Source of the DNA: Streptomyces mobaraensis
Lineage (GTDB): Bacteria > Actinomycetota > Actinomycetes > Streptomycetales > Streptomycetaceae
Length of the DNA stretch: 64,000 nt
Direction of reading: 5' to 3'
Assembly: GCF_020099395.1 (NCBI RefSeq)
Contig: NZ_CP083590.1
Location: forward strand, 5,704,001-5,768,000
This document shows positions 1-64,000 of this stretch, one piece after another. The position numbers were made by a program, and so were the translations under genes. The stretch's first letter is position 1. Each line of letters begins with the position of its first letter. The notes below the pieces were generated by a model that saw nothing but the letters and a program-made list of their open reading frames with translations, did no database searches and was not told the DNA's origin.

Positions 1-1795
1 TGTTGAAGTCCTCGAAGCCGGGGATCACGCGGGCGATGCGGTCGCGGATGGCGCCGTAGTCCTCCTCGAAGCGCTCCCACGGGGTGGTGGAGGCGGTGCC
101 GAGGACGGCGCGGGCCAGGCGGCAGACGATGGCGGGCTCGGAGAGCAGATGGGGGCTCGCGGGGTCGAGCCGGCCGCGGGAGGCGTGGACCATGCCCATG
201 GAGTCCTCGACGGTGACGAACTGGTCGCCGCCGCGCTGCCGGTCGCGTTCGGTGCGGCCGAGGGTGGGCAGGATGAGGGCCCGCGCGCCGGTGATCACGT
301 GCGAGCGGTTGAGCTTGGTGGAGACGTGGACCGTGAGGCGGGCGCGGCGGACGGCCGCTTCCGTGACGTCGGTGTCGGGGGTGGCGGAGACGAAGTTGCC
401 GCCCATGGCGAGGAAGACCTTGGCCTGTCCGTCGCGGAGCGCCCGGATCGCGCGGACCACGTCGAGGCCGTGCTCGCGGGGCGGGGTGAAGCCGAACTCC
501 TTCTCCAGGGCGTCGAGGAAGGCGGGGGCGGGGCGTTCGAAGATGCCCATGGTGCGGTCGCCCTGGACGTTGCTGTGGCCGCGGACGGGGCAGACGCCGG
601 CGCCGGGGCGGCCGATCGCGCCGCGCAGCAGCAGGAGGTTGACGACCTCCTTGATGGTGACGACGGCGTGCTTGTGCTGGGTGAGGCCCATGGCCCAGCA
701 GACGACGGTGCGCCGGGAGTCGAGGACCATGCGCAGGGCCGCCAGGATCTCCTCCCGGGTCAGCCCGGTGGCGCGCAGGGTCTCGTCCCAGTCGGCGGTG
801 CGGGCGAGGGCGGTGAACTCCTCGTAGCCGTGGGTGTGTTCGCGGACGAAGTCCTCGTCGACGGCGCCCTCGGTCTCCAGGACCAGCCGGTTGAGGAGGC
901 GGAAGAGGGCCTGGTCGCCGCCGAGCCGGATCTTGAGGAAGAGGTCGGTGAGGGGGGTGCCGGAGCCGGCGAGGCCGCGCGCGTTCTGCGGGTTCTTGAA
1001 CCGTTCGAGGCCCGCCTCGGGCAGCGGGTTGACGGTCATGATCCTCGTGCCGCCGCGCTTGGCCTTCTCCAGGGCGGAGAGCATCCGGGGGTGGTTGGTG
1101 CCCGGGTTCTGCCCGGCGACGATGATCAGGTCGGCCTTGTAGAGGTCCTCCAGCAGGACGCTGCCCTTGCCGACGCCGAGGGTGTCGGTGAGGGCGGAGC
1201 CGGAGGACTCGTGGCACATGTTGGAGCAGTCGGGCAGGTTGTTGGTGCCGAACTCGCGGGCGAACAACTGGTACAGGAACGCGGCCTCGTTGCTGGTGCG
1301 CCCGGAGGTGTAGAAGACGGCCTCGTCGGGCGACTCCAGGGCGCGCAGCTCGTCGGCGATGATGCCGAAGGCCCGCTCCCAGCTGACCGGCTCGTAGTGG
1401 TCCGCGCCCTCCGCGAGGTACATGGGGCGGGTGAGGCGGCCCTGCTGGCCGAGCCAGTAGCCGCTGCGGCCGGCGAGGTCCGCGACCGAGTGGGCGGCGA
1501 AGAAGGCGGGGGTGATCCGCCGGAGCGTGGCTTCCTCGGCGACGGCCTTGGCGCCGTTCTCGCAGAACTCCGCGGTGTGCCGCTTGTCCGGCTCGGGCCA
1601 GGCGCAGCCCGGGCAGTCGAACCCGTCCTTCTGGTTGACCTTGAGCAGGGTGAGCGCGGTGCGCCGGACGCCCATCTGCCGCTGGGCGGCGCGCAGCGAG
1701 TGCCCGATGGCGGTGAGGCCCGCCGCGGCGTGCTGCGGCGCGGTGACCTCGGGGGCGTCCTGGACGGGGTCGCCGGTCGGTGGTTTGCCTGCCAT
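1..1795 (-). CDS. FdhF/YdeP-family molybdopterin oxidoreductase (3' end outside window)
   Basis: The reverse strand is open from an ATG at 1795 to the window edge, giving about 598 residues without a stop. An AGGGGGAA Shine-Dalgarno lies 6 nt upstream of the ATG. The N-terminal part has a CPGC pair (Cys61, Cys64) in the context FDCPGCAWPEP, typical of the YdeP/FdhF-like branch of the DMSO-reductase superfamily. Later stretches such as TSNEAAFLYQLFAREFGTNN and VAGQNPGTNHPRML fit the bis-MGD-binding fold. The protein is expected to be a cytoplasmic molybdoenzyme. Its substrate cannot be told from sequence, and YdeP relatives are linked to acid resistance or formate oxidation without firm biochemistry. 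The gene is divergent from polA, and the C-terminal domain is missing from the window. Confidence 0.85.
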   Translation of the reverse strand, partial: MAGKPPTGDPVQDAPEVTAPQHAAAGLTAIGHSLRAAQRQMGVRRTALTLLKVNQKDGFDCPGCAWPEPDKRHTAEFCENGAKAVAEEATLRRITPAFFAAHSVADLAGRSGYWLGQQGRLTRPMYLAEGADHYEPVSWERAFGIIADELRALESPDEAVFYTSGRTSNEAAFLYQLFAREFGTNNLPDCSNMCHESSGSALTDTLGVGKGSVLLEDLYKADLIIVAGQNPGTNHPRMLSALEKAKRGGTRIMTVNPLPEAGLERFKNPQNARGLAGSGTPLTDLFLKIRLGGDQALFRLLNRLVLETEGAVDEDFVREHTHGYEEFTALARTADWDETLRATGLTREEILAALRMVLDSRRTVVCWAMGLTQHKHAVVTIKEVVNLLLLRGAIGRPGAGVCPVRGHSNVQGDRTMGIFERPAPAFLDALEKEFGFTPPREHGLDVVRAIRALRDGQAKVFLAMGGNFVSATPDTDVTEAAVRRARLTVHVSTKLNRSHVITGARALILPTLGRTERDRQRGGDQFVTVEDSMGMVHASRGRLDPASPHLLSEPAIVCRLARAVLGTASTTPWERFEEDYGAIRDRIARVIPGFEDFN

Positions 1796-1839
1796 GTCGT
1801 TCCCCCTGAGCGGTGAGGCGGTCGCGTGGAGTGCTGCCG

Positions 1840-1855
1840 GTGACGATCCTGTCAC
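1840..1855. promoter_or_regulatory. Inverted repeat GTGAC-N6-GTCAC between the divergent molybdoenzyme and polA genes
   Basis: GTGAC (1840-1844) and GTCAC (1851-1855) are perfect arms around GATCCT. The repeat sits about 45 bp upstream of the molybdoenzyme start and 40 bp upstream of the polA -35 element, so it could be an operator for either gene. Short palindromes are common by chance in GC-rich DNA. Confidence 0.3.
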
Positions 1856-1894
1856 GGGGGTCGGACAGCCGGGGCGGCGGCGGTGTGGCGGGGA

Positions 1895-1917
1895 TTGTCA
1901 GTGGGTCGTGGCAGGAT
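1895..1917 (+). promoter_or_regulatory. RecA-NDp/PafBC-type promoter of polA
   Basis: TTGTCAGTG (1895-1903), an 8-nt spacer, then CAGGAT (1912-1917). This fits the actinobacterial LexA-independent damage promoter TTGTCRGTG-N8-TAnnnT except for C in place of T at the first -10 position. The -10 ends 7 nt before the GTG at 1925, so the transcript would start at or next to the start codon. Confidence 0.65.
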
Positions 1918-1924
1918 CGGGGGC

Positions 1925-4777
1925 GTGGCAGCAAAGGCATCGAAATCACCGTCCGACGCGACCGAGCCGACCGGCCCCGAGGCCGTGGGGGGAGGTGCGG
2001 GAGGCCGTCCCCGCCTGCTCCTGATGGACGGGCACTCCATGGCCTACCGGGCGTTCTTCGCGCTGCCCGCGGAGAACTTCACGACCTCCGGCGGCCAGCC
2101 GACGAACGCGGTGTACGGCTTCGCGTCGATGCTCGCGAACACCCTGCGTGACGAGAGCCCCACGCACTTCGCGGTGGCGTTCGACGTGTCGCGCAAGACG
2201 TGGCGTTCCGAGGAGTACGCGGAGTACAAGGCGACCCGGTCCAAGACCCCCGACGAGTTCAAGGGGCAGGTGGAGCTGATCGGCGAGCTGCTGGACCACA
2301 TGCGGGTGCCCCGCTTCGCCGTCGACGGGTACGAGGCCGACGACGTCATCGCCACCCTGGCGGTCCAGGCCGAGGCCCAGGGCTTCGAGGTGTCGATCGT
2401 CACCGGCGACCGGGATTCGTTCCAGCTCGTCAGCGACGCCGTCACGGTGCTGTACCCGACCAAGGGCGTCTCGGAGCTGACGCGCTTCACGCCGGAGAAG
2501 GTCCAGGAGAAGTACGGCCTCTCGCCCGCGCAGTACCCGGACTTCGCGGCGCTGCGCGGCGACCCGTCCGACAATCTGCCGGGCATCCCGGGCGTCGGCG
2601 AGAAGACCGCCGCGAAGTGGATCAACCAGTTCGGTTCGTTCGCGGAGCTGGTGGAGCGGGCCGACGAGGTCAAGGGCAAGGCCGGGCAGAACCTGCGGGA
2701 GCACCTGGAGGCGGTCAAGCTCAACCGCCGCCTCACCGAGATGGTGCGCGACGTCGAGCTGTCGACGGGCCCGGAGGGCCTGGTGCGGGAGGCGTACGAC
2801 CTCAGCGCGCTCGGCGAGCTGCTGGACCGGCTGGAGATCCGCAACCGGAGCCTGCGCGACCGGCTGTGGGGCACGGACCCGGCCGCGGTCGTCGAGGAGG
2901 CGGCCGAGGAGCTGGAGATCGAGCTGGACGGCCGGATGCTGGGCCAGGGCGAGCTGGCCGGCTGGCTGGCCGACATCCCGGCGGACGTGCCGGCCGCCGT
3001 GGTCGCCGGCTACGACTGGAAGCTCGGCACGGGTGACGTCCACGAGGTGGCGCTGGCCCTGCCGGACGACCGAGCCTGCTGGTTCGTCCCGCAGGAGTTG
3101 TCCGAGGACGACGACCGGGCGTTCGCCGCCTGGCTCGCCGACGCGGACCGCCCCAAGGTGCTGCACATGGGCAAGCGCGTCGTCCGCGTCTTCGCCGAGC
3201 GCGGCTGGCGGGTCGAGGGCGTCACCATGGACACCGCCGTCGCCGCCTACCTGGACGAGCCGGGTTCCCGGCCGTTCGAGACGGACCCGCTCAACCGCCA
3301 CCGGCAGAAGCGGGCCGGCAAGGTCCGTTTCAACAAGGGCAAGCGCCAGCTCACCGAGCTGGAGGTGCTGGTCGAGGACAAGCTCGGCCGGACCCTCCCG
3401 CGCGTCGACCCCGACAAGGCCGAGGCCGGCCAGCAGGCGTTCGACTTCGACGGCACGGCCGACAAGGAAGCCGCCGAGAAGCTGATGGTCGAAGGCCGCG
3501 CGGTCCTCGACCTGGGTGTCTTCTACGAGCGGAAGCTCGCCGGGACGGGCGCGCTGGAGCTCATGCGCGACCTGGAGCTCCCGGTCGGCGACCTGCTCGT
3601 CGCCATGGAGCGCGAGGGCATCGCCGTCGACCGGGCCCGCCTGGAGCGGCTGTCCGAGGAGTACCTGGGCGAGATCGAGCAGGCCGTCGCCGAGGCGCAC
3701 CGCGCCGCCGGCCGCGAGTTCAACCTCTCCTCGCCCAAGCAGCTCCAGGAGATCCTCTTCGAGGAGCTCGGCCTGCCCAAGACCAAGAAGATCAAGACCG
3801 GTTACACCACCGACGCCGACGCGCTGGCCTGGCTCGCCGCCCAGACGGAGAACGAGCTGCCGGTCGTCCTGCTGCGCCACCGCGACCGGGCCAAGCTCAA
3901 GACGACCGTCGACGGCCTGATCAACAACCTGGCGGCGGACGGCCGGATCCACACCACCTTCAACCAGATGGTGGCCGCCACCGGCCGGCTCTCCTCCACC
4001 GATCCCAACCTGCAGAACATCCCGGTGCGCACCGGCGACGGCAGCCGCATCCGCCGCTGCTTCGTGGTCGGCGAGGGCTTCGAGTCGCTGATGACGGCCG
4101 ACTACAGCCAGATCGAACTGCGCGTCATGGCCCACCTGTCGGAGGACGAGGGCCTCATCGAGGCGTTCACCTCCGGCGAGGACCTGCACACCACGGTCGC
4201 CTCGCAGGTCTTCGGCGTGGCCAAGACCGACGTCGACCCGGAGATGCGCCGCAAGATCAAGGCCATGTCGTACGGGCTCGCCTACGGGCTGTCCGCGTTC
4301 GGCCTCTCGCAGCAGCTCGGGATCTCCCCGGGCGAGGCGGGCGGCCTGATGGACACCTACTTCGAGCGGTTCGGCGGGGTCCGCGACTACCTGCGCCGCG
4401 TCGTCGAGGAGGCCCGCGCCACCGGCTACACCGAGACCATGCTCGGCCGTCGCCGCTACCTGCCCGACCTCAACAGCGACAACCGCCAGCGGCGGGAGAT
4501 GGCGGAGCGGATGGCGCTCAACGCGCCCATCCAGGGCACCGCCGCCGACATCGTGAAGGTCGCCATGCTGCGGGTGGCCGAGGCCCTGGAGAAGGAGAAG
4601 CTCGCCACCCGGATGCTGCTCCAGGTGCACGACGAAATCGTGCTGGAGGTGGCCCCCGGCGAGCGGGAGAGGGTCGAGGAGCTGGTGCGCCGGGAGATGG
4701 CCGGGGCCGTGAGCCTGCGGGCCCCGCTCGACGTGTCGGTGGGCGTCGGCGGCGACTGGGAGTCCGCCGCCCACTGA
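1925..4777 (+). CDS. polA: DNA polymerase I
   Basis: This 950-residue enzyme fills gaps in excision repair and removes Okazaki primers. The 5'-nuclease domain begins at about residue 28 (LLLMDGHSMAYRAFFAL). The middle domain keeps the exonuclease fold but lacks the DEDD catalytic residues, so proofreading is probably absent, as in other actinobacterial Pol I. The polymerase domain has motif A (DYSQIELRVMAHLS, Asp726), the O helix (RRKIKAMSYGLAYG, from 775) and motif C (VHDE, 901-904). Residue 783 in the O helix is Tyr where E. coli Pol I has Phe762. An upstream in-frame GTG exists at 1883, but GTG 1925 is preferred because the promoter -10 ends 7 nt before it. The upstream GTG would lie 5' of the promoter. 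Confidence 0.97.
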   Translation: MAAKASKSPSDATEPTGPEAVGGGAGGRPRLLLMDGHSMAYRAFFALPAENFTTSGGQPTNAVYGFASMLANTLRDESPTHFAVAFDVSRKTWRSEEYAEYKATRSKTPDEFKGQVELIGELLDHMRVPRFAVDGYEADDVIATLAVQAEAQGFEVSIVTGDRDSFQLVSDAVTVLYPTKGVSELTRFTPEKVQEKYGLSPAQYPDFAALRGDPSDNLPGIPGVGEKTAAKWINQFGSFAELVERADEVKGKAGQNLREHLEAVKLNRRLTEMVRDVELSTGPEGLVREAYDLSALGELLDRLEIRNRSLRDRLWGTDPAAVVEEAAEELEIELDGRMLGQGELAGWLADIPADVPAAVVAGYDWKLGTGDVHEVALALPDDRACWFVPQELSEDDDRAFAAWLADADRPKVLHMGKRVVRVFAERGWRVEGVTMDTAVAAYLDEPGSRPFETDPLNRHRQKRAGKVRFNKGKRQLTELEVLVEDKLGRTLPRVDPDKAEAGQQAFDFDGTADKEAAEKLMVEGRAVLDLGVFYERKLAGTGALELMRDLELPVGDLLVAMEREGIAVDRARLERLSEEYLGEIEQAVAEAHRAAGREFNLSSPKQLQEILFEELGLPKTKKIKTGYTTDADALAWLAAQTENELPVVLLRHRDRAKLKTTVDGLINNLAADGRIHTTFNQMVAATGRLSSTDPNLQNIPVRTGDGSRIRRCFVVGEGFESLMTADYSQIELRVMAHLSEDEGLIEAFTSGEDLHTTVASQVFGVAKTDVDPEMRRKIKAMSYGLAYGLSAFGLSQQLGISPGEAGGLMDTYFERFGGVRDYLRRVVEEARATGYTETMLGRRRYLPDLNSDNRQRREMAERMALNAPIQGTAADIVKVAMLRVAEALEKEKLATRMLLQVHDEIVLEVAPGERERVEELVRREMAGAVSLRAPLDVSVGVGGDWESAAH

Positions 4778-4810
4778 GCCGCTCACTGAGCCGCCCGGCG
4801 AGAGCCGCCG

Positions 4811-4846
4811 CGCGCCCGCCGATCGCTGAGGCCGTCGGCGGGTGCG
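4811..4846 (+). terminator. Hairpin downstream of polA
   Basis: CGCGCCCGCCGA (4811-4822) pairs with TCGGCGGGTGCG (4835-4846) through 12 bp with one G-U wobble and a 12-nt loop. No U tract follows, as is usual for streptomycete terminators. Confidence 0.5.
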
Positions 4847-5003
4847 CGCGTTTCCGGGTGCGTGCCGGGCCGGTGTTTCCGGGGAGACCAAAGTTTTTCC
4901 CGGGAGATCGGTGTGCGAACGCCCGTTCCGTGTCACACGATGGAGGGAAACCCGAACGGCCGGTCCCCCGCGGAGGGGGACCGCGGAGCAGAGGAGGCTC
5001 GCC

Positions 5004-5195
5004 GTGAAGGAGAGTCCCGAGGACGCGTCCACGGCATCAGCGCCGCAGCGGCTCTACACCGGGAGTGAGCGACCCTTCGACCCCGAGGACCTGGTCATGG
5101 CCTCGGGGCACGACGTCACTCCGGAACGGGTGGAGGCCGCCCGGCGGCACATCGAGGAGAAGGGCGCGGCGGCGCTGGAACGCTATCTGCCCTGA
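5004..5195 (+). CDS. Small conserved hypothetical protein (63 aa)
   Basis: The protein is a 63-residue, acidic, soluble polypeptide starting at GTG 5004. A GAGGAGG Shine-Dalgarno lies at 4991-4997, 6 nt upstream. The N-terminal half is rich in Ser, Ala and Pro. The C-terminal half (VTPERVEAARRHIEEKGAAALERYLP) should form one amphipathic helix. There are no cysteines, no membrane segment and no recognisable domain. It sits between polA and the convergent hrpB, ending 19 nt before the hrpB stop. A longer frame from 4842 also exists, but the strong ribosome binding site favours GTG 5004. I do not recognise a function. The site spacing and the well-formed C-terminal helix argue that it is a real gene. 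Confidence 0.7.
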   Translation: MKESPEDASTASAPQRLYTGSERPFDPEDLVMASGHDVTPERVEAARRHIEEKGAAALERYLP

Positions 5196-5202
5196 CCGGC
5201 CC

Positions 5203-5230
5203 CGCCCGGCGCCCTCACCGGCGCCGGGCG
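5203..5230. terminator. Bidirectional hairpin between the small gene and hrpB
   Basis: CGCCCGGCGCC (5203-5213) and GGCGCCGGGCG (5220-5230) form a perfect 11-bp stem with a 6-nt loop. The stem overlaps the hrpB stop codon, so it can serve both convergent genes. Confidence 0.6.
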
Positions 5231-7752
5231 TTCGCCCGCCGCGTGGGCTCCGCCGTGGACGGGTCCTCCGGCCAGGGGTGCCGCGGATAGCGGCCCCGCA
5301 GCTCGGCCCGGACCGCCCGGTAGCCGTCGCGCCAGAACGAGGCCAGGTCCGCCGTGACCGCCGCCGGCCGCCCGGCCGGTGACAGCAGGTGGACGAGGAC
5401 GGGCACCCGCCCGCCGGCCACCGTCGGCGTCCGCTGCCAGCCGAACAGCTCCTGCAGCTTGACGGCCAGCACCGGCCGCCCGCTCGCGTAGTCCACCCGG
5501 ATCCGCGACCCGCTGGGCACCTCGATCCGCTCGGGGGCCAGCTCGGCCAGCCGGGCCGCCTCTCCGCTCGCCCATGGAAGCAGCCGTTCCAGGGCGGCCC
5601 GGGCGTCCACCCGCTCCAGATCGGCGCGGCGCCGCGCGGCGTCCAGCTCCGGGCCCAGCCACGCCTCGGGGTCGCCCAGCAGTGCCTCGTCGGAGACGTC
5701 CGGCCAGGGCGCGCCCAGCTCGCGGTGGAGGAACGCGAGCCGCTCCCGCAGCCCGGTCGCCTCCGGATTCCAGCGCAGCAGCCCCGGCCCCTCGGCGCGC
5801 AGCCCCTCCACCAGGGCCGCGCGGAGGAGGCCGCGGCCGGGTGAGGAGAGTGGCCGGGAGGCCAGTTCCACCGCGCCCAGCCGGGCCACGCGCCGGGCCA
5901 CCACGTCACCCCGCTCCGCCGACCAGCACACCTCCTCCGCCTCGGCGAAGAGCGCCCCGGCGGTGGCCCGAGCCGTGTCCTCGTCGATCACCGCGCCCAG
6001 CCGCACCCGAGCCGACGCCGAGGTGACCGGCCGGTCGGCCACGGCCACCGCCAGCCACGGCGCGCTGCGCAGCCGCGAACCGTCGCCCAGGACGGCACCG
6101 GTCCCCGACACCATCAGGAACGCGCCCTCGCCGCGCGCCCGCGCGACCCGCTCGGGGAACGCCAGCGCGGCGACCAGCCCCGCGGCGGCGTCGTCGGTGA
6201 GCGCACCCCCGGCGTCCCCGGGCTTTTCCCCGGCGACACCGCGCAGGGCCGACTCCAGCCGCCTGGCCTCCGCCCGCCAGCGGCCGGAGTAGGCGTCACC
6301 GCCCCGGCGCGCGGCCCGCCAGGCGGCCGCCAGGTCGTCGCCGTACTCGCGCGGCGGCTCCTCGCTCAGCAGCGCCACGATCTCGGCCGTGCGCCGCGCC
6401 CCCATCTCGGCGGCGCCGTCCAGCAGGGCCCGGGCCAGCCGCGGGTGCACGCCCAGCCGGGCCATCCGGTGCCCGCGCGCGGTGGGGCGCCCGTCCGCGT
6501 CCACAGCGCCCGTGGCCGTCAGCACGGCGCGCGCGGCGGCCAGCGCGCCGGTCGGCGGCGGGTCCAGCAGCGCCAGCCCGCTCGCGTCCGGATCGCCCCA
6601 GCAGGCTGCCTGGAGCGCGAACCCCGCCAGATCGGCGACGAGGATCTCCGGCGCCGGGAACGCGGCCAGCCGCGTCTCGTCGGCCTCGGCCCAGCAGCGG
6701 TAGACGGCCCCCGGCGCCTCACGCCCCGCGCGCCCCGCCCGCTGCCGGCCGGCGGCCCGCGACGCCCGGACGGTGGCCAGCGCGCTCAGCCCGCGCGCGT
6801 GGTCCGTCCGCGGCTCCCGGGCCAGCCCGGAATCCACCACCACGCGGACGCCGGGCACGGTCAGGCTCGACTCCGCCACCGACGTCGCCAGCACCACCCG
6901 CCGCGTCCCCGACCCGCCCGCCAGAACCGCCTCCTGCACCGCCGCCGGAGCCCGTCCGTGCACCTGGAGGACCTCCGCCCCCAGCTCCACCGGACCGCCC
7001 AGCAGCCCCGCCACCCGGGCGATCTCGCCGACACCGGGCAGGAAGCACAGCACGTCGCCCGCCCGCTCCCGCAGCGCCCGCCGCACCACCCCCGCCACGT
7101 GCTCCAGCAGCACCGGGTCCACGCGCGTCCCGTGCGGCGGCCGCACCGGCCGCTCCGGCGGCGCCCACACCGTCTCCACCGGGTGCGACACACCCTCGGC
7201 GGTGACCACCGGCGCGTCACCGAGCAGCCGGGCCCACCCCTCGGCGTCCGTCGTCGCCGACGCCGCGACCAGCCGCAGCTCCGGCCGCAGCGCGGCCCGC
7301 ACGTCCAGCAGGAACGCCGCCGCCGTGTCGGCGTCCAGGTGCCGCTCGTGGCACTCGTCGAGCACCACCACGTCGACCCCGGAGAGCTCCTGGTCGCGCT
7401 GGAGCCGCTGCAGCAGCACACCCGTCGTCACCACCTCCACGACGGTCCCGGGCCCCACCCTGCGCTCACCACGCACCGTGAACCCCACCCGGCCCCCGGC
7501 CTCCTCGCCCAGCAGCCACGCCATGCGCCGCGCCGCCGCGCGGGCGGCGATCCGCCGCGGCTCGGCCACCAGGACCCGCCGGACCGGACCCTCCGGCCCC
7601 ACCAGCCCCGCCAGAACCAGCGGGACCAGCGTCGTCTTGCCCGTGCCGGGCGGCGCGCAGAGCACGGCGGTGCCGTGCCCGTCCAGGGCGGAGACGAGGG
7701 CGGGCAGCGCGCCGCGGACGGGAAGCCGGTCGAGGACGTCGGTACGGATCAC
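5215..7752 (-). CDS. hrpB: ATP-dependent helicase HrpB
   Basis: This is a DEAH/RHA-family superfamily-2 helicase of about 845 residues. Walker A is CAPPGTGKT (residues 32-40), the DEAH-box equivalent is DECH (132-135), and motif III SAT is in VAASATTDAEG. The second RecA domain ends with a QRAGRAGR motif. The C-terminal third matches the HrpB-specific region (RIRVDYASGRPVLAVKLQELFGW). The family acts on RNA or RNP substrates, but HrpB's role in bacteria is poorly defined. GTG 7752 (VIRTDVLDRLPVRGALPALV) matches the usual family N-terminus. GTG codons at 7758 and 7803 are alternatives, and none has a strong Shine-Dalgarno. It is divergent from the permease gene at 7984. Confidence 0.92.
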   Translation of the reverse strand: MIRTDVLDRLPVRGALPALVSALDGHGTAVLCAPPGTGKTTLVPLVLAGLVGPEGPVRRVLVAEPRRIAARAAARRMAWLLGEEAGGRVGFTVRGERRVGPGTVVEVVTTGVLLQRLQRDQELSGVDVVVLDECHERHLDADTAAAFLLDVRAALRPELRLVAASATTDAEGWARLLGDAPVVTAEGVSHPVETVWAPPERPVRPPHGTRVDPVLLEHVAGVVRRALRERAGDVLCFLPGVGEIARVAGLLGGPVELGAEVLQVHGRAPAAVQEAVLAGGSGTRRVVLATSVAESSLTVPGVRVVVDSGLAREPRTDHARGLSALATVRASRAAGRQRAGRAGREAPGAVYRCWAEADETRLAAFPAPEILVADLAGFALQAACWGDPDASGLALLDPPPTGALAAARAVLTATGAVDADGRPTARGHRMARLGVHPRLARALLDGAAEMGARRTAEIVALLSEEPPREYGDDLAAAWRAARRGGDAYSGRWRAEARRLESALRGVAGEKPGDAGGALTDDAAAGLVAALAFPERVARARGEGAFLMVSGTGAVLGDGSRLRSAPWLAVAVADRPVTSASARVRLGAVIDEDTARATAGALFAEAEEVCWSAERGDVVARRVARLGAVELASRPLSSPGRGLLRAALVEGLRAEGPGLLRWNPEATGLRERLAFLHRELGAPWPDVSDEALLGDPEAWLGPELDAARRRADLERVDARAALERLLPWASGEAARLAELAPERIEVPSGSRIRVDYASGRPVLAVKLQELFGWQRTPTVAGGRVPVLVHLLSPAGRPAAVTADLASFWRDGYRAVRAELRGRYPRHPWPEDPSTAEPTRRANARRR

Positions 7753-7983
7753 GCGCACCAGTGTCGCCGACCCTTCGAAAGGACGGATCCGCACCCCGAC
7801 CACACCATTCCGGCCACGAGGTGACCGACTATCCGGAACCCCGTTGAGCGTTCCGCCGGGCGCGGCGCATGCTGCTCGCCCCTGCCCGCCCAGAACAGCA
7901 AGGAACCGCGAGGACGGCCGACCGTCACCGCGTTTCCGCAGCTCAGAATCGGTCCGGTGGCAACCGGGCCGCAGAGGTCACCT

Positions 7984-9519
7984 GTGAACGCCGCTCTCGC
8001 CACCCTGCCCGTCCTCGTCACCCTGGTGCTCCTCGCCCTGGGCGTGCGCGCGCTGTACGCCGCGCTGGCGGCCCTGACGACCGCGCTGGTCCTCACCGCC
8101 ACGGCCTTCCGCACGCCCCTGGACGACCTCGGCGACGCCCACCTGCGCATGCTGCCCACCGTCGTCGAACTCGCGGCGATCCTCTTCGGCGGCATCCTGC
8201 TCAGCGAACTGATGACCCGCACCGGCGCCCAGGCGCGCATGGGGGAGCGACTCGGCAGCGCTTGCAGCTCACCGGGGCGCGCGGTGCTCCTGGTGACGCT
8301 GGGAGTCACTCCGTTCGCCGAGTCGCTGACCGGATTCGGCATCGGCGTGATCGTCGCCATCCCGCTGCTGCGCCGGCTCGGCCTGCCCCCGGCGCGCGCC
8401 GCCGCGGCCGGCCTGCTCGGGCTGGTGACCGTCCCCTGGGGCTCGCTGGCGCCGGGCAGCCTGGTCGCGGCCGAACTCGGCGACGTCGGATTCCAGCGGC
8501 TCGGCGTCGACTCCGCCCTGCTGTCCGCGCCCGTCTTCCTCATCTGCGGCGCCGCCGCCCTGACCGTCGGCCTCGGCGCCCGCCGCGCCCTGGCCTCCGC
8601 CGGCGACCTCGCCATCGCCGTGACCGCGCTCTGGGCCACCGTCTGGGCCGTCGACACCTACGTCGGCGTGCCCCCGGCCGGCGTACTGGGCGGGCTCGTC
8701 ACGATGGCCGTCCTGCTGCTCGTCTCCCGGCTGCGGGAGCGGAACGGCGGGGGCGGCGAGCCCGTCGGCCGCGCCCTGTCCCCGTACGGGTTCCTGGTCG
8801 CCGGCCTGCTGCTGAGCCGCGCGGCGCTGGAGGCGGCCGGGGTCACGGAGGGCTGGTGGACGGTCGTCGCCGGTCCCGCCGGCTGGCTGCCGCTGACCGC
8901 CGTCCTCGCCCCGCGTCTGCTGGGCGCCTCCGAGCCGGTGCTCGGCGGGGCCGCCCGCGCCGCCTTCGGCCGCTGGTGGCAGGTGGCCCTGACGACCGTC
9001 GTCTTCCTCGCCCTGGGTACCCTGCTCACCGTGACCGGCATGAGCCGGGAGATCGCCGGGGCGTGTGCCTCGCTCGGCTCCTCGTACCTCTTCCTCGCGC
9101 CCTGGATCGGCGCGGTCGGCGGGTTCCTGGCCGGTTCCAACACCGGGGCGAACGCGATGTTCGCCGCGGGTCAGGCCGAGACCGCCCGGGCGCTCGGCCA
9201 CTCCGCGGCCCACCTCGTCGCCGTCCAGAACGTCAGCGCCGCGCTGGCCTCCGGCGCCGCCGCCGCACGCGTCGCCCTGGCGGCGCAGCTGGCGGAGAAC
9301 GCGCCCGGCCCCGCTTCCGTACGCCCCCGGACCGAGCCCGTCCCGGCCGACGCGCCGGGGACCGGCGGGACCGCCACCCGGCAGCTGACCGCGGCCCCGG
9401 CGGTCACGGAGACGGCCGCCGACACGCCAGTGGACACGCGCTGGGTGCTGCGCACGGTGCTGGGCGTGCACGCGCTGGTGTTCCTGACGACCGGGGTGAT
9501 CGGCGTCCTGTGGGGCTGA
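7984..9519 (+). CDS. L-lactate permease (LctP/LldP)-family transporter
   Basis: The 511-residue integral membrane protein has about 12-13 hydrophobic segments. The stretch VTPFAESLTGFGIGVIVAIPLLRRLGLPPARAAAAGLLGLVTVPWGSLAPGS is typical of the LctP family, and GSNTGANAMFAAGQ near residue 388 is the second signature. It probably takes up a small hydroxy- or monocarboxylate such as lactate or glycolate by proton symport, but specificity is not readable. GTG 7984 has AGAGG upstream at 7973-7977. GTG 7957 has no ribosome site. A Pro/Thr/Ala-rich hydrophilic linker of about 50 residues precedes the last membrane segment. No lactate dehydrogenase gene is adjacent, so the call rests on family features alone. 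Confidence 0.82.
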   Translation: MNAALATLPVLVTLVLLALGVRALYAALAALTTALVLTATAFRTPLDDLGDAHLRMLPTVVELAAILFGGILLSELMTRTGAQARMGERLGSACSSPGRAVLLVTLGVTPFAESLTGFGIGVIVAIPLLRRLGLPPARAAAAGLLGLVTVPWGSLAPGSLVAAELGDVGFQRLGVDSALLSAPVFLICGAAALTVGLGARRALASAGDLAIAVTALWATVWAVDTYVGVPPAGVLGGLVTMAVLLLVSRLRERNGGGGEPVGRALSPYGFLVAGLLLSRAALEAAGVTEGWWTVVAGPAGWLPLTAVLAPRLLGASEPVLGGAARAAFGRWWQVALTTVVFLALGTLLTVTGMSREIAGACASLGSSYLFLAPWIGAVGGFLAGSNTGANAMFAAGQAETARALGHSAAHLVAVQNVSAALASGAAAARVALAAQLAENAPGPASVRPRTEPVPADAPGTGGTATRQLTAAPAVTETAADTPVDTRWVLRTVLGVHALVFLTTGVIGVLWG

Positions 9520-9554
9520 TCCGCGGCCGGGCGGCGTAGGGGCGGTGCGGCCCC

Positions 9555-9630
9555 GGTCCCGTTCGCGGACGAGGGGCCTCAGTCCCGCTCGCGGGCGAAG
9601 GGCTCTCAGTCCCGTTCGCAGACGAAGATC
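9555..9630. repeat. Three degenerate 26-27-bp repeats derived from the methyltransferase 3' end
   Basis: The 3' end of the methyltransferase gene (9605-9630) is repeated imperfectly twice downstream. The core CCCG(T/C)TCGC(G/A)GACGA recurs at 9558, 9584 and 9611. Spacings of 26 and 27 bp suggest slipped-strand duplication. The two outer copies lie beyond the stop codon. Confidence 0.7.
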
Positions 9631-10457
9631 GCCGTGCCCGGGATCAGATGCCCGCGCAGCGGGGACCAGCCGCCCCACTCCTGCGTGTTCCAATCCGGCC
9701 ATTCCGGCTCGACGAGGTCGACCAGCCGGAACCCGGCCGCCACCACGTCCCGCACCCGGTCGCCGAGGGTCCGGTGGTGCTCCACGTAGACGGCACGTCC
9801 CGTCTCGTCCTGCTCCACATAAGGGGTGCGGTCGAAGTAGGAGGCCGCGACGGACAGGCCCTCGGGGCCCGGCTCGTCCGGGAAGGCCCAGCGGATCGGG
9901 TGGGTGACGGAGAAGACCCACCGGCCGCCGGGCCGCAGCACCCGGCGCACCTCGCGCATCACCCGCACCGGATCGGCCACGAACGGCACCGCGCCGTAGG
10001 CCGAACACGCCAGGTCGAAGGAGCCGTCCGCGAAGGGCAGCGCGCCGGCGTCCGCCTCCACCAGGGGGACGCCCCCGCCGATCCGCAGCGCGTGCTGGAG
10101 CTGGCGGTGCGAGAGGTCCAGCGCCACCGGCCGGGCCCCCTGGGCGGCGAGCCAGCGCGAGCACTGGGCGGCCCCGGCGCCGATCTCCAGGACGTCCCGT
10201 CCGGCCAGGCCGGCGGCCGGGCCGAGCAGGCCGGCGTCCGCCTCGTCGAGCCCTTCCGGGCCCCAGACGAAACGGTCGTCGCCGAGGAAGGCCCCGTGCT
10301 CCCGCTGGTACTCGTCCGCGTTGCCGTCCCACCAGCCCCGGCTGGCCCGGCTGCTCTCGGTCTCGCCGGCGTTTCGCCTGGTCGCCTCCGGTTCGCCTGC
10401 CCCGGGCCCCTGGGGGTCCTGGACGTCCTGCCGCGGCTCGTACGTGTCTGGCGTCAT
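9606..10457 (-). CDS. Class I SAM-dependent methyltransferase
   Basis: The 283-residue protein has a class I Rossmann methyltransferase core. Motif I is VLEIGAGAAQCSRWLAAQGA (about 89-108). An acidic residue closes beta2 (VALDLSH), FADGSFDLACSAYGAVPFV is motif II, and VRRVLRPGGRWVFSVTHPI is motif III. The N-terminal WWDGNADEYQREHGAFLGDDRFVWGPEG recurs in many streptomycete methyltransferases of unknown substrate. ATG 10457 is chosen because the sequence upstream of it is low-complexity, but no Shine-Dalgarno is evident and a longer frame to 10601 is open. It is divergent from rpsA. The substrate is unknown. Confidence 0.85.
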   Translation of the reverse strand: MTPDTYEPRQDVQDPQGPGAGEPEATRRNAGETESSRASRGWWDGNADEYQREHGAFLGDDRFVWGPEGLDEADAGLLGPAAGLAGRDVLEIGAGAAQCSRWLAAQGARPVALDLSHRQLQHALRIGGGVPLVEADAGALPFADGSFDLACSAYGAVPFVADPVRVMREVRRVLRPGGRWVFSVTHPIRWAFPDEPGPEGLSVAASYFDRTPYVEQDETGRAVYVEHHRTLGDRVRDVVAAGFRLVDLVEPEWPDWNTQEWGGWSPLRGHLIPGTAIFVCERD

Positions 10458-10829
10458 CTGGGTGGTCGCGATCCCGGGGTGATGGGGGTGAGGGGGGCTT
10501 GCGGGTAAGGTATTCGGCCGCTGGGAGGTCTCGAACGGCTCCCACAAGGTGAGTTGTGCCGGATTCGGGGCATTTTGTCCCTGGTGTGCGCCTTCGCGCA
10601 TTGACCGTGTCCGGCTGCCCCCGTATGCTACAAGTTGCGCTGCGAGCCTGCGCGCCTCGGACCGAGCAGGCCGCTTTCGTACTTGTTGTATGTCCCCTCG
10701 GTTGTCGAGGCGCTTCCGGAGTCATCCGGAGAGTGCGCTTCTAAGCTGTCCGGCTTCGGCGGTGCGATATACGGGCTCATGGCGTAGCAGTACCTACGAC
10801 TCAATGTCCGTACCGGAGCCCTTTCCCAC
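10458..10829. other. Methyltransferase/rpsA divergent region with a long rpsA leader
   Basis: This 372-bp gene-free stretch holds the rpsA promoter at 10601-10629 and then a leader of nearly 200 nt. Small hairpins are visible in the leader: CCTCG-N5-CGAGG near 10698, and CCGGA-GTCA-TCCGG near 10714. S1 genes in other bacteria are autoregulated at translation, so a structured leader is plausible. I see no known motif. Confidence 0.5.
10601..10629 (+). promoter_or_regulatory. Strong vegetative promoter of rpsA
   Basis: TTGACC (10601-10606), a 17-bp spacer, then TATGCT (10624-10629). This is close to the sigma-70/HrdB consensus TTGACA-N17-TATAAT and stands out in such GC-rich DNA. Transcription should start near 10636. 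Confidence 0.8.
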
Positions 10830-12335
10830 ATGACGAGCAGCACCGAGACCACCGCCACCACCCCGCAGGTTGCGGTCAACGACATCGGTAACGAGGAAGC
10901 CTTCCTCGCCGCGATCGACGAGACGATCAAGTACTTCAACGACGGCGACATCGTCGACGGCGTCATCGTGAAGGTCGACCGGGACGAGGTCCTGCTCGAC
11001 ATCGGTTACAAGACCGAAGGCGTCATCCCTTCCCGCGAGCTCTCGATCAAGCACGACGTCGACCCGAATGAGGTCGTCAGCGTCGGTGACCAGGTCGAGG
11101 CCCTCGTTCTCCAGAAGGAGGACAAGGAAGGCCGCCTGATCCTCTCGAAGAAGCGCGCCCAGTACGAGCGTGCCTGGGGCACCATCGAGAAGATCAAGGA
11201 AGAGGACGGGATCGTCACCGGTACCGTCATCGAGGTCGTCAAGGGTGGTCTCATCCTCGACATCGGCCTCCGCGGCTTCCTCCCGGCCTCCCTGGTCGAG
11301 ATGCGTCGCGTCCGCGACCTCCAGCCCTACGTGGGCAAGGAGCTCGAGGCGAAGATCATCGAGCTGGACAAGAACCGCAACAACGTGGTCCTGTCCCGCC
11401 GCGCCTGGCTGGAGCAGACCCAGAGCGAGGTCCGCCAGACCTTCCTCACCACCCTCCAGAAGGGTCAGGTGCGCTCCGGCGTCGTCTCCTCCATCGTCAA
11501 CTTCGGTGCCTTCGTGGACCTGGGCGGCGTCGACGGTCTCGTCCACGTCTCCGAGCTGTCCTGGAAGCACATCGACCACCCGTCCGAGGTCGTCGAGGTC
11601 GGCCAGGAGGTCACGGTCGAGGTCCTGGACGTCGACATGGACCGCGAGCGCGTCTCCCTGTCGCTCAAGGCGACCCAGGAAGACCCGTGGCAGCAGTTCG
11701 CCCGGACCCACCAGATCGGTCAGGTCGTCCCGGGTAAGGTCACCAAGCTCGTTCCGTTCGGTGCGTTCGTGCGCGTCGACGAGGGCATCGAGGGCCTGGT
11801 CCACATCTCCGAGCTGGCCGAGCGCCACGTGGAGATCCCGGAGCAGGTCGTCCAGGTCAACGACGAGATCTTCGTCAAGGTCATCGACATCGACCTCGAG
11901 CGCCGCCGCATCAGCCTCTCGCTGAAGCAGGCCAACGAGTCCTTCGGTGCCGACCCGTCCGTGGTCGAGTTCGACCCGACCCTGTACGGCATGGCCGCGT
12001 CCTACGACGACCAGGGCAACTACATCTACCCCGAGGGCTTCGACCCCGAGGCCAACGACTGGCTGCCGGGTTACGAGAAGCAGCGCGAGGAGTGGGAGCG
12101 CCAGTACGCCGAGGCGCAGCAGCGCTTCGAGCAGCACCAGGCGCAGGTCATCAAGTCCCGCGAGGCCGACGAGCAGGCCGCTGCCGAGGGTGCTGCCGCT
12201 CCGGCCGCCGCCTCCGGTGCCGGCAACGTCTCCGGCGGTTCGTACTCCTCGGAGTCGGCCGACACCTCCGGCGCCCTGGCGTCGGACGAGGCGCTGGCCG
12301 CCCTCCGCGAGAAGCTCGCCGGCGGCCAGAGCTGA
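10830..12335 (+). CDS. rpsA: 30S ribosomal protein S1
   Basis: The protein has 501 residues with four S1 RNA-binding repeats, at roughly 37-107, 122-188, 208-277 and 293-363. Four repeats is the actinobacterial form, against six in E. coli. The repeats are clear in the sequence, for example GQVRSGVVSSIVNFGAFVDLGGVDGLVHVSELSW. The C-terminal 120 residues are acidic and glutamine-rich, then Ala/Ser-rich, and look disordered. S1 binds mRNA on the 30S subunit and helps start translation of structured leaders. ATG 10830 has GGAG at 10815-10818. Third-position bias and the near-consensus promoter fit very high expression. Confidence 0.98.
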   Translation: MTSSTETTATTPQVAVNDIGNEEAFLAAIDETIKYFNDGDIVDGVIVKVDRDEVLLDIGYKTEGVIPSRELSIKHDVDPNEVVSVGDQVEALVLQKEDKEGRLILSKKRAQYERAWGTIEKIKEEDGIVTGTVIEVVKGGLILDIGLRGFLPASLVEMRRVRDLQPYVGKELEAKIIELDKNRNNVVLSRRAWLEQTQSEVRQTFLTTLQKGQVRSGVVSSIVNFGAFVDLGGVDGLVHVSELSWKHIDHPSEVVEVGQEVTVEVLDVDMDRERVSLSLKATQEDPWQQFARTHQIGQVVPGKVTKLVPFGAFVRVDEGIEGLVHISELAERHVEIPEQVVQVNDEIFVKVIDIDLERRRISLSLKQANESFGADPSVVEFDPTLYGMAASYDDQGNYIYPEGFDPEANDWLPGYEKQREEWERQYAEAQQRFEQHQAQVIKSREADEQAAAEGAAAPAAASGAGNVSGGSYSSESADTSGALASDEALAALREKLAGGQS

Positions 12336-12370
12336 GGCTCTGACCGGCCGCGGCTGACCGCAGGCTGACG

Positions 12371-12404
12371 TGAGGCCCGTTCCCCTTCGGGGGAGCGGGC
12401 CTCA
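12371..12404 (+). terminator. rpsA terminator
   Basis: A 15-bp stem with one G-U wobble (TGAGGCCCGTTCCCC with GGGGAGCGGGCCTCA) is closed by a TTCG tetraloop 35 bp after the rpsA stop. Confidence 0.85.
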
Positions 12405-12486
12405 CGCGTGTTCGGGGGCCGTGCGGGGAATGGCCGGGGCGACCAAGAGCGTTCCCTCCCAAGGAACATGAGGAGGAACGGTCACC

Positions 12487-13431
12487 GTGTTGGATCCGCA
12501 GGGTTTGTACGAATGGGAGCCCAAGGGGCTCGCCGTGGCCGACCTGGCCCTGGCTCAGGAAACCGCCGGCCTGGTCATGCTCTACCACTTCGAGGGCTAC
12601 ATCGACGCTGGAGCGACCGGTGAGCAGATCGTCGAGCGGCTGCTCGACCAGCTGCCGAACCAGGTCGTGGCCCGCTTCGACCACGACCGGCTCATCGACT
12701 ACCGGGCGCGCCGCCCGCTGCTGACCTTCCAGCGGGACCGCTGGAGCGCCTACGAGACGCCGAAGATCGAGCTGCGGCTGGTCCAGGACGCCACCGGCGC
12801 GCCGTTCCTCCTGCTGTCCGGGCCGGAACCGGACGTCGAGTGGGAGCGGTTCGCCGCCGCCGTACGGGAGTTGGTGGAACGGCTGAACGTACGCCTTTCG
12901 GTCAACTTCCACGGCATCCCGATGGGTGTGCCGCACACCCGCCCCGTCGGCATCACCCCGCACGGCAACCGCGCGGAGCTGGTACCGGGCCACCGCGGCC
13001 ACTTCGACGAGGCGCAGGTGCCCGGCAGCGCCGAGGCGCTCCTCGAGTACCGGCTGACGGAGGCGGGCCACGACGTCCTCGGCATCGCCGCCCACGTCCC
13101 GCACTACGTCGCCCGCTCGCCCTACCCGGACGCCGCGCTGGTCGTCCTGGAGGCGATCACCTCGGCCACCGGCCTGGTGCTGCCCAACGCCGCGCACGCG
13201 CTGCGCAGTCAGGCGCTGCGCACCCAGGAGGAGATCGAGCGGCAGGTCGCCGAGGGGGACGAGGAGCTGGTGGCGCTCGTCCGCGGGCTGGAGCACCAGT
13301 ACGACGCGATGGCCGGCGCGGAGACACGCGGGAACCTCGTCGCCGAGCCCCTGGAACTGCCGTCCGCGGACGAACTCGGCGCGGAGTTCGAGCGGTTCCT
13401 CGCCGACCGGGAGGGCGAGGGCGGCCGGTGA
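12487..13431 (+). CDS. PAC2-family protein
   Basis: The 314-residue soluble protein has a PAC2 (proteasome assembly chaperone 2-like) fold, shown by [24 protein letters not shown] near the N-terminus and [21 protein letters not shown] in the middle. Actinobacteria encode several PAC2 proteins. Archaeal and eukaryotic members assemble proteasomes, but the bacterial function is unproven. The C-terminal part ([26 protein letters not shown]) should be helical. GTG 12487 has AGGAGG at 12471-12476. The gene lies between rpsA and coaE with a terminator upstream, so it probably has its own promoter. No proteasome gene is in the window. Confidence 0.88.
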
Positions 13432-13443
13432 ACCGGCGGCCGA

Positions 13444-13449
13444 TAGCGT
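13444..13449 (+). promoter_or_regulatory. -10 element for a leaderless coaE transcript
   Basis: TAGCGT lies 7 nt upstream of the coaE ATG, and no Shine-Dalgarno is present. This is the arrangement expected for leaderless mRNA. No clear -35 is visible. Confidence 0.5.
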
Positions 13450-13456
13450 GGGGCCC

Positions 13457-14071
13457 ATGCTGAAGGTGGGTCTCACGGGCGGTATCGGCGCGGGCAAGAG
13501 CGAGGTGTCGCGCCGGCTGGCCGCGCACGGAGCGGTGATCGTCGACTCGGACCGGATCGCGCGGGAGGTGGTGGAGCCGGGGACGGCCGGACTGGCCGCG
13601 GTCGTCGCGGAGTTCGGGCCGGAGGTGCTGACTCCGGACGGTTCCCTGGACCGCCCCCGCCTCGGTGCGGTCGTCTTCGCCGACGCCGGGCGGCTGGCCG
13701 CGCTGAACGCCATCGTCCATCCGCTGGTGCGGGCCCGGTCGGCCGAGCTGGAGGCCGCGGCGGCGCCGGACGCGGTCGTCGTGCACGATGTGCCGCTCCT
13801 GGTCGAGAACGGCCTGGCCCCGCTGTACGACCTGGTCGTGGTGGTCGACGCCCGGGAGGACACGCGGCTGGACCGGCTGGTGCGGCTCCGGGGCATGGCG
13901 CCGGAGGAGGCCAGGGCCCGGATGGCCGCCCAGGCCACGCGTGAACAGCGGCTCGCGGCGGCCGACATCGTGATCGCCAACGACGGTCCGGTGGCCGAGC
14001 TGGAGGCCCGGGTGGACGAGGTGTGGGCCGGGCTGTGCGCGCGGGCGGCGGAGGGCCGGGGGATCTCCTAG
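13457..14071 (+). CDS. coaE: Dephospho-CoA kinase
   Basis: The enzyme phosphorylates the ribose 3'-hydroxyl of dephospho-CoA in the last step of CoA synthesis. The 204-residue protein starts [21 protein letters not shown] with the P-loop at residues 6-14. It contains the substrate-binding [13 protein letters not shown] and the family signature [16 protein letters not shown] 13457 is chosen over GTG 13448 because it matches the family N-terminus and lies 7 nt after a TAGCGT -10 element. The fused C-terminal GrpB-like domain of mycobacterial CoaE is absent, so this is the short form. Confidence 0.96.
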
Positions 14072-14192
14072 GAGCCGCGTGGGGCGACCTTCGGGGCACG
14101 GCTGGGAATAGGGCTTGACGTCCCGGCGTTGTGCGGGCCGCATCCTTCGGGGTGACCTGCATGGAACGCCAGGGATCCACAGGGAAGGGACC

Positions 14193-14567
14193 GTGCCCGT
14201 GGCCGAGCCGACACCCGAGACCCACGTCATCGACTTCCGCTCCGCCGAGCGGCTGCTGGACGCCCGCGATCCGCGCGGCGCGGTCAAGCTGCTGGACTCG
14301 GTCATCGCCTCCCATCCGGAGAACACCGCGGCCCGCCTGCTGCGGGCGCGCGCCTACTTCGCCGCCGCCCGGCTCCGCCCGGCCGAGCGCGAGTTCCAGC
14401 ACGTGCTGGAACGCGAACCGGACAACGCCTTCGCCCACTTCGCCCTCGGCCGGACGCTCGTCCGCTCCGGCCGGCCCGAGGAGGCCGTACGGCACTTCCG
14501 GCTGGCCGCGGCGCTCGACCCCCGGCCGGACTTCGTGGCGGCGGCCCGCTTCGACGACAAGGGCTGA
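14193..14567 (+). CDS. Tetratricopeptide repeat protein
   Basis: This small protein of about 124 residues is made of three TPR-like helix pairs. RSAERLLDARDPRGAVKLLDSVIASHPEN, ARLLRARAYFAAARLRPAEREFQHVLEREPDN and AFAHFALGRTLVRSGRPEEAVRHFRLAAALDPR show the usual Ala8/Gly8/Ala20/Pro32 spacing. It is cytoplasmic and probably a protein-interaction scaffold with no enzymatic residues. Two GTG starts (14193 and 14199) share a purine-rich ribosome site AGGGAAGGGA at 14181-14190, so the start is uncertain by two codons. It follows coaE after 121 bp in the same orientation. Partner proteins are unknown. Confidence 0.82.
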   Translation: MPVAEPTPETHVIDFRSAERLLDARDPRGAVKLLDSVIASHPENTAARLLRARAYFAAARLRPAEREFQHVLEREPDNAFAHFALGRTLVRSGRPEEAVRHFRLAAALDPRPDFVAAARFDDKG

Positions 14568-14821
14568 GGATCTGAGGGCGCCCGGCGCGGCGGGGCCGGC
14601 ACGCCCCACCGGCCCCGGCGCGAGCCGTGGTGTTCCGGCGGCTCCGGGGCCGTGCACCCCTGATCGCGCGCCTCCGCCGCCGGCGCCGGCCCGTGGGCCG
14701 GTTACGGCCGTGGGGCCGGGGCTTGGGCGGGGCGCTCGGCCGGCGGGCAGGCCCCGGCCGCCCGGCGGTCCGGTGGAGGGCGTGGTCGGCCGTCCCGGTG
14801 CGGCGGGGGCCGGCAGCGTGG

Positions 14822-15103
14822 TCAGGGCCGTGGGTCCGGCGGCCTGTCGTCCCGGAGCGGTTCGTAGGGCGGTACGTCACGGCCCGGCTGGTAATGCGCG
14901 CCCTCGCGGATGTGGTGGATGACCACCGACAGGTCCGCGATGGTCACCAGGGCCAGGGCCGCGAAGGCCGCCGCCCAGCCGGGATGGCCGGTGAGGGCGA
15001 ACAGCGCGGCTCCCGCGCCGGAGAACACCAGGCCGAGGACGGCCAGTCCGCAGCGCAGCCGCAGCGGGCTGCGGGCCGTGAGGGGCTCGTTTCCCGTACG
15101 CAT
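14822..15103 (-). CDS. DUF6343-type small membrane protein
   Basis: The 93-residue protein has two hydrophobic segments (LRCGLAVLGLVFSGAGAALFAL and WAAAFAALALVTIADLSVVIHHI). A basic N-terminus (MRTGNEPLTARSPLRLR) precedes them and a Pro/Arg/Asp-rich tail follows. The N-terminus resembles the streptomycete DUF6343 family, of unknown function. ATG 15103 is used. ATG 15112, three codons upstream, is an equally good choice because GGAGG lies 5 nt before it. The gene is downstream of the WGR gene on the same strand, 84 bp away, and may be cotranscribed. The 254 bp between it and the TPR gene are extremely GC-rich and show nothing recognisable. Confidence 0.7.
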   Translation of the reverse strand: MRTGNEPLTARSPLRLRCGLAVLGLVFSGAGAALFALTGHPGWAAAFAALALVTIADLSVVIHHIREGAHYQPGRDVPPYEPLRDDRPPDPRP

Positions 15104-15187
15104 GGGCACCATCTCCCCCTCCCAGGATCCACCCGCCGCCGGGTGGACGGAACCCGGACCGTACGCCACCCCCGTAACGGCGCCGGG

Positions 15188-16642
15188 TCAGACCAGCTGC
15201 CGTATCTCGCCCCGGACGCGGTAGAAGCCTCCGGAGGCCGGTGCCAGCGCGTCGACGACGTAGCGGGCGCCCGCCCGGCGGATGTGGCGCGGGAACTGGA
15301 CGTTCCAGGCGGGCTCGTAGCCCTCGGACACCACGTGCACGCGGAGTCGTCCCCCCTCCTGGACGCACTCGACCACGACGCCCGACGCCGGGACGGCCTC
15401 GACGGTGGCCACCGTGGTCGCCGGGGTGTACGTGGGCAGGGCGGCGGCCGACTTGATGTCGCGCGGCACCGGGACGGTGCCCGAGCGGGCGGCGGTGATC
15501 GCGGCGTCCGAGGCGTCCACGCACACCAGCGAGCCGTCGGAGGTGACCATGTACAGCCGCTCGTCCAGGTACTGCATGGACAGCGCCGAGCCGCTGCCGG
15601 TGCCGAGCTTCCACAGCCGGGTGCCGTCGGCGTCGAAGCAGTAGACGGACGAGGAGTTGTCACCGGCGAAGACGTAGCGGCCGCCGGGGGCGGTGGCGCA
15701 GGAGTACACGACCGCGTCGCAGCGGTAGGTCGCCTCGACGCGGCCCGTCGTCTTCGACAGCCGCTGCACGCTGCGCCGGGCGGTGCCGGCGTAGACGGAG
15801 CGGTCCTCCTGCCAGCCGAAGAGGACCGCTCCGTCGGTCGGGCTGTGCCAGAGCCGGCCGCCGCCGTCGGGGGCGTAGGCGGTCACGCCTTCGGAGTGGC
15901 CGTGGTAGACGGCGTGCGCGTCCCGGCGGACCATCCACGCGTGGTTGCCGTCGCTCCGGCGCGACCACTGGTGCTCGTCCTCGTGGTCGATGACGGTCAG
16001 ACCGCCGTCCCGGTCGGCCACGTTGAGCACGCCCTCGTGGATGTCCAGCCAGAAGATGTCGACGGAGGGCGTGACCTCGTAGGCCGCGAAGGGCAGCTTG
16101 GACGACAGGTCGTAGACGGTGCCGTCGTCGCACCCGGCGTAGATCCAGAAGTCGTCCGCGACCAGGCACTTGACGCCGTCCGGCAGCTTGTAGCGGGCGA
16201 GGACCTCGCCACCGTGGCCGAGGGTGAAGACGTCGCCGGCCTGGTTGCCGACCCAGCAGCGGTCCTCGTCGACGTGGATGCCGAAGGCCGCGGCGCCCGT
16301 GCGGAAGCGCCACAGCACCGGGGCGACCGCGCGGGCGGTCGAGGGCGCCGAGGAGACCTGACGGCGCGTCACCGATCGGGCGGCCCGGCCGCCCGGCACG
16401 GCCGGCGCGTAGCCCTTGCGGACCTTCTCCCCGACCTTCTTCGCGGCGGCGGCCCGGGCCTTGTCCTCGGTGGCGAAGGACGAGGTCTGCACCTGGCCCG
16501 CCGCACCGATCCGGCCGTAGCGGACGGTGACGGTCGTGCCGTCCACCGTCACCTCGTAGAACTTGTGCGCGCCGGCGCCCTCCTGCGAGAGCTCCAGGTA
16601 GGTGCGCTCGGACGCGCCGGACGCGGACGGTGTGACGGACAT
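15188..16642 (-). CDS. WGR-domain protein with beta-propeller-like C-terminal region
   Basis: The protein has 484 residues. Residues 14-80 form a WGR domain (TYLELSQEGAGAHKFYEVTVDGTTVTVRYGRIG, with YGRIG replacing WGRIG). This fold binds nucleic acid next to the catalytic domain of PARPs. The rest (about 105-445) consists of repeated four-strand blades, for example FGIHVDEDRCWVGNQAGDVFTLG and YVFAGDNSSSVYCFDADGTRLWKLG, typical of PQQ/WD-like propellers. No signal peptide, PARP domain or other catalytic domain is present. ATG 16642 has a GAAGGGGG ribosome site. The promoter at 16694-16716 matches the RecA-NDp/PafBC damage promoter fully. Inference: a damage-induced DNA-binding scaffold. The biochemical role is unknown. 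Confidence 0.85.
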   Translation of the reverse strand: MSVTPSASGASERTYLELSQEGAGAHKFYEVTVDGTTVTVRYGRIGAAGQVQTSSFATEDKARAAAAKKVGEKVRKGYAPAVPGGRAARSVTRRQVSSAPSTARAVAPVLWRFRTGAAAFGIHVDEDRCWVGNQAGDVFTLGHGGEVLARYKLPDGVKCLVADDFWIYAGCDDGTVYDLSSKLPFAAYEVTPSVDIFWLDIHEGVLNVADRDGGLTVIDHEDEHQWSRRSDGNHAWMVRRDAHAVYHGHSEGVTAYAPDGGGRLWHSPTDGAVLFGWQEDRSVYAGTARRSVQRLSKTTGRVEATYRCDAVVYSCATAPGGRYVFAGDNSSSVYCFDADGTRLWKLGTGSGSALSMQYLDERLYMVTSDGSLVCVDASDAAITAARSGTVPVPRDIKSAAALPTYTPATTVATVEAVPASGVVVECVQEGGRLRVHVVSEGYEPAWNVQFPRHIRRAGARYVVDALAPASGGFYRVRGEIRQLV

Positions 16643-16693
16643 GGCAGGCCCCCTTCCCCGGCGGCCCCGGACGGCCGCCCTTCACTGCCCGGA

Positions 16694-16716
16694 ACGTTAG
16701 GGGGTGCCACTGACAA
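16694..16716 (-). promoter_or_regulatory. RecA-NDp/PafBC-type promoter of the WGR-domain gene
   Basis: Read on the minus strand: TTGTCAGTG (16716-16708), an 8-nt spacer, TAACGT (16699-16694). This is a full match to TTGTCRGTG-N8-TAnnnT. The predicted start near 16687 gives a 45-nt leader with its own ribosome site. Confidence 0.7.
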
Positions 16717-16733
16717 CGGGCCGTCCGCGCAGG

Positions 16734-17696
16734 TCAGGCCGCGTCGGGGACGTCCGCCAGGGTGAGCGGGCGGCCGGCCGGGTCCTCGGCGGCCTCCTCC
16801 AGCGCGTCCGCGATCACGTGCGGGGCGTTGGTGATGATCGCGTCCACGCCGAGGCGGGCCAGGGCGACCGCGCGCCGGGGGTCGTCCACGGTCCACGCGG
16901 AGATCTCCAGCCGCCGGCCGTGCGGGCCCTTGACGCCGTGCACCGACCGCACCCAGGCCGCGTCGATCTTGGTGTGGTCGGGGTTGATCTGGTCGGCGAA
17001 CCTGGCGTAGTCGCGGAGCTCCGCAGGCTTCGGCGCGCCGAGGAAGCCGGTCTTCACGTCCGGACGCAGGCCGTGGAAGGTGCGGAGCGAGGCGGCGTTG
17101 AAGCTCTGGACGACGAGCCGGCCGCCGACGTGCCGCCGGTCGAGCCAGCCGGTCCTGCGGAGCTCCGCCACCAGCTGCCGCTCGATGCCCGGGTACAGCT
17201 CGGGCGCCTTGACCTCCAGGAGCAGCTTCTGGCGGTTGTGGTCGACGCGCCGGAGGTAGCCGTCGAGGGTGGGGACGCGCTCGCCGGCGAAGCGGCGGTC
17301 GAACCAGCTGCCCGCGTCCAGCTTGCGGATCTCGGCCAGCGTGAAGTCGCCGACCTTCCAGGGCGCCCGGTCGGGGAAGCGCTTCTTGACGTCGGTGGTC
17401 CGGGTGAGGGTGGTGTCGTGGATGACGACCAGCTTGCCGTCCTTGGTGCGCTGGACGTCGTTCTCGACCCAGCCGACGCCCAGCCGGGCGGCTCTGTCGA
17501 TGGAGGCCAGGGTGTTCTCGGGGGCCTGGACCGGCACCCCGCGGTGCCCGATCGTGAGCGGCACCCGGGCGCGCGCCGTGGCGGCGGAGTCCGGCGCGGC
17601 CTCTGCGGCCGGTGTGACGAGGCCCAGCGCGACCGGGACGGTCACGGCCAGGCCGAGGAGGGTACGGGTCACGGGGGAGGCGGGGCGGATGCGCAT
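16734..17696 (-). CDS. Secreted glycerophosphodiester phosphodiesterase
   Basis: The 320-residue enzyme hydrolyses glycerophosphodiesters to glycerol-3-phosphate and an alcohol. [35 protein letters not shown] is a signal peptide with cleavage expected after AEA. The GDPD motif [18 protein letters not shown] supplies the catalytic His-Arg. [27 protein letters not shown] supplies the acidic metal ligands and second His. LEVKAPE and TNAPHVI complete the TIM-barrel core. ATG 17696 has GAGGAG 6 nt upstream. In streptomycetes such enzymes usually scavenge phosphate under PhoP control, but I see no PHO box. The gene lies immediately upstream of the WGR gene on the same strand, which nevertheless has its own promoter in the 91-bp gap. 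Confidence 0.9.
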
Positions 17697-17894
17697 CGGG
17701 GCTCCTCGCGGCGTCCGGGATGCCGGGCGCGGTGGCGACCGGTCCATGGCGTACGGAGACGGCGTACGAAGACAGTCGTACCGGAAACCCCCGCCCCCGC
17801 GCAGCAGGAAGGACGGCCGGGCAGCGGATGGCCGTCGGATCCTCACCTCCGGTTCACCTGGGAAAACCGCAGGTGAGGGCTGCCGCACCGGCCA

Positions 17895-17917
17895 TTGTCA
17901 GTGGCAGGTCGTACGGT
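17895..17917 (+). promoter_or_regulatory. RecA-NDp/PafBC-type promoter of uvrB
   Basis: TTGTCAGTG (17895-17903), an 8-nt spacer, TACGGT (17912-17917). This is a full match to the damage promoter. The -10 ends 6 nt before the uvrB ATG, so the mRNA should be leaderless. Confidence 0.75.
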
Positions 17918-17923
17918 GGTCCC

Positions 17924-20056
17924 ATGCGGCCCGTTTCCCAGATCGAACGCAAAGTGGCGCCTTTCGAGGTCGTCAGTCCCTACCAGCCCAGCGGTGACCA
18001 GCCGGCTGCCATCGCCGAGCTGGAGAAGCGCATCCGCGCGGGCGAGAAGGACGTCGTCCTGCTCGGCGCGACCGGTACCGGCAAGTCGGCGACCACGGCG
18101 TGGATGATCGAGAAGCTCCAGCGGCCGACGCTCGTCATGGCGCCCAACAAGACGCTCGCGGCCCAGCTCGCCAACGAGTTCCGCGAGCTCCTGCCCAACA
18201 ACGCGGTCGAGTACTTCGTCTCGTACTACGACTACTACCAGCCCGAGGCGTACGTCCCCCAGTCGGACACCTACATCGAGAAGGACTCCTCGATCAACGA
18301 GGAGGTGGAGCGGCTGCGGCACTCCGCGACCAACTCGCTGCTCACCCGGCGGGACGTGGTCGTGGTGGCCTCGGTGTCCTGCATCTACGGCCTGGGCACG
18401 CCCCAGGAGTACGTGGACCGCATGGTCCCGCTCAAGGTCGGTGAGGAGATCGACCGGGACGATCTGCTGCGCCGCTTCGTGGAGATCCAGTACACGCGCA
18501 ACGACCTGGCCTTCACCCGGGGCACCTTCCGGGTGCGCGGGGACACCATCGAGATCTTCCCGGTCTACGAGGAACTGGCCGTCCGCATCGAGATGTTCGG
18601 CGACGAGATCGAGGCGCTGTCCACGCTGCACCCGCTGACCGGCGAGGTCATCTCGGACGACCAGGAGCTGTACGTCTTCCCCGCCAGCCACTACGTCGCC
18701 GGCCCCGAGCGGATGGAGAAGGCCATCGCCGGGATCGAGGCGGAGCTGGAGGAGACGCTGGCGCGGATGGAGAAGCAGGGCAAGCTGCTGGAGGCCCAGC
18801 GGCTGCGCATGCGCACCACGTACGACATCGAGATGATGCGCCAGATCGGCTCCTGCTCCGGCATCGAGAACTACTCGCTGCACATGGACGACCGCGAGCC
18901 CGGCTCCCCGCCCAACACCCTGCTGGACTTCTTCCCGGACGACTTCCTCCTCGTCATCGACGAGTCGCACGTCACCGTGCCGCAGATCGGCGCCATGTAC
19001 GAGGGCGACGCCTCCCGCAAGCGCACCCTGGTCGAGCACGGCTTCCGGCTGCCGTCCGCCATGGACAACCGCCCGCTGAAGTGGGAGGAGTTCACCGAGC
19101 GCATCGGGCAGACCGTCTACCTGTCGGCGACGCCCGGGAAGTACGAGCTGGCGAAGTCCGACGGCTACGTCGAGCAGATCATCCGGCCCACCGGGCTGGT
19201 CGACCCGGAGGTCGTCGTCAAGCCGACCGAGGGCCAGATCGACGACCTGGTGCACGAGATCCGCGAGCGCACCGAGAAGGACGAGCGGGTCCTGGTCACC
19301 ACGCTCACCAAGAAGATGGCCGAGGACCTGACGGACTACTTCCTGGAGCTTGGCATCCAGGTGCGCTACCTGCACAGCGACGTCGACACCCTCCGCCGCG
19401 TCGAGCTGCTGCGCGAGCTGCGGGCCGGCGAGTACGACGTGCTGGTGGGCATCAACCTGCTGCGCGAGGGCCTCGACCTGCCCGAGGTGTCGCTGGTGGC
19501 GATCCTCGACGCCGACAAGGAGGGCTTCCTGCGCTCCGGCACCTCGCTGATCCAGACTATTGGCCGCGCGGCGCGCAACGTCTCCGGCCAGGTCCATATG
19601 TACGCCGACAAGATCACGCCGGCGATGGAGAAGGCCATCGACGAGACCAACCGGCGCCGCGCCAAACAGATCGCGTACAACAAGGAGCGGGGCATCGACC
19701 CGCAGCCGCTGCGGAAGAAGATCGGTGACATCGTCGCCACCATCGTCCGCGAGGAGATCGACACCCAGGAGCTGCTGGGCACGGGCTACCGGAAGCCGGC
19801 GGAGGGCAAGGGCGGGGAGAAGAAGGGGAAGGCCCCCGTCCCGACGGCCGCGGGCGGCGGCAAGAAGGGCAAGGCGAAGGCGGCCGTCGCGACCGACCGG
19901 CCGGCGGCGGAACTCGCCCAGCTCATCGAGGACATGACGGACCGCATGCGGGCCGCCGCGGCGGAGCTCCAGTTCGAGGTCGCCGCGCGGCTGCGCGACG
20001 AGGTCGGCGAGCTGAAGAAGGAGCTGCGGCAGATGAAGGAGGCGGGGGTCGCCTGA
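17924..20056 (+). CDS. uvrB: Excinuclease ABC subunit B
   Basis: UvrB (710 residues) verifies damage handed over by UvrA and recruits UvrC. Walker A is GATGTGKS (48-55). The damage-probing beta-hairpin is [21 protein letters not shown] (about 100-120). Walker B is LVIDESH, and helicase motif VI is [10 protein letters not shown] Lys/Ala/Gly-rich linker (about 625-655) leads to the C-terminal UVR domain ([31 protein letters not shown]), which contacts UvrC. A longer frame from 17720 is rejected because ATG 17924 matches the family N-terminus and sits 6 nt after the damage-promoter -10. uvrA and uvrC lie 7 and 14 kb downstream in the same orientation. Confidence 0.98.
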
Positions 20057-20069
20057 CGGTGTTTCCGCC

Positions 20070-20096
20070 CCGGCGGCCCCCGGGTGGGGCCGCCGG
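20070..20096 (+). terminator. uvrB terminator
   Basis: CCGGCGGCCCC and GGGGCCGCCGG form an 11-bp perfect stem around a 5-nt loop, 14 bp after the stop codon. Confidence 0.8.
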
Positions 20097-20335
20097 AGCG
20101 GAGGTTGCGGTTCCTTCGTCCGGCTCCCGGTCCGGCCCCTTTGTCCGGCGCCCCTTTGTCTGGAAAGGCCCGGCGGAGATGTTGCAAGACCGCCACAAAC
20201 CGCCCTGGGTGGAGCAGGCGGGAGCGGGAGTGCATAGGGTCGTTCCATGCGCCGCGCACGCGCGCGGCGTTCCGGGGGATGCACCGTCCGACGTCGTATG
20301 ACGGTGACCGAACGACGAATGAGAAGGGACCGCGC

Positions 20336-20914
20336 GTGACAGTCAACTTGTCCAAGGGTCAGGGCATCAGCCTGCAGAAGGCCGGCGGGGGAAGCCTGAC
20401 CGCGGTGCGGATGGGGCTGGGCTGGAAGTCGGCCCCGCGCCGGGGACTGTTCAGGTCGCGCACCACGGAGATCGACCTCGACGCCTCCGCGAGCATGTTC
20501 GCCGACGGCCAGCACATCGACGACGTCTGGTTCAACCACCTGGTGAGCCATGACGGTTCGGTGCGGCACACCGGGGACAACCTGGTCGGCGGCGCCGGCA
20601 CCGGCGGCGACGACGAGACGATCCTGGTCGACCTCGACCGGGTGCCCGTCCACGTCGACCAGATCGTCTTCGCGGTGAACTCCTTCAGCGGGCAGACCTT
20701 CTCCGAGATCACCAGTGCCCACTGCCGGCTGGTGGACGACAACACCGGCCAGGAGCTGGCCCGCTACACGCTCGACGGCGGCGGCCCATACACCGCGCAG
20801 ATCATGGCGAAGGTCCACCGGGTGGGCGGCGGCTGGCAGATGACGGCCATCGGCACCCCGTCCAACGGCCGGACGATCCACGACCTCTACCCGGTGATCG
20901 CGACCATCCTGTAG
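20336..20914 (+). CDS. terD: TerD-family protein
   Basis: The 192-residue protein is a complete TerD domain (VNLSKGQGISLQKAGGGSLTAVRMGLGW, then IDLDASASMFADGQHIDDVWFNHL). The DETILVDLDRV and DD acidic positions are consistent with the Ca2+ sites of TerD/CABP. The insert APRRGLFRSRTTEIDLD is typical of the streptomycete subgroup. TerD proteins are cytoplasmic, bind Ca2+ and are associated with tellurite and general stress tolerance. GTG 20336 has AAGGG about 9 nt upstream. A TAGGGT -10-like element lies at 20235-20240. The gene is followed by a strong hairpin and then the TerD/FtsK-like fusion gene. Confidence 0.93.
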   Translation: MTVNLSKGQGISLQKAGGGSLTAVRMGLGWKSAPRRGLFRSRTTEIDLDASASMFADGQHIDDVWFNHLVSHDGSVRHTGDNLVGGAGTGGDDETILVDLDRVPVHVDQIVFAVNSFSGQTFSEITSAHCRLVDDNTGQELARYTLDGGGPYTAQIMAKVHRVGGGWQMTAIGTPSNGRTIHDLYPVIATIL

Positions 20915-20970
20915 CCCCCCGGCGGGGCGGGTCCGACGGGGCGGACACGGGAGCACGGACAGTACGGAAC

Positions 20971-20997
20971 GGCCCGGTGGCGCGGCGCCACCGGGCC
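20971..20997 (+). terminator. terD terminator
   Basis: GGCCCGGTGG and CCACCGGGCC form a perfect 10-bp stem, extendable inward by further G-C pairs. It lies between terD and the TerD-fusion gene and is followed by TCT. Confidence 0.7.
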
Positions 20998-21036
20998 TCT
21001 GCGGCGCACAGGACACAGAGGAGGGGGAGCAGGGCG

Positions 21037-22971
21037 ATGACGGCCGAGCTGGTACGGGGGCAGAACCACCCGCTGACCGAGAGCCGGTTGGAGATCCGGG
21101 TCTCGGCGGGGGATCCGGTGGTGGTGGGGGCCGCGCTCGGCGGCGCGGACGGCAGGGTTCCGGACGCCGGCCGGGTCGCCCGGCCCGGCTCCCCGCGGCT
21201 GCCGGGCGTGGAGGTGCCGGCCGGCGTCGCCGCGGCGCAGCGGCTCTCCGTCGAACTGGACGCCCTGCCCGACGCGGTGCACCGCGTGCATGTCCTGCTC
21301 GCCCTGCCGTCCGGCGGCCGGGGCCCGGCGCGGTTCGGGGCGACGGCCGCGCCGTTCGTCGCCCTGTCCGGGGCCGGCGGCGACGACATCGCCAGCTTCA
21401 CCGTCACCGAACTGGAAGCCGAGACCGCCCTGGTGGCCCTGGAGCTCTACCGCCGCCAGGGCGCCTGGCGGGTCCGGGCCGTCGGCCAGGGCTACGCGGG
21501 TGGCCTCGCCGAGCTCTTCCGCGACCTCGGGGTGGACCGCGCCGCCGAGCTCGCCGCGGGCGTCGAGGCGGAGGCGGCCGGGAGCGCGGCCGTGCTCTCC
21601 GCGTCGCAGCCCTCGGCGCAGCACGCCGGGAGCGGCTGCCGGCACGCCGGGCCGGCGGTGGACTGGTCCGCCGAGCCGGCCGTCCCGGAGGCGGCGCCGC
21701 CCGCCGCCCCGCAGGCCGTCCCCGCGCCCGAGACGCCGTCGCCGGCCGGTCCCGTCGACTACCGGCACCCGCGCCGCCGGGCCACCGAGCCCCCGCAGCC
21801 CGCTCCCGCCACCCCGGCCGCCCGGCCGGGGACGCCGCCGGAGCCCGTGGCCGGGGACGCCGCCGGCTGGACGATGGAGGAGCGCCTGTACAACCAGGTG
21901 TGGGGCATGTTCGAGGATCTGGCCCGGAGCACCGCCGCGTACCGCAGCGCGGTCGGCTTCGCCGAGTCGCGGCTGGAGAAGGAGCTCGACCGGGTGCTCT
22001 CCGACCCCGCCACCCGGGTCGGGCCGGCCGCCGACGCGGCCCGCGAGGAGGCGCGCGCCAAGCACGGCGGCCTGGTGGAGCAGGCCCGCGCCGTGCTCGA
22101 CCGCGACCTCGCCCAGCTCACCGCCGAGGCCGAGGTCGTCGAGCACGCGCTGCCGCCGGCCCTCGCCCGGTGGGACAGTCCCGTCTGGCACGCCTACCAG
22201 GCGCCGCTGGAGACGCCGATGGCGCTGCGGCTGGGTGATCTGCACCTGCCGGAGCGGCGCGGCCTGCGCATCCCCATGCTGGTCCGGCTGCCGCTCCAGC
22301 GTGGCCTGTGGGTCGACTGCGGCCGGGCGACCGGCTCGGGCACGGACATGGCCGATCCGGCCGAGCTGCGCCGGCTGGCCATGGACTGCGCGGTGGCGCA
22401 CGCCGCGCGGCTGCTGGCGGTGCACCCGGTCGGGGAGTTCGGCGTGCACGTCCTCGACCCGGCCGGTTCGGCGTCGGCCGCCCTGGCGCCGCTCGTCGAG
22501 CACGGGGTGCTGGCGCGTCCCCCGGCGGCCGGGGCCCAGGGGGTCTCCGCCGTCCTGACCGAGCTGACCCGGCGCGTCGACCTGGTGCAGATGGCGGTCC
22601 GCAGCGGAGCCGCCGACGCGCTGCCGCCCGATCTGGACACGGCCGAGCAGCTGCTGATCGTCAACGATTTCCCGCACGGCTTCGACGACCGCGCGGTCAC
22701 CCAGCTCCGCTACCTCGCGGACGAGGGCCCCGCCGTGGGCGTGCACCTGATGATGGTGGCCGACCGGGAGGACTCTCGCGGCTTCGGCCCCGTCCTCGAC
22801 CCGCTGTGGCGTTCGCTCCTGCGGATCACGCCGGTGCCCGACGACCACCTCGCCGATCCGTGGGTGCGGCATGCCTGGACGTACGAGCCGTCGCTGGCCC
22901 CGGCCGGCAGTGATGTGGTGCGGCAGGTGCTGTGGCAGGTGGGGCAGGCGAGGCGGGCCTACGGGCTCTGA
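21037..22971 (+). CDS. TerD-domain protein fused to an FtsK-like ATPase region
   Basis: The protein has 644 residues. Residues 1-180 form a divergent TerD domain (LSVELDALPDAVHRVHVLLALP, ASFTVTELEAETALVALELYRRQGAWRVRAVGQGY). A Pro/Ala linker follows (about 190-275), then a helical coiled stretch (MEERLYNQVWGMFEDLARS). The last 280 residues resemble the FtsK/HerA-like ATPase end seen in Ter-associated proteins (LPMLVRLPLQRG-type opening, LLIVNDFPHGFDD at 539-551 as a Walker-B-like strand). The loop expected to be Walker A reads CGRATGSGTD (428-437) and lacks the Lys of GKS/T, so ATP hydrolysis is doubtful. ATG 21037 has AGGAGGGGG upstream. Role unknown. Context suggests a Ter stress complex with terD and terC. 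Confidence 0.75.
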   Translation: MTAELVRGQNHPLTESRLEIRVSAGDPVVVGAALGGADGRVPDAGRVARPGSPRLPGVEVPAGVAAAQRLSVELDALPDAVHRVHVLLALPSGGRGPARFGATAAPFVALSGAGGDDIASFTVTELEAETALVALELYRRQGAWRVRAVGQGYAGGLAELFRDLGVDRAAELAAGVEAEAAGSAAVLSASQPSAQHAGSGCRHAGPAVDWSAEPAVPEAAPPAAPQAVPAPETPSPAGPVDYRHPRRRATEPPQPAPATPAARPGTPPEPVAGDAAGWTMEERLYNQVWGMFEDLARSTAAYRSAVGFAESRLEKELDRVLSDPATRVGPAADAAREEARAKHGGLVEQARAVLDRDLAQLTAEAEVVEHALPPALARWDSPVWHAYQAPLETPMALRLGDLHLPERRGLRIPMLVRLPLQRGLWVDCGRATGSGTDMADPAELRRLAMDCAVAHAARLLAVHPVGEFGVHVLDPAGSASAALAPLVEHGVLARPPAAGAQGVSAVLTELTRRVDLVQMAVRSGAADALPPDLDTAEQLLIVNDFPHGFDDRAVTQLRYLADEGPAVGVHLMMVADREDSRGFGPVLDPLWRSLLRITPVPDDHLADPWVRHAWTYEPSLAPAGSDVVRQVLWQVGQARRAYGL

Positions 22972-23005
22972 CCGGACCCGCCCTTGGCGGCCACTTGGGA
23001 TTCTC

Positions 23006-23035
23006 TTTACTCTTTCTTGGTGCTTCCTGTACTGT
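23006..23035 (+). promoter_or_regulatory. Candidate terC promoter
   Basis: TTTACT (23006-23011), an 18-bp spacer, TACTGT (23030-23035). Predicted transcription starts near 23042, just before the structured leader. The surrounding 22995-23040 is unusually T-rich for this genome. Confidence 0.55.
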
Positions 23036-23041
23036 TGGTGG

Positions 23042-23155
23042 TGCGGAGGCGACCCCGGCGCCGACCGGCACGAAAGTGCCGGGTGAACCGGCGAGTGGAA
23101 GGAGCCTCCGGCAGCGACGACGCTGGAAGTTGCCGTACGAGATGCCGGAGGTCCC
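23042..23155 (+). ncRNA. Structured, riboswitch-like leader of terC
   Basis: Stem P1 is CGGAGGC (23044-23050) with GCCTCCG (23104-23110). Inside it, CGCCG (23059-23063) pairs with CGGCG (23089-23093), enclosing a perfect 7-bp hairpin, CCGGCAC (23065-23071) with GTGCCGG (23076-23082), capped by a GAAA tetraloop. The 3' strand of P1 can instead pair as CCTCCGGC (23105-23112) with GCCGGAGG (23144-23151). That segment contains the Shine-Dalgarno sequence, so the pairing would block initiation. The two pairings exclude each other, as in a translational riboswitch. I do not see the conserved loops of the Mn2+ yybP-ykoY riboswitch that precedes alx/terC genes elsewhere. The fold was made by eye. Confidence 0.6.
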
Positions 23156-24154
23156 GTGGACGTCTCCCTGACGCTGTGGCTGCTGACCGTTGCCGGTCTG
23201 TGCGCCCTGATCGCCGCCGACTTCTTCATCGGCGGCCGGAAGCCGCACGAGGTCTCGCTCAAGGAGGCCGGCACCTGGACGGTCGTCTGGGTCGTCCTCG
23301 CCGGCCTGTTCGGCCTGGGCCTGCTGTTCCTGGGCGGCGGGCAGCCGGCGGGCGAGTTCTTCGCCGGCTACATCACCGAGAAGTCGCTGAGCGTCGACAA
23401 CCTCTTCGTCTTCGTCCTGATCATGGGCAAGTTCGCGGTGCCCGCCGCCTACCAGCAGCGGGTGCTGATGGTCGGCGTGCTCATAGCCCTCGTCCTGCGG
23501 GCCGTGTTCATCGGCGCGGGCGCGGCGATCATCGCCAACTTCTCCTGGGTCTTCTACCTCTTCGGGGCGTTCCTCGTCTGGACCGCCTGGAAGCTCATCC
23601 AGGAGGCTCGGGCGGAGGAAGAGGAGGAGGAGTTCGAGGAGAACCGCTTCCTGAAGGCGGTCGAACGCCGCTTCCCCTCCACGGACCGGTACCACGGCAC
23701 CAAGCTCTTCGTCGTGGAGGGGGGACGGCGGCTGATGACGCCGATGCTGATCGTCATGCTGGCGATCGGCACGACGGACGTCCTCTTCGCCCTGGACTCA
23801 ATCCCGGCGATCTTCGGTCTGACCCAGGACGCGTACATCGTCTTCACGGCCAACGCCTTCGCCCTCATGGGCCTGCGCCAGCTGTACTTCCTGATAGGCG
23901 GCCTGCTGCGGAAGCTGGTCCACCTCTCGTACGGGCTGTCGGTCATCCTCGGCTTCATCGGCGTCAAGCTGGTGCTGCACGCTCTCCACGAGAGCGGGGT
24001 GGCGGTGCCGGAGATCAGCATTCCGGTCTCGCTGGGCGTCATCTGCGCGGTGCTCGCCGTCACCACCGTCACCAGCCTGCGCGCCTCCGCGAAGGCCGAG
24101 CGGGCCGCCGCCGAGGGGAACCGGGAGGGCGCTGACGTCCACGCGGACGTCTGA
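23156..24154 (+). CDS. terC: TerC-family integral membrane protein (Alx-like)
   Basis: The 332-residue protein has about nine transmembrane segments. The two TerC signature loops are present: YITEKSLSVDNLFVFVLI and LAIGTTDVLFALDSIPAIFG, each with the buried acidic residue of the family. An acidic cytoplasmic loop (EARAEEEEEEFEENRFLK) joins the halves. Family members in other bacteria (Alx, YceF, YkoY) export Mn2+ and help metallate secreted proteins, so Mn2+ homeostasis is the likeliest role here. GTG 23156 has GGAGG at 23147-23151. The structured leader suggests translational control. The last 357 bp are overlapped on the opposite strand by the transporter frame. Confidence 0.93.
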   Translation: MDVSLTLWLLTVAGLCALIAADFFIGGRKPHEVSLKEAGTWTVVWVVLAGLFGLGLLFLGGGQPAGEFFAGYITEKSLSVDNLFVFVLIMGKFAVPAAYQQRVLMVGVLIALVLRAVFIGAGAAIIANFSWVFYLFGAFLVWTAWKLIQEARAEEEEEEFEENRFLKAVERRFPSTDRYHGTKLFVVEGGRRLMTPMLIVMLAIGTTDVLFALDSIPAIFGLTQDAYIVFTANAFALMGLRQLYFLIGGLLRKLVHLSYGLSVILGFIGVKLVLHALHESGVAVPEISIPVSLGVICAVLAVTTVTSLRASAKAERAAAEGNREGADVHADV

Positions 24155-25585
24155 GCCGACGCGTTCCCAGGCGCCCGCGCCGTTCCGCGGGCCGGGGAGC
24201 CCGGCCAGGGGGGCGGTGGCCGGCGTGTTCCCCGGTGTGGCGTCCGGCGTCTCCGCGGGCGTCGGCGCGGCGTCCGGCGCCTCCGTGGACGCGGGCCGGG
24301 TCTCCGGCAGCAGGGCGAAGCAGGCCAGGCTGAGCAGCGCGACGGCGATCAGGTAGACGGCCACGCCCCAGGGCGGCTGGTCCCCCCGGGTGACGGCCGT
24401 GGCGACCAGCGGTGTGACGGCGCCGCCCAGGATGCCCGCGAGGTTGTAGCCGACGGTGGCGCCCGTGCAGCGCACCCGGGACGCGTAGAGCTCCGGCAGA
24501 TACGCGCCGACCACGGCGAACGTGATCATGAAGGCCAGCATCGCCACGACGAAGCCCACCGTCATCAGCACGGGGTTCCCGGTGTGCAGCAGGGCGACCA
24601 TCGGGAACATCCACAGGACGACGGCCACGCAGCCGGCCAGGCACAGCGGGCGCCGTCCGACGCGGTCGCCGAGCAGGGCGAGCGGCGGCGTGGCGACGCC
24701 CGAGGCGACGACCGCCACCATGACGCAGACCAGCATGACGGTGCGGTCCACGCCGAGCCGTTCGGTGCCGTAGGCGAGGGCCCAGGTGGTGACCGTGTAG
24801 TAGACGGCGTAGCCCATGGCCAGCCCGCCGGCGGAGAGCAGGACGAGCCGCCAGTGGTCGCGTACCACCTCGGCGATCGGCAGTGGGGCCCGCTGCCCGG
24901 GGGTGAGTTCACGGAACTCGGGGGACTCGCTGATCCGGCTGCGGAGCAGCATGCCGCCGACCGCGAGCACGCCCGCCGCCCAGAAGGGCACCCGCCAGCC
25001 CCAGGTGCGGAACTGCGCGTCGGTGAGGCCGAGGGAGAGGCCGAGCGTGATGCCGTTGGCGAGCAGGAAGCCCAGCGGGGGGCCGAGTTGGGGGAAGCAC
25101 GACCACAGGGCGCGGCGGTGCGCGGGGGCGTGCTCGGTGGTGAGCAGCACGGCGCCGCCCCACTCCCCGCCGAGGCCCAGCCCCTGGAGGAAGCGCAGCA
25201 CGAGGAGGAGCAGCGGGGCGGCGGCACCGATCGCGGCGTACGGGGGCACCAGCCCGACGGCGACGGTGGCGACGCCGGTCAGCAGCAGGGAGACGACGAG
25301 GACGGGACGCCTGCCGTACCGGTCGCCCACGTGTCCGAAGAGCACGGATCCCAGCGGGCGGGCGATGAAGCCCACTCCGAAGGTGCCGAACGCCGCCAGG
25401 GTGCCCATCAGGGGCGAGGCGGTGGGGAAGAAGAGCGGGCCCAGCACCAGCGCGGCCGCGGTGCCGTAGGCGAAGAAGTCGTAGTACTCGATGGCCGTCC
25501 CGACGAGGGAGGCGGTCGCCAGGCGGAGCATGGCGGGAAGACCGGTGGGACCGGCAGGGCCGGTGGGGGAGCCGTCACGGTGCAT
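23798..25585 (-). CDS. MHS-family MFS transporter with an overlong C-terminus
   Basis: This is a metabolite:H+ symporter of the MHS branch. AIEYYDFFAYGTAAALVLGPLFFP and FIARPLGSVLFGHVGDRYGRRPVL (motif A) lie in the first half, and GGEWGGAVLLTTEHAPAHRRALWSCFPQLG is an MHS hallmark. Twelve transmembrane segments end near residue 425 at LPETRP, the usual family end. The frame then runs on for about 165 residues without a stop, the last 119 codons being antisense to terC. The tail is Pro/Thr/Ala-rich and then Gly/Asp-rich with no homology I recognise. ATG 25585 is used. ATG 25528 (MLRLATASLVG) is an alternative. The substrate is unknown. A perfect 18-bp palindrome precedes the gene. Confidence 0.85.
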   Translation of the reverse strand: MHRDGSPTGPAGPTGLPAMLRLATASLVGTAIEYYDFFAYGTAAALVLGPLFFPTASPLMGTLAAFGTFGVGFIARPLGSVLFGHVGDRYGRRPVLVVSLLLTGVATVAVGLVPPYAAIGAAAPLLLLVLRFLQGLGLGGEWGGAVLLTTEHAPAHRRALWSCFPQLGPPLGFLLANGITLGLSLGLTDAQFRTWGWRVPFWAAGVLAVGGMLLRSRISESPEFRELTPGQRAPLPIAEVVRDHWRLVLLSAGGLAMGYAVYYTVTTWALAYGTERLGVDRTVMLVCVMVAVVASGVATPPLALLGDRVGRRPLCLAGCVAVVLWMFPMVALLHTGNPVLMTVGFVVAMLAFMITFAVVGAYLPELYASRVRCTGATVGYNLAGILGGAVTPLVATAVTRGDQPPWGVAVYLIAVALLSLACFALLPETRPASTEAPDAAPTPAETPDATPGNTPATAPLAGLPGPRNGAGAWERVGSDVRVDVSALPVPLGGGPLGLRGGAQAGDGGDGEHRADDAQRDRNADLRHRHPALVESVQHQLDADEAEDDRQPVREVDQLPQQAAYQEVQLAQAHEGEGVGREDDVRVLGQTEDRRD

Positions 25586-25598
25586 GTACCGTCCAACT

Positions 25599-25616
25599 TC
25601 CCGTACCGGTACGGGA
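25599..25616. promoter_or_regulatory. Perfect 18-bp palindrome upstream of the MFS transporter
   Basis: TCCCGTACCGGTACGGGA is fully self-complementary and lies 14 bp upstream of the transporter ATG. A dimeric regulator is the natural reading, although no regulator gene is adjacent. Confidence 0.55.
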
Positions 25617-25763
25617 CACGGGGCGCGCGGACGCGTTTCCGGGGGCGCGAAGGAACCTCCGCTTCCGGTTACCCTGCGGCGGACGCGCGCCCCCGGCGCT
25701 TGGCGACGGGTGCGCGCCCCTGCCGACGGCGCCGGAGAACCCGGCGCTGCCGTCACACCCGTC

Positions 25764-26420
25764 TCACCAGCCGCGCTCGCGCCACTCCGCGAGGTGCGGC
25801 CGCTCGGCGCCGAGGGTGGTGTCCGCGCCGTGCCCGGGGTAGACCCAGGTCTCGTCCGGAAGCCGCCCGAAGAGCTTGGTCTCCACATCGCCGAGCAGGC
25901 TGGCGAACGCCGCGGGGTCGTCGTGCGTGTTGCCGACGCCGCCCGGGAAGAGGCAGTCGCCGGTGAACACGTGCGGGTGGCCGTGCGGGTCGTCGTAGAC
26001 CAGCGCGATGCTGCCCGGCGTGTGCCCGACCAGGTGGACGGCGGTGAGGGGCACCCGGCCCACCCGCAGCGTGTCACCGTCCTCGACGGGCACGTCCGTG
26101 GGCACCGGGATGCCCTCCGCGTCGTACCGCCCGGCGTAGGTGCGGGCGCCGGTGGCGTCCACCACCTCGCGCAGCGCGCCCCAGTGGTCCCCGTGCCGGT
26201 GGGTGGTGACGACCGAGGCGATCCCGCCGTCGCCGATCAGGCTGAGCAGCGTGTGCGGCTCGGCGGCGGCGTCGATCAGCAGCTGCTCGTCCGTCGCGCG
26301 GCAGCGCAGCAGATAGGCGTTGTTGTGCATCGGACCGACCGCGACCTTGGAGATCATCAGGTCGGTCAGCTCGTGTACGTCGGCGGGCCCGCCGACCTTC
26401 ACCGCTCCCGTGTATGCCAT
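25764..26420 (-). CDS. Metallo-beta-lactamase-fold hydrolase (glyoxalase II-like)
   Basis: The 218-residue soluble hydrolase has the full metal set: THRHGDHWG (HxHxDH), a third His in HLVGHTPGSIAL, the bridging Asp in TGDCLFPGG, and the last His in YPGHGADTTLG. The N-terminus MHNNAYLLRCRATDEQLLIDAA is typical of hydroxyacylglutathione-hydrolase-like proteins. With mycothiol as the actinobacterial thiol and a mycothiol-dependent enzyme gene just upstream on the same strand, the substrate may be a mycothiol thioester. That is inference. The ATG at 26420 lies 6 nt after a TAGGCT -10-like element (26432-26427), suggesting leaderless transcription despite the tandem gene upstream. Confidence 0.88.
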   Translation of the reverse strand: MAYTGAVKVGGPADVHELTDLMISKVAVGPMHNNAYLLRCRATDEQLLIDAAAEPHTLLSLIGDGGIASVVTTHRHGDHWGALREVVDATGARTYAGRYDAEGIPVPTDVPVEDGDTLRVGRVPLTAVHLVGHTPGSIALVYDDPHGHPHVFTGDCLFPGGVGNTHDDPAAFASLLGDVETKLFGRLPDETWVYPGHGADTTLGAERPHLAEWRERGW

Positions 26421-26484
26421 GGGATCAGCCTAGTTCCCGGGTACGACAACGGGCCGGGCGGCGGGTCCCCCGGCCGTACCGGCG

Positions 26485-27171
26485 TCACAGCGGCGGCAGT
26501 GCCGGGACCGGGCTCCCGCCGGTGTCCAGGGCGGCGGCGTCGTTCCGGCCGGCGAGCCAGCCCAGCAGCGCGGGCGCCGGGCCGGAGACGCGGAGCCGGG
26601 GGCCGTCCGTGCCGCCGGTCCGCCACTCCCGTCCGTCCTCCGCGGCGAGCAGCAGGGCCGGCACCTCGGGGTGCCCGGAGAACCGCCGGGCCAGGAAGCC
26701 GATCTCCCGGTCGGTGAACTCGGCGGGCAGGTCCGCGAGCCCGTAGCCGATCCCGAGGTCCACATGGTGCAGCTCGACCTCGATCAGCCGCCGGAAGGGG
26801 ACCCGGGAGGCGCGGTCCGTGATGCCGTTGCGCAGGGTGACCGTACGGGAGAGGTCGCCGGGGATGGCGGCCGTTTCCAGGAAGCGCCGGGAGCTGTCCC
26901 GCAGGTCGGCGAGGTGGGTGGCGAGGGGGCGCGGGGCGTCCCGTTCGATGTCGGCGTCCCGGACCGCCGCGTCGGCGTACATCGGCCGTCCGGCGAGCAC
27001 GTTGACCAGGGCGTCGGCGTTGCGCGAGAGGTGGGCCAGGACGTGGCCGCGGGTCCAGCCGGGGAGCCGGGAGGACTCGGCGAGGGCGGACTCCGGGAGC
27101 TTGGCCACGGCGGTCAGCAGCCGGTCGGTGGCCTCGCCGACCAGGGCGAGGTCGTGCTCGTGATCAGCCAT
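26485..27171 (-). CDS. Maleylpyruvate isomerase-family mycothiol-dependent enzyme
   Basis: The 228-residue protein has a DinB-like four-helix N-terminal domain. [28 protein letters not shown] carries the first metal His, and [17 protein letters not shown] carries the E-x-x-x-H-x-x-D ligands. The C-terminal domain matches the MDMPI C-terminal fold. Members transfer or use mycothiol in isomerisation or detoxification, but the substrate is not readable. The ATG at 27171 is 6 nt after a TATCGT -10-like element (27183-27178), so it is probably leaderless. It ends 64 bp upstream of the MBL-fold hydrolase start, a likely functional pair. It is divergent from uvrA. Confidence 0.85.
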
Positions 27172-27423
27172 GGCCCGACGATAGCGCCGCCACTCGTTCG
27201 GGTGAAGGAGATGGACTCCGGCCGTAAATCGAATGTGCGTGCTATACGCTCGATGTGCGGCATCCTGGAGAGATGGCCGCAGCGCTCTCGTACCCTGGCT
27301 GGGTCGGGAGCATCGCTCCGCACTGACCCCTGCCGCCGCGACGGGCCCGCATTCACGGGCCGGCGTCGCGTGGCGGCGGGGCCGGCGCACCCCCTCGTCT
27401 TCTCAAGAAAGGTGCCGACCGGC

Positions 27424-30400
27424 GTGGCAGACCGTCTCATCGTCCGTGGCGCGCGCGAGCACAACCTCAAGAACGTCTCGCTCGACCTCCCCCGTGACTC
27501 CCTCATCGTCTTCACGGGTCTTTCCGGGTCGGGCAAGTCGTCCCTCGCCTTCGACACGATCTTCGCCGAGGGGCAGCGCCGTTACGTCGAGTCGCTCTCC
27601 TCGTACGCACGGCAGTTCCTGGGCCAGATGGACAAGCCCGACGTGGACTTCATCGAGGGCCTGTCCCCGGCCGTGTCCATCGACCAGAAGTCGACCTCGC
27701 GCAACCCGCGCTCCACGGTCGGCACGATCACCGAGGTTTACGACTACCTCCGTCTGCTGTTCGCCCGGATCGGCAAGCCGCACTGCCCCGAGTGCCGGCG
27801 GCCGATCTCCCGGCAGTCGCCGCAGGCCATCGTCGACCGGGTGCTGGAGCTGCCCGAGGGCAGCCGCTTCCAGGTCCTGTCGCCGCTGGTGCGCGAGCGC
27901 AAGGGCGAGTACGTCGACCTCTTCTCCGACCTCCAGACCAAGGGCTACAGCCGCGCCCGGGTGGACGGCCAGACGATCCAGCTCACCGAGCCGCCCAAGC
28001 TGAAGAAGCAGGAGAAGCACACCATCGAGGTGGTCGTCGACCGCCTCACCGTCAAGAGCAGCGCCAAGCGCCGGCTGACCGACTCGGTCGAGACCGCGCT
28101 GGGCCTGTCCGGCGGCATGGTCATCCTGGACTTCGTCGACCTCCCCGAGGACGACCCCGAGCGTGAGCGGATGTACTCCGAGCACCTCTACTGCCCGTAC
28201 GACGACCTCTCCTTCGAGGAGATGGAGCCGCGCTCCTTCTCCTTCAACTCGCCCTTCGGCGCCTGCCCGGACTGCACCGGCATCGGCACCCGCATGGAGG
28301 TCGACCCGGAGCTGATCGTCCCGGACGAGGACAAGAGCCTGGACGAGGGAGCGATCAGCCCCTGGGCGCACGGCCAGAGCAAGGACTATTTCCACCGCCT
28401 GGTCTCCGCCCTCGCCGACGAGCTGGGCTTCCGCACCGACATCCCCTGGGCGGGGCTGCCGCAGCGCGCCAAGAAGGCCCTGCTGAACGGCCACCGCACC
28501 CAGGTCGAGGTGCGCTACCGCAACCGGTACGGCCGCGAGCGCGCGTACACCACCTCGTTCGAGGGCGTCATCCCGTTCGTCAAGCGGCGGCACTCCGAGG
28601 CGGAGAGCGACTCCAGCCGCGAGCGCTTCGAGGGCTATATGCGCGAGGTGCCGTGCCCGACCTGTGAGGGCACCCGCCTCAAGCCGGTCGTGCTGGCGGT
28701 CACCATCCAGGACCGGTCCATCGCGGAGGTCTCCGCGATGTCCATCAGCGAATGCGCCGACTTCCTGCGGGACATGACGCTCACCGGCCGCGAGAAGAAG
28801 ATCGCCGAGCGCGTCCTCAAGGAGGTCAACGAGCGGCTCCGCTTCCTCGTCGACGTCGGCCTGGACTACCTCTCGCTCAACCGCGCGGCGGGCACCCTCT
28901 CCGGCGGCGAGGCGCAGCGCATCCGGCTCGCCACGCAGATCGGCTCCGGCCTGGTCGGCGTGCTCTACGTGCTGGACGAGCCGTCCATCGGTCTGCACCA
29001 GCGCGACAACCACCGGCTCATCGAGACGCTGGTGCGCCTGCGGGACATGGGCAACACCCTGATCGTCGTCGAGCACGACGAGGACACCATCAAGGTCGCC
29101 GACTGGGTCGTGGACATCGGCCCGGGCGCCGGCGAGCACGGCGGCAAGGTCGTGCACAGCGGCCCGCTGGCCGAGCTGCTGGCCAACGAGGCGTCGATGA
29201 CCGGGCAGTACCTCTCCGGTCGGCGGGCCATCGCCACCCCGGAGGGGCGGCGTCCGATCGACAAGAAGCGCGCGCTGACCGTGCGCGGCGCCCGGGAGAA
29301 CAACCTGCGCGACATCGACGTGTCGTTCCCGCTCGGGGTGCTCACGGCCGTCACCGGTGTCTCGGGTTCCGGCAAGTCGACGCTGGTCAACGACATCCTG
29401 TACACGCACCTGGCCCGCGAGCTGCACGGCGCCCGCACGGTCCCCGGCCGGCACACCCGGGTGGACGGCGACGACCTGGTCGACAAGGTCGTCCACGTCG
29501 ACCAGTCGCCGATCGGCCGGACGCCGCGCTCCAACCCGGCCACGTACACCGGGGTGTTCGACAACATCCGCAAGCTCTTCGCGGAGACGATGGAGGCGAA
29601 GGTCCGCGGCTACCTGCCCGGCCGCTTCTCCTTCAACGTCAAGGGCGGCCGCTGCGAGAACTGCTCCGGCGACGGCACCATCAAGATCGAGATGAACTTC
29701 CTGCCGGACGTCTACGTGCCGTGCGAGGTCTGCCACGGTGCGCGGTACAACCGCGAGACCCTGGAGGTGCACTACAAGGGCAAGTCCATCGCCGAGGTGC
29801 TGGACATGCCGATCGAGGAGGCGCTCGGCTTCTTCGAGGCGGTTCCGACGATCGCGCGCCACCTGCGGACCCTCCACGAGGTCGGCCTCGGATACGTGCG
29901 CCTCGGGCAGCCGGCCCCGACGCTGTCCGGCGGCGAGGCACAGCGCGTCAAGCTCGCGAGCGAGTTGCAGAAGCGCTCGACGGGCCGCACGGTGTACGTC
30001 CTCGACGAGCCGACCACCGGTCTGCACTTCGAGGACATCAACAAGCTGATCTCGGTGCTGTCGGGTCTGGTCGACAAGGGCAACAGTGTGATCGTCATCG
30101 AGCACAACCTCGATGTGATCAAGACGGCCGACTGGATCGTCGACATGGGCCCGGAAGGCGGCAAGAACGGCGGCATGGTCATCGCCGAGGGCACGCCGGA
30201 GGAGGTCGCGGCCGTCGAGGACAGCCACACCGGCCGGTTCCTGCGGGAGATGCTCGGCGAGCGGGTGGCCGACCCGGACCCGGAGGACGCCCCGAAGCGG
30301 GGCACCGCGGGGCGGCGGGCGCCCGCGAAGAAGACCGCCGCGAAGGCGGCGGCCGGCAGGTCGGCCGCGGGGAAGTCCGCGGCGGGCAAGTCGGCGGCGG

Positions 30401-30471
30401 CGAAGAAGACCGCGGCCAAGAAGGCGCCGGCCAAGGCGGCGGCCAAGAAGGCGGCTGGGCGCCGGGCCTGA
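27424..30471 (+). CDS. uvrA: Excinuclease ABC subunit A
   Basis: UvrA (1015 residues) is the damage sensor of nucleotide-excision repair. It has two ABC ATPase modules with Walker [10 protein letters not shown] (32-40) and GVSGSGKST (645-653), and signatures [12 protein letters not shown] and [12 protein letters not shown]. Zinc-binding pairs are CPEC, CPDC and CENC...CEVC. The C-terminal 55 residues are an Ala/Lys repeat tail ([10 protein letters not shown]...KKAAGRRA), common in streptomycete UvrA and probably DNA-binding. GTG 27424 matches the family N-terminus ([18 protein letters not shown]). In-frame upstream GTGs exist. The 252-bp upstream region has no TTGTCAGTG element and no clear LexA box, unlike uvrB and uvrC. 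Confidence 0.98.
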
Positions 30472-30485
30472 GAGCGGAGCCGACG

Positions 30486-30520
30486 TCCGGTCCCGGACCC
30501 CTTCGGGGGACGGGACCGGA
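30486..30520 (+). terminator. uvrA terminator
   Basis: An imperfect 15-bp stem (CCGGTCCCGGACCCC with GGGGGACGGGACCGG) is closed by TTCG just after the uvrA stop. Its 3' arm runs directly into the 22-bp repeat array. Confidence 0.65.
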
Positions 30521-30649
30521 CGCGTATCCGGGGTCTTCCGGACGCGTATCCGGGGTCTTCCGGACGCGTATCCGGGGTCTTCCGGACGCGTATCCGGGGT
30601 CTTCCGGACGCGTATCCGGGGTCTTCCGGACGCGTATCCGGGGTCTTCC
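30518..30649. repeat. Six perfect tandem copies of a 22-bp unit
   Basis: Units start at 30518, 30540, 30562, 30584, 30606 and 30628 and are identical. Each begins GGACGCGTATCC and ends GGGGTCTTCC. Across each unit, CCGGA and TCCGG form an inverted repeat around CGCGTA, so the array is a row of small hairpins with an embedded ACGCGT. It lies between uvrA and the Rieske gene. Nothing separates the units, so it is not a CRISPR. Confidence 0.95.
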
Positions 30650-30831
30650 GCGGTCGCGCGGCAGCGGCGGGGCGGTTCTGCCGGGTGTGGGCTCGGCACG
30701 TGCGGTGCCGTACGGGCGCCGCGCTCGCACGGGACCGCGCGGGGACGCCCGGACAGTGCCGGTATCGTCGGGACCGATCGTCACAGCAGCCCCGGCGGCA
30801 CCGCCCGTCGGCGTACCCCCGTGGAGCCTCC

Positions 30832-31269
30832 ATGACCAGCCCGCAGCCGGCGCCCTGCTGCGCCTCTCGCCGTACCGTCCTGCGGGGGGCCGCGCTCGCG
30901 GGCGCGGCCGGGCTGGGCGTCACCGCCTGCGGCGGCACGGAGGGCGGCAGGCCCTCGTCGACGCCCACCGCCCCCGTCGAGCTGGGCGCGGCGGGCGACG
31001 TCCCGGTCGGCGGGGCGCGTCTGTACCGGGAGGAGCGGGTGCTGGTCACCCGGCCGAAGAAGGACGAGTACCGGGCGTTCAGTGCAGTCTGCACCCACGC
31101 GGGCTGCGTCGTCTCGAAGATCGAGGACGGGAAGGTGCTCTGCGGCTGCCACGGCAGCGAGTTCGACGCGAACACCGGCAAGGTGCTGCGGGGCCCGGCC
31201 TCCGTCCCGCTGCCCGAGGTGCCGGTACGGGTGGCCGGCGACCGGCTGGTGGCGGGCCCGAAGAGCTGA
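30832..31269 (+). CDS. Tat-exported Rieske [2Fe-2S] lipoprotein
   Basis: The 145-residue protein has a twin-arginine motif (SRRTVLRG) followed by a hydrophobic stretch and the lipobox-like GVTAC, so it is probably folded with its cluster, Tat-exported and lipidated at Cys. The Rieske ligands are CTHAGC and CGCHGSEF, the usual CxHxGC and CxCHGS pairs. The closing Pro loop is RGPASVPLPEVPVRV. It is too short to be the QcrA subunit and resembles the stand-alone secreted Rieske proteins common in streptomycetes, whose redox partner is unknown. ATG 30832 has GGAG 7 nt upstream. The gene follows the 22-bp repeat array. Confidence 0.9.
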   Translation: MTSPQPAPCCASRRTVLRGAALAGAAGLGVTACGGTEGGRPSSTPTAPVELGAAGDVPVGGARLYREERVLVTRPKKDEYRAFSAVCTHAGCVVSKIEDGKVLCGCHGSEFDANTGKVLRGPASVPLPEVPVRVAGDRLVAGPKS

Positions 31270-31402
31270 CCGGGCCGGCCCTGCGGCCGGATCCACGACG
31301 GGCCCACGCCGCACGACGGCCCCCGGCCGCTCACAGCGCGCGTCGAGACCCGTCCGCTCCCGCGACGGTCTCACGATCCGCCCCCAGGCCGTCGGCCCCC
31401 GT

Positions 31403-32341
31403 TCACGACCAGTCCCACCCGATCCCCACGATCCCCGGCCGTACCGCCTGTTCCACCATGTGCACCCCTGGGTGCCGTCCCGCCAGCGTCAGTTCCTCCT
31501 GGCCGCCGCGCGGCGCGCTCGCCGTGGCCTGGCTGAAGCGGCGGCAGCGGACGGGCAGCGCGGTGGCGTCGAAGCGGACCTGGAGGACGTACTGGCCGCC
31601 GGCGAAGCTGAAGCCGCGGACGTACTCGCTGCTCTGGCCGCCCGTCCCGTCGTCGAACGCATAGCCCAGCAGATACGTTTCTCCGCACCGCAGCCGGGCG
31701 TCGAACAGCAGCTCCGCGACCAGGACGCCGGCCCCCGCATGCCACCGGACGCGCCCCACGCGGCAGTTCTCGGTGGCGCGTACGCCGATCCGGGCAGGGT
31801 CGCAGCCGGGGTCCCCGTAGTGGATGGCGACATAGCGGTCGACGCCGTCCCGGTGCGCCCGGACGACGTGGTGGGACTCGCGGCCGCGGAGTTCGCGGCG
31901 CGCCCCGATGCGGACGTGCTCCAGGTGGCAGACCGTGTGCAGCCCGCCGTCGGCGGGGGTCTCCAGCTCGGCGAGGAGCCGTTCCACCGCGCGGGCCTCG
32001 TCCATGAGGGCACGCAGCGAGCGGGCGGCGGGGCGCTCCGACGCCGGCCGGGCCACCGGTTCCAGTAAGCGGGTCAGGGCCTGCGCGGGCAGGTCCAGGA
32101 TCTCCTCCAGCAGCCGCACCGCGCGCAGCGACTCGGGGCGCCGCGGTCTTCGGGCCCCCTGCTGCCAGTAACTGAGGCTGGTGACACCGACGGTGACGCC
32201 GCGTTGGGCGAGCCGGCGCTGCACCCGGTGCAGGGCCAGGCCGCGCGCCGTCAACGCGGTGCGCAGGGCCAGGTGGAAGGGCCCGGTGCGGAGCGCCTGG
32301 GCCAACTCGGCCTCGGCGTCTCGCATGCTGGTCCGTACCAT
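31403..32341 (-). CDS. Helix-turn-helix protein of unknown function
   Basis: The 312-residue protein has an N-terminal XRE-like helix-turn-helix (residues about 20-80: FHLALRTALTARGLALHRVQRRLAQRGVTVGVTSLSYWQQGARRPRRPESLRAVRLLEEIL). The C-terminal 200 residues form a beta-rich domain (HVVRAHRDGVDRYVAIHYGDPGCDPARIGVRATENCRVGRVRWHAGAGVLVAELLFDARL) that I do not recognise as a known sensor. ATG 32341 has AGGAGG 9 nt upstream. Two palindromes lie just upstream and could be autoregulatory operators. It is divergent from the papain-like protease pair, which it may control. That is inference from position only. Confidence 0.7.
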   Translation of the reverse strand: MVRTSMRDAEAELAQALRTGPFHLALRTALTARGLALHRVQRRLAQRGVTVGVTSLSYWQQGARRPRRPESLRAVRLLEEILDLPAQALTRLLEPVARPASERPAARSLRALMDEARAVERLLAELETPADGGLHTVCHLEHVRIGARRELRGRESHHVVRAHRDGVDRYVAIHYGDPGCDPARIGVRATENCRVGRVRWHAGAGVLVAELLFDARLRCGETYLLGYAFDDGTGGQSSEYVRGFSFAGGQYVLQVRFDATALPVRCRRFSQATASAPRGGQEELTLAGRHPGVHMVEQAVRPGIVGIGWDWS

Positions 32342-32356
32342 CGCTCGCTGCCTCCT

Positions 32357-32387
32357 GTGAATATTCACTCGGGGTGACCGGGGTCAC
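32357..32387. promoter_or_regulatory. Paired palindromes upstream of the HTH gene
   Basis: GTGAATATTCAC (32357-32368, perfect) and GTGACC-GG-GGTCAC (32374-32387) share the pattern GTGA...TCAC, with centres 18 bp apart. They lie 16-46 bp upstream of the HTH start codon and in the intergenic region shared with the divergent protease. Confidence 0.55.
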
Positions 32388-32578
32388 GGCCGCGTGGAGG
32401 ACAGCCTTCCTCCTGACGGGCACAGGGCGTTCACAACCGTCGTGATCCGTTCACTTGGGTGTTCCCTATCGCATTCAAGCCGGTTGACCGACACCCGACA
32501 ACATCCGATGCTCCTCACCAGCGTCCGGACGCGCTCCTCCACCGAACCACCCCACCACGGGAGGAACGTCCATGTCCC

Positions 32579-33226
32579 GTGCCTCGGCACAGCTCGAAAG
32601 ACCCGACATACCCGGCATACCCGGGAACACCCCCACCCCCCCGCCCGCGCGGCAGACGGCTCTCCGTCGCCGCCCTCACCGCCGCCGCGCTGATCGCGCT
32701 GCCCGCCGCCACCGCCACGGCCGCCCCCACCGGCCACGAGCTGCGCGGCGCCAACCGGCTCAACATCTCCATGCAGGCCCAGCAGAAGGACAACTGGTGC
32801 TGGGCCGCCTCCGGCAACACCATCGCCACCTGGTTCGGCCGCAAGTACAGCCAGAACCAGTTCTGCAACGCCGCCTTCAACCGGCAGCAGGGCACCGACT
32901 GCCCCAACAACCAGGCCAACCTGGGCAACGTCCAGAACGCCCTGCGCTGGGCCGGCATCAAGAGCGGCTCGTACGTGGACGGCTGGCTGCGCTACCCGAC
33001 CGTGCAGAGCGAGATCAACGCCAACCGGCCCATCGAGACACGCATCGGCTGGAAGTCCGGCGGCGGTCACATGCACGTCGTCTACGGCTACGACGACTCC
33101 AACAGCATGGTCTACTGGGGCGACCCGTGGCCGAGCAGTAACCGCTACAACTGGGCATCGCACAGCTGGTACGTCAACAACAACCAGTTCGCCTGGACGC
33201 ATTCGCTCTACCGGATCGGCGGGTGA
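32579..33226 (+). CDS. Secreted papain-like cysteine protease; apparent frameshift before the signal peptide
   Basis: The mature domain begins after a signal peptide (RPRGRRLSVAALTAAALIALPAATATAA). It has the papain-like catalytic Cys in QKDNWCWAASGNTIATWFG, the His in GGGHMHVVYGYDD, and a downstream Asp in YWGDPW, matching the secreted Papain_like_cys_pep/C39_2 type. The strong start (GGGAGG at 32559-32564, ATG at 32572) is in another frame. That frame joins the protease frame only if one base is lost from the seven-C tract at 32636-32642. The alternative in-frame GTG at 32579 lies 14 nt from the same Shine-Dalgarno. Expression may therefore be reduced, phase-variable or a sequencing artefact. 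It is coupled to the next gene, 4 nt away. Confidence 0.8.
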   Translation: MPRHSSKDPTYPAYPGTPPPPRPRGRRLSVAALTAAALIALPAATATAAPTGHELRGANRLNISMQAQQKDNWCWAASGNTIATWFGRKYSQNQFCNAAFNRQQGTDCPNNQANLGNVQNALRWAGIKSGSYVDGWLRYPTVQSEINANRPIETRIGWKSGGGHMHVVYGYDDSNSMVYWGDPWPSSNRYNWASHSWYVNNNQFAWTHSLYRIGG

Positions 33227-33230
33227 GGTC

Positions 33231-34082
33231 ATGACCACGCGTGAAACCCACCGCTCCGGCCGGACGTACGCCCGTGTCGCGGCCGCCGGTGCCCTGACCG
33301 CCGGCGTGCTCGCCCTCGCCCCGCTCGCCCACGCCGCACCGCCGCCCGCGGTCCCCGCCCCGCCCGCCGCCGGTCTGGCGGCGGCCCACGACGCGGCGGC
33401 GTCCTCCACGACGCTGGACACCCTGTCCCGGTTCTTCGCCCGGGACGGCGCCCTCGCCAAGGGGGACGCCAAACCGCGGATCGAGGGCGCGGCCGTGCCC
33501 GTCTACGCCCTCTCGCCCGACTTCGTGGCCGGGAAGCGGAACGCACCCGTCGCCACGCTGGAGTTCCTCGCCAGCAAGGCCGTCTCGGCCGACGGGCAGA
33601 AGGCGTCCGTCTGGACGGCCGGTGGCGGCACCGACTGGAAGGTCGTCAACATCGCCACCGGCGACGACGAGACGCGCTACGCGGCCGAGGGGGCGAAGAA
33701 GCTCAGCGGCGGCACGGTCTTCCGCGAGCCCCAGGTCAACGCCTGGTACGTGCAGCGCGCCGACCGGGTCCTGCCCCTGAACACCGAGGCCGTCCGGGCC
33801 GTCGGCGCCCGCGGCACCACCGTGGACGCCTACCGGGACCGCGTCCACAAGGCGTACGGCGACAAGCTGCCCGGTTCGGCCTACGCGAAGAAGGGCCTGG
33901 CGGGCGGCTACGGGACCGAGGCCCAGGCACGGCCGGCCGACGCCTCGGCGCCGCTCGCCGCCGAGCCCGTCGGTTCCGCTTCCGACTCTGTCGGCACCAC
34001 CACCCTGGCCGCCTCGGCCGGCGGCGCCGCCCTGGCCCTCGGCCTCGGCACCGTCGCCGTCCGCAGGCTCCGGCGCCGCTGA
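33231..34082 (+). CDS. Secreted, membrane-anchored protein coupled to the papain-like protease
   Basis: The 283-residue protein starts 4 nt after the protease stop (TGAGGTCATG), so the two genes are probably translationally coupled. There is a signal peptide (residues 1-36, ending AHAAPP). The ectodomain is of about 210 residues without cysteines (TLEFLASKAVSADGQKASVWTAGGGTDWKVVNIATGDDETRYA). A C-terminal hydrophobic segment (TTTLAASAGGAALALGLGTVAV) ends in RRLRRR. No LPxTG motif is present. I do not recognise a family. Given the partnership, an inhibitor, chaperone or wall-facing anchor for the protease is conceivable. A perfect 16-bp hairpin ends the operon. Confidence 0.75.
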   Translation: MTTRETHRSGRTYARVAAAGALTAGVLALAPLAHAAPPPAVPAPPAAGLAAAHDAAASSTTLDTLSRFFARDGALAKGDAKPRIEGAAVPVYALSPDFVAGKRNAPVATLEFLASKAVSADGQKASVWTAGGGTDWKVVNIATGDDETRYAAEGAKKLSGGTVFREPQVNAWYVQRADRVLPLNTEAVRAVGARGTTVDAYRDRVHKAYGDKLPGSAYAKKGLAGGYGTEAQARPADASAPLAAEPVGSASDSVGTTTLAASAGGAALALGLGTVAVRRLRRR

Positions 34083-34107
34083 CGCGACGCCGGTCACCCC
34101 CCCACAC

Positions 34108-34146
34108 GCTCCGGCCCCGGCGCCCTCCACGCGCCGGGGCCGGAGC
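34108..34146 (+). terminator. Terminator of the protease operon
   Basis: GCTCCGGCCCCGGCGC (34108-34123) and GCGCCGGGGCCGGAGC (34131-34146) form a perfect 16-bp stem with a 7-nt loop, 26 bp after the stop and just upstream of the uvrC promoter. Confidence 0.85.
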
Positions 34147-34174
34147 ACTGCCTTCCGGCTGCCGCGAGACCGGC

Positions 34175-34197
34175 TTGTCAGTGCCCGCAAGTAGGGT
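34175..34197 (+). promoter_or_regulatory. RecA-NDp/PafBC-type promoter of uvrC
   Basis: TTGTCAGTG (34175-34183), an 8-nt spacer, TAGGGT (34192-34197), a full match. The ATG at 34205 lies 7 nt after the -10, again implying a leaderless mRNA. Confidence 0.75.
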
Positions 34198-34204
34198 GTG
34201 AGAC

Positions 34205-36193
34205 ATGGCCGACCCCAGCAGCTACCGACCCAAGCCGGGACAGATCCCCGACTCGCCCGGGGTGTACCGGTTCCGTGACGAGCACGGCCGGGTGATCTAC
34301 GTCGGGAAGGCGAAGAGCCTGCGCCAGCGGCTCTCCTCGTACTTCCAGGACCTCGCCGGTCTGCACCCGCGCACCCGCACGATGGTCACCACCGCCGCCT
34401 CCGTCGAGTGGACCGTCGTGGGCACCGAGGTCGAGGCGCTGCAGCTCGAGTACTCCTGGATCAAGGAGTACGACCCGCGCTTCAACGTGAAGTACCGGGA
34501 CGACAAGAGCTATCCCTACCTGGCCGTCACCCTGAACGAGGAGTTCCCGCGCGTGCAGGTCATGCGCGGCGCCAAGAAGAAGGGCGTGCGCTACTTCGGG
34601 CCCTACGCGCACGCCTGGGCGATCCGCGAGACCGTCGACCTGATGCTCCGCGTCTTCCCCGTCCGCACCTGCTCCGCCGGGGTGTTCAAGCGCTCCGCCC
34701 AGATCGGCCGCCCCTGCCTGCTCGGCTACATCGGCAAGTGCTCCGCCCCCTGCGTCGGCCGCGTCACCCCCGAGGAGCACCGCGAACTGGCCGACGAGTT
34801 CTGCGACTTCATGGCCGGCCGCACCGGCGCCTACCTCCGCCGGCTGGAGCGGCACATGCAGGAGGCGGCCGAGGAGATGGAGTACGAGAAGGCCGCCCGG
34901 CTCCGCGACGACATAGGGGCGCTGCGGCGCGCCATGGAGAAGAACGCCGTCGTCCTCGCCGACGCCACCGACGCCGACCTGATCGCCGTGGCCGAGGACG
35001 AGCTGGAGGCGGCCGTGCAGATCTTCCACGTCCGCGGCGGCCGGGTGCGCGGCCAGCGCGGCTGGGTGACCGACAAGGTCGAGGCGGTGGACACCGCGGG
35101 CCTGGTCGAGCACGCGCTCCAGCAGCTCTACGGCGAGGAGCAGGGCGACGCGGTGCCCAAGGAGGTCCTCGTCCCCGCCCTGCCGGACCCCGTCGAGCCG
35201 GTCGCCGAGTGGCTGACCGCCCGCCGCGGCTCCCGCGTCGACCTGCGCATCCCGCAGCGCGGCGACAAGAAGGACCTGATGGCGACGGTCCAGCGGAACG
35301 CCCAGCAGGCGCTGGTCCTGCACAAGACCAAGCGCGCCTCCGACCTGACCACCCGCTCCCGCGCCCTGGAGGAGATCGCCGAGGCCCTGGGGCTGGACTC
35401 GGCGCCGCTGCGCGTCGAGTGCTTCGACATCTCCCACCTCCAGGGGCAGGACGTGGTGGCGTCCATGGTCGTCTTCGAGGACGGCCTCGCGCGGAAGAGC
35501 GAGTACCGCCGCTTCCAGATCAAGGGCTTCGAGGGGCAGGACGACGTCCGGTCCATGCACGAGGTCGTCTCCCGCCGTTTCCGCCGCTATCTGCGGGAGA
35601 GCCAGAAGACGGGGGAGTGGACCGTAGAGGAAGCCGACGGTCCGGAGGAGGACACCGCCGGCCCCCGCGACGACAACGGCCGCCCCAAGCGCTTCGCCTA
35701 CCCGCCGCAGCTCGTCGTGGTCGACGGCGGCCGGCCCCAGGTGCAGGCCGCCCGCCGGGCCCTGGACGAGCTGGGCATCGCCGACGTCGCCGTCTGCGGC
35801 CTCGCCAAGCGCCTGGAGGAGGTCTGGCTGCCGGACGAGGAGGATCCGGTCGTCTTGCCGCGCACCAGCGAGGGCCTCTACCTGCTCCAGCGCGTCCGCG
35901 ACGAGGCGCACCGCTTCGCCATCGCCTACCAGCGCGGCAAGCGCGCCAAGACGATGAAGGCGTCCCCGCTGGACGCCGTCGCCGGCCTGGGCGGCAGCCG
36001 CAAGCAGGCGCTGCTCAAGCACTTCGGCTCGGTGAAGAAGCTGCGCGCGGCCACGGTCGAGCAGATCTGCGAGGTGCCCGGCGTCGGCCGGAAGACCGCG
36101 CTGGCCGTCGCCGCCGCCCTGGCCGAAAGCGCCCCGCCCGCCCCGGCCGTCAATATGGCGACGGGCGAGATCCTGGACGAGTCCGAGGGATGA
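34205..36193 (+). CDS. uvrC: Excinuclease ABC subunit C
   Basis: UvrC (662 residues) makes both incisions in nucleotide-excision repair. The N-terminal GIY-YIG nuclease is at 16-95 ([27 protein letters not shown]). A Cys-rich segment ([15 protein letters not shown]) precedes the UVR domain (about 205-240), which docks on UvrB. The RNase H-like nuclease carries [24 protein letters not shown] and [14 protein letters not shown]. Tandem helix-hairpin-helix motifs occupy the C-terminus ([23 protein letters not shown]). The middle of the RNase H domain has an acidic insertion ([21 protein letters not shown]). rapZ follows after 151 bp. Confidence 0.98.
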
Positions 36194-36344
36194 TGGAGAC
36201 GACGGCGAGGAGCGCGGGAGCGGCCGGCGGGCGCGTGACCCCGGCCCGGGCGCCGCACCCCGCGAGGATCAGGGAAAGAGCACAGGGAGAGCCGGACGGA
36301 CGGGGTCGCGACCACGGCCCCGCCGGCAGAACGGGGGACACCAC

Positions 36345-37289
36345 ATGCAGCACGGCATGAACGCACACGATCGGGACGGAGCAAAGGTGAGTACGGGCAC
36401 GACGGCGGACACGACCGGCGAGGCGGCGGGCATCCCCGAGCTGGTCATCATCTCGGGCATGTCGGGGGCGGGCCGCAGCACCGCCGCCAAGTGCCTGGAG
36501 GACCTCGGCTGGTTCGTCGTCGACAACCTGCCGCCCGCCCTCATCCCCACCATGGTCGACCTCGGCGCCCGCTCCCAGGGCAACGTGGCGCGGATCGCCG
36601 TGGTCGTCGACGTCCGCGGCCGGCGGTTCTTCGACAACCTTCGCGAGTCCCTCGCGGACCTCGCCGCCAAGAAGGTCAAGCGCCGGGTGATCTTCCTGGA
36701 GGCGTCCGACGACGCCCTGGTCCGCCGCTTCGAGTCGGTCCGCCGTCCGCATCCCCTCCAGGGCTCCGGCCGCATCGTCGACGGCATCGCCGCCGAGCGC
36801 GACCTGCTCCGCGAGCTGCGCGGCGACGCCGACCTGGTCATCGACACCTCCAGCCTCAACGTCCACGAGCTGCGCGCCAAGATGGACGCCCAGTTCGCCG
36901 GCGAAGAGGAGCCCGAGCTCCGCGCCACCGTCATGTCCTTCGGCTACAAGTACGGCCTGCCCGTCGACGCCGACCTGGTGGTGGACTGCCGCTTCCTGCC
37001 CAACCCGCACTGGGTCCCCGAGCTGCGCCCCTTCACCGGCCTCAACGAGGAGGTCTCGGGCTACGTCTTCAACCAGCCCGGTGCCAAGGAGTTCCTCGAC
37101 CGCTACACCGAGCTGCTCCAGCTCATCGCGGCCGGCTACCGCCGCGAGGGCAAGCGGTACGTGACGATCGCCGTGGGCTGCACGGGCGGCAAGCACCGCT
37201 CGGTGGCCATGTCCGAGAAGCTCGCCCACCGCCTCGTCTCGGAGGGTGTCGAGACCGTCGTCGTTCACCGGGACATGGGGCGCGAGTGA
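36345..37289 (+). CDS. rapZ: RapZ/YvcJ-family nucleotide-binding protein
   Basis: The 314-residue P-loop protein has Walker A GMSGAGRST (38-46) and the family signatures GWFVVDNLPPALIPTM and VGCTGGKHRSVAMSEKLA. In E. coli RapZ targets the small RNA GlmZ to RNase E to tune glucosamine-6-phosphate synthesis. Actinobacterial members have no known small-RNA partner. ATG 36345 has GGGGGA 6 nt upstream. ATG 36357 is an alternative. It is first in the conserved rapZ-yvcK-whiA operon, with GTGA overlap to yvcK, linking central carbon or cell-wall control to sporulation. Confidence 0.95.
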   Translation: MQHGMNAHDRDGAKVSTGTTADTTGEAAGIPELVIISGMSGAGRSTAAKCLEDLGWFVVDNLPPALIPTMVDLGARSQGNVARIAVVVDVRGRRFFDNLRESLADLAAKKVKRRVIFLEASDDALVRRFESVRRPHPLQGSGRIVDGIAAERDLLRELRGDADLVIDTSSLNVHELRAKMDAQFAGEEEPELRATVMSFGYKYGLPVDADLVVDCRFLPNPHWVPELRPFTGLNEEVSGYVFNQPGAKEFLDRYTELLQLIAAGYRREGKRYVTIAVGCTGGKHRSVAMSEKLAHRLVSEGVETVVVHRDMGRE

Positions 37290-38335
37290 CCGGCCGCGGT
37301 TTCCGGATGCGCCGCGCCCGCCGGGTCGTCCCCGGCGGTCCGCGCGGCGCCGAGCGGCGCCTCCAGCGCCGCACCCAGCCCAAGGTCGTCGCCCTCGGCG
37401 GCGGCCGCGGGCTGTCCGCCTCGCTCGCCGCGCTGCGCCGGATCACCGGCGACCTGACGGCCGTGGTCACCGTCGCCGACGACGGCGGCTCCAGCGGCCG
37501 GCTGCGCGACGAGCTCGGCGTGCTGCCCCCGGGCGACCTGCGCAAGGCCCTCGCCGCGCTGTGCGGCGACGACGACTGGGGGCGCACCTGGTCGCGCGTC
37601 GTCCAGCACCGCTTCGCCAGCGAGGGCGACCTGCACGGCCACGCCGTCGGCAACCTGCTGATCGTCGCCCTCTGGGAGCAGCTCGGCGACCACGTCCAGG
37701 CCCTCGACCTGGTCGGCAAGCTGCTCGGCGCGCACGGCCGGGTGCTGCCCATGTCCGCCGTCCCGCTGGAGCTCCAGGCGCTGGTCCGCGGCCACGACCC
37801 CCGCGAGCCGGACGCCGTCACCACGGTCCGCGGCCAGGCCACCGTGGCCCTCACCCCGGGCGAGGTGCACTCCGTGCACGTGGTTCCGGAGGACCCGCCC
37901 GCCGTGCCCGAGGCCGTGGAGGCGGTGCTGGACGCCGACTGGGTGGTGCTCGGCCCGGGCTCCTGGTTCTCCTCGGTGATCCCGCATCTGCTGGTCCCCG
38001 AGCTGCTGACCGCCCTGCAGGAGACCAAGGCCCGCCGGGTGCTCTCGCTGAACCTCGCCCCCCAGCCCGGCGAAACCGAGGGCTTCTCCCCGCAGCGTCA
38101 TTTGGAGGTTTTGGCCCGACACGCCCCTAAACTCGCCCTGGACGTGGTGCTGGCCGACGAGGCCGCCGTGCCCGACCGGGACAGCCTCCGGGACGCCGCC
38201 AAGCGGCTCGGCGGCACGGTCGAGCTGGCGCCGGTCGCCGCCCAGGGGAGTTCCGCTACGCACGATCCGGAACTGCTGGCCGCCGCGTACGACCGTATTT
38301 TTCGGATGCATGGAAGGATCGGCCCATGGCGATGA
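37286..38335 (+). CDS. yvcK: YvcK/GlmR-family protein (CofD-like)
   Basis: The 349-residue protein has a CofD-like fold. [59 protein letters not shown] carries the GGGxG loop at 38-42 and the [10 protein letters not shown] motif. In Bacillus YvcK/GlmR binds UDP-GlcNAc and stimulates GlmS. In mycobacteria its homologue CuvA is linked to cell-wall growth. The start is GTG 37286, overlapping the rapZ stop as GTGA, which adds a basic 30-residue N-terminus. The stop overlaps whiA by 10 nt, so all three products are likely made from one coupled message. Confidence 0.93.
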
Positions 38336-39345
38336 CGGCAGCGGTGAAGGACGAGATCTCCCGGCTCCCCGTCACCCGGACCTGCTGCCGGAAGGCGGAG
38401 GTCTCGGCGATCCTCCGCTTCGCCGGCGGCCTGCACCTGGTCAGCGGGCGCATCGTGATCGAGGCGGAGCTGGACACGGGCATCGCGGCCCGGCGGCTGC
38501 GCAAGGACATCCTGGAGATCTTCGGCCACGCCTCCGACCTGGTCGTCATGGCCCCCGGCGGACTGCGCCGCGGCAGCAGGTACGTGGTGCGGGTGGTGGC
38601 GGGCGGTGACCAGCTGGCCCGCCAGACCGGCCTGGTCGACGGCCGCGGCCGGCCGATCCGCGGCCTGCCCCCGCAGGTCGTCTCCGGCGCCACCTGCGAC
38701 GCGGAGGCCGCCTGGCGCGGCGCCTTCCTGGCCCACGGCTCGCTGACCGAGCCCGGCCGCTCCTCCTCCCTGGAGGTCACCTGCCCCGGCCCGGAGGCGG
38801 CGCTCGCCCTGGTCGGCGCCGCCCGCCGGCTCCAGATCGCGGCCAAGGCCCGCGAGGTGCGCAACGTCGACCGGGTGGTCGTCCGCGACGGTGACGCCAT
38901 CGGCGCGCTGCTCACCCGGCTCGGCGCCCATGAGTCGGTGCTCGCCTGGGAGGAGCGCCGGATGCGCCGCGAGGTGCGGGCCACCGCCAACCGGCTGGCC
39001 AACTTCGACGACGCCAACCTGCGCCGCTCCGCCCGGGCCGCCGTCGCCGCCGGGGCCCGGGTCCAGCGGGCCCTGGAGATCCTCGGCGAGGAGGTCCCCG
39101 AGCACCTCGCCGCCGCCGGCCGGCTGCGCATGGAGCACAAGCAGGCGTCCCTGGAGGAGCTGGGCGCCCTCGCCGACCCGCCGCTCACCAAGGACGCCGT
39201 GGCCGGCCGGATCCGCCGGCTGCTCGCGATGGCCGACAAGCGCGCCCAGGACCTCGGCATCCCCGGCACCGAGTCCAACCTGACCGAACTGGCCGATCTG
39301 CCGGAGGATCTGGTGGACGGCATGGTCAAGGGCATGGCCGGCTGA
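38326..39345 (+). CDS. whiA: Sporulation transcriptional regulator WhiA
   Basis: WhiA (339 residues) controls sporulation-specific septation together with WhiB in streptomycetes. It is almost residue-for-residue the S. coelicolor protein as I remember it ([39 protein letters not shown]). Residues 1-220 form the degenerate LAGLIDADG homing-endonuclease-like domain. Residues about 235-325 are the DNA-binding helix-turn-helix domain ([41 protein letters not shown]). ATG 38326 lies inside the end of yvcK, so it is translationally coupled. Its presence strongly supports a sporulating actinomycete. Confidence 0.98.
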
Positions 39346-39718
39346 CACCGGCCGTGAGGATGCCTGGCGGGCGGCCCAGGGACGATGCCGACAGCACCGG
39401 CCGGCCCGACGGATCCGGCCGCCGCCCGGCGGCCCGGCCGCTCTCGCGGACCCCGCGGAGGCCTCCCGCTCCGCCACCCGGGTCCGCGCGGCCGGCCCGG
39501 CGCGCCTTGGCACGATCGGCCCCACTGGTCGCGCCGCGGCCCCTTCGATCCGGCCGCTCCGGTCGGTTCCGGCCGACTTCACCGCGGGAGCCCCGGCGGG
39601 GCGGCCGCCCCGCCGGGCAGGACACCCCCATCCCCTCCCAGGCCCTATTGACATGCTCATGGGCCCTCGGAAGCCTGTCGTCCGGCATGGACGGGACAGA
39701 CAACGGCAAGGGGGGTTC
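39346..39718. other. Gene-free region upstream of the M14 carboxypeptidase
   Basis: The 373 bp hold no convincing gene. A TTGACA hexamer at 39648-39653 may be the -35 of the carboxypeptidase promoter, but no good -10 is visible at 17-18 bp. The rest is Pro/Gly/Arg-coding-like GC-rich DNA with many CCGG and GGCC steps and no clear hairpin. Confidence 0.5.
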
Positions 39719-43890
<4,172 letters not shown>

Positions 43891-43931
43891 TCCCGGCCTG
43901 ACGGCTACGCCCACCGGCACAGCGATGCAGC

Positions 43932-43977
43932 GGACGGGGCTCGAACGGCGCGACGGCGCGCCGTCCGGGCCCCGTCC
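43932..43977 (+). terminator. Two-tier hairpin between gap and pgk
   Basis: The outer stem is GGACGGGGC (43932-43940) with GCCCCGTCC (43969-43977). The inner stem is ACGGCGCG (43945-43952) with CGCGCCGT (43957-43964). It may end or attenuate the gap message so that gap exceeds pgk, or stabilise the gap 3' end. Confidence 0.65.
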
Positions 43978-44010
43978 CATGACCCTTACGGACGTCACCG
44001 GAGTCACGGC

Positions 44011-45222
44011 ATGAAGACGATCGACGAACTCGTTCAGAGCGGCGTCGAGGGCAAGCGGATCTTCGTCCGCGCCGACCTCAACGTGCCCCTGGAGGGCACC
44101 TCCATCACGGACGACGGCCGCATCCGCGCCGTCGCACCGACGATCGCCAAGCTCGCCGAGGCGGGCGCCAAGGTGATCGTCGCCTCCCACCTGGGACGTC
44201 CGAAGGGCGCCCCGGACCCCGCGTTCTCACTGGCCCCCGTCGCCGTGCGGCTCGGTGAGATCCTGGGCAAGGACGTCTCGTTCGCCACCGACACGGTCGG
44301 GGACAGCGCGAAGGCCACCGTCGCCGCTCTCGGCGACGGCGAGGTCACGCTGCTGGAGAACCTCCGTTTCAACGCGGGCGAGACCAGCAAGGACGACGCC
44401 GAGCGCGGCGCGTTCGCCGACGCCCTCGCGTCGCTCGCCGACCTCTACGTCGGCGACGGCTTCGGCGCCGTGCACCGCAAGCACGCCTCGGTCTTCGACC
44501 TCCCGGCGCGCCTGCCGCACGCCGCGGGCGACCTGATCGCCACCGAGGTCGGCGTCCTGAAGAAGCTGACCGAGGACGTCAAGCGGCCGTACGTCGTGAT
44601 CCTCGGCGGCGCCAAGGTCTCCGACAAGCTCGGCGTCATCGACCACCTGCTGGAGAAGGCCGACCGCATCCTCGTGGGCGGCGGCATGGCGTACACCTTC
44701 CTCAAGGCCAAGGGCCACGAGGTCGGCATCTCGCTGCTCCAGGAGGACCAGATCCCGGCCTGCCTGGAGTACCTGGCCCGGGCCGAGAAGCGCGGCGTGG
44801 AGTTCGTCCTCCCGGTGGACGTCCTGGTCTCCGCCGACTTCCCGGACCTCAAGGGCAAGACCCCGGCCAACCCGGACCTCGTCGCCTCGGACGCCATCCC
44901 GGCGGACAAGGAGGGCCTGGACATCGGCCCGAAGACCCGGGAGCTGTACGCCTCGAAGCTCGCCGACGCCGGCACCGTCTTCTGGAACGGTCCGATGGGC
45001 GTCTTCGAGCACCCCGACTACGCGAACGGCACCAAGGCCGTCGCGCAGGGCCTGCTGGACTCGCCGGGCTTCACCGTCGTCGGCGGGGGCGACTCGGCCG
45101 CGGCCGTGCGCATCCTGGGCTTCGACGAGAACGCTTTCGGCCACATCTCGACCGGCGGCGGCGCCAGCCTCGAATACCTCGAGGGCAAGACGCTCCCCGG
45201 CCTCGCCGCACTGGAGGACTGA
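44011..45222 (+). CDS. pgk: Phosphoglycerate kinase
   Basis: The 403-residue monomeric kinase makes ATP from 1,3-bisphosphoglycerate. It starts MKTIDELVQSGVEGKRIFVRADLNVPLEG with the substrate motif RADLNVP and continues with VASHLGRPKG. The nucleotide-binding domain contains VILGGAKVSDKLGVI and the C-terminal GGGDSAAAVRILG and STGGGASLEYLEGKTLPG. It ends 6 nt upstream of the tpiA start, so tpiA is probably coupled. Length and motifs are standard. Confidence 0.98.
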   Translation: MKTIDELVQSGVEGKRIFVRADLNVPLEGTSITDDGRIRAVAPTIAKLAEAGAKVIVASHLGRPKGAPDPAFSLAPVAVRLGEILGKDVSFATDTVGDSAKATVAALGDGEVTLLENLRFNAGETSKDDAERGAFADALASLADLYVGDGFGAVHRKHASVFDLPARLPHAAGDLIATEVGVLKKLTEDVKRPYVVILGGAKVSDKLGVIDHLLEKADRILVGGGMAYTFLKAKGHEVGISLLQEDQIPACLEYLARAEKRGVEFVLPVDVLVSADFPDLKGKTPANPDLVASDAIPADKEGLDIGPKTRELYASKLADAGTVFWNGPMGVFEHPDYANGTKAVAQGLLDSPGFTVVGGGDSAAAVRILGFDENAFGHISTGGGASLEYLEGKTLPGLAALED

Positions 45223-45228
45223 CAGATC

Positions 45229-46005
45229 GTGAGTGCACGTACCCCGCTGATGGCGGGCAACTGGAAGATGAACCTCAACCACCTCGAGGCCATCGCCCAC
45301 GTCCAGAAGCTCGCCTTCGCCCTCGCGGACAAGGACTTCGAGGCCGTCGAGGTCGCCGTCCTGCCGCCGTTCACCGACCTGCGCTCCGTGCAGACGCTGG
45401 TCGACGGCGACAAGCTCAAGATCAAGTACGGCGCGCAGGACATCTCCGCGCACGACTCGGGCGCGTACACCGGGGAGATCTCCGGCCCGATGCTCGCCAA
45501 GCTGAAGTGCTCCTACGTGGCCGTCGGCCACTCCGAGCGCCGCCAGTACCACGGCGAGTCGGACGAGCTCTGCAACGCCAAGGTCAAGGCCGCCTTCAAG
45601 AACGGCATCACCCCGATCCTCTGCGTCGGCGAGGGCCTGGACGTCCGCAAGGCGGGCAACCAGGTCGCGTACACCCTCGCGCAGCTCGACGGCGGCCTGA
45701 AGGACGTGCCGGCCGAGCAGGCGGAGAACATCGTCATCGCCTACGAGCCCGTCTGGGCCATCGGCACCGGCGAGGTCGCCACGCCCGAGGACGCGCAGGA
45801 GGTCTGCGGTGCCATCCGCGGCCGTCTCGCCGAGCTCTACTCGCAGGAGCTGGCCGACAAGGTCCGGATCCAGTACGGCGGCTCGGTGAAGTCCGGCAAC
45901 GTCGCCGCGATCATGGCGCAGCCCGACGTGGACGGCGCCCTGGTCGGCGGTGCCGCGCTGGACGCCGACGAGTTCGTCAAGATCGTTCGCTTCCGCGACC
46001 AGTAG
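45229..46005 (+). CDS. tpiA: Triosephosphate isomerase
   Basis: The 258-residue TIM-barrel enzyme interconverts dihydroxyacetone phosphate and glyceraldehyde 3-phosphate. It has the N-terminal Lys of AGNWKMN, catalytic His101 in VAVGHSERR, catalytic Glu173 in [11 protein letters not shown] (flexible loop 6), and the phosphate-binding [10 protein letters not shown] and [17 protein letters not shown] 45229 lies 6 nt after the pgk stop. A stacked hairpin follows the gene. Confidence 0.98.
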
Positions 46006-46040
46006 CGGTATCCCGACGGGCCCCGCCCGTCGTACCCTGT

Positions 46041-46078
46041 CGGGGCCGGGACCGGCGCAAACGCGCCGCCCGGCCCCG
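46041..46078 (+). terminator. Hairpin between tpiA and secG
   Basis: CGGGGCCGGG (46041-46050) pairs with CCCGGCCCCG (46069-46078), and the inner GGCGC pairs with GCGCC around AAAC. A smaller hairpin, GACGGGC-N3-GCCCGTC, lies just upstream at about 46015-46032. Confidence 0.7.
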
Positions 46079-46131
46079 CAGCGTCATCGTCCAGTGTCCG
46101 TCCGTGACAGTCCGAGAGAGTTGGTCCAGCC

Positions 46132-46368
46132 GTGGTCATGGGGTTCTCGATCGCCCTCATCGTCTTCAGCCTGCTGATGATGATGCTGGTGCTCATGCAC
46201 AAGGGGAAGGGCGGCGGCCTGTCCGACATGTTCGGCGGCGGCATGCAGTCCTCCGTCGGCGGGTCCTCGGTCGCCGAGCGCAACCTCGACCGCATCACCA
46301 TCGTCGTGGGCCTGCTGTGGTTCGCCTGCATCGTGGTGCTCGGGCTGCTGATGAAGTTCAAGAGCTGA
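46132..46368 (+). CDS. secG: Preprotein translocase subunit SecG
   Basis: SecG is a small (78-residue) subunit of the SecYEG channel with two membrane helices: MGFSIALIVFSLLMMMLVLMHKG and TIVVGLLWFACIVVLGLLMKF. Between them is the conserved cytoplasmic loop GKGGGLSDMFGGGMQSSVGGSSVAERNLDR. GTG 46132 and ATG 46138 are both possible starts, with GAGAG near 46114. The ATG would give 76 residues. Association with the glycolytic operon is a usual bacterial arrangement. Confidence 0.96.
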   Translation: MVMGFSIALIVFSLLMMMLVLMHKGKGGGLSDMFGGGMQSSVGGSSVAERNLDRITIVVGLLWFACIVVLGLLMKFKS

Positions 46369-46434
46369 CGCTCCGTCGCACCCTCGGCCTATGATGGTGA
46401 CCGCGTCTTCACGGCCGGTCGGTAACTCCTGCCG

Positions 46435-46463
46435 CTGGACGCGCGTTGGGCCTTACGTAGACT
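46435..46463 (+). promoter_or_regulatory. Candidate promoter of the RbpA-family gene
   Basis: CTGGAC (46435-46440), a 17-bp spacer, TAGACT (46458-46463). The predicted leader carries a perfect 8-bp hairpin, GCGGAGCG (46475-46482) with CGCTCCGC (46491-46498), before the ribosome site. No sigma-R (GGAAT-N18-GTT) promoter was seen. Confidence 0.5.
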
Positions 46464-46525
46464 GGGCGCCCGCGGCGGAGCGGACTGTCACGCTCCGCGG
46501 CACCATCACGCAGGGAGTTACGACC

Positions 46526-46861
46526 GTGGCAAGTGGCAACGCGATCCGAGGAAGCCGGGTCGGGGCGGGGCCGATGGGGGAGGCGGAGCGCGGCGAATCG
46601 GCACCGCGGCTGCGCATCTCCTTCTGGTGCTCCAACGGGCATGAGACACAGCCCAGCTTCGCCAGCGACGCGCAGGTGCCGGACACCTGGGACTGCCCGC
46701 GCTGCGGCTTCCCGGCCGGCCAGGACCGGGACAACCCCCCGGACCCGCCGCGCACCGAGCCCTACAAGACGCACCTCGCGTACGTCAGGGAACGGCGCAG
46801 CGACGCGGACGGCGAGGCGATCCTCGCCGAGGCGCTGGCGAAGCTGCGCGGGGAGATCTGA
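46526..46861 (+). CDS. RNA polymerase-binding RbpA-family protein (RbpB-type paralogue)
   Basis: The 111-residue actinobacterial protein has an RbpA-like zinc core. FWCSNGHETQPSFASDAQVPDTWDCPRCGFPAG supplies Cys, His and the CxxC pair. The N-terminal tail is RGSRVGAGPMGEAERGESAPR, and the C-terminal sigma-interaction-like helix is YKTHLAYVRERRSDADGEAILAEALAKLRGEI. RbpA binds RNA polymerase and stabilises open complexes with principal sigma factors. From memory, S. coelicolor RbpA differs (it begins MSERALRGTRL), so this gene between secG and pgi is more likely the paralogue RbpB. GTG 46526 has CAGGGAG at 46511-46517. A 16-bp hairpin ends the gene. Confidence 0.85.
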   Translation: MASGNAIRGSRVGAGPMGEAERGESAPRLRISFWCSNGHETQPSFASDAQVPDTWDCPRCGFPAGQDRDNPPDPPRTEPYKTHLAYVRERRSDADGEAILAEALAKLRGEI

Positions 46862-46896
46862 GGACCGCCCGCGGCGCATGAGCCGTATGAAGAGGA

Positions 46897-46942
46897 CGAC
46901 CGGCCCGGCCGGGAGGCATCCGCCTTCCGGCCGGGCCGGTCG
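46897..46942 (+). terminator. Terminator of the RbpA-family gene
   Basis: CGACCGGCCCGGCCGG (46897-46912) and CCGGCCGGGCCGGTCG (46927-46942) form a perfect 16-bp stem with a 14-nt loop. Confidence 0.85.
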
Positions 46943-47071
46943 CGTTCTCCGGGTGAACCGTTTCGTCCCCTCCGTTTCGTCCCCCCGGCGGGTGATGCCG
47001 CGCGACGGAATGGATGTTCCATCAACTAGGTTGGTGGGAGGCGAGAGAGCTACGAGAAGAACGAAGGACTG

Positions 47072-48733
47072 ATGTCCGGAATGAACGCTGAAGCCCGTCA
47101 CAGGCTCGACCGCACGCCCGAGTGGAACGCGCTGGCCAAGCACCGGGAAGAGCTCGGGGAGGTGCACCTGCGCGAGCTGTTCGCGGACGACCCGCGGCGG
47201 GCCGAGAGGTACGCGCTGACCGTCGGCGACCTCTACGTCGACTACTCCAAGCACCTGGTCACCGACGACACCCTGCGGCTGCTGCGCGAGCTCGCGAAGG
47301 CGACGGGCGTGGCGGAGCTGCGGGACGCGATGTTCCGGGGCGAGAAGATCAATACGACCGAGGGCCGCGCGGTGCTGCACACCGCCCTGCGCGCGCCGGA
47401 GTCGGCCGTCGTCGAGGTGGACGGGGAGAACGTCGTCCCCGCCGTGCACGCGGTGCTGCGCAAGATGCGGGACTTCGCCGGCCGGATCCGCTCCGGGGAG
47501 TGGAAGGGCCACACCGGCAAGCGCATCCGCAACGTCGTCAACATCGGTATCGGCGGATCCGACCTCGGTCCGGCGATGGCCTACGAGGTGCTGCGGCCCT
47601 ACGCCGACCGCGACCTGACGCTCCGTTTCGTCTCCAACGTGGACGGCGCGGACCTGCACGAGGCCGTGCGCGACCTGGACCCGGCCGAGACGCTGTTCAT
47701 CGTGGCGTCCAAGACCTTCACCACCATCGAGACCGTCACCAACGCCACCTCCGCGCGGGAGTGGCTGCTGGCGGGTCTCGGGGCCGGTGAGGACGCCGTG
47801 GCCAAGCACTTCGTGGCGCTGTCCACCAACGCCGAGAAGGTCGCCGACTTCGGCATCGACACCGCCAACATGTTCGAGTTCTGGGACTGGGTCGGCGGCC
47901 GCTACTCGTACGACTCGGCCATCGGGCTCTCCCTGATGATCGCCATCGGCCCGGACCGCTTCCAGGAGATGCTGGACGGCTTCCACCTCGTCGACGAGCA
48001 CTTCCGCACCGCGGCGCCCGAGGAGAACGTGCCGCTGCTGCTGGGCCTGCTGGGCATCTGGTACGGCAACTTCCACGACGCGCAGTCGCACGCGGTGCTG
48101 CCCTACAGCCACTACCTGTCGAAGTTCACGGCCTACCTGCAGCAGCTGGACATGGAGTCCAACGGCAAGTCCGTGGACCGGGAGGGGCGGCGTGTCGCGT
48201 GGCAGACCGGGCCGGTGGTGTGGGGGACCCCCGGCACCAACGGGCAGCACGCGTACTACCAGTTGATCCATCAGGGGACCAAGCTCATCCCCGCCGACCT
48301 GATCGGGTTCGCCCGGCCTGTGGACGAGCTGTCGCCTGCTCTTGCAGCGCAGCACGATCTGCTGATGGCCAACCTGTTCGCCCAGGGGCAGGCGCTCGCC
48401 TTCGGTAAGACGGCGGAGGAGGTGGCGGCGGAGGGGGTTCCGGCGGAGCTCGTGCCGCACAAGACGTTCCGGGGGAACCGGCCTACGACGACGATTCTCG
48501 CTGACGCTCTGACGCCGTCCGTGCTGGGGCAGTTGATCGCGCTGTATGAGCACAAGGTGTTCGTTCAGGGGGCGATCTGGGACATCGACTCGTTCGACCA
48601 GTGGGGGGTCGAGTTGGGGAAGGTGCTCGCGAAGCGGGTTGAGCCTGCTCTGAGTGAGGGGGCTGAGGTGGAGGGGCTCGACGCGTCCACCGCCGCGCTC
48701 GTCGCCCGGTACCGGGCGGTTCGGGGGCGCTGA
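47072..48733 (+). CDS. pgi: Glucose-6-phosphate isomerase
   Basis: The 553-residue enzyme interconverts glucose 6-phosphate and fructose 6-phosphate. It has [20 protein letters not shown] (sugar-phosphate binding), [32 protein letters not shown] (PGI signature region), [28 protein letters not shown] and the C-terminal catalytic-Lys region [21 protein letters not shown] 47072 has GAAGGA upstream. The last 400 bp use noticeably more T-rich and G-ending codons than the first 1,200 bp. That could mark recombination or relaxed bias near the inverted-repeat element that follows. It converges on the pentose-phosphate operon. Confidence 0.97.
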
Positions 48734-48751
48734 GGGTGCGCTGATGCGTTG

Positions 48752-48975
48752 GGGGTGCCCCGGTCCCGCCCTTTCACCGTTTCCTGGGGCTGACGTCCCA
48801 GACCCCGAAACCGCGCTCCGCGCGGTTGTCCTCAAACTCCCCCAGAGGGGGTGCCCCCAGACGGGCTGACAAGTCAGCCCGTCCGGCGTTTGAGGACAGC
48901 GCCCGCAGGGCGCTTCAGGGGGTGCGGGGGCTCGCCCCCGCAAGAAACGGTGAGAGGGCGGGACCGGGGCACCCC
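48752..48975. repeat. 224-bp nested palindromic element between pgi and pgl
   Basis: Outer arms of 32 bp (48752-48783 and 48944-48975) match inversely at 31 of 32 positions. Inside, TGTCCTCAAAC (48826-48836) faces GTTTGAGGACA (48888-48898). At the centre GACGGGCTGAC (48860-48870) faces GTCAGCCCGTC (48873-48883) perfectly. GCGGGGG-CTCG-CCCCCGC (48924-48941) is a further hairpin. The central GTCAGCCCGTCCGGCGTTTG-type sequence is, from memory, a dispersed streptomycete intergenic repeat. It can also act as a bidirectional terminator for the two convergent operons. Confidence 0.85.
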
Positions 48976-48982
48976 ACGCCCG

Positions 48983-49765
48983 TCAGGGCGAAGCCGGCGG
49001 GTACAGCCCCCGCGGCAGCTGAGAAGCCGCCGGCTGGTCGAGCAGCCACAGCGTGCGGCTGCGACCGTACGCCCCGGCGGCCGGGGCCTGGACCTCGCCC
49101 GCCCCGCTCAGCGCCAGCGCCACCGCGTTGGCCTTGTCCTCGCCCGCCGCCAGCAGCCACACCTCCCGCGCCGCACGGATCGCCGGCAGCGTGAGGGAGA
49201 TGCGGGTCGGCGGGGGCTTGGGGGCGCCGTGGACGCCGATGACCGTGCGGTCGGACTCCCGGACGCCGGGCAGCTCGGGGAAGAGCGACGCGACGTGGGT
49301 GTCCGGGCCGACGCCCAGCAGGAGGACGTCGAAGGAGGGCACGGGGCCGTGGTCCTCCGGGCGGGCCGCGGCGGCCAGTTCGGCGGCGTACGCCTCGGCC
49401 GCCGCGTCGGCGTCGTCGTACCGGCCGTCGGCCGCGGGCATGGCGTGCACGCGAGCCGGGTCCAGGTCGACGGCGTCCAGCAGGGCGTCGCGGGCCTGGG
49501 TGACGTTGCGCTCGGCGTCGCCGTCGGGCAGGTAGCGCTCGTCGCCCCACCACAGGTCGAGGCGCGACCAGTCGACCGCGTCCCGGGCGGGCGAGGCGGC
49601 GAGGGCCGCGAGCAGCCCGTTGCCGTTGCGCCCGCCCGTGAGGACGACGGAGGCCGTGCCGCGCGCGGCCTGGGCGTCCACGATCTTCGTGATCAGCCGG
49701 GCCGCGGCGGCCCGCGCCATCAGGTCCTTGTCCCGGTGGACGACGATCTGCGGCGCGGTGCTCAC
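48983..49765 (-). CDS. pgl: 6-phosphogluconolactonase
   Basis: The 260-residue enzyme hydrolyses 6-phosphogluconolactone, the second oxidative pentose-phosphate step. Family motifs are SVVLTGGRNGNGLLAALA, LDLWWGDERYLPDGDAERNVTQARDALL and the active-site stretch LLLGVGPDTHVASLFPELPGV. The start GTG at 49765 overlaps the opcA stop as GTGA, so it is translationally coupled. It is last in the tkt-tal-zwf-opcA-pgl operon, and its stop lies 8 bp from the inverted-repeat element. Confidence 0.95.
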   Translation of the reverse strand: MSTAPQIVVHRDKDLMARAAAARLITKIVDAQAARGTASVVLTGGRNGNGLLAALAASPARDAVDWSRLDLWWGDERYLPDGDAERNVTQARDALLDAVDLDPARVHAMPAADGRYDDADAAAEAYAAELAAAARPEDHGPVPSFDVLLLGVGPDTHVASLFPELPGVRESDRTVIGVHGAPKPPPTRISLTLPAIRAAREVWLLAAGEDKANAVALALSGAGEVQAPAAGAYGRSRTLWLLDQPAASQLPRGLYPPASP

Positions 49766-50823
49766 TTGTCCGCCGCCTTCTTGGACGCGGCCTTCTTCGG
49801 AGCGGGCTTGTCCTTCGGGGCGGGCGCCTCGGCGGAGGCCGCGGACTCCGGGGACTCCGGCGGCGCGCCCGCGGCCGGCGGCACCGCCGGGCCGCCCGCC
49901 TCCGCGAGCCGCTCCACGCCGTACTTCAGCGCGGACTCGTAGATGTCGTCCGGGTCGAGCCGGCGCAGTTCCTCCGCGAGGAGCTCGGCGGTCTCCCGCC
50001 GCTTGAGCGCGACGGCGCGGTCCGGCTGGCCCTTCATGCTGAGCTTGGCCAGCGAGCCGTCGGGGCGGTCCAGGGTGATGGTGCCGTCCTTGGTCTCCAG
50101 GCGGACGGCCGTGAGGCCGGGGCCGTCGGAGACGGTGCGGCGGGCCGGGACGCCGAGGCGGTCCGCGAGCCACATGGCCAGCAGTTCGCCGCTGGGGTTG
50201 TAGCCCTCGCCCTCGACCTCGGCGGCGGTGACCTCGACGGCCTGCTGGTCCAGGGCCGCCGCGAGCATCGAGCGCCACGGGGTGATCCGGCTCCAGGCCA
50301 GGTCGGTGTCGCCGGGCGCGTAGTTCGCGGCGCGGGCCGCGAGCTCCGAGACCGGGTCCTCGGCCGCGTAGGTGTCGGTGACCCGGCGCTGGGCGAGGAC
50401 GCCCAGCGGGTCCTTGGCCGGGTGCAGCGGCGAGTTGACCGGCCACCAGACGACGACGGGCGCGTCCGGCAGCAGCAGCGGCAGCACGACCGACTGGGCG
50501 TGGTCTATGACCTCGCCGTAGAGCCGGAGGACGACCGTCTCGCCGGTGCCGGCGCTGGTGCCGACGCGGACCTCGGCGTCGAGCCGGGCCTGCGCGCGGT
50601 CGCGCGGGGAGCGGCTGACGCGCTTGATGACGACGAGCTTGCGCGACGGGTGCTCGCGGGACGCCTCGTTGGCGGCCTTGAGCGCGTCGTAGGCGTGCTC
50701 CTCGTCGGTGACGATGACCAGCGTGAGGACCATGCCGATGGCGGGGGTGCCGATGGCGCGGCGCCCCTGGACCAGAGCGTTGTTGATCTTGCTGGCCGTG
50801 GTGTCCGTGAGATCGATCTTCAT
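49762..50823 (-). CDS. opcA: Glucose-6-phosphate dehydrogenase assembly protein OpcA
   Basis: The 353-residue protein, found in cyanobacteria and actinobacteria, promotes assembly and redox activation of G6PDH. It starts MKIDLTDTTASKINNALVQGRRAIGTPAIGMVLTLVIVTDEE and contains LPDAPVVVWWPVNSPLHPAKDPLG, the family hallmark. The C-terminal 45 residues form an Ala/Pro/Lys tail (PKDKPAPKKAASKKAADK) that is probably disordered. ATG 50823 overlaps the zwf stop as ATGA, and the stop overlaps pgl as GTGA. This keeps OpcA in step with its enzyme. Confidence 0.95.
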   Translation of the reverse strand: MKIDLTDTTASKINNALVQGRRAIGTPAIGMVLTLVIVTDEEHAYDALKAANEASREHPSRKLVVIKRVSRSPRDRAQARLDAEVRVGTSAGTGETVVLRLYGEVIDHAQSVVLPLLLPDAPVVVWWPVNSPLHPAKDPLGVLAQRRVTDTYAAEDPVSELAARAANYAPGDTDLAWSRITPWRSMLAAALDQQAVEVTAAEVEGEGYNPSGELLAMWLADRLGVPARRTVSDGPGLTAVRLETKDGTITLDRPDGSLAKLSMKGQPDRAVALKRRETAELLAEELRRLDPDDIYESALKYGVERLAEAGGPAVPPAAGAPPESPESAASAEAPAPKDKPAPKKAASKKAADK

Positions 50824-52343
50824 GGCCGACGCCAGCTCCGTCCGTCTCGTGCGAGCATCTCGTCCGCCTCGACCGGCCCCCAGGTGCCGGCCGGGTACCG
50901 CGCGGGCGTGCCGTGCTTGTCCCAGTACTCCTCGATCGGGTCGAGGATCTGCCAGGACAGCTCCACCTCCCGCAGGCGCGGGAACAGGTTGGCGTCGCCG
51001 AGCAGCACGTCGAGGATGAGCCGCTCGTACGCCTCCGGGCTGGACTCGGTGAACGACTCGCCATAGGCGAAGTCCATCGAGACGTCCCGGACCTCCATCG
51101 AGGTGCCCGGCACCTTCGAGCCGAACCGCAGGGTCACGCCCTCGTCCGGCTGCACCCGGATGACCAGGGCGTTCTGCCCCAGCTCCTCGGTGGCGGTGTC
51201 GTCGAAGGGCGAGTGCGGGGCGCGCTGGAAGACGACCGCGATCTCGGTGACGCGGCGGCCGAGCCGCTTGCCGGTGCGCAGGTAGAAGGGGACGCCCGCC
51301 CAGCGGCGGTTGTCGATCTCCAGCTTGATCGCGGCGTAGGTGTCGGTCTTGGAGTGGGGGTCGATGCCCTCTTCCTCGCAGTACCCGACGACCTTCTCGC
51401 CGCCCTGCCAGCCGGCCGCGTACTGGCCGCGGACGGTCTCCTTGCCCAGGTCCTTGGGGAGCCGGACGGCGCCCAGCACCTTGGTCTTCTCGGCGACCAG
51501 GGCGTCCGCGTCGAAGGAGGCGGGCTCCTCCATGGCGGTCAGCGCCAGCAGCTGGAGCAGGTGGTTCTGGATGACGTCGCGCGCGGCGCCGATGCCGTCG
51601 TAGTAGCCGGCCCGGCCGCCGATGCCGATGTCCTCAGCCATGGTGATCTGCACGTGGTCCACGTAGGACCGGTTCCAGATCGGCTCGAAGAGGGTGTTGG
51701 CGAAGCGGAGCGCCAGGATGTTCTGGACGGTCTCCTTGCCCAGGTAGTGGTCGATCCGGAAGACCTCGTTGGGCGGGAAGACGTCGTGGACGATGCTGTT
51801 GAGCTCCTGCGCGCTCTTCAGGTCGTGGCCGAACGGCTTCTCGATGACCGCGCGCCGCCAGGACTTCTCCGTCTGCTCGGCCAGGCCGTGCTTCTTGAGC
51901 TGCTGGACGACGGTGGGGAAGAACTTCGGCGGGACGGACAGGTAGAAGGCGAAGTTGCCGCCCGTGCCCTGCGCCTTGTCGAGCTCCTCGATGGTGTGCT
52001 TGAGGGTCTCGAAGGCGTTGTCGTCGTCGAAGTCGCCCTGCACGAAGCGGCAGCCCTGCACCAGCTGCTGCCACACCTCCTCGCGGAACGGCGTGCGCGC
52101 GTGCTCCTTGACGGCGTCGTGCACGATCTGCGCGAAGTCCTCGTTCTCCCAGTCGCGGCGGGCGAAGCCGATGAGGGAGAAGCCCGGCGGCAGCAGGCCG
52201 CGGTTGGCGAGGTCGTAGACGGCCGGCATCAGCTTTTTACGGGACAAATCGCCCGTGACGCCAAAGATGACCAGGCCGGACGGCCCCGCGATACGCGGGA
52301 GCCGCCGGTCCTGTGCGTCACGCAGCGGGTTGCTGCGGGTCAA
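50820..52343 (-). CDS. zwf: Glucose-6-phosphate dehydrogenase (TTG start)
   Basis: The 507-residue NADP-dependent enzyme opens the oxidative pentose-phosphate pathway. It has LVIFGVTGDLSRKKLMPAVYDLA (nucleotide binding), RAVIEKPFGHDLKSAQ, and the active-site RIDHYLGKETVQNILALRFAN with the catalytic His. No ATG or GTG fits the family N-terminus. The only sensible start is TTG 52343, one nucleotide after the tal stop, with GGAGG 6 nt upstream. It yields (M)TRSNPLRDAQDRRLPRIAGPSG, which aligns with streptomycete G6PDH as I remember it. A TTG start may set a lower initiation rate within the coupled operon. Confidence 0.96.
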   Translation of the reverse strand: MTRSNPLRDAQDRRLPRIAGPSGLVIFGVTGDLSRKKLMPAVYDLANRGLLPPGFSLIGFARRDWENEDFAQIVHDAVKEHARTPFREEVWQQLVQGCRFVQGDFDDDNAFETLKHTIEELDKAQGTGGNFAFYLSVPPKFFPTVVQQLKKHGLAEQTEKSWRRAVIEKPFGHDLKSAQELNSIVHDVFPPNEVFRIDHYLGKETVQNILALRFANTLFEPIWNRSYVDHVQITMAEDIGIGGRAGYYDGIGAARDVIQNHLLQLLALTAMEEPASFDADALVAEKTKVLGAVRLPKDLGKETVRGQYAAGWQGGEKVVGYCEEEGIDPHSKTDTYAAIKLEIDNRRWAGVPFYLRTGKRLGRRVTEIAVVFQRAPHSPFDDTATEELGQNALVIRVQPDEGVTLRFGSKVPGTSMEVRDVSMDFAYGESFTESSPEAYERLILDVLLGDANLFPRLREVELSWQILDPIEEYWDKHGTPARYPAGTWGPVEADEMLARDGRSWRRP

Positions 52344-52344
52344 T

Positions 52345-53460
52345 TCACGCCTCCGGTGCGAGGCGCTTGAGCTCCGCCTCCGTCGACTTGAGCAGGTCGT
52401 TCCAGGACGCCTCGAACTTGTCGACGCCCTCGTCCTCCAGCAGCTGGACGACCTCGTCGTACGAGATGCCCAGCTTCGCGAGCGCGTCGAGCTCGGCCTT
52501 GGCCTGCTCGTACGTGCCGCGGACGGTGTCACCCTTGACGTCGCCGTGGTCGGCGGCGGCCTCCAGGGTGGACTCCGGCATGGTGTTCACCGTGTTCGGG
52601 GCGACCAGGTCGTCCACGTACAGGGTGTCCTTGTACGCCGGGTCCTTGACGCCGGTCGACGCCCACAGCGGACGCTGCTTGTTGGCGCCGGCCTTCTCCA
52701 GGGCCAGCCAGCGGTCGGAGGAGAAGACCTCCTCGTACGCCTGGTAGGCGAGGCGGGCGTTGGCCAGCGCGGCCTTGCCGCGGAGCGCCTTGGCCTCCTC
52801 GGTGCCCAGCGCGTCCAGGCGCTTGTCGATCTCGGTGTCCACGCGGGACACGAAGAAGGACGCCACCGAGTGGATCAGCGACAGGTCCAGGCCGGCCGCC
52901 TTGGCCTTCTCCAGACCGGTCAGGTAGGCGTCCATGACCGCGCGGTAACGCTCCAGCGAGAAGATCAGCGTGACGTTGACGCTGATGCCCAGGCCGAGGG
53001 TCTCGGAGATGGCCGGCAGGCCCGCCTTGGTGGCCGGGATCTTGATCAGGGTGTTGGGGCGGTCGACCAGCCAGGCGAGCTGCTTGGCCTCGGCCACGGT
53101 GGCGTGGGTGTCGTGCGCCAGCCGCGGGTCCACCTCGATGGACACCCGGCCGTCCTGGCCGTCCGTGGCGTCGAAGACCGGCCGCAGGATGTCGGCGGCG
53201 TCACGCACGTCCGCCGTCGTGATCATGCGGATGGCCTCCTCGACGGTGACCTTGCGGACCGCGAGGTCGGACAGCTGCTGCTCGTAGCCGTCGCCGCTGG
53301 AGATCGCCTTCTGGAAGATCGACGGGTTGGTGGTGACACCGACCACGTGGCTGTCGTCGATCAGCTCGCGCAGGTTGCCGGACGTGATGCGCTTGCGGGA
53401 CAGGTCGTCCAGCCAGATCGCGACGCCTTCCTCGGAGAGGCGCTTGAGTGCGTCTGTCAT
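52345..53460 (-). CDS. tal: Transaldolase
   Basis: The 371-residue enzyme transfers dihydroxyacetone units from sedoheptulose 7-phosphate. It carries [13 protein letters not shown] near the N-terminus, the Schiff-base Lys in [15 protein letters not shown], and [40 protein letters not shown] is the later family block. It belongs to the long actinobacterial/cyanobacterial transaldolase class. It ends one nucleotide before the TTG start of zwf, starts 37 bp after tkt, and carries the Shine-Dalgarno of zwf in its last codons. Confidence 0.96.
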
Positions 53461-53497
53461 GGGTTCTACATCTCCTACTGGATCGTGTGCTTGCGCG

Positions 53498-55579
53498 TCA
53501 GCGGCGGCCGGCGTCGGCCAGCGACTCGCGGGCGGCCTCGACGACGGCTTCCGAGGTCAGGCCGAACTCCTGGAACAGCACCTGGTAGTCGGCGGAGGCG
53601 CCGAAGTGCTCCAGCGAGACGATCCGGCCGGCCTCGCCGACGTAGCGGTGCCAGGTCAGGCCGATGCCCGCCTCGACGGCCACCCGGGCCTTGACGTCCG
53701 GCAGCAGGACGCCGTCGCGGTACGCCTGGTCCTGCTCCTCGAACCACTCGACGGACGGCATCGAGACCACGCGGGTCGGGACGCCCTCGGCCTGCAGCGT
53801 CTCGCGCGCCTCGACGGCCATCTGGACCTCGGAGCCGGTGGCGATCAGGATCACCTGCGGCCGGCCGCCCTCGGCCTCGAACAGCACGTAGCCGCCCTTG
53901 GCCGCGCCCTCGTTGGCCTCGTAGGTCGGGACGTTCTGGCGGGTGAGGGCCAGACCGTGCGGGGCGGGCTTGGTGGCGTGGCGCTTCATGATCTCGCGCC
54001 AGGCGATGGCCGTCTCGTTGGCGTCGGCCGGGCGGACCATGTTCAGGCCCGGGATGGCGCGCAGCGCGGCCATGTGCTCGACCGGCTGGTGCGTCGGGCC
54101 GTCCTCGCCGAGGCCGATGGAGTCGTGCGTCCACACGTAGGTGACCGGCAGCTTCATCAGCGCGGCGAGGCGGACGGCGGGGCGCATGTAGTCGGAGAAC
54201 ACCAGGAAGGTGCCGCCGTAGACGCGGGTGTTGCCGTGCAGCGCGATGCCGTTCATGGTCGAGCCCATGGCGTGCTCGCGGATGCCGAAGTGGATCGTGC
54301 GGCCGTAGGGGTTCGCCTCGGGGAGCGGGTTGCCCTCCGGGAGGAACGACGAGGTCGCGTCGATCGTGGTGTTGTTCGAGCCGGCGAGGTCGGCGGAGCC
54401 GCCCCACAGCTCGGGGATGACGCCGCCGAGGGCCTTGAGGACCTCGCCGGACGCCTTGCGGGTCGCGACGGACTTGCCGGCCGGGAAGACCGGGAGGACC
54501 TTCTCCCAGCCGTCGGGCAGCTCGCCCGCGTTGATCCGGTCGAAGTCGGCCGCCCGCTCCGGGTTGGCCTCGCGCCACTTGGCGAGCTTCTTCTCCCAGG
54601 TGGCGTGGGCCTCGCGGCCGCGGTCGACGACCTTGCGGACGTGCGCGAACACGTCCTCGTCGACCTGGAAGGTCTGCTTCGGGTCGAAGCCGAGCACCTC
54701 CTTGGTCGCGGCCACCTCGGCGTCACCGAGCGCCGAGCCGTGCGCGGCCTCGGTGTTCTGCGCGTTCGGGGCCGGCCAGGCGATGATCGTGCGGGCCGCG
54801 ATCAGCGAGGGACGCTCGGTCTCCTCCTGCGCCGCCTTCAGCGCCGCGTACAGCGCCTGGATGTCGAAGTCGCCGTTGGGCGCCTGCTCGATGCGCTGGA
54901 CGTGCCAGCCGTACGCCTCGTACCGCTTGAGGACGTCCTCGGACAGCGCCGTCGCGGTGTCGCCCTCGATCGAGATGTGGTTGTCGTCGTACAGGGCGAC
55001 GATGTTGCCGAGCTTCTGGTGGCCGGCCAGCGAGGACGCCTCCGCGGAGATGCCCTCCTCCAGGTCGCCGTCGGAGACGATCGCCCAGATGGTGTGGTCG
55101 AAGGGCGACTCGCCCTTCGGGGCCTCGGGGTCGAACAGGCCGCGCTCGTAGCGGGCGGCCATCGCCATGCCCACCGCGTTGGCGATGCCCTGGCCCAGCG
55201 GGCCGGTCGTGGTCTCCACGCCGCGGGTGTGGCCGTGCTCAGGGTGGCCCGGGGTCTTGCTGCCCCAGGTGCGGAAGGCCTTGAGGTCCGACAGCTCCAG
55301 GCCGTAGCCGGCCATGAAGAGCTGGACGTAGAGGGTCAGGCTGGTGTGACCGGGCGAGAGGACGAAACGGTCGCGGCCCGTCCAGTCGGCGTCGCTGGGG
55401 TCGTGCCGCATCAGCTTCTGGAAGAGCAGGTACGCGGCGGGGGCCAGGCTCATGGCCGTACCGGGATGGCCGTTGCCGACCTTCTGCACGGAATCCATGG
55501 CCAGGACGCGGGCTGTGTCGACGGCCCGCCGGTCCAGTTCGGTCCACTCGAGGTCTGTGGTGGTCGGCTTGGTGCTCAC
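53498..55579 (-). CDS. tkt: Transketolase
   Basis: The 693-residue thiamine-diphosphate enzyme catalyses both non-oxidative C2 transfers. It has [22 protein letters not shown], the ThDP/metal motif [35 protein letters not shown], the catalytic His region, and the pyrimidine-domain [38 protein letters not shown] is the substrate-channel segment. GTG 55579 starts the standard N-terminus. It is first in the pentose-phosphate operon. A TAGGCT -10-like element on the minus strand (55659-55654) could drive it. Confidence 0.97.
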
Positions 55580-56029
55580 CCTAGGTCAGGGCTCCTCTCC
55601 ACATGGTTTCACTTGCCGGGGGCGGTATGTTCCGCCACGACGCGGCGATCCCGAGCCTACCCCCGTGGGGACCGGCGTCCTTTCCGCGTGCTCCCGGCGG
55701 ACGGTCGGCAGCTCTCCGGCTGCCCGCCACACGCCCCGGGCAACCGGACCTGGGTGGTAAAGATTCCCGTCCGGCGGGTGTCCGTCATGTGTCCAGCGTG
55801 CGGTGCGGCGCCGCGGCGCGCCTCTCGGAGGGCGCTCACGGGGCGCCCGCCCGGAGTGCGCCGGGGGCCGCCGGAACCCGGTTTCGCCCGGATTCCCCGG
55901 GGACCAACACGACCCACCCCGGCGGAGGCCGTGCCATGCCCTGCGTCTAGAGTGGCTTGGTACGCGCAAGCCTTACCCGGCAGAACGGGCCGGATGTGCT
56001 TGCTGGCCTTATCTCTGTCAGGGGTGTGC
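55580..56029. other. Divergent tkt/ctaB promoter region
   Basis: This 450-bp stretch has no convincing gene. It holds a -10-like TAGGCT on the minus strand (55659-55654) for tkt, a small inverted repeat GGCGG-N6-CCGCC (55621-55636), and a -10-like TAGAGT on the plus strand (55950-55955) for ctaB. -35 boxes are weak on both sides. Confidence 0.45.
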
Positions 56030-56974
56030 GTGACGGCCGTCGAATCCCGTCCTGCGGGGGTACTCGTCGAGAGCCCCGGTCATCACCGGCCGTTCGGGGC
56101 CCGTGTCAAGGCTTTCGTGGCGCTGACGAAGCCGCGCGTCATCGAGCTGCTGCTGATGACGACGGTCCCGGTGATGTTCCTCGCCGCCGAGGGCGTCCCC
56201 GACCTGTGGCTGGTGCTGGCCACCTGCCTCGGCGGCTACCTCTCCGCCGGCGGCGCGGGCGCGTTCAACATGTACTACGACCGCGACATCGACGCCATGA
56301 TGGACCGGACGTCGCAGCGCCCGCTGGTCACCGGCATGGTCTCGCCGCGCGAGTGCCTGGTCTTCGCCGCGGCGCTCACCGTCGGTTCGACCGTCTGGTT
56401 CTGGTTCCTGGTCAACCCCCTGTCGGCGATGCTCTCGCTCGGCGCCTCCCTCTTCTACACCGTCGTCTACACGATGATCCTCAAGCGCCGCACCGCGCAG
56501 AACATCGTGTGGGGCGGCATCGCGGGCTGCCTGCCGGTCATCATCGGCTGGTCCGCGGTGAAGAACGAGGTCTCCTGGGCCTCCCTGATCCTCTTCCTCG
56601 TCATCTTCTTCTGGACGCCGCCGCACTACTGGCCGCTGTCGATGAAGGTGAAGGACGACTACGAGCGGGCCGGCGTCCCCATGCTGCCGGTCGTCGCGGG
56701 CAACAAGGCCGTCGCGCGGCAGATCGTCCTCTACAGCTGGGTGATGGTCGGCGTCTCCCTGCTGCTGACGCCGCTCGGGTACACCGGCTGGTTCTACACG
56801 GTCGTGGCCGTGGCCTGCGGCGGCTTCTGGCTCAAGGAGGCGCACGCCCTCCAGGCCCGCGCCAAGGCCGGGATCACCGGGGCGAAGCTGAAGGAGATGC
56901 GGCTCTTCCACTGGTCCATCACCTACGTCTCGCTCCTCTTCACCGCGGTCGCGATCGATCCCTTCCTGCGGTAG
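56030..56974 (+). CDS. ctaB: Haem O synthase (protohaem IX farnesyltransferase)
   Basis: The 314-residue UbiA-type prenyltransferase adds a farnesyl group to haem B for aa3 cytochrome oxidase. It has about nine membrane helices. [24 protein letters not shown] is the first Asp-rich diphosphate motif, and [30 protein letters not shown] the second conserved loop. The N-terminus [29 protein letters not shown] is typical. GTG 56030 has AGGGG 5 nt upstream. GTG 56024 is an alternative two codons earlier. A perfect 15-bp hairpin ends the gene. ctaA lies 0.5 kb away in convergent orientation. Confidence 0.96.
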
Positions 56975-57005
56975 TCACACCGTCGTTCGGACGGGCTGCT
57001 TTCAC

Positions 57006-57041
57006 GGGCGGCGCGGGTGGTCAAAGCCACCCGCGCCGCCC
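57006..57041 (+). terminator. ctaB terminator
   Basis: GGGCGGCGCGGGTGG (57006-57020) and CCACCCGCGCCGCCC (57027-57041) form a perfect 15-bp stem around TCAAAG. Confidence 0.88.
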
Positions 57042-57065
57042 GTCGCCATTCCGGCTACCCGTCGG

Positions 57066-57071
57066 TAGCAT
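57066..57071 (+). promoter_or_regulatory. -10 element for a leaderless transcript
   Basis: TAGCAT lies 7 nt before the ATG at 57079, and no ribosome binding site is present between them. Confidence 0.5.
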
Positions 57072-57078
57072 CCTGGTC

Positions 57079-57444
57079 ATGGCAGACACCAAGCAGGCCG
57101 GCGACACGGAGGCCGGGAACGCCCCGCTGGACGCCAGGGCGCAGCGGCGGGCGGCCCGGCTGGCCAAGGAGATCGGCGACTTCGCACGGACCCACGGCGG
57201 CAGCGCGGAGGGTCAGCTCGCCCACATAGGGCGGGGCAGGACCCGGATCGCGCTGGTGGGCGCGAACGGGGAGTGGGGGAACCTGGTGGCCCCTTCCTAC
57301 GCGACGGCCGAGAAAGCGGTCGAGCTGGCCGGGCTGACCGTTCACGAGGACTTCGACGGGGAGATGGCCGCGAAGGTGCGGACGGGTCCGTACGAGTGGT
57401 CGCGGATGGCCGGGATCCAGGTGGGCGGGCCGTCCAACGGCTGA
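57079..57444 (+). CDS. Conserved hypothetical protein (121 aa)
   Basis: The 121-residue soluble protein is helical at the N-terminus (LDARAQRRAARLAKEIGDFARTHGGSAEGQLAHI). A beta-rich end follows ([59 protein letters not shown]). There are no cysteines, signal peptide or membrane segment, and I do not recognise the family. The ATG at 57079 is 7 nt after TAGCAT, implying leaderless expression. Position between ctaB and ctaA is suggestive of a link to haem or oxidase biogenesis but does not prove it. Its 3' end forms an inverted repeat with downstream sequence (GTCCAACGGCT and AGCCGTTGGAC). Confidence 0.75.
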   Translation: MADTKQAGDTEAGNAPLDARAQRRAARLAKEIGDFARTHGGSAEGQLAHIGRGRTRIALVGANGEWGNLVAPSYATAEKAVELAGLTVHEDFDGEMAAKVRTGPYEWSRMAGIQVGGPSNG

Positions 57445-57477
57445 GCCGGCCACGGCTGAGCCGTTGGACGGAAAACG

Positions 57478-57515
57478 CCGGAGGGGCGGACACGCTTTCG
57501 TGTCCGCCCCTCCGG
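57478..57515. terminator. Bidirectional terminator before ctaA
   Basis: CCGGAGGGGCGGACACG and CGTGTCCGCCCCTCCGG form a perfect 17-bp stem with a 4-nt loop between convergent genes. Confidence 0.9.
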
Positions 57516-57528
57516 TCGTACGCGGCTG

Positions 57529-58515
57529 TCAGCGCTCGGCGGCGGCCAGTGTCGCCGGCTCGGGCTCCGCGGCGGGCGAGGGGAGCGTCACCAGCTCGCC
57601 GCGGTCCCGCAGCGAGAGGAAGGCTCGCAGGACGGCGATCCAGACCAGGCAGGACCCGAACATGTGCGTGCCGACGATGAACTCGGGCGAGTCGTTGAAG
57701 TACTGCACATAGCCGACGACGCCCTGGAGCATCAGGACGGCGAACAGCTCCACCACCCGGCGGCGCGGCCCGCCCGGCGCCTTCACGGCCCGCAGCGCGA
57801 ACCAGAGCGCCACGGTCAGGCCGAGCACGATGAACACCAGGTCCACGTGGAGCTGGGTGATCTCGCGGAAGTTCAGCGGGATGCGGTGGACGTCCTTGGA
57901 GGCGTCGCCCGCGTGCTGCCCGGAGCCGGTGACCACCGTGCCCGCCACGATCAGCAGGACGGTCGAGACGACCAGCACCCAGCTCAGCTGGCGGACCGGG
58001 CGGGCCACCAGGTCGCGCGGAGCGTCGTCGCCCTCGCCGGACCGCTGCCACATGATCACGGCCACCGTGAGCAGGGCCGTCGCGGCGAGGAAGTGGGCGG
58101 CGACGATATACGGGTTGAGGCCGGTGAGGACCGTGATGCCGCCGATGATGCCGTTGCTCGCGACGATCCAGAACTGCGCCCAGCCGAGCCGCGTCAGGTC
58201 GCGGCGGCGCGGGGCCCGGGCGCGGGCCGCGATGATCGCGATGCCGACGACCACGCAGAGCACGTAGGTGAGCATGCGGTTGGTGAACTCGATGATGCCG
58301 TTGATGCCCATCGCGGGGGTGGGCGTCAGGCTGTCCTCGGTGCAGGTCGGCCACGTCGGGCAGCCCAGGCCGGACTGTGTGAGCCGGACCGCGCCACCCG
58401 TCACCACGATGATCACGGCCATGACGACGCAGGCGAACGAGGCCCGCCGGACGAAGCGCGCGGAGGGCTGCCAGCGGTCGGCGATGGCCTGCAGGGGATT
58501 CAGCGAATTCGGCAC
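57529..58515 (-). CDS. ctaA: Haem A synthase (COX15/CtaA family)
   Basis: The 328-residue membrane protein oxidises the C8 methyl of haem O to make haem A. Eight membrane helices are visible, in two four-helix halves. The haem-ligand His residues lie in EFTNRMLTY-type and ITQLHVDLVFIVLG segments, and GTHMFGSCLVWIAV carries the last. The extracytoplasmic loop GLGCPTWPTC contains the paired Cys of the type with a redox-active loop. The start is GTG 58515, 6 nt after a TACGAT -10-like element (58527-58522), so a leaderless message is likely. It converges with the hypothetical gene at 57079. Confidence 0.95.
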   Translation of the reverse strand: MPNSLNPLQAIADRWQPSARFVRRASFACVVMAVIIVVTGGAVRLTQSGLGCPTWPTCTEDSLTPTPAMGINGIIEFTNRMLTYVLCVVVGIAIIAARARAPRRRDLTRLGWAQFWIVASNGIIGGITVLTGLNPYIVAAHFLAATALLTVAVIMWQRSGEGDDAPRDLVARPVRQLSWVLVVSTVLLIVAGTVVTGSGQHAGDASKDVHRIPLNFREITQLHVDLVFIVLGLTVALWFALRAVKAPGGPRRRVVELFAVLMLQGVVGYVQYFNDSPEFIVGTHMFGSCLVWIAVLRAFLSLRDRGELVTLPSPAAEPEPATLAAAER

Positions 58516-58632
58516 GGAGTCATCGTAAGGGCCCGCTTGTGCATGGATTCACGAGGGGTGGGGCGCGGTGCGAAAGCCGAGGTGAGCGGCCTGTGTCGAG
58601 GGCGCTCACCCCGGCCCGAGGGGCCTGAGGGG

Positions 58633-59412
58633 TCACTCCCAGCGGAAGAAGCGGGCCGCCGCGCCCAGGCCCAGCACCGCCCACACGGCGAGGATGCCGA
58701 GATCCCGCCAGGGCATCCCGGCGCCGTCCCGCAGCACGTCCCGGAGGCCGTCGGAGAGGGCCGAGATCGGCAGCAGCTCCAGCGCCGCCCGCGCGGCGTC
58801 CGGGAACCGGTCCAGCGGCACGATCACGCCACCGCCGACCAGCAGCAGCAGGAACACCAGGTTCGCCGCCGCCAGTGTCGCCTCCGCCTTCAGCGTGCCC
58901 GCCATCAGCAGGCCCAGGCCCGAGAACGCGGCCGTGCCCAGGACCAGCAGCAGGAGCACGGCGAACGGGTTGCCGTGCGGCGACCAGCCGAGCGCGAACG
59001 CGATCACCGTCAGCAGGACGACCTGGAGGATCTCGGTGACCAGCACCGACGCCGTCTTGGCGGTCATCAGCGCCCAGCGCGGCAGCGGGGACGCGCCGAG
59101 CCGCTTGAGCACGCCGTAGCGCCGGTCGAAGCCGGTGGCGATGGCCTGCCCGGTGAAGGCGGTGGAGAGGACGGCCAGCGCGAGGATGCCGGGGGCGAGG
59201 AAGTCGACGGCCTTGCCGTCTCCCGTGTCGACGACGTCCACCGTGCTGAACAGGACCAGCAGCAGCGTCGGGATGACGACCGTCAGCAGCAGCTGCTCGC
59301 CGTTGCGCAGCAGCATGCGGGTCTCCAGCGCGGCCTGCGCCCGGATCATCCGGGGGAGCGGGGCGGCGCCGGGGCGGGGGGTGAAAGTGCCTGGCCCAGA
59401 AGAAGGGATCAT
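58633..59412 (-). CDS. ABC-2 type transporter permease
   Basis: The 259-residue permease has six hydrophobic segments and the ABC-2 fold (RMLLRNGEQLLLTVVIPTLLLVLFSTV at the N-terminus, DFLAPGILALAVLSTAFTGQAIATGFDRRYGVLKRLGASPLPR as the family block). It pairs with the ATPase at 59593 to form an exporter whose substrate is unknown. ATG 59412 has AGGAG 8 nt upstream and overlaps the stop of the preceding mini-ORF as ATGA. The genes for the two subunits are therefore separated by two mini-ORFs from a 92-bp duplication, although coupling by ATGA overlaps is kept throughout. Confidence 0.9.
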   Translation of the reverse strand: MIPSSGPGTFTPRPGAAPLPRMIRAQAALETRMLLRNGEQLLLTVVIPTLLLVLFSTVDVVDTGDGKAVDFLAPGILALAVLSTAFTGQAIATGFDRRYGVLKRLGASPLPRWALMTAKTASVLVTEILQVVLLTVIAFALGWSPHGNPFAVLLLLVLGTAAFSGLGLLMAGTLKAEATLAAANLVFLLLLVGGGVIVPLDRFPDAARAALELLPISALSDGLRDVLRDGAGMPWRDLGILAVWAVLGLGAAARFFRWE

Positions 59413-59504
59413 GCGCGCAGCTCCTTGCCGGTCAGCTCCAAGCTGTGTCCATCCGGGGGGCAACCCCCGGACCCCCGGCCCATCGCGGTGTGCTGTTGCT
59501 TCAT
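59409..59504 (-). CDS. Duplication-born mini-ORF 2 (31 aa)
   Basis: The frame runs from ATG 59504 to a TGA ending at 59409 and encodes 31 residues beginning MKQQHTAMGRGSGG and ending LELTGKELRA, the same ten residues that end the ABC ATPase. The start overlaps the stop of mini-ORF 1, and its stop overlaps the permease start, each as ATGA. It is probably translated through coupling, but function is doubtful. Confidence 0.45.
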   Translation of the reverse strand: MKQQHTAMGRGSGGCPPDGHSLELTGKELRA

Positions 59505-59592
59505 GCGCGCAGCTCCTTACCCGTGAGCTCCAAGCTGTGTCCATCCGGGGGGCAACCCCCGGACCCCCGGCCCATCGCGGTGTGCTGTTGCT
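59409..59592. repeat. 92-bp tandem duplication between the ABC ATPase and permease genes
   Basis: Two 92-bp units (59409-59500 and 59501-59592) differ at only a few positions near their starts. A third partial match runs on into the last 30 bp of the ATPase gene. Each unit has the ATPase C-terminal codons with their Shine-Dalgarno, then about 60 bp with a G-rich hairpin (CCGGGGG-TTG-CCCCCCGG). The period of 92 nt plus the 4-nt ATGA overlap gives a 32-codon frame. Confidence 0.92.
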
Positions 59593-59596
59593 TCAT
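59501..59596 (-). CDS. Duplication-born mini-ORF 1 (31 aa)
   Basis: The frame runs from ATG 59596, overlapping the ATPase stop as ATGA, to a TGA ending at 59501. Its 31-residue product is nearly identical to mini-ORF 2 and also ends LELTGKELRA. It was created by the same 92-bp duplication and probably just relays ribosomes toward the permease start. Confidence 0.45.
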   Translation of the reverse strand: MKQQHTAMGRGSGGCPPDGHSLELTGKELRA

Positions 59597-60552
59597 GCGC
59601 GCAGCTCCTTACCCGTGAGCTCCAGAAAGACGTCCTCCAGCGTGTGCCGCTCGACCGCTATCCGGTCCGGCATCACGCCGTGCTGCGCGCACCAGGTGGT
59701 GACCGTGGCGAGCAGTTGCGGGTCGACGGAGCCGGTGACCCGGTACGAGCCGGGGGTGAGCTCCACGGCCGCGCAGTCGGCGGGGAGGGCCTTCAGGAGC
59801 GAGGCGACGTCCAGGCCGGCCCGGCCGGTGAAGCGGAGGGTGTTCTCCGCGCCGCCCTTGCAGAGCTCCTCGGGGCTGCCCTGGGCGATGACCCGGCCGG
59901 CGTCGATGATCGCGACGTCGTCGGCGAGCTCCTCCGCCTCCTCCATGTGGTGGGTGGTGAGCACGACGGTGACGCCGTCCTCGCGGAGCTCCCGGACCAG
60001 GTCCCAGGTCGCGCGGCGCGCCTGGGGGTCGAGGCCGGCCGTCGGCTCGTCCAGGAAGACCAGCTCCGGGCGGCCGACCACGGCCATGGCCAGGGAGAGC
60101 CGCTGCTGCTGGCCGCCGGAGAGCCGGCGGTAGGTGGTGCGTCCGCAGGTGTCCAGGCCGAGGCGTTCGATCAGCATGCCGACGTCCAGCGGGTGGGCGT
60201 ACAGCGCGGCCATGTGCCGCAGCATCTCGTCGGCGCGGGCGCCGGAGTAGATCCCGCCGCTCTGGAGCATCACGCCGACGCGCGGGCGGAGGACGGCGGC
60301 GTCGGCCACCGGGTCGAGGCCGAGCACGCGGACGGTGCCGGCGTCGGGGCGGCGGTAGCCCTCGCAGGTTTCGATGGTGGTGGTCTTGCCGGCCCCGTTG
60401 GGGCCGAGGACGGCGGTGAGGGTGCCGGCCGCGACGGACAGGTCGAGACCGTCCACCGCGGTCTTCCGCCCGTACCGCTTGACGAGGCCGTGGACCTCGA
60501 CGGCCGGCACGCGGCCGGGGGTCCGGGGGTCGCCCGGGGTGGCGCTGCGCAT
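59593..60552 (-). CDS. ABC transporter ATP-binding protein (DrrA-like)
   Basis: The 319-residue ATPase of an ABC-2 exporter has Walker A GPNGAGKTT, signature LSGGQQQRLSLAMAV, Walker B LVFLDEPTAGLD and switch His in LTTHHMEEAEELAD. The C-terminal 90-residue extension (VTGSVDPQLLATVTTWCAQHGVMPDRIAVERHTLEDVFLELTGKEL) is typical of the drug-export DrrA group. ATG 60552 lies 8 nt after a TAGACT -10-like element (60566-60561), so it is probably leaderless. It is divergent from sufR across a 150-bp region. The substrate is unknown. Confidence 0.92.
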   Translation of the reverse strand: MRSATPGDPRTPGRVPAVEVHGLVKRYGRKTAVDGLDLSVAAGTLTAVLGPNGAGKTTTIETCEGYRRPDAGTVRVLGLDPVADAAVLRPRVGVMLQSGGIYSGARADEMLRHMAALYAHPLDVGMLIERLGLDTCGRTTYRRLSGGQQQRLSLAMAVVGRPELVFLDEPTAGLDPQARRATWDLVRELREDGVTVVLTTHHMEEAEELADDVAIIDAGRVIAQGSPEELCKGGAENTLRFTGRAGLDVASLLKALPADCAAVELTPGSYRVTGSVDPQLLATVTTWCAQHGVMPDRIAVERHTLEDVFLELTGKELRA

Positions 60553-60689
60553 GGCAAGGAAGTCTACGAACCCCGCGGCCCCCCGGACCCCGCCGGGGGG
60601 CGTGATCGCCGTGCCGGTTAGGTGACCCTTAGTGATCGAGACCACCGGCGGGCGGGGCGTCGAGGCTTGTCCCGGCTCAGGTAATTACG

Positions 60690-60703
60690 CAACAATGGTG
60701 TTG
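60690..60703. promoter_or_regulatory. SufR operator CAAC-N6-GTTG overlapping the sufR start
   Basis: CAACAATGGTGTTG is an inverted repeat with arms CAACA and TGTTG. From memory it fits the CAAC-N6-GTTG operator described for Streptomyces SufR. It covers the -10-like AACAAT (60691-60696) and the first base of the GTG start, so bound SufR would block its own operon. Confidence 0.75.
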
Positions 60704-61529
60704 TGAAATACGCGGGCGAGGCACCGGAAGGGCCCGAGGCCGGTACGGCCGCCGGGCCGGGCCGGCGCGTACCCGCTTCCGGGCCGGGCCCGGCGTCCGC
60801 CGTCCCCGCGGCCCGCGAGGAGCAGCGCGCCCACGACGAGCAGCGCGGCACCCGCGCCCGCGTGGCCCGCTCCATCCTCGACCATGGCCCGTCCACCGCC
60901 GCCGAGCTGGCCCTGCGCCTGGAGCTCACCCAGGCGGCGGTCCGCCGCCATCTGGACGTGCTGGCCGCCGAGGGCATGGTCGAGCCCCGCGAGAAGCGGG
61001 TCTACGGCACCCGCACCCGCGGCCGCCCCGCCAAGGTCTTCGTCCTGACGGACTGCGGCCGGGACGCCTTCGACCAGGCCTACGACAAGCTCGCGGCCGA
61101 CGCCCTGCGCTGGATCGCCCAGGCCGCCGGCGGCGGCGAGATGGGCGAGGCCGCGGTCGCCGCGTTCGCCCGGGCCCGGATGGCCGCCCAGGCCGAGGGC
61201 TACCGGGCCGCCTTGGAGGCCGCGCCCCCCGAGGAACGGGCCCGCGTGCTGGCCAGGGCATTGACCGAGGACGGGTACGCTGCTACGGCGCGCACAGCGC
61301 CGGTCGGCGAACAGCTCTGCCAGCACCACTGCCCGGTCGCCCATGTCGCCGAGCAGTTCCCGCAGCTGTGTGAGGCGGAGACCGAGGTCTTCTCCCGCCT
61401 GCTCGGGACGCATGTGCAACGTCTTGCCACCATCGCCCACGGCGACGGGGTGTGCACGACGTTCATCCCCAAGACAGCGTCCACCAAGACGACCACCGCA
61501 TCCACCAGCACGGCCGGGAGGAACCCCGC

Positions 61530-61533
<4 letters not shown>
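60703..61533 (+). CDS. sufR: Iron-sulfur cluster biosynthesis repressor SufR
   Basis: The 276-residue repressor has a disordered Pro/Ala N-terminus of about 45 residues and a winged helix-turn-helix ([66 protein letters not shown]). The C-terminal cluster-binding region is [24 protein letters not shown], with three Cys. The [4Fe-4S] form is expected to repress the suf operon and loss of the cluster to relieve it. GTG 60703 has no Shine-Dalgarno and follows the -10 by 6 nt, so it is likely leaderless. Its stop overlaps sufB as ATGA. Confidence 0.95.
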
Positions 61534-62951
<1,418 letters not shown>

Positions 62952-63010
62952 CGCCCGCCGCCTTCGACCGCAGCGACCCTTTTTGACAGGAAGAGAGCAC
63001 CACGACAGCC

Positions 63011-64000
63011 ATGGCTGACAACACTCCCGCCGGCAGCACCACCGACGGCGCCATCCAGGTGGGCGGGGCCAAGCAGCCCATCGACGCGCGGGTCAGCGCC
63101 CCCGCCTCGTACGACGTCGCCGACTTCCCCGTGCCGCACGGCCGCGAGGAGGAGTGGCGGTTCACCCCCCTGGAGCGCCTCCGCGGTCTGCACGACGGCA
63201 CGGCGGTGGCGGACGGCGCCGGCGTCAAGGTCGAGGTGACCGCCCCCGAGGGCGTCACCGTGGAGACCGTCGGCCGGGACGACGCCCGGCTCGGCAAGGC
63301 CGGCAAGCCCGTCGACCGGGTGGCCGCCCAGGCGTACAGCTCCTTCGAGAAGGCGTCCGTCGTCTCGATCCCCAAGAACACCGTGCTCACCGAGCCCGTC
63401 CGGATCGCCGTGCACGGCGAGGGCGGCGTGGCCTTCGGCCACCAGGTCGTCGAGATCGGCGCCTTCTCCGAGGCCGTCGTCATCATCGACCACACCGGTG
63501 ACGCCACCCTGGCCGCCAACGTCGAGTACCTGCTCGGCGACGGCGCCAAGCTCACCGTCGTCTCCGTCCAGGACTGGGACGACACGGCCGTCCACGCCGC
63601 GCAGCACACCGCGCTCGTCGGCCGCGACGCCCGCTTCAAGTCCGTGATCGTCACCTTCGGCGGCGACCTGGTCCGGCTGCACCCGCGCGTCGTCTACGGC
63701 GCCCCCGGCGGCGAGGCCGAGCTCTACGGCCTGTACTTCACCGACAACGGCCAGCACCAGGAGCACCGCCTCTTCGTCGACCACGACACGCCGCACTGCC
63801 GCAGCAACGTGGTCTTCAAGGGCGCCCTCCAGGGCAAGGACGCGCACGCCGTCTGGATCGGTGACGTCCTCATCCGCGCCGCGGCCGAGGGCACCGACAC
63901 CTACGAGCTCAACCGCAACCTCGTCCTCACCGACGGCGCCCGCGTCGACTCGGTCCCCAACCTGGAGATCGAGACCGGTGAGATCGTCGGCGCCGGCCAC
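63011..64000 (+). CDS. sufD: Fe-S cluster assembly protein SufD (3' end outside window)
   Basis: The first 330 residues of SufD, the SufB partner in the SufBC2D complex, are present. They include YDVADFPVPHGREEEWRFTPLERL (family N-terminus), VEYLLGDGAKLTVVSVQDWDDTAVHAAQHTALVGRDA and ELYGLYFTDNGQHQEHRLFVDHDTPHCRSNVVFKGALQGKDAHAVWIGDVLI with the conserved His region. ATG 63011 is used. AGGAAGAGAG lies rather far upstream (62987-62996), so the ribosome site is weak. It is 59 bp after sufB. The expected sufC, sufS and sufU genes would follow beyond the window. Confidence 0.95.
   Translation, partial: MADNTPAGSTTDGAIQVGGAKQPIDARVSAPASYDVADFPVPHGREEEWRFTPLERLRGLHDGTAVADGAGVKVEVTAPEGVTVETVGRDDARLGKAGKPVDRVAAQAYSSFEKASVVSIPKNTVLTEPVRIAVHGEGGVAFGHQVVEIGAFSEAVVIIDHTGDATLAANVEYLLGDGAKLTVVSVQDWDDTAVHAAQHTALVGRDARFKSVIVTFGGDLVRLHPRVVYGAPGGEAELYGLYFTDNGQHQEHRLFVDHDTPHCRSNVVFKGALQGKDAHAVWIGDVLIRAAAEGTDTYELNRNLVLTDGARVDSVPNLEIETGEIVGAGH

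Follow-up and report, generated by a model that had tools for sequence, protein, structure and literature searches.

The gene for a 484-residue protein that joins a WGR domain to a beta-propeller lies behind a RecA-NDp/PafBC promoter in Streptomyces mobaraensis, and this promoter is conserved upstream of its Streptomyces orthologues. Promoter, conservation, shared regulon motif, and protein architecture are read directly from the sequences. Damage-inducible regulation through PafBC is very likely in Streptomyces. We consider it reasonably probable that the gene genuinely belongs to the PafBC (RecA-NDp) regulon and that its product is a damage-induced, nucleic-acid-touching adaptor that brings a partner to damage. 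If true, the main actinomycete DNA-damage regulon gains a conserved protein that has yet to be characterised and that contains a PARP-type domain.

The promoter element and its genome-wide set of sites

The window, a 64,000-nucleotide stretch of the S. mobaraensis genome, was read directly upstream of the WGR gene. The minus-strand element TTGTCAGTG-N8-TAACGT was found exactly where the first-pass annotation had placed it, and the copies it had claimed at uvrB and uvrC were likewise present.

16694-16716, minus strand: RecA-NDp/PafBC-type promoter of the WGR gene, with TTGTCAGTG at 16716-16708, the N8 spacer at 16707-16700, and the -10 element TAACGT at 16699-16694
16643-16693, minus strand: the 51 bases from the promoter element to the ATG, which begins at 16642; they include GGGGAAGGGGG, which resembles a ribosome-binding site (direct reading)
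17895-17917, plus strand: copy of the same promoter element before uvrB, with -10 element TACGGT
34175-34197, plus strand: copy of the same promoter element before uvrC, with -10 element TAGGGT

Exact TTGTCAGTG-N8-TA occurred in the window only at these three genes. With up to two mismatches allowed, 4 matches were found vs 2.22 expected by chance. Because chance explains this total, the window taken alone is weak evidence for the element, while the whole genome is strong evidence. In the 7.67 Mb genome, TTGTCRGTG-N8-TA matched 36 sites compared with 0 for the pattern read backwards, and 33/36 sites also fit TAnnnT. For each of the 36 sites, a script took as downstream gene the longest ORF of high GC3 whose start lay no more than 500 bases away. 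The ORF began 21–117 bases from the motif start in 33/36 picks, and 29–31 bases from it in 17 of those. Pfam scans covered 34/36 picks and the WGR protein itself, leaving out the pick at L023 (57 aa). Thirteen picks act in repair or replication: RecA, two UvrD-type helicases, an ATPase that we named RadA-like, DnaX, DnaB, an AlkZ-like glycosylase, UvrB, UvrC, an RNase_T exonuclease, RuvC, MgsA/RarA, and uracil-DNA glycosylase (UDG; ung). The WGR-propeller protein is probably an overlooked damage-induced repair component, since it stands behind the same conserved promoter as known repair genes. The remaining picks were transporters, a kinase, and short unknown proteins, and some of their sites are likely chance matches. 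Four genes without a known repair role, encoding an ABC transporter (L009), a DUF7691 protein (L013), a transpeptidase (L019), and a glyoxalase-like protein (L029), had the element starting 29–31 bases before the start codon; they may belong to the regulon and have been missed so far.

The site nearest to an experimental positive control was L146 (C1:7502601). The ORF behind the element there is the orthologue of SCO6735, with a match to PDB 5E3B, the SCO6735 entry, at E 4.4e-74. SCO6735 is reported to be preceded by a conserved promoter of the RecA-NDp type and to rise 5-fold on UV exposure, whereas its deletion reportedly caused no sensitivity to UV or MMS (PMC5087735). The protein strips ADP-ribose from DNA (PMC9411070).

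The S. mobaraensis genome encodes both PafB and PafC as a pair of neighboring WYL+WCX proteins, of which the second carries HTH_PafC (Pfam), in a locus that also contains PafA (Pup_ligase) and a proteasome subunit. The PafBC-type label given by the first-pass annotation is supported by the conservation in Streptomyces, by the repair genes with the same element, and by the presence of PafB and PafC: the element is the RecA-NDp/PafBC promoter of actinobacteria. With this promoter in place and both regulators encoded, the WGR gene is predicted to be induced in S. mobaraensis. The promoter type itself is already known in Streptomyces, as TTGTCAGTGGC-N6-TAGggT was traced to S. rimosus recA and 67 S. 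coelicolor genes were reported with such motifs (PMC2375139). An SOS-box pattern was found in 0/78 of the 80 orthologous loci described below (two loci lacked an ORF reference); the same pattern found none near recA either, leaving this search without a positive control.

Two further features of the DNA were observed. At 1895-1913 (plus strand) of the window, TTGTCAGTGGGTCGTGGCA differs from the element by one mismatch and lies at the 5' end of ORF 1883-4777, which by eye looks like polA; this gene may be under the same control from a shifted -10. A second CAGTG occurred 3' of the -10 in 31/95 Streptomyces leaders. A conserved hairpin in the 5' leader was considered but found no support. Folding is possible for many leaders, and many of those between promoter and start codon contain GC-rich inverted repeats (L031-L127), which were not significant vs shuffles. 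The mean z was -0.27 against dinucleotide shuffles (92 leaders), and z was below -1 in 13% of the 92 leaders vs 15% among 95 stretches taken 5' of the motif. In a leader alignment (30/67 distinct leaders), 3/8 predicted pairs kept a change on both sides.

Conservation within and beyond Streptomyces

We found 322 relatives and kept the best 80 loci, 79 of which were titled Streptomyces. The first-pass annotation had staked its reading on the motif being kept upstream of orthologues, and in Streptomyces all 80/80 had the element within 250 bases upstream, none with more than one mismatch. The motif was exact in 67/80; 12 more differed at the first T only and L106 at the ninth base. Invariant aligned columns were TGTCAGT, TA, and the T of TAnnnT, at 1.45–2.89 bits, compared with 0.02–1.02 bits for the spacer columns; the flanking bases had 1.25 bits (before the element) and 1.14 bits (after it). 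With ten shuffled cores, 0/80 loci were matched, and exact matches elsewhere numbered 28 in the 1,746,116 strand-bases of the 80 loci. Additional Streptomyces loci, with partly overlapping species, gave 16/16 (13 exact, 3 with one mismatch) in an even genome draw and 26/26 (19 exact, 7 with one mismatch) among new loci in the best 30 of 45 matches.

TTGTCA resembles a -35 box, and could sit fortuitously in an ordinary housekeeping promoter without damage control. This is very improbable given that conservation continues across GTG and the N8 spacing is fixed, that the same string precedes recA, uvrB, uvrC, and the orthologue of the UV-inducible SCO6735, and that control matches numbered 0 to 1 per genome. 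Gene neighborhood was also ruled out as the source of motif conservation. uvrB was inside the examined flank of just 22/80 loci and was absent from 50 loci with 5 kb of upstream sequence. The promoter was thus kept with the WGR gene and not with its surroundings.

The claim of a streptomycete protein held in part: the gene is present in Streptomyces, but it is neither general there, since it was found in 45/121 genomes (one match covering residues 5-447 only), nor limited to the genus. Such patchiness, together with the changing neighbors (uvrB near the gene in the minority of loci noted above) and a weak match to PADLOC WGR_XIII (15.6 bits, E 0.0011), would suit a mobile accessory defence factor, a relocating cassette for which the damage promoter serves as a phage or stress alarm. 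We consider this unlikely. No effector or nuclease domain was among the Pfam matches of the 484-aa protein, each listed genome with a hit had a single match, and the three scanned genes near the window copy (DUF6343, GDPD, and uvrB) are not defence genes. Sequence conservation is also strong.

TTGTCRGTG-N8-TAnnnT had 11–44 sites per genome in 41/41 Streptomyces genomes searched, with at most one control match each. In PMC9380542, an initial search was said to suggest no conservation of the M. smegmatis motif in S. venezuelae. Our counts, which are at genus level and not for S. venezuelae itself, disagree with that remark, and they place throughout the searched genomes a promoter class whose existence it had left open.

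The WGR-propeller family, whose orthologues the first-pass annotation had proposed to look for, has members in Streptomyces, in other actinomycetes, and in cyanobacteria. In a class-wide search of 394 genomes, 34 matched: 17 of the same genus (source included), 13 full-length in other genera, and 4 partial. The 13 full-length orthologues shared 63–67% identity and, by the names of the matching proteins, are taken for Nocardia and Streptosporangiales-type genera. The strict motif was exact in 0/13. A looser pattern, TGTC-N12-TA-N3-T, which was relaxed after the sequences were seen, matched 13/13 at -137 to -55 and occurred nowhere else in the 114,996 strand-bases of the 13 loci. In the same 13 genomes, GTG was kept at recA in 10/13 and at the WGR gene in 1/13, pointing to a site at the WGR gene that is weakened or changed outside Streptomyces. 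In G180, both recA (L138) and the WGR gene (L199) had the variant TGTCACCG-N8-TAG. This common variant suggests lineage drift of one regulator's PafBC site in both genes. Damage regulation through PafBC is less certain outside Streptomyces than within it.

Architecture of the WGR-propeller protein

The protein has three parts.

15188-16642, minus strand: 484-aa protein of WGR domain, propeller, and C-terminal module (ORF; Pfam; AlphaFold2 mean pLDDT 90.1, pTM 0.81)
16400-16606, minus strand: WGR domain, residues 13-81, with the motif Y-G-R and not W-G-R (Pfam PF05406, E 1.7e-18)
15515-16318, minus strand: seven-bladed beta-propeller, residues 109-376 (AlphaFold2)
15191-15385, minus strand: small basic C-terminal module, residues 420-484, without a Pfam family

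The WGR domain scored 66.9 bits vs a cut-off of 22 and the propeller matched PQQ_2 in Pfam with 42.4 bits vs a cut-off of 27.6. The AlphaFold2 model had 28 strands over residues 109-376, making seven four-stranded blades. Neither a PARP catalytic domain nor a vWA domain matched in Pfam at E ≤1, and DUF4132 had no Pfam match in the protein. The claim of a WGR domain with a propeller instead of a catalytic domain was thus borne out by Pfam and AlphaFold2, but the WGR signature is altered: the namesake Trp is replaced by Tyr42. This position was Tyr in 31/31 sequences of one alignment (A1), and among 66 aligned family members (A2) it was Tyr in 62, Phe in 4, and Trp in 0. In PARPs, the namesake Trp of the WGR domain is reported to contact the DNA end (PMC6135609, PMC4081085).

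Some databases name the protein a molybdenum metabolism regulator, as several homologues are so named by their sources. We give this reading almost no credence. The name probably derives from the WGR domain of MolR, no molybdate-related domain matched in Pfam or NCBIfam at E ≤1, and no molybdate gene was among the Pfam-scanned regulon picks.

The C-terminal module had weak fold matches, none of which stands out; many are what we take to be OB folds, and the module appears weakly OB-like. A module of ~65 residues ends cyanobacterial vWA proteins (P0250, P0263, P0244) in tandem, as two copies, and ends WGR-propellers as a single copy. Its profile found one copy in the source genome. A scan of 296 genomes from the phylum, which scored no more than 20 candidates per genome, gave hits in 6, and every hit lay at the WGR-propeller gene.

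Calculated pI values were 10.3 for residues 1-105, 5.2 for residues 109-400, and 9.1 for residues 401-484. From this anatomy, the role of a DNA-associated scaffold or nucleic-acid-associated adaptor is plausible, with the chances about even. A damage-inducible propeller hub, such as a protein-quality or signaling adaptor that would use its WGR and C-terminal modules to bind proteins and not nucleic acid, is a doubtful alternative. Such a hub is favored by the replacement of the WGR Trp by Tyr or Phe, by the WD40-like propeller, the largest part of the protein, and by the occurrence of the C-terminal module on vWA proteins, as vWA domains usually mediate protein interactions. Against it, both ends of the protein are basic, WGR contacts DNA in PARPs, and the regulon is rich in repair genes.

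Proposed function and relation to known systems

In the preferred reading of a damage-induced adaptor, single-stranded DNA arising with damage would activate PafBC, and active PafBC would redirect the housekeeping RNA polymerase to the WGR-gene promoter and raise expression. This activation mechanism was shown in mycobacteria, where PMC11804915 describes ssDNA in the WYL domains, sigma adaptation, and a -26 element. The product would be modular and probably non-enzymatic, having no known catalytic domain. Its basic WGR end and its basic, weakly OB-like C-terminal module would probably contact nucleic acid, and the acidic seven-bladed propeller between them would bind a protein partner, which the adaptor would carry to damaged DNA. 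Both the DNA binding and the adaptor role are inferred. Damage regulons elsewhere also include WGR proteins, namely DR2173 in Deinococcus and MolR in E. coli; DR2173, with an N-terminal WGR, is reported as strongly up on DdrO depletion (PMC8533742).

One regulon holds an ADP-ribosylation enzyme, the SCO6735 orthologue, and a PARP-type WGR domain. A more speculative and rather improbable model is a break-reader without a writer, in which the WGR domain and OB-like module would clamp damaged DNA and the propeller would recruit partners. The protein might then work with the co-regulated SCO6735-orthologue DNA-ADP-ribose hydrolase in actinobacterial ADP-ribosylation-linked repair, and the C-terminal module would represent a domain not yet described that binds nucleic acid or a partner.

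Our literature search found no paper on the WGR-propeller protein, though the 67-gene list in the supplement of PMC2375139 may name the gene, and no paper combining a WGR domain, bacteria, and a beta-propeller. The first-pass description of the protein as previously undescribed agrees with this; its promoter type was known already. As far as the searched literature shows, the WGR gene as a conserved regulon member, the three-part architecture, and the module common to vWA proteins are new. The architecture and the unnamed C-terminal module offer direct, cheap tests.

The propeller has the same fold and repeat family as BamB/PQQ and WD40 propellers. BamB is an envelope lipoprotein. The WGR-propeller protein scored 39.7 bits on the BamB model (TIGR03300) vs an equivalog cut-off of 285.2. 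The MoxR-vWA beta-propeller conflict systems (PMC7159879) also have a propeller, and the C-terminal module provides a vWA link in cyanobacteria, but the WGR-propeller protein itself lacks a vWA match and the main text of PMC7159879 does not mention WGR. PARP-1, PARP-2, and PARP-3 have WGR domains of the same Pfam family, with a weak phmmer alignment to PARP-3 (E 0.69) covering the YGRIG/WGRVG motif. They differ in having Trp where the WGR-propeller has Tyr or Phe, and the latter has a propeller instead of a catalytic domain match. Bacterial WGR proteins of the MolR/DR2173 type share an N-terminal WGR, with LexA or DdrO control reported (PMC8533742); this likeness is by description, and the WGR-propeller protein differs from them in the missing DUF4132 match. 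SCO6735, a DNA-ADP-ribose hydrolase that is UV-inducible, has the same promoter type as the WGR gene, but it is an enzyme with a macrodomain fold, and the likeness drawn here is one of promoter type. The RecA-NDp/PafBC regulon itself is known from the S. rimosus recA promoter and mycobacterial PafBC. Motif, spacing, and -10 are the same, PafB and PafC are encoded, and recA, uvrB, and uvrC lie downstream of the same element here too, while the motif of the WGR gene starts 74 bases before the start codon vs 29–31 in 17/36 genome picks.
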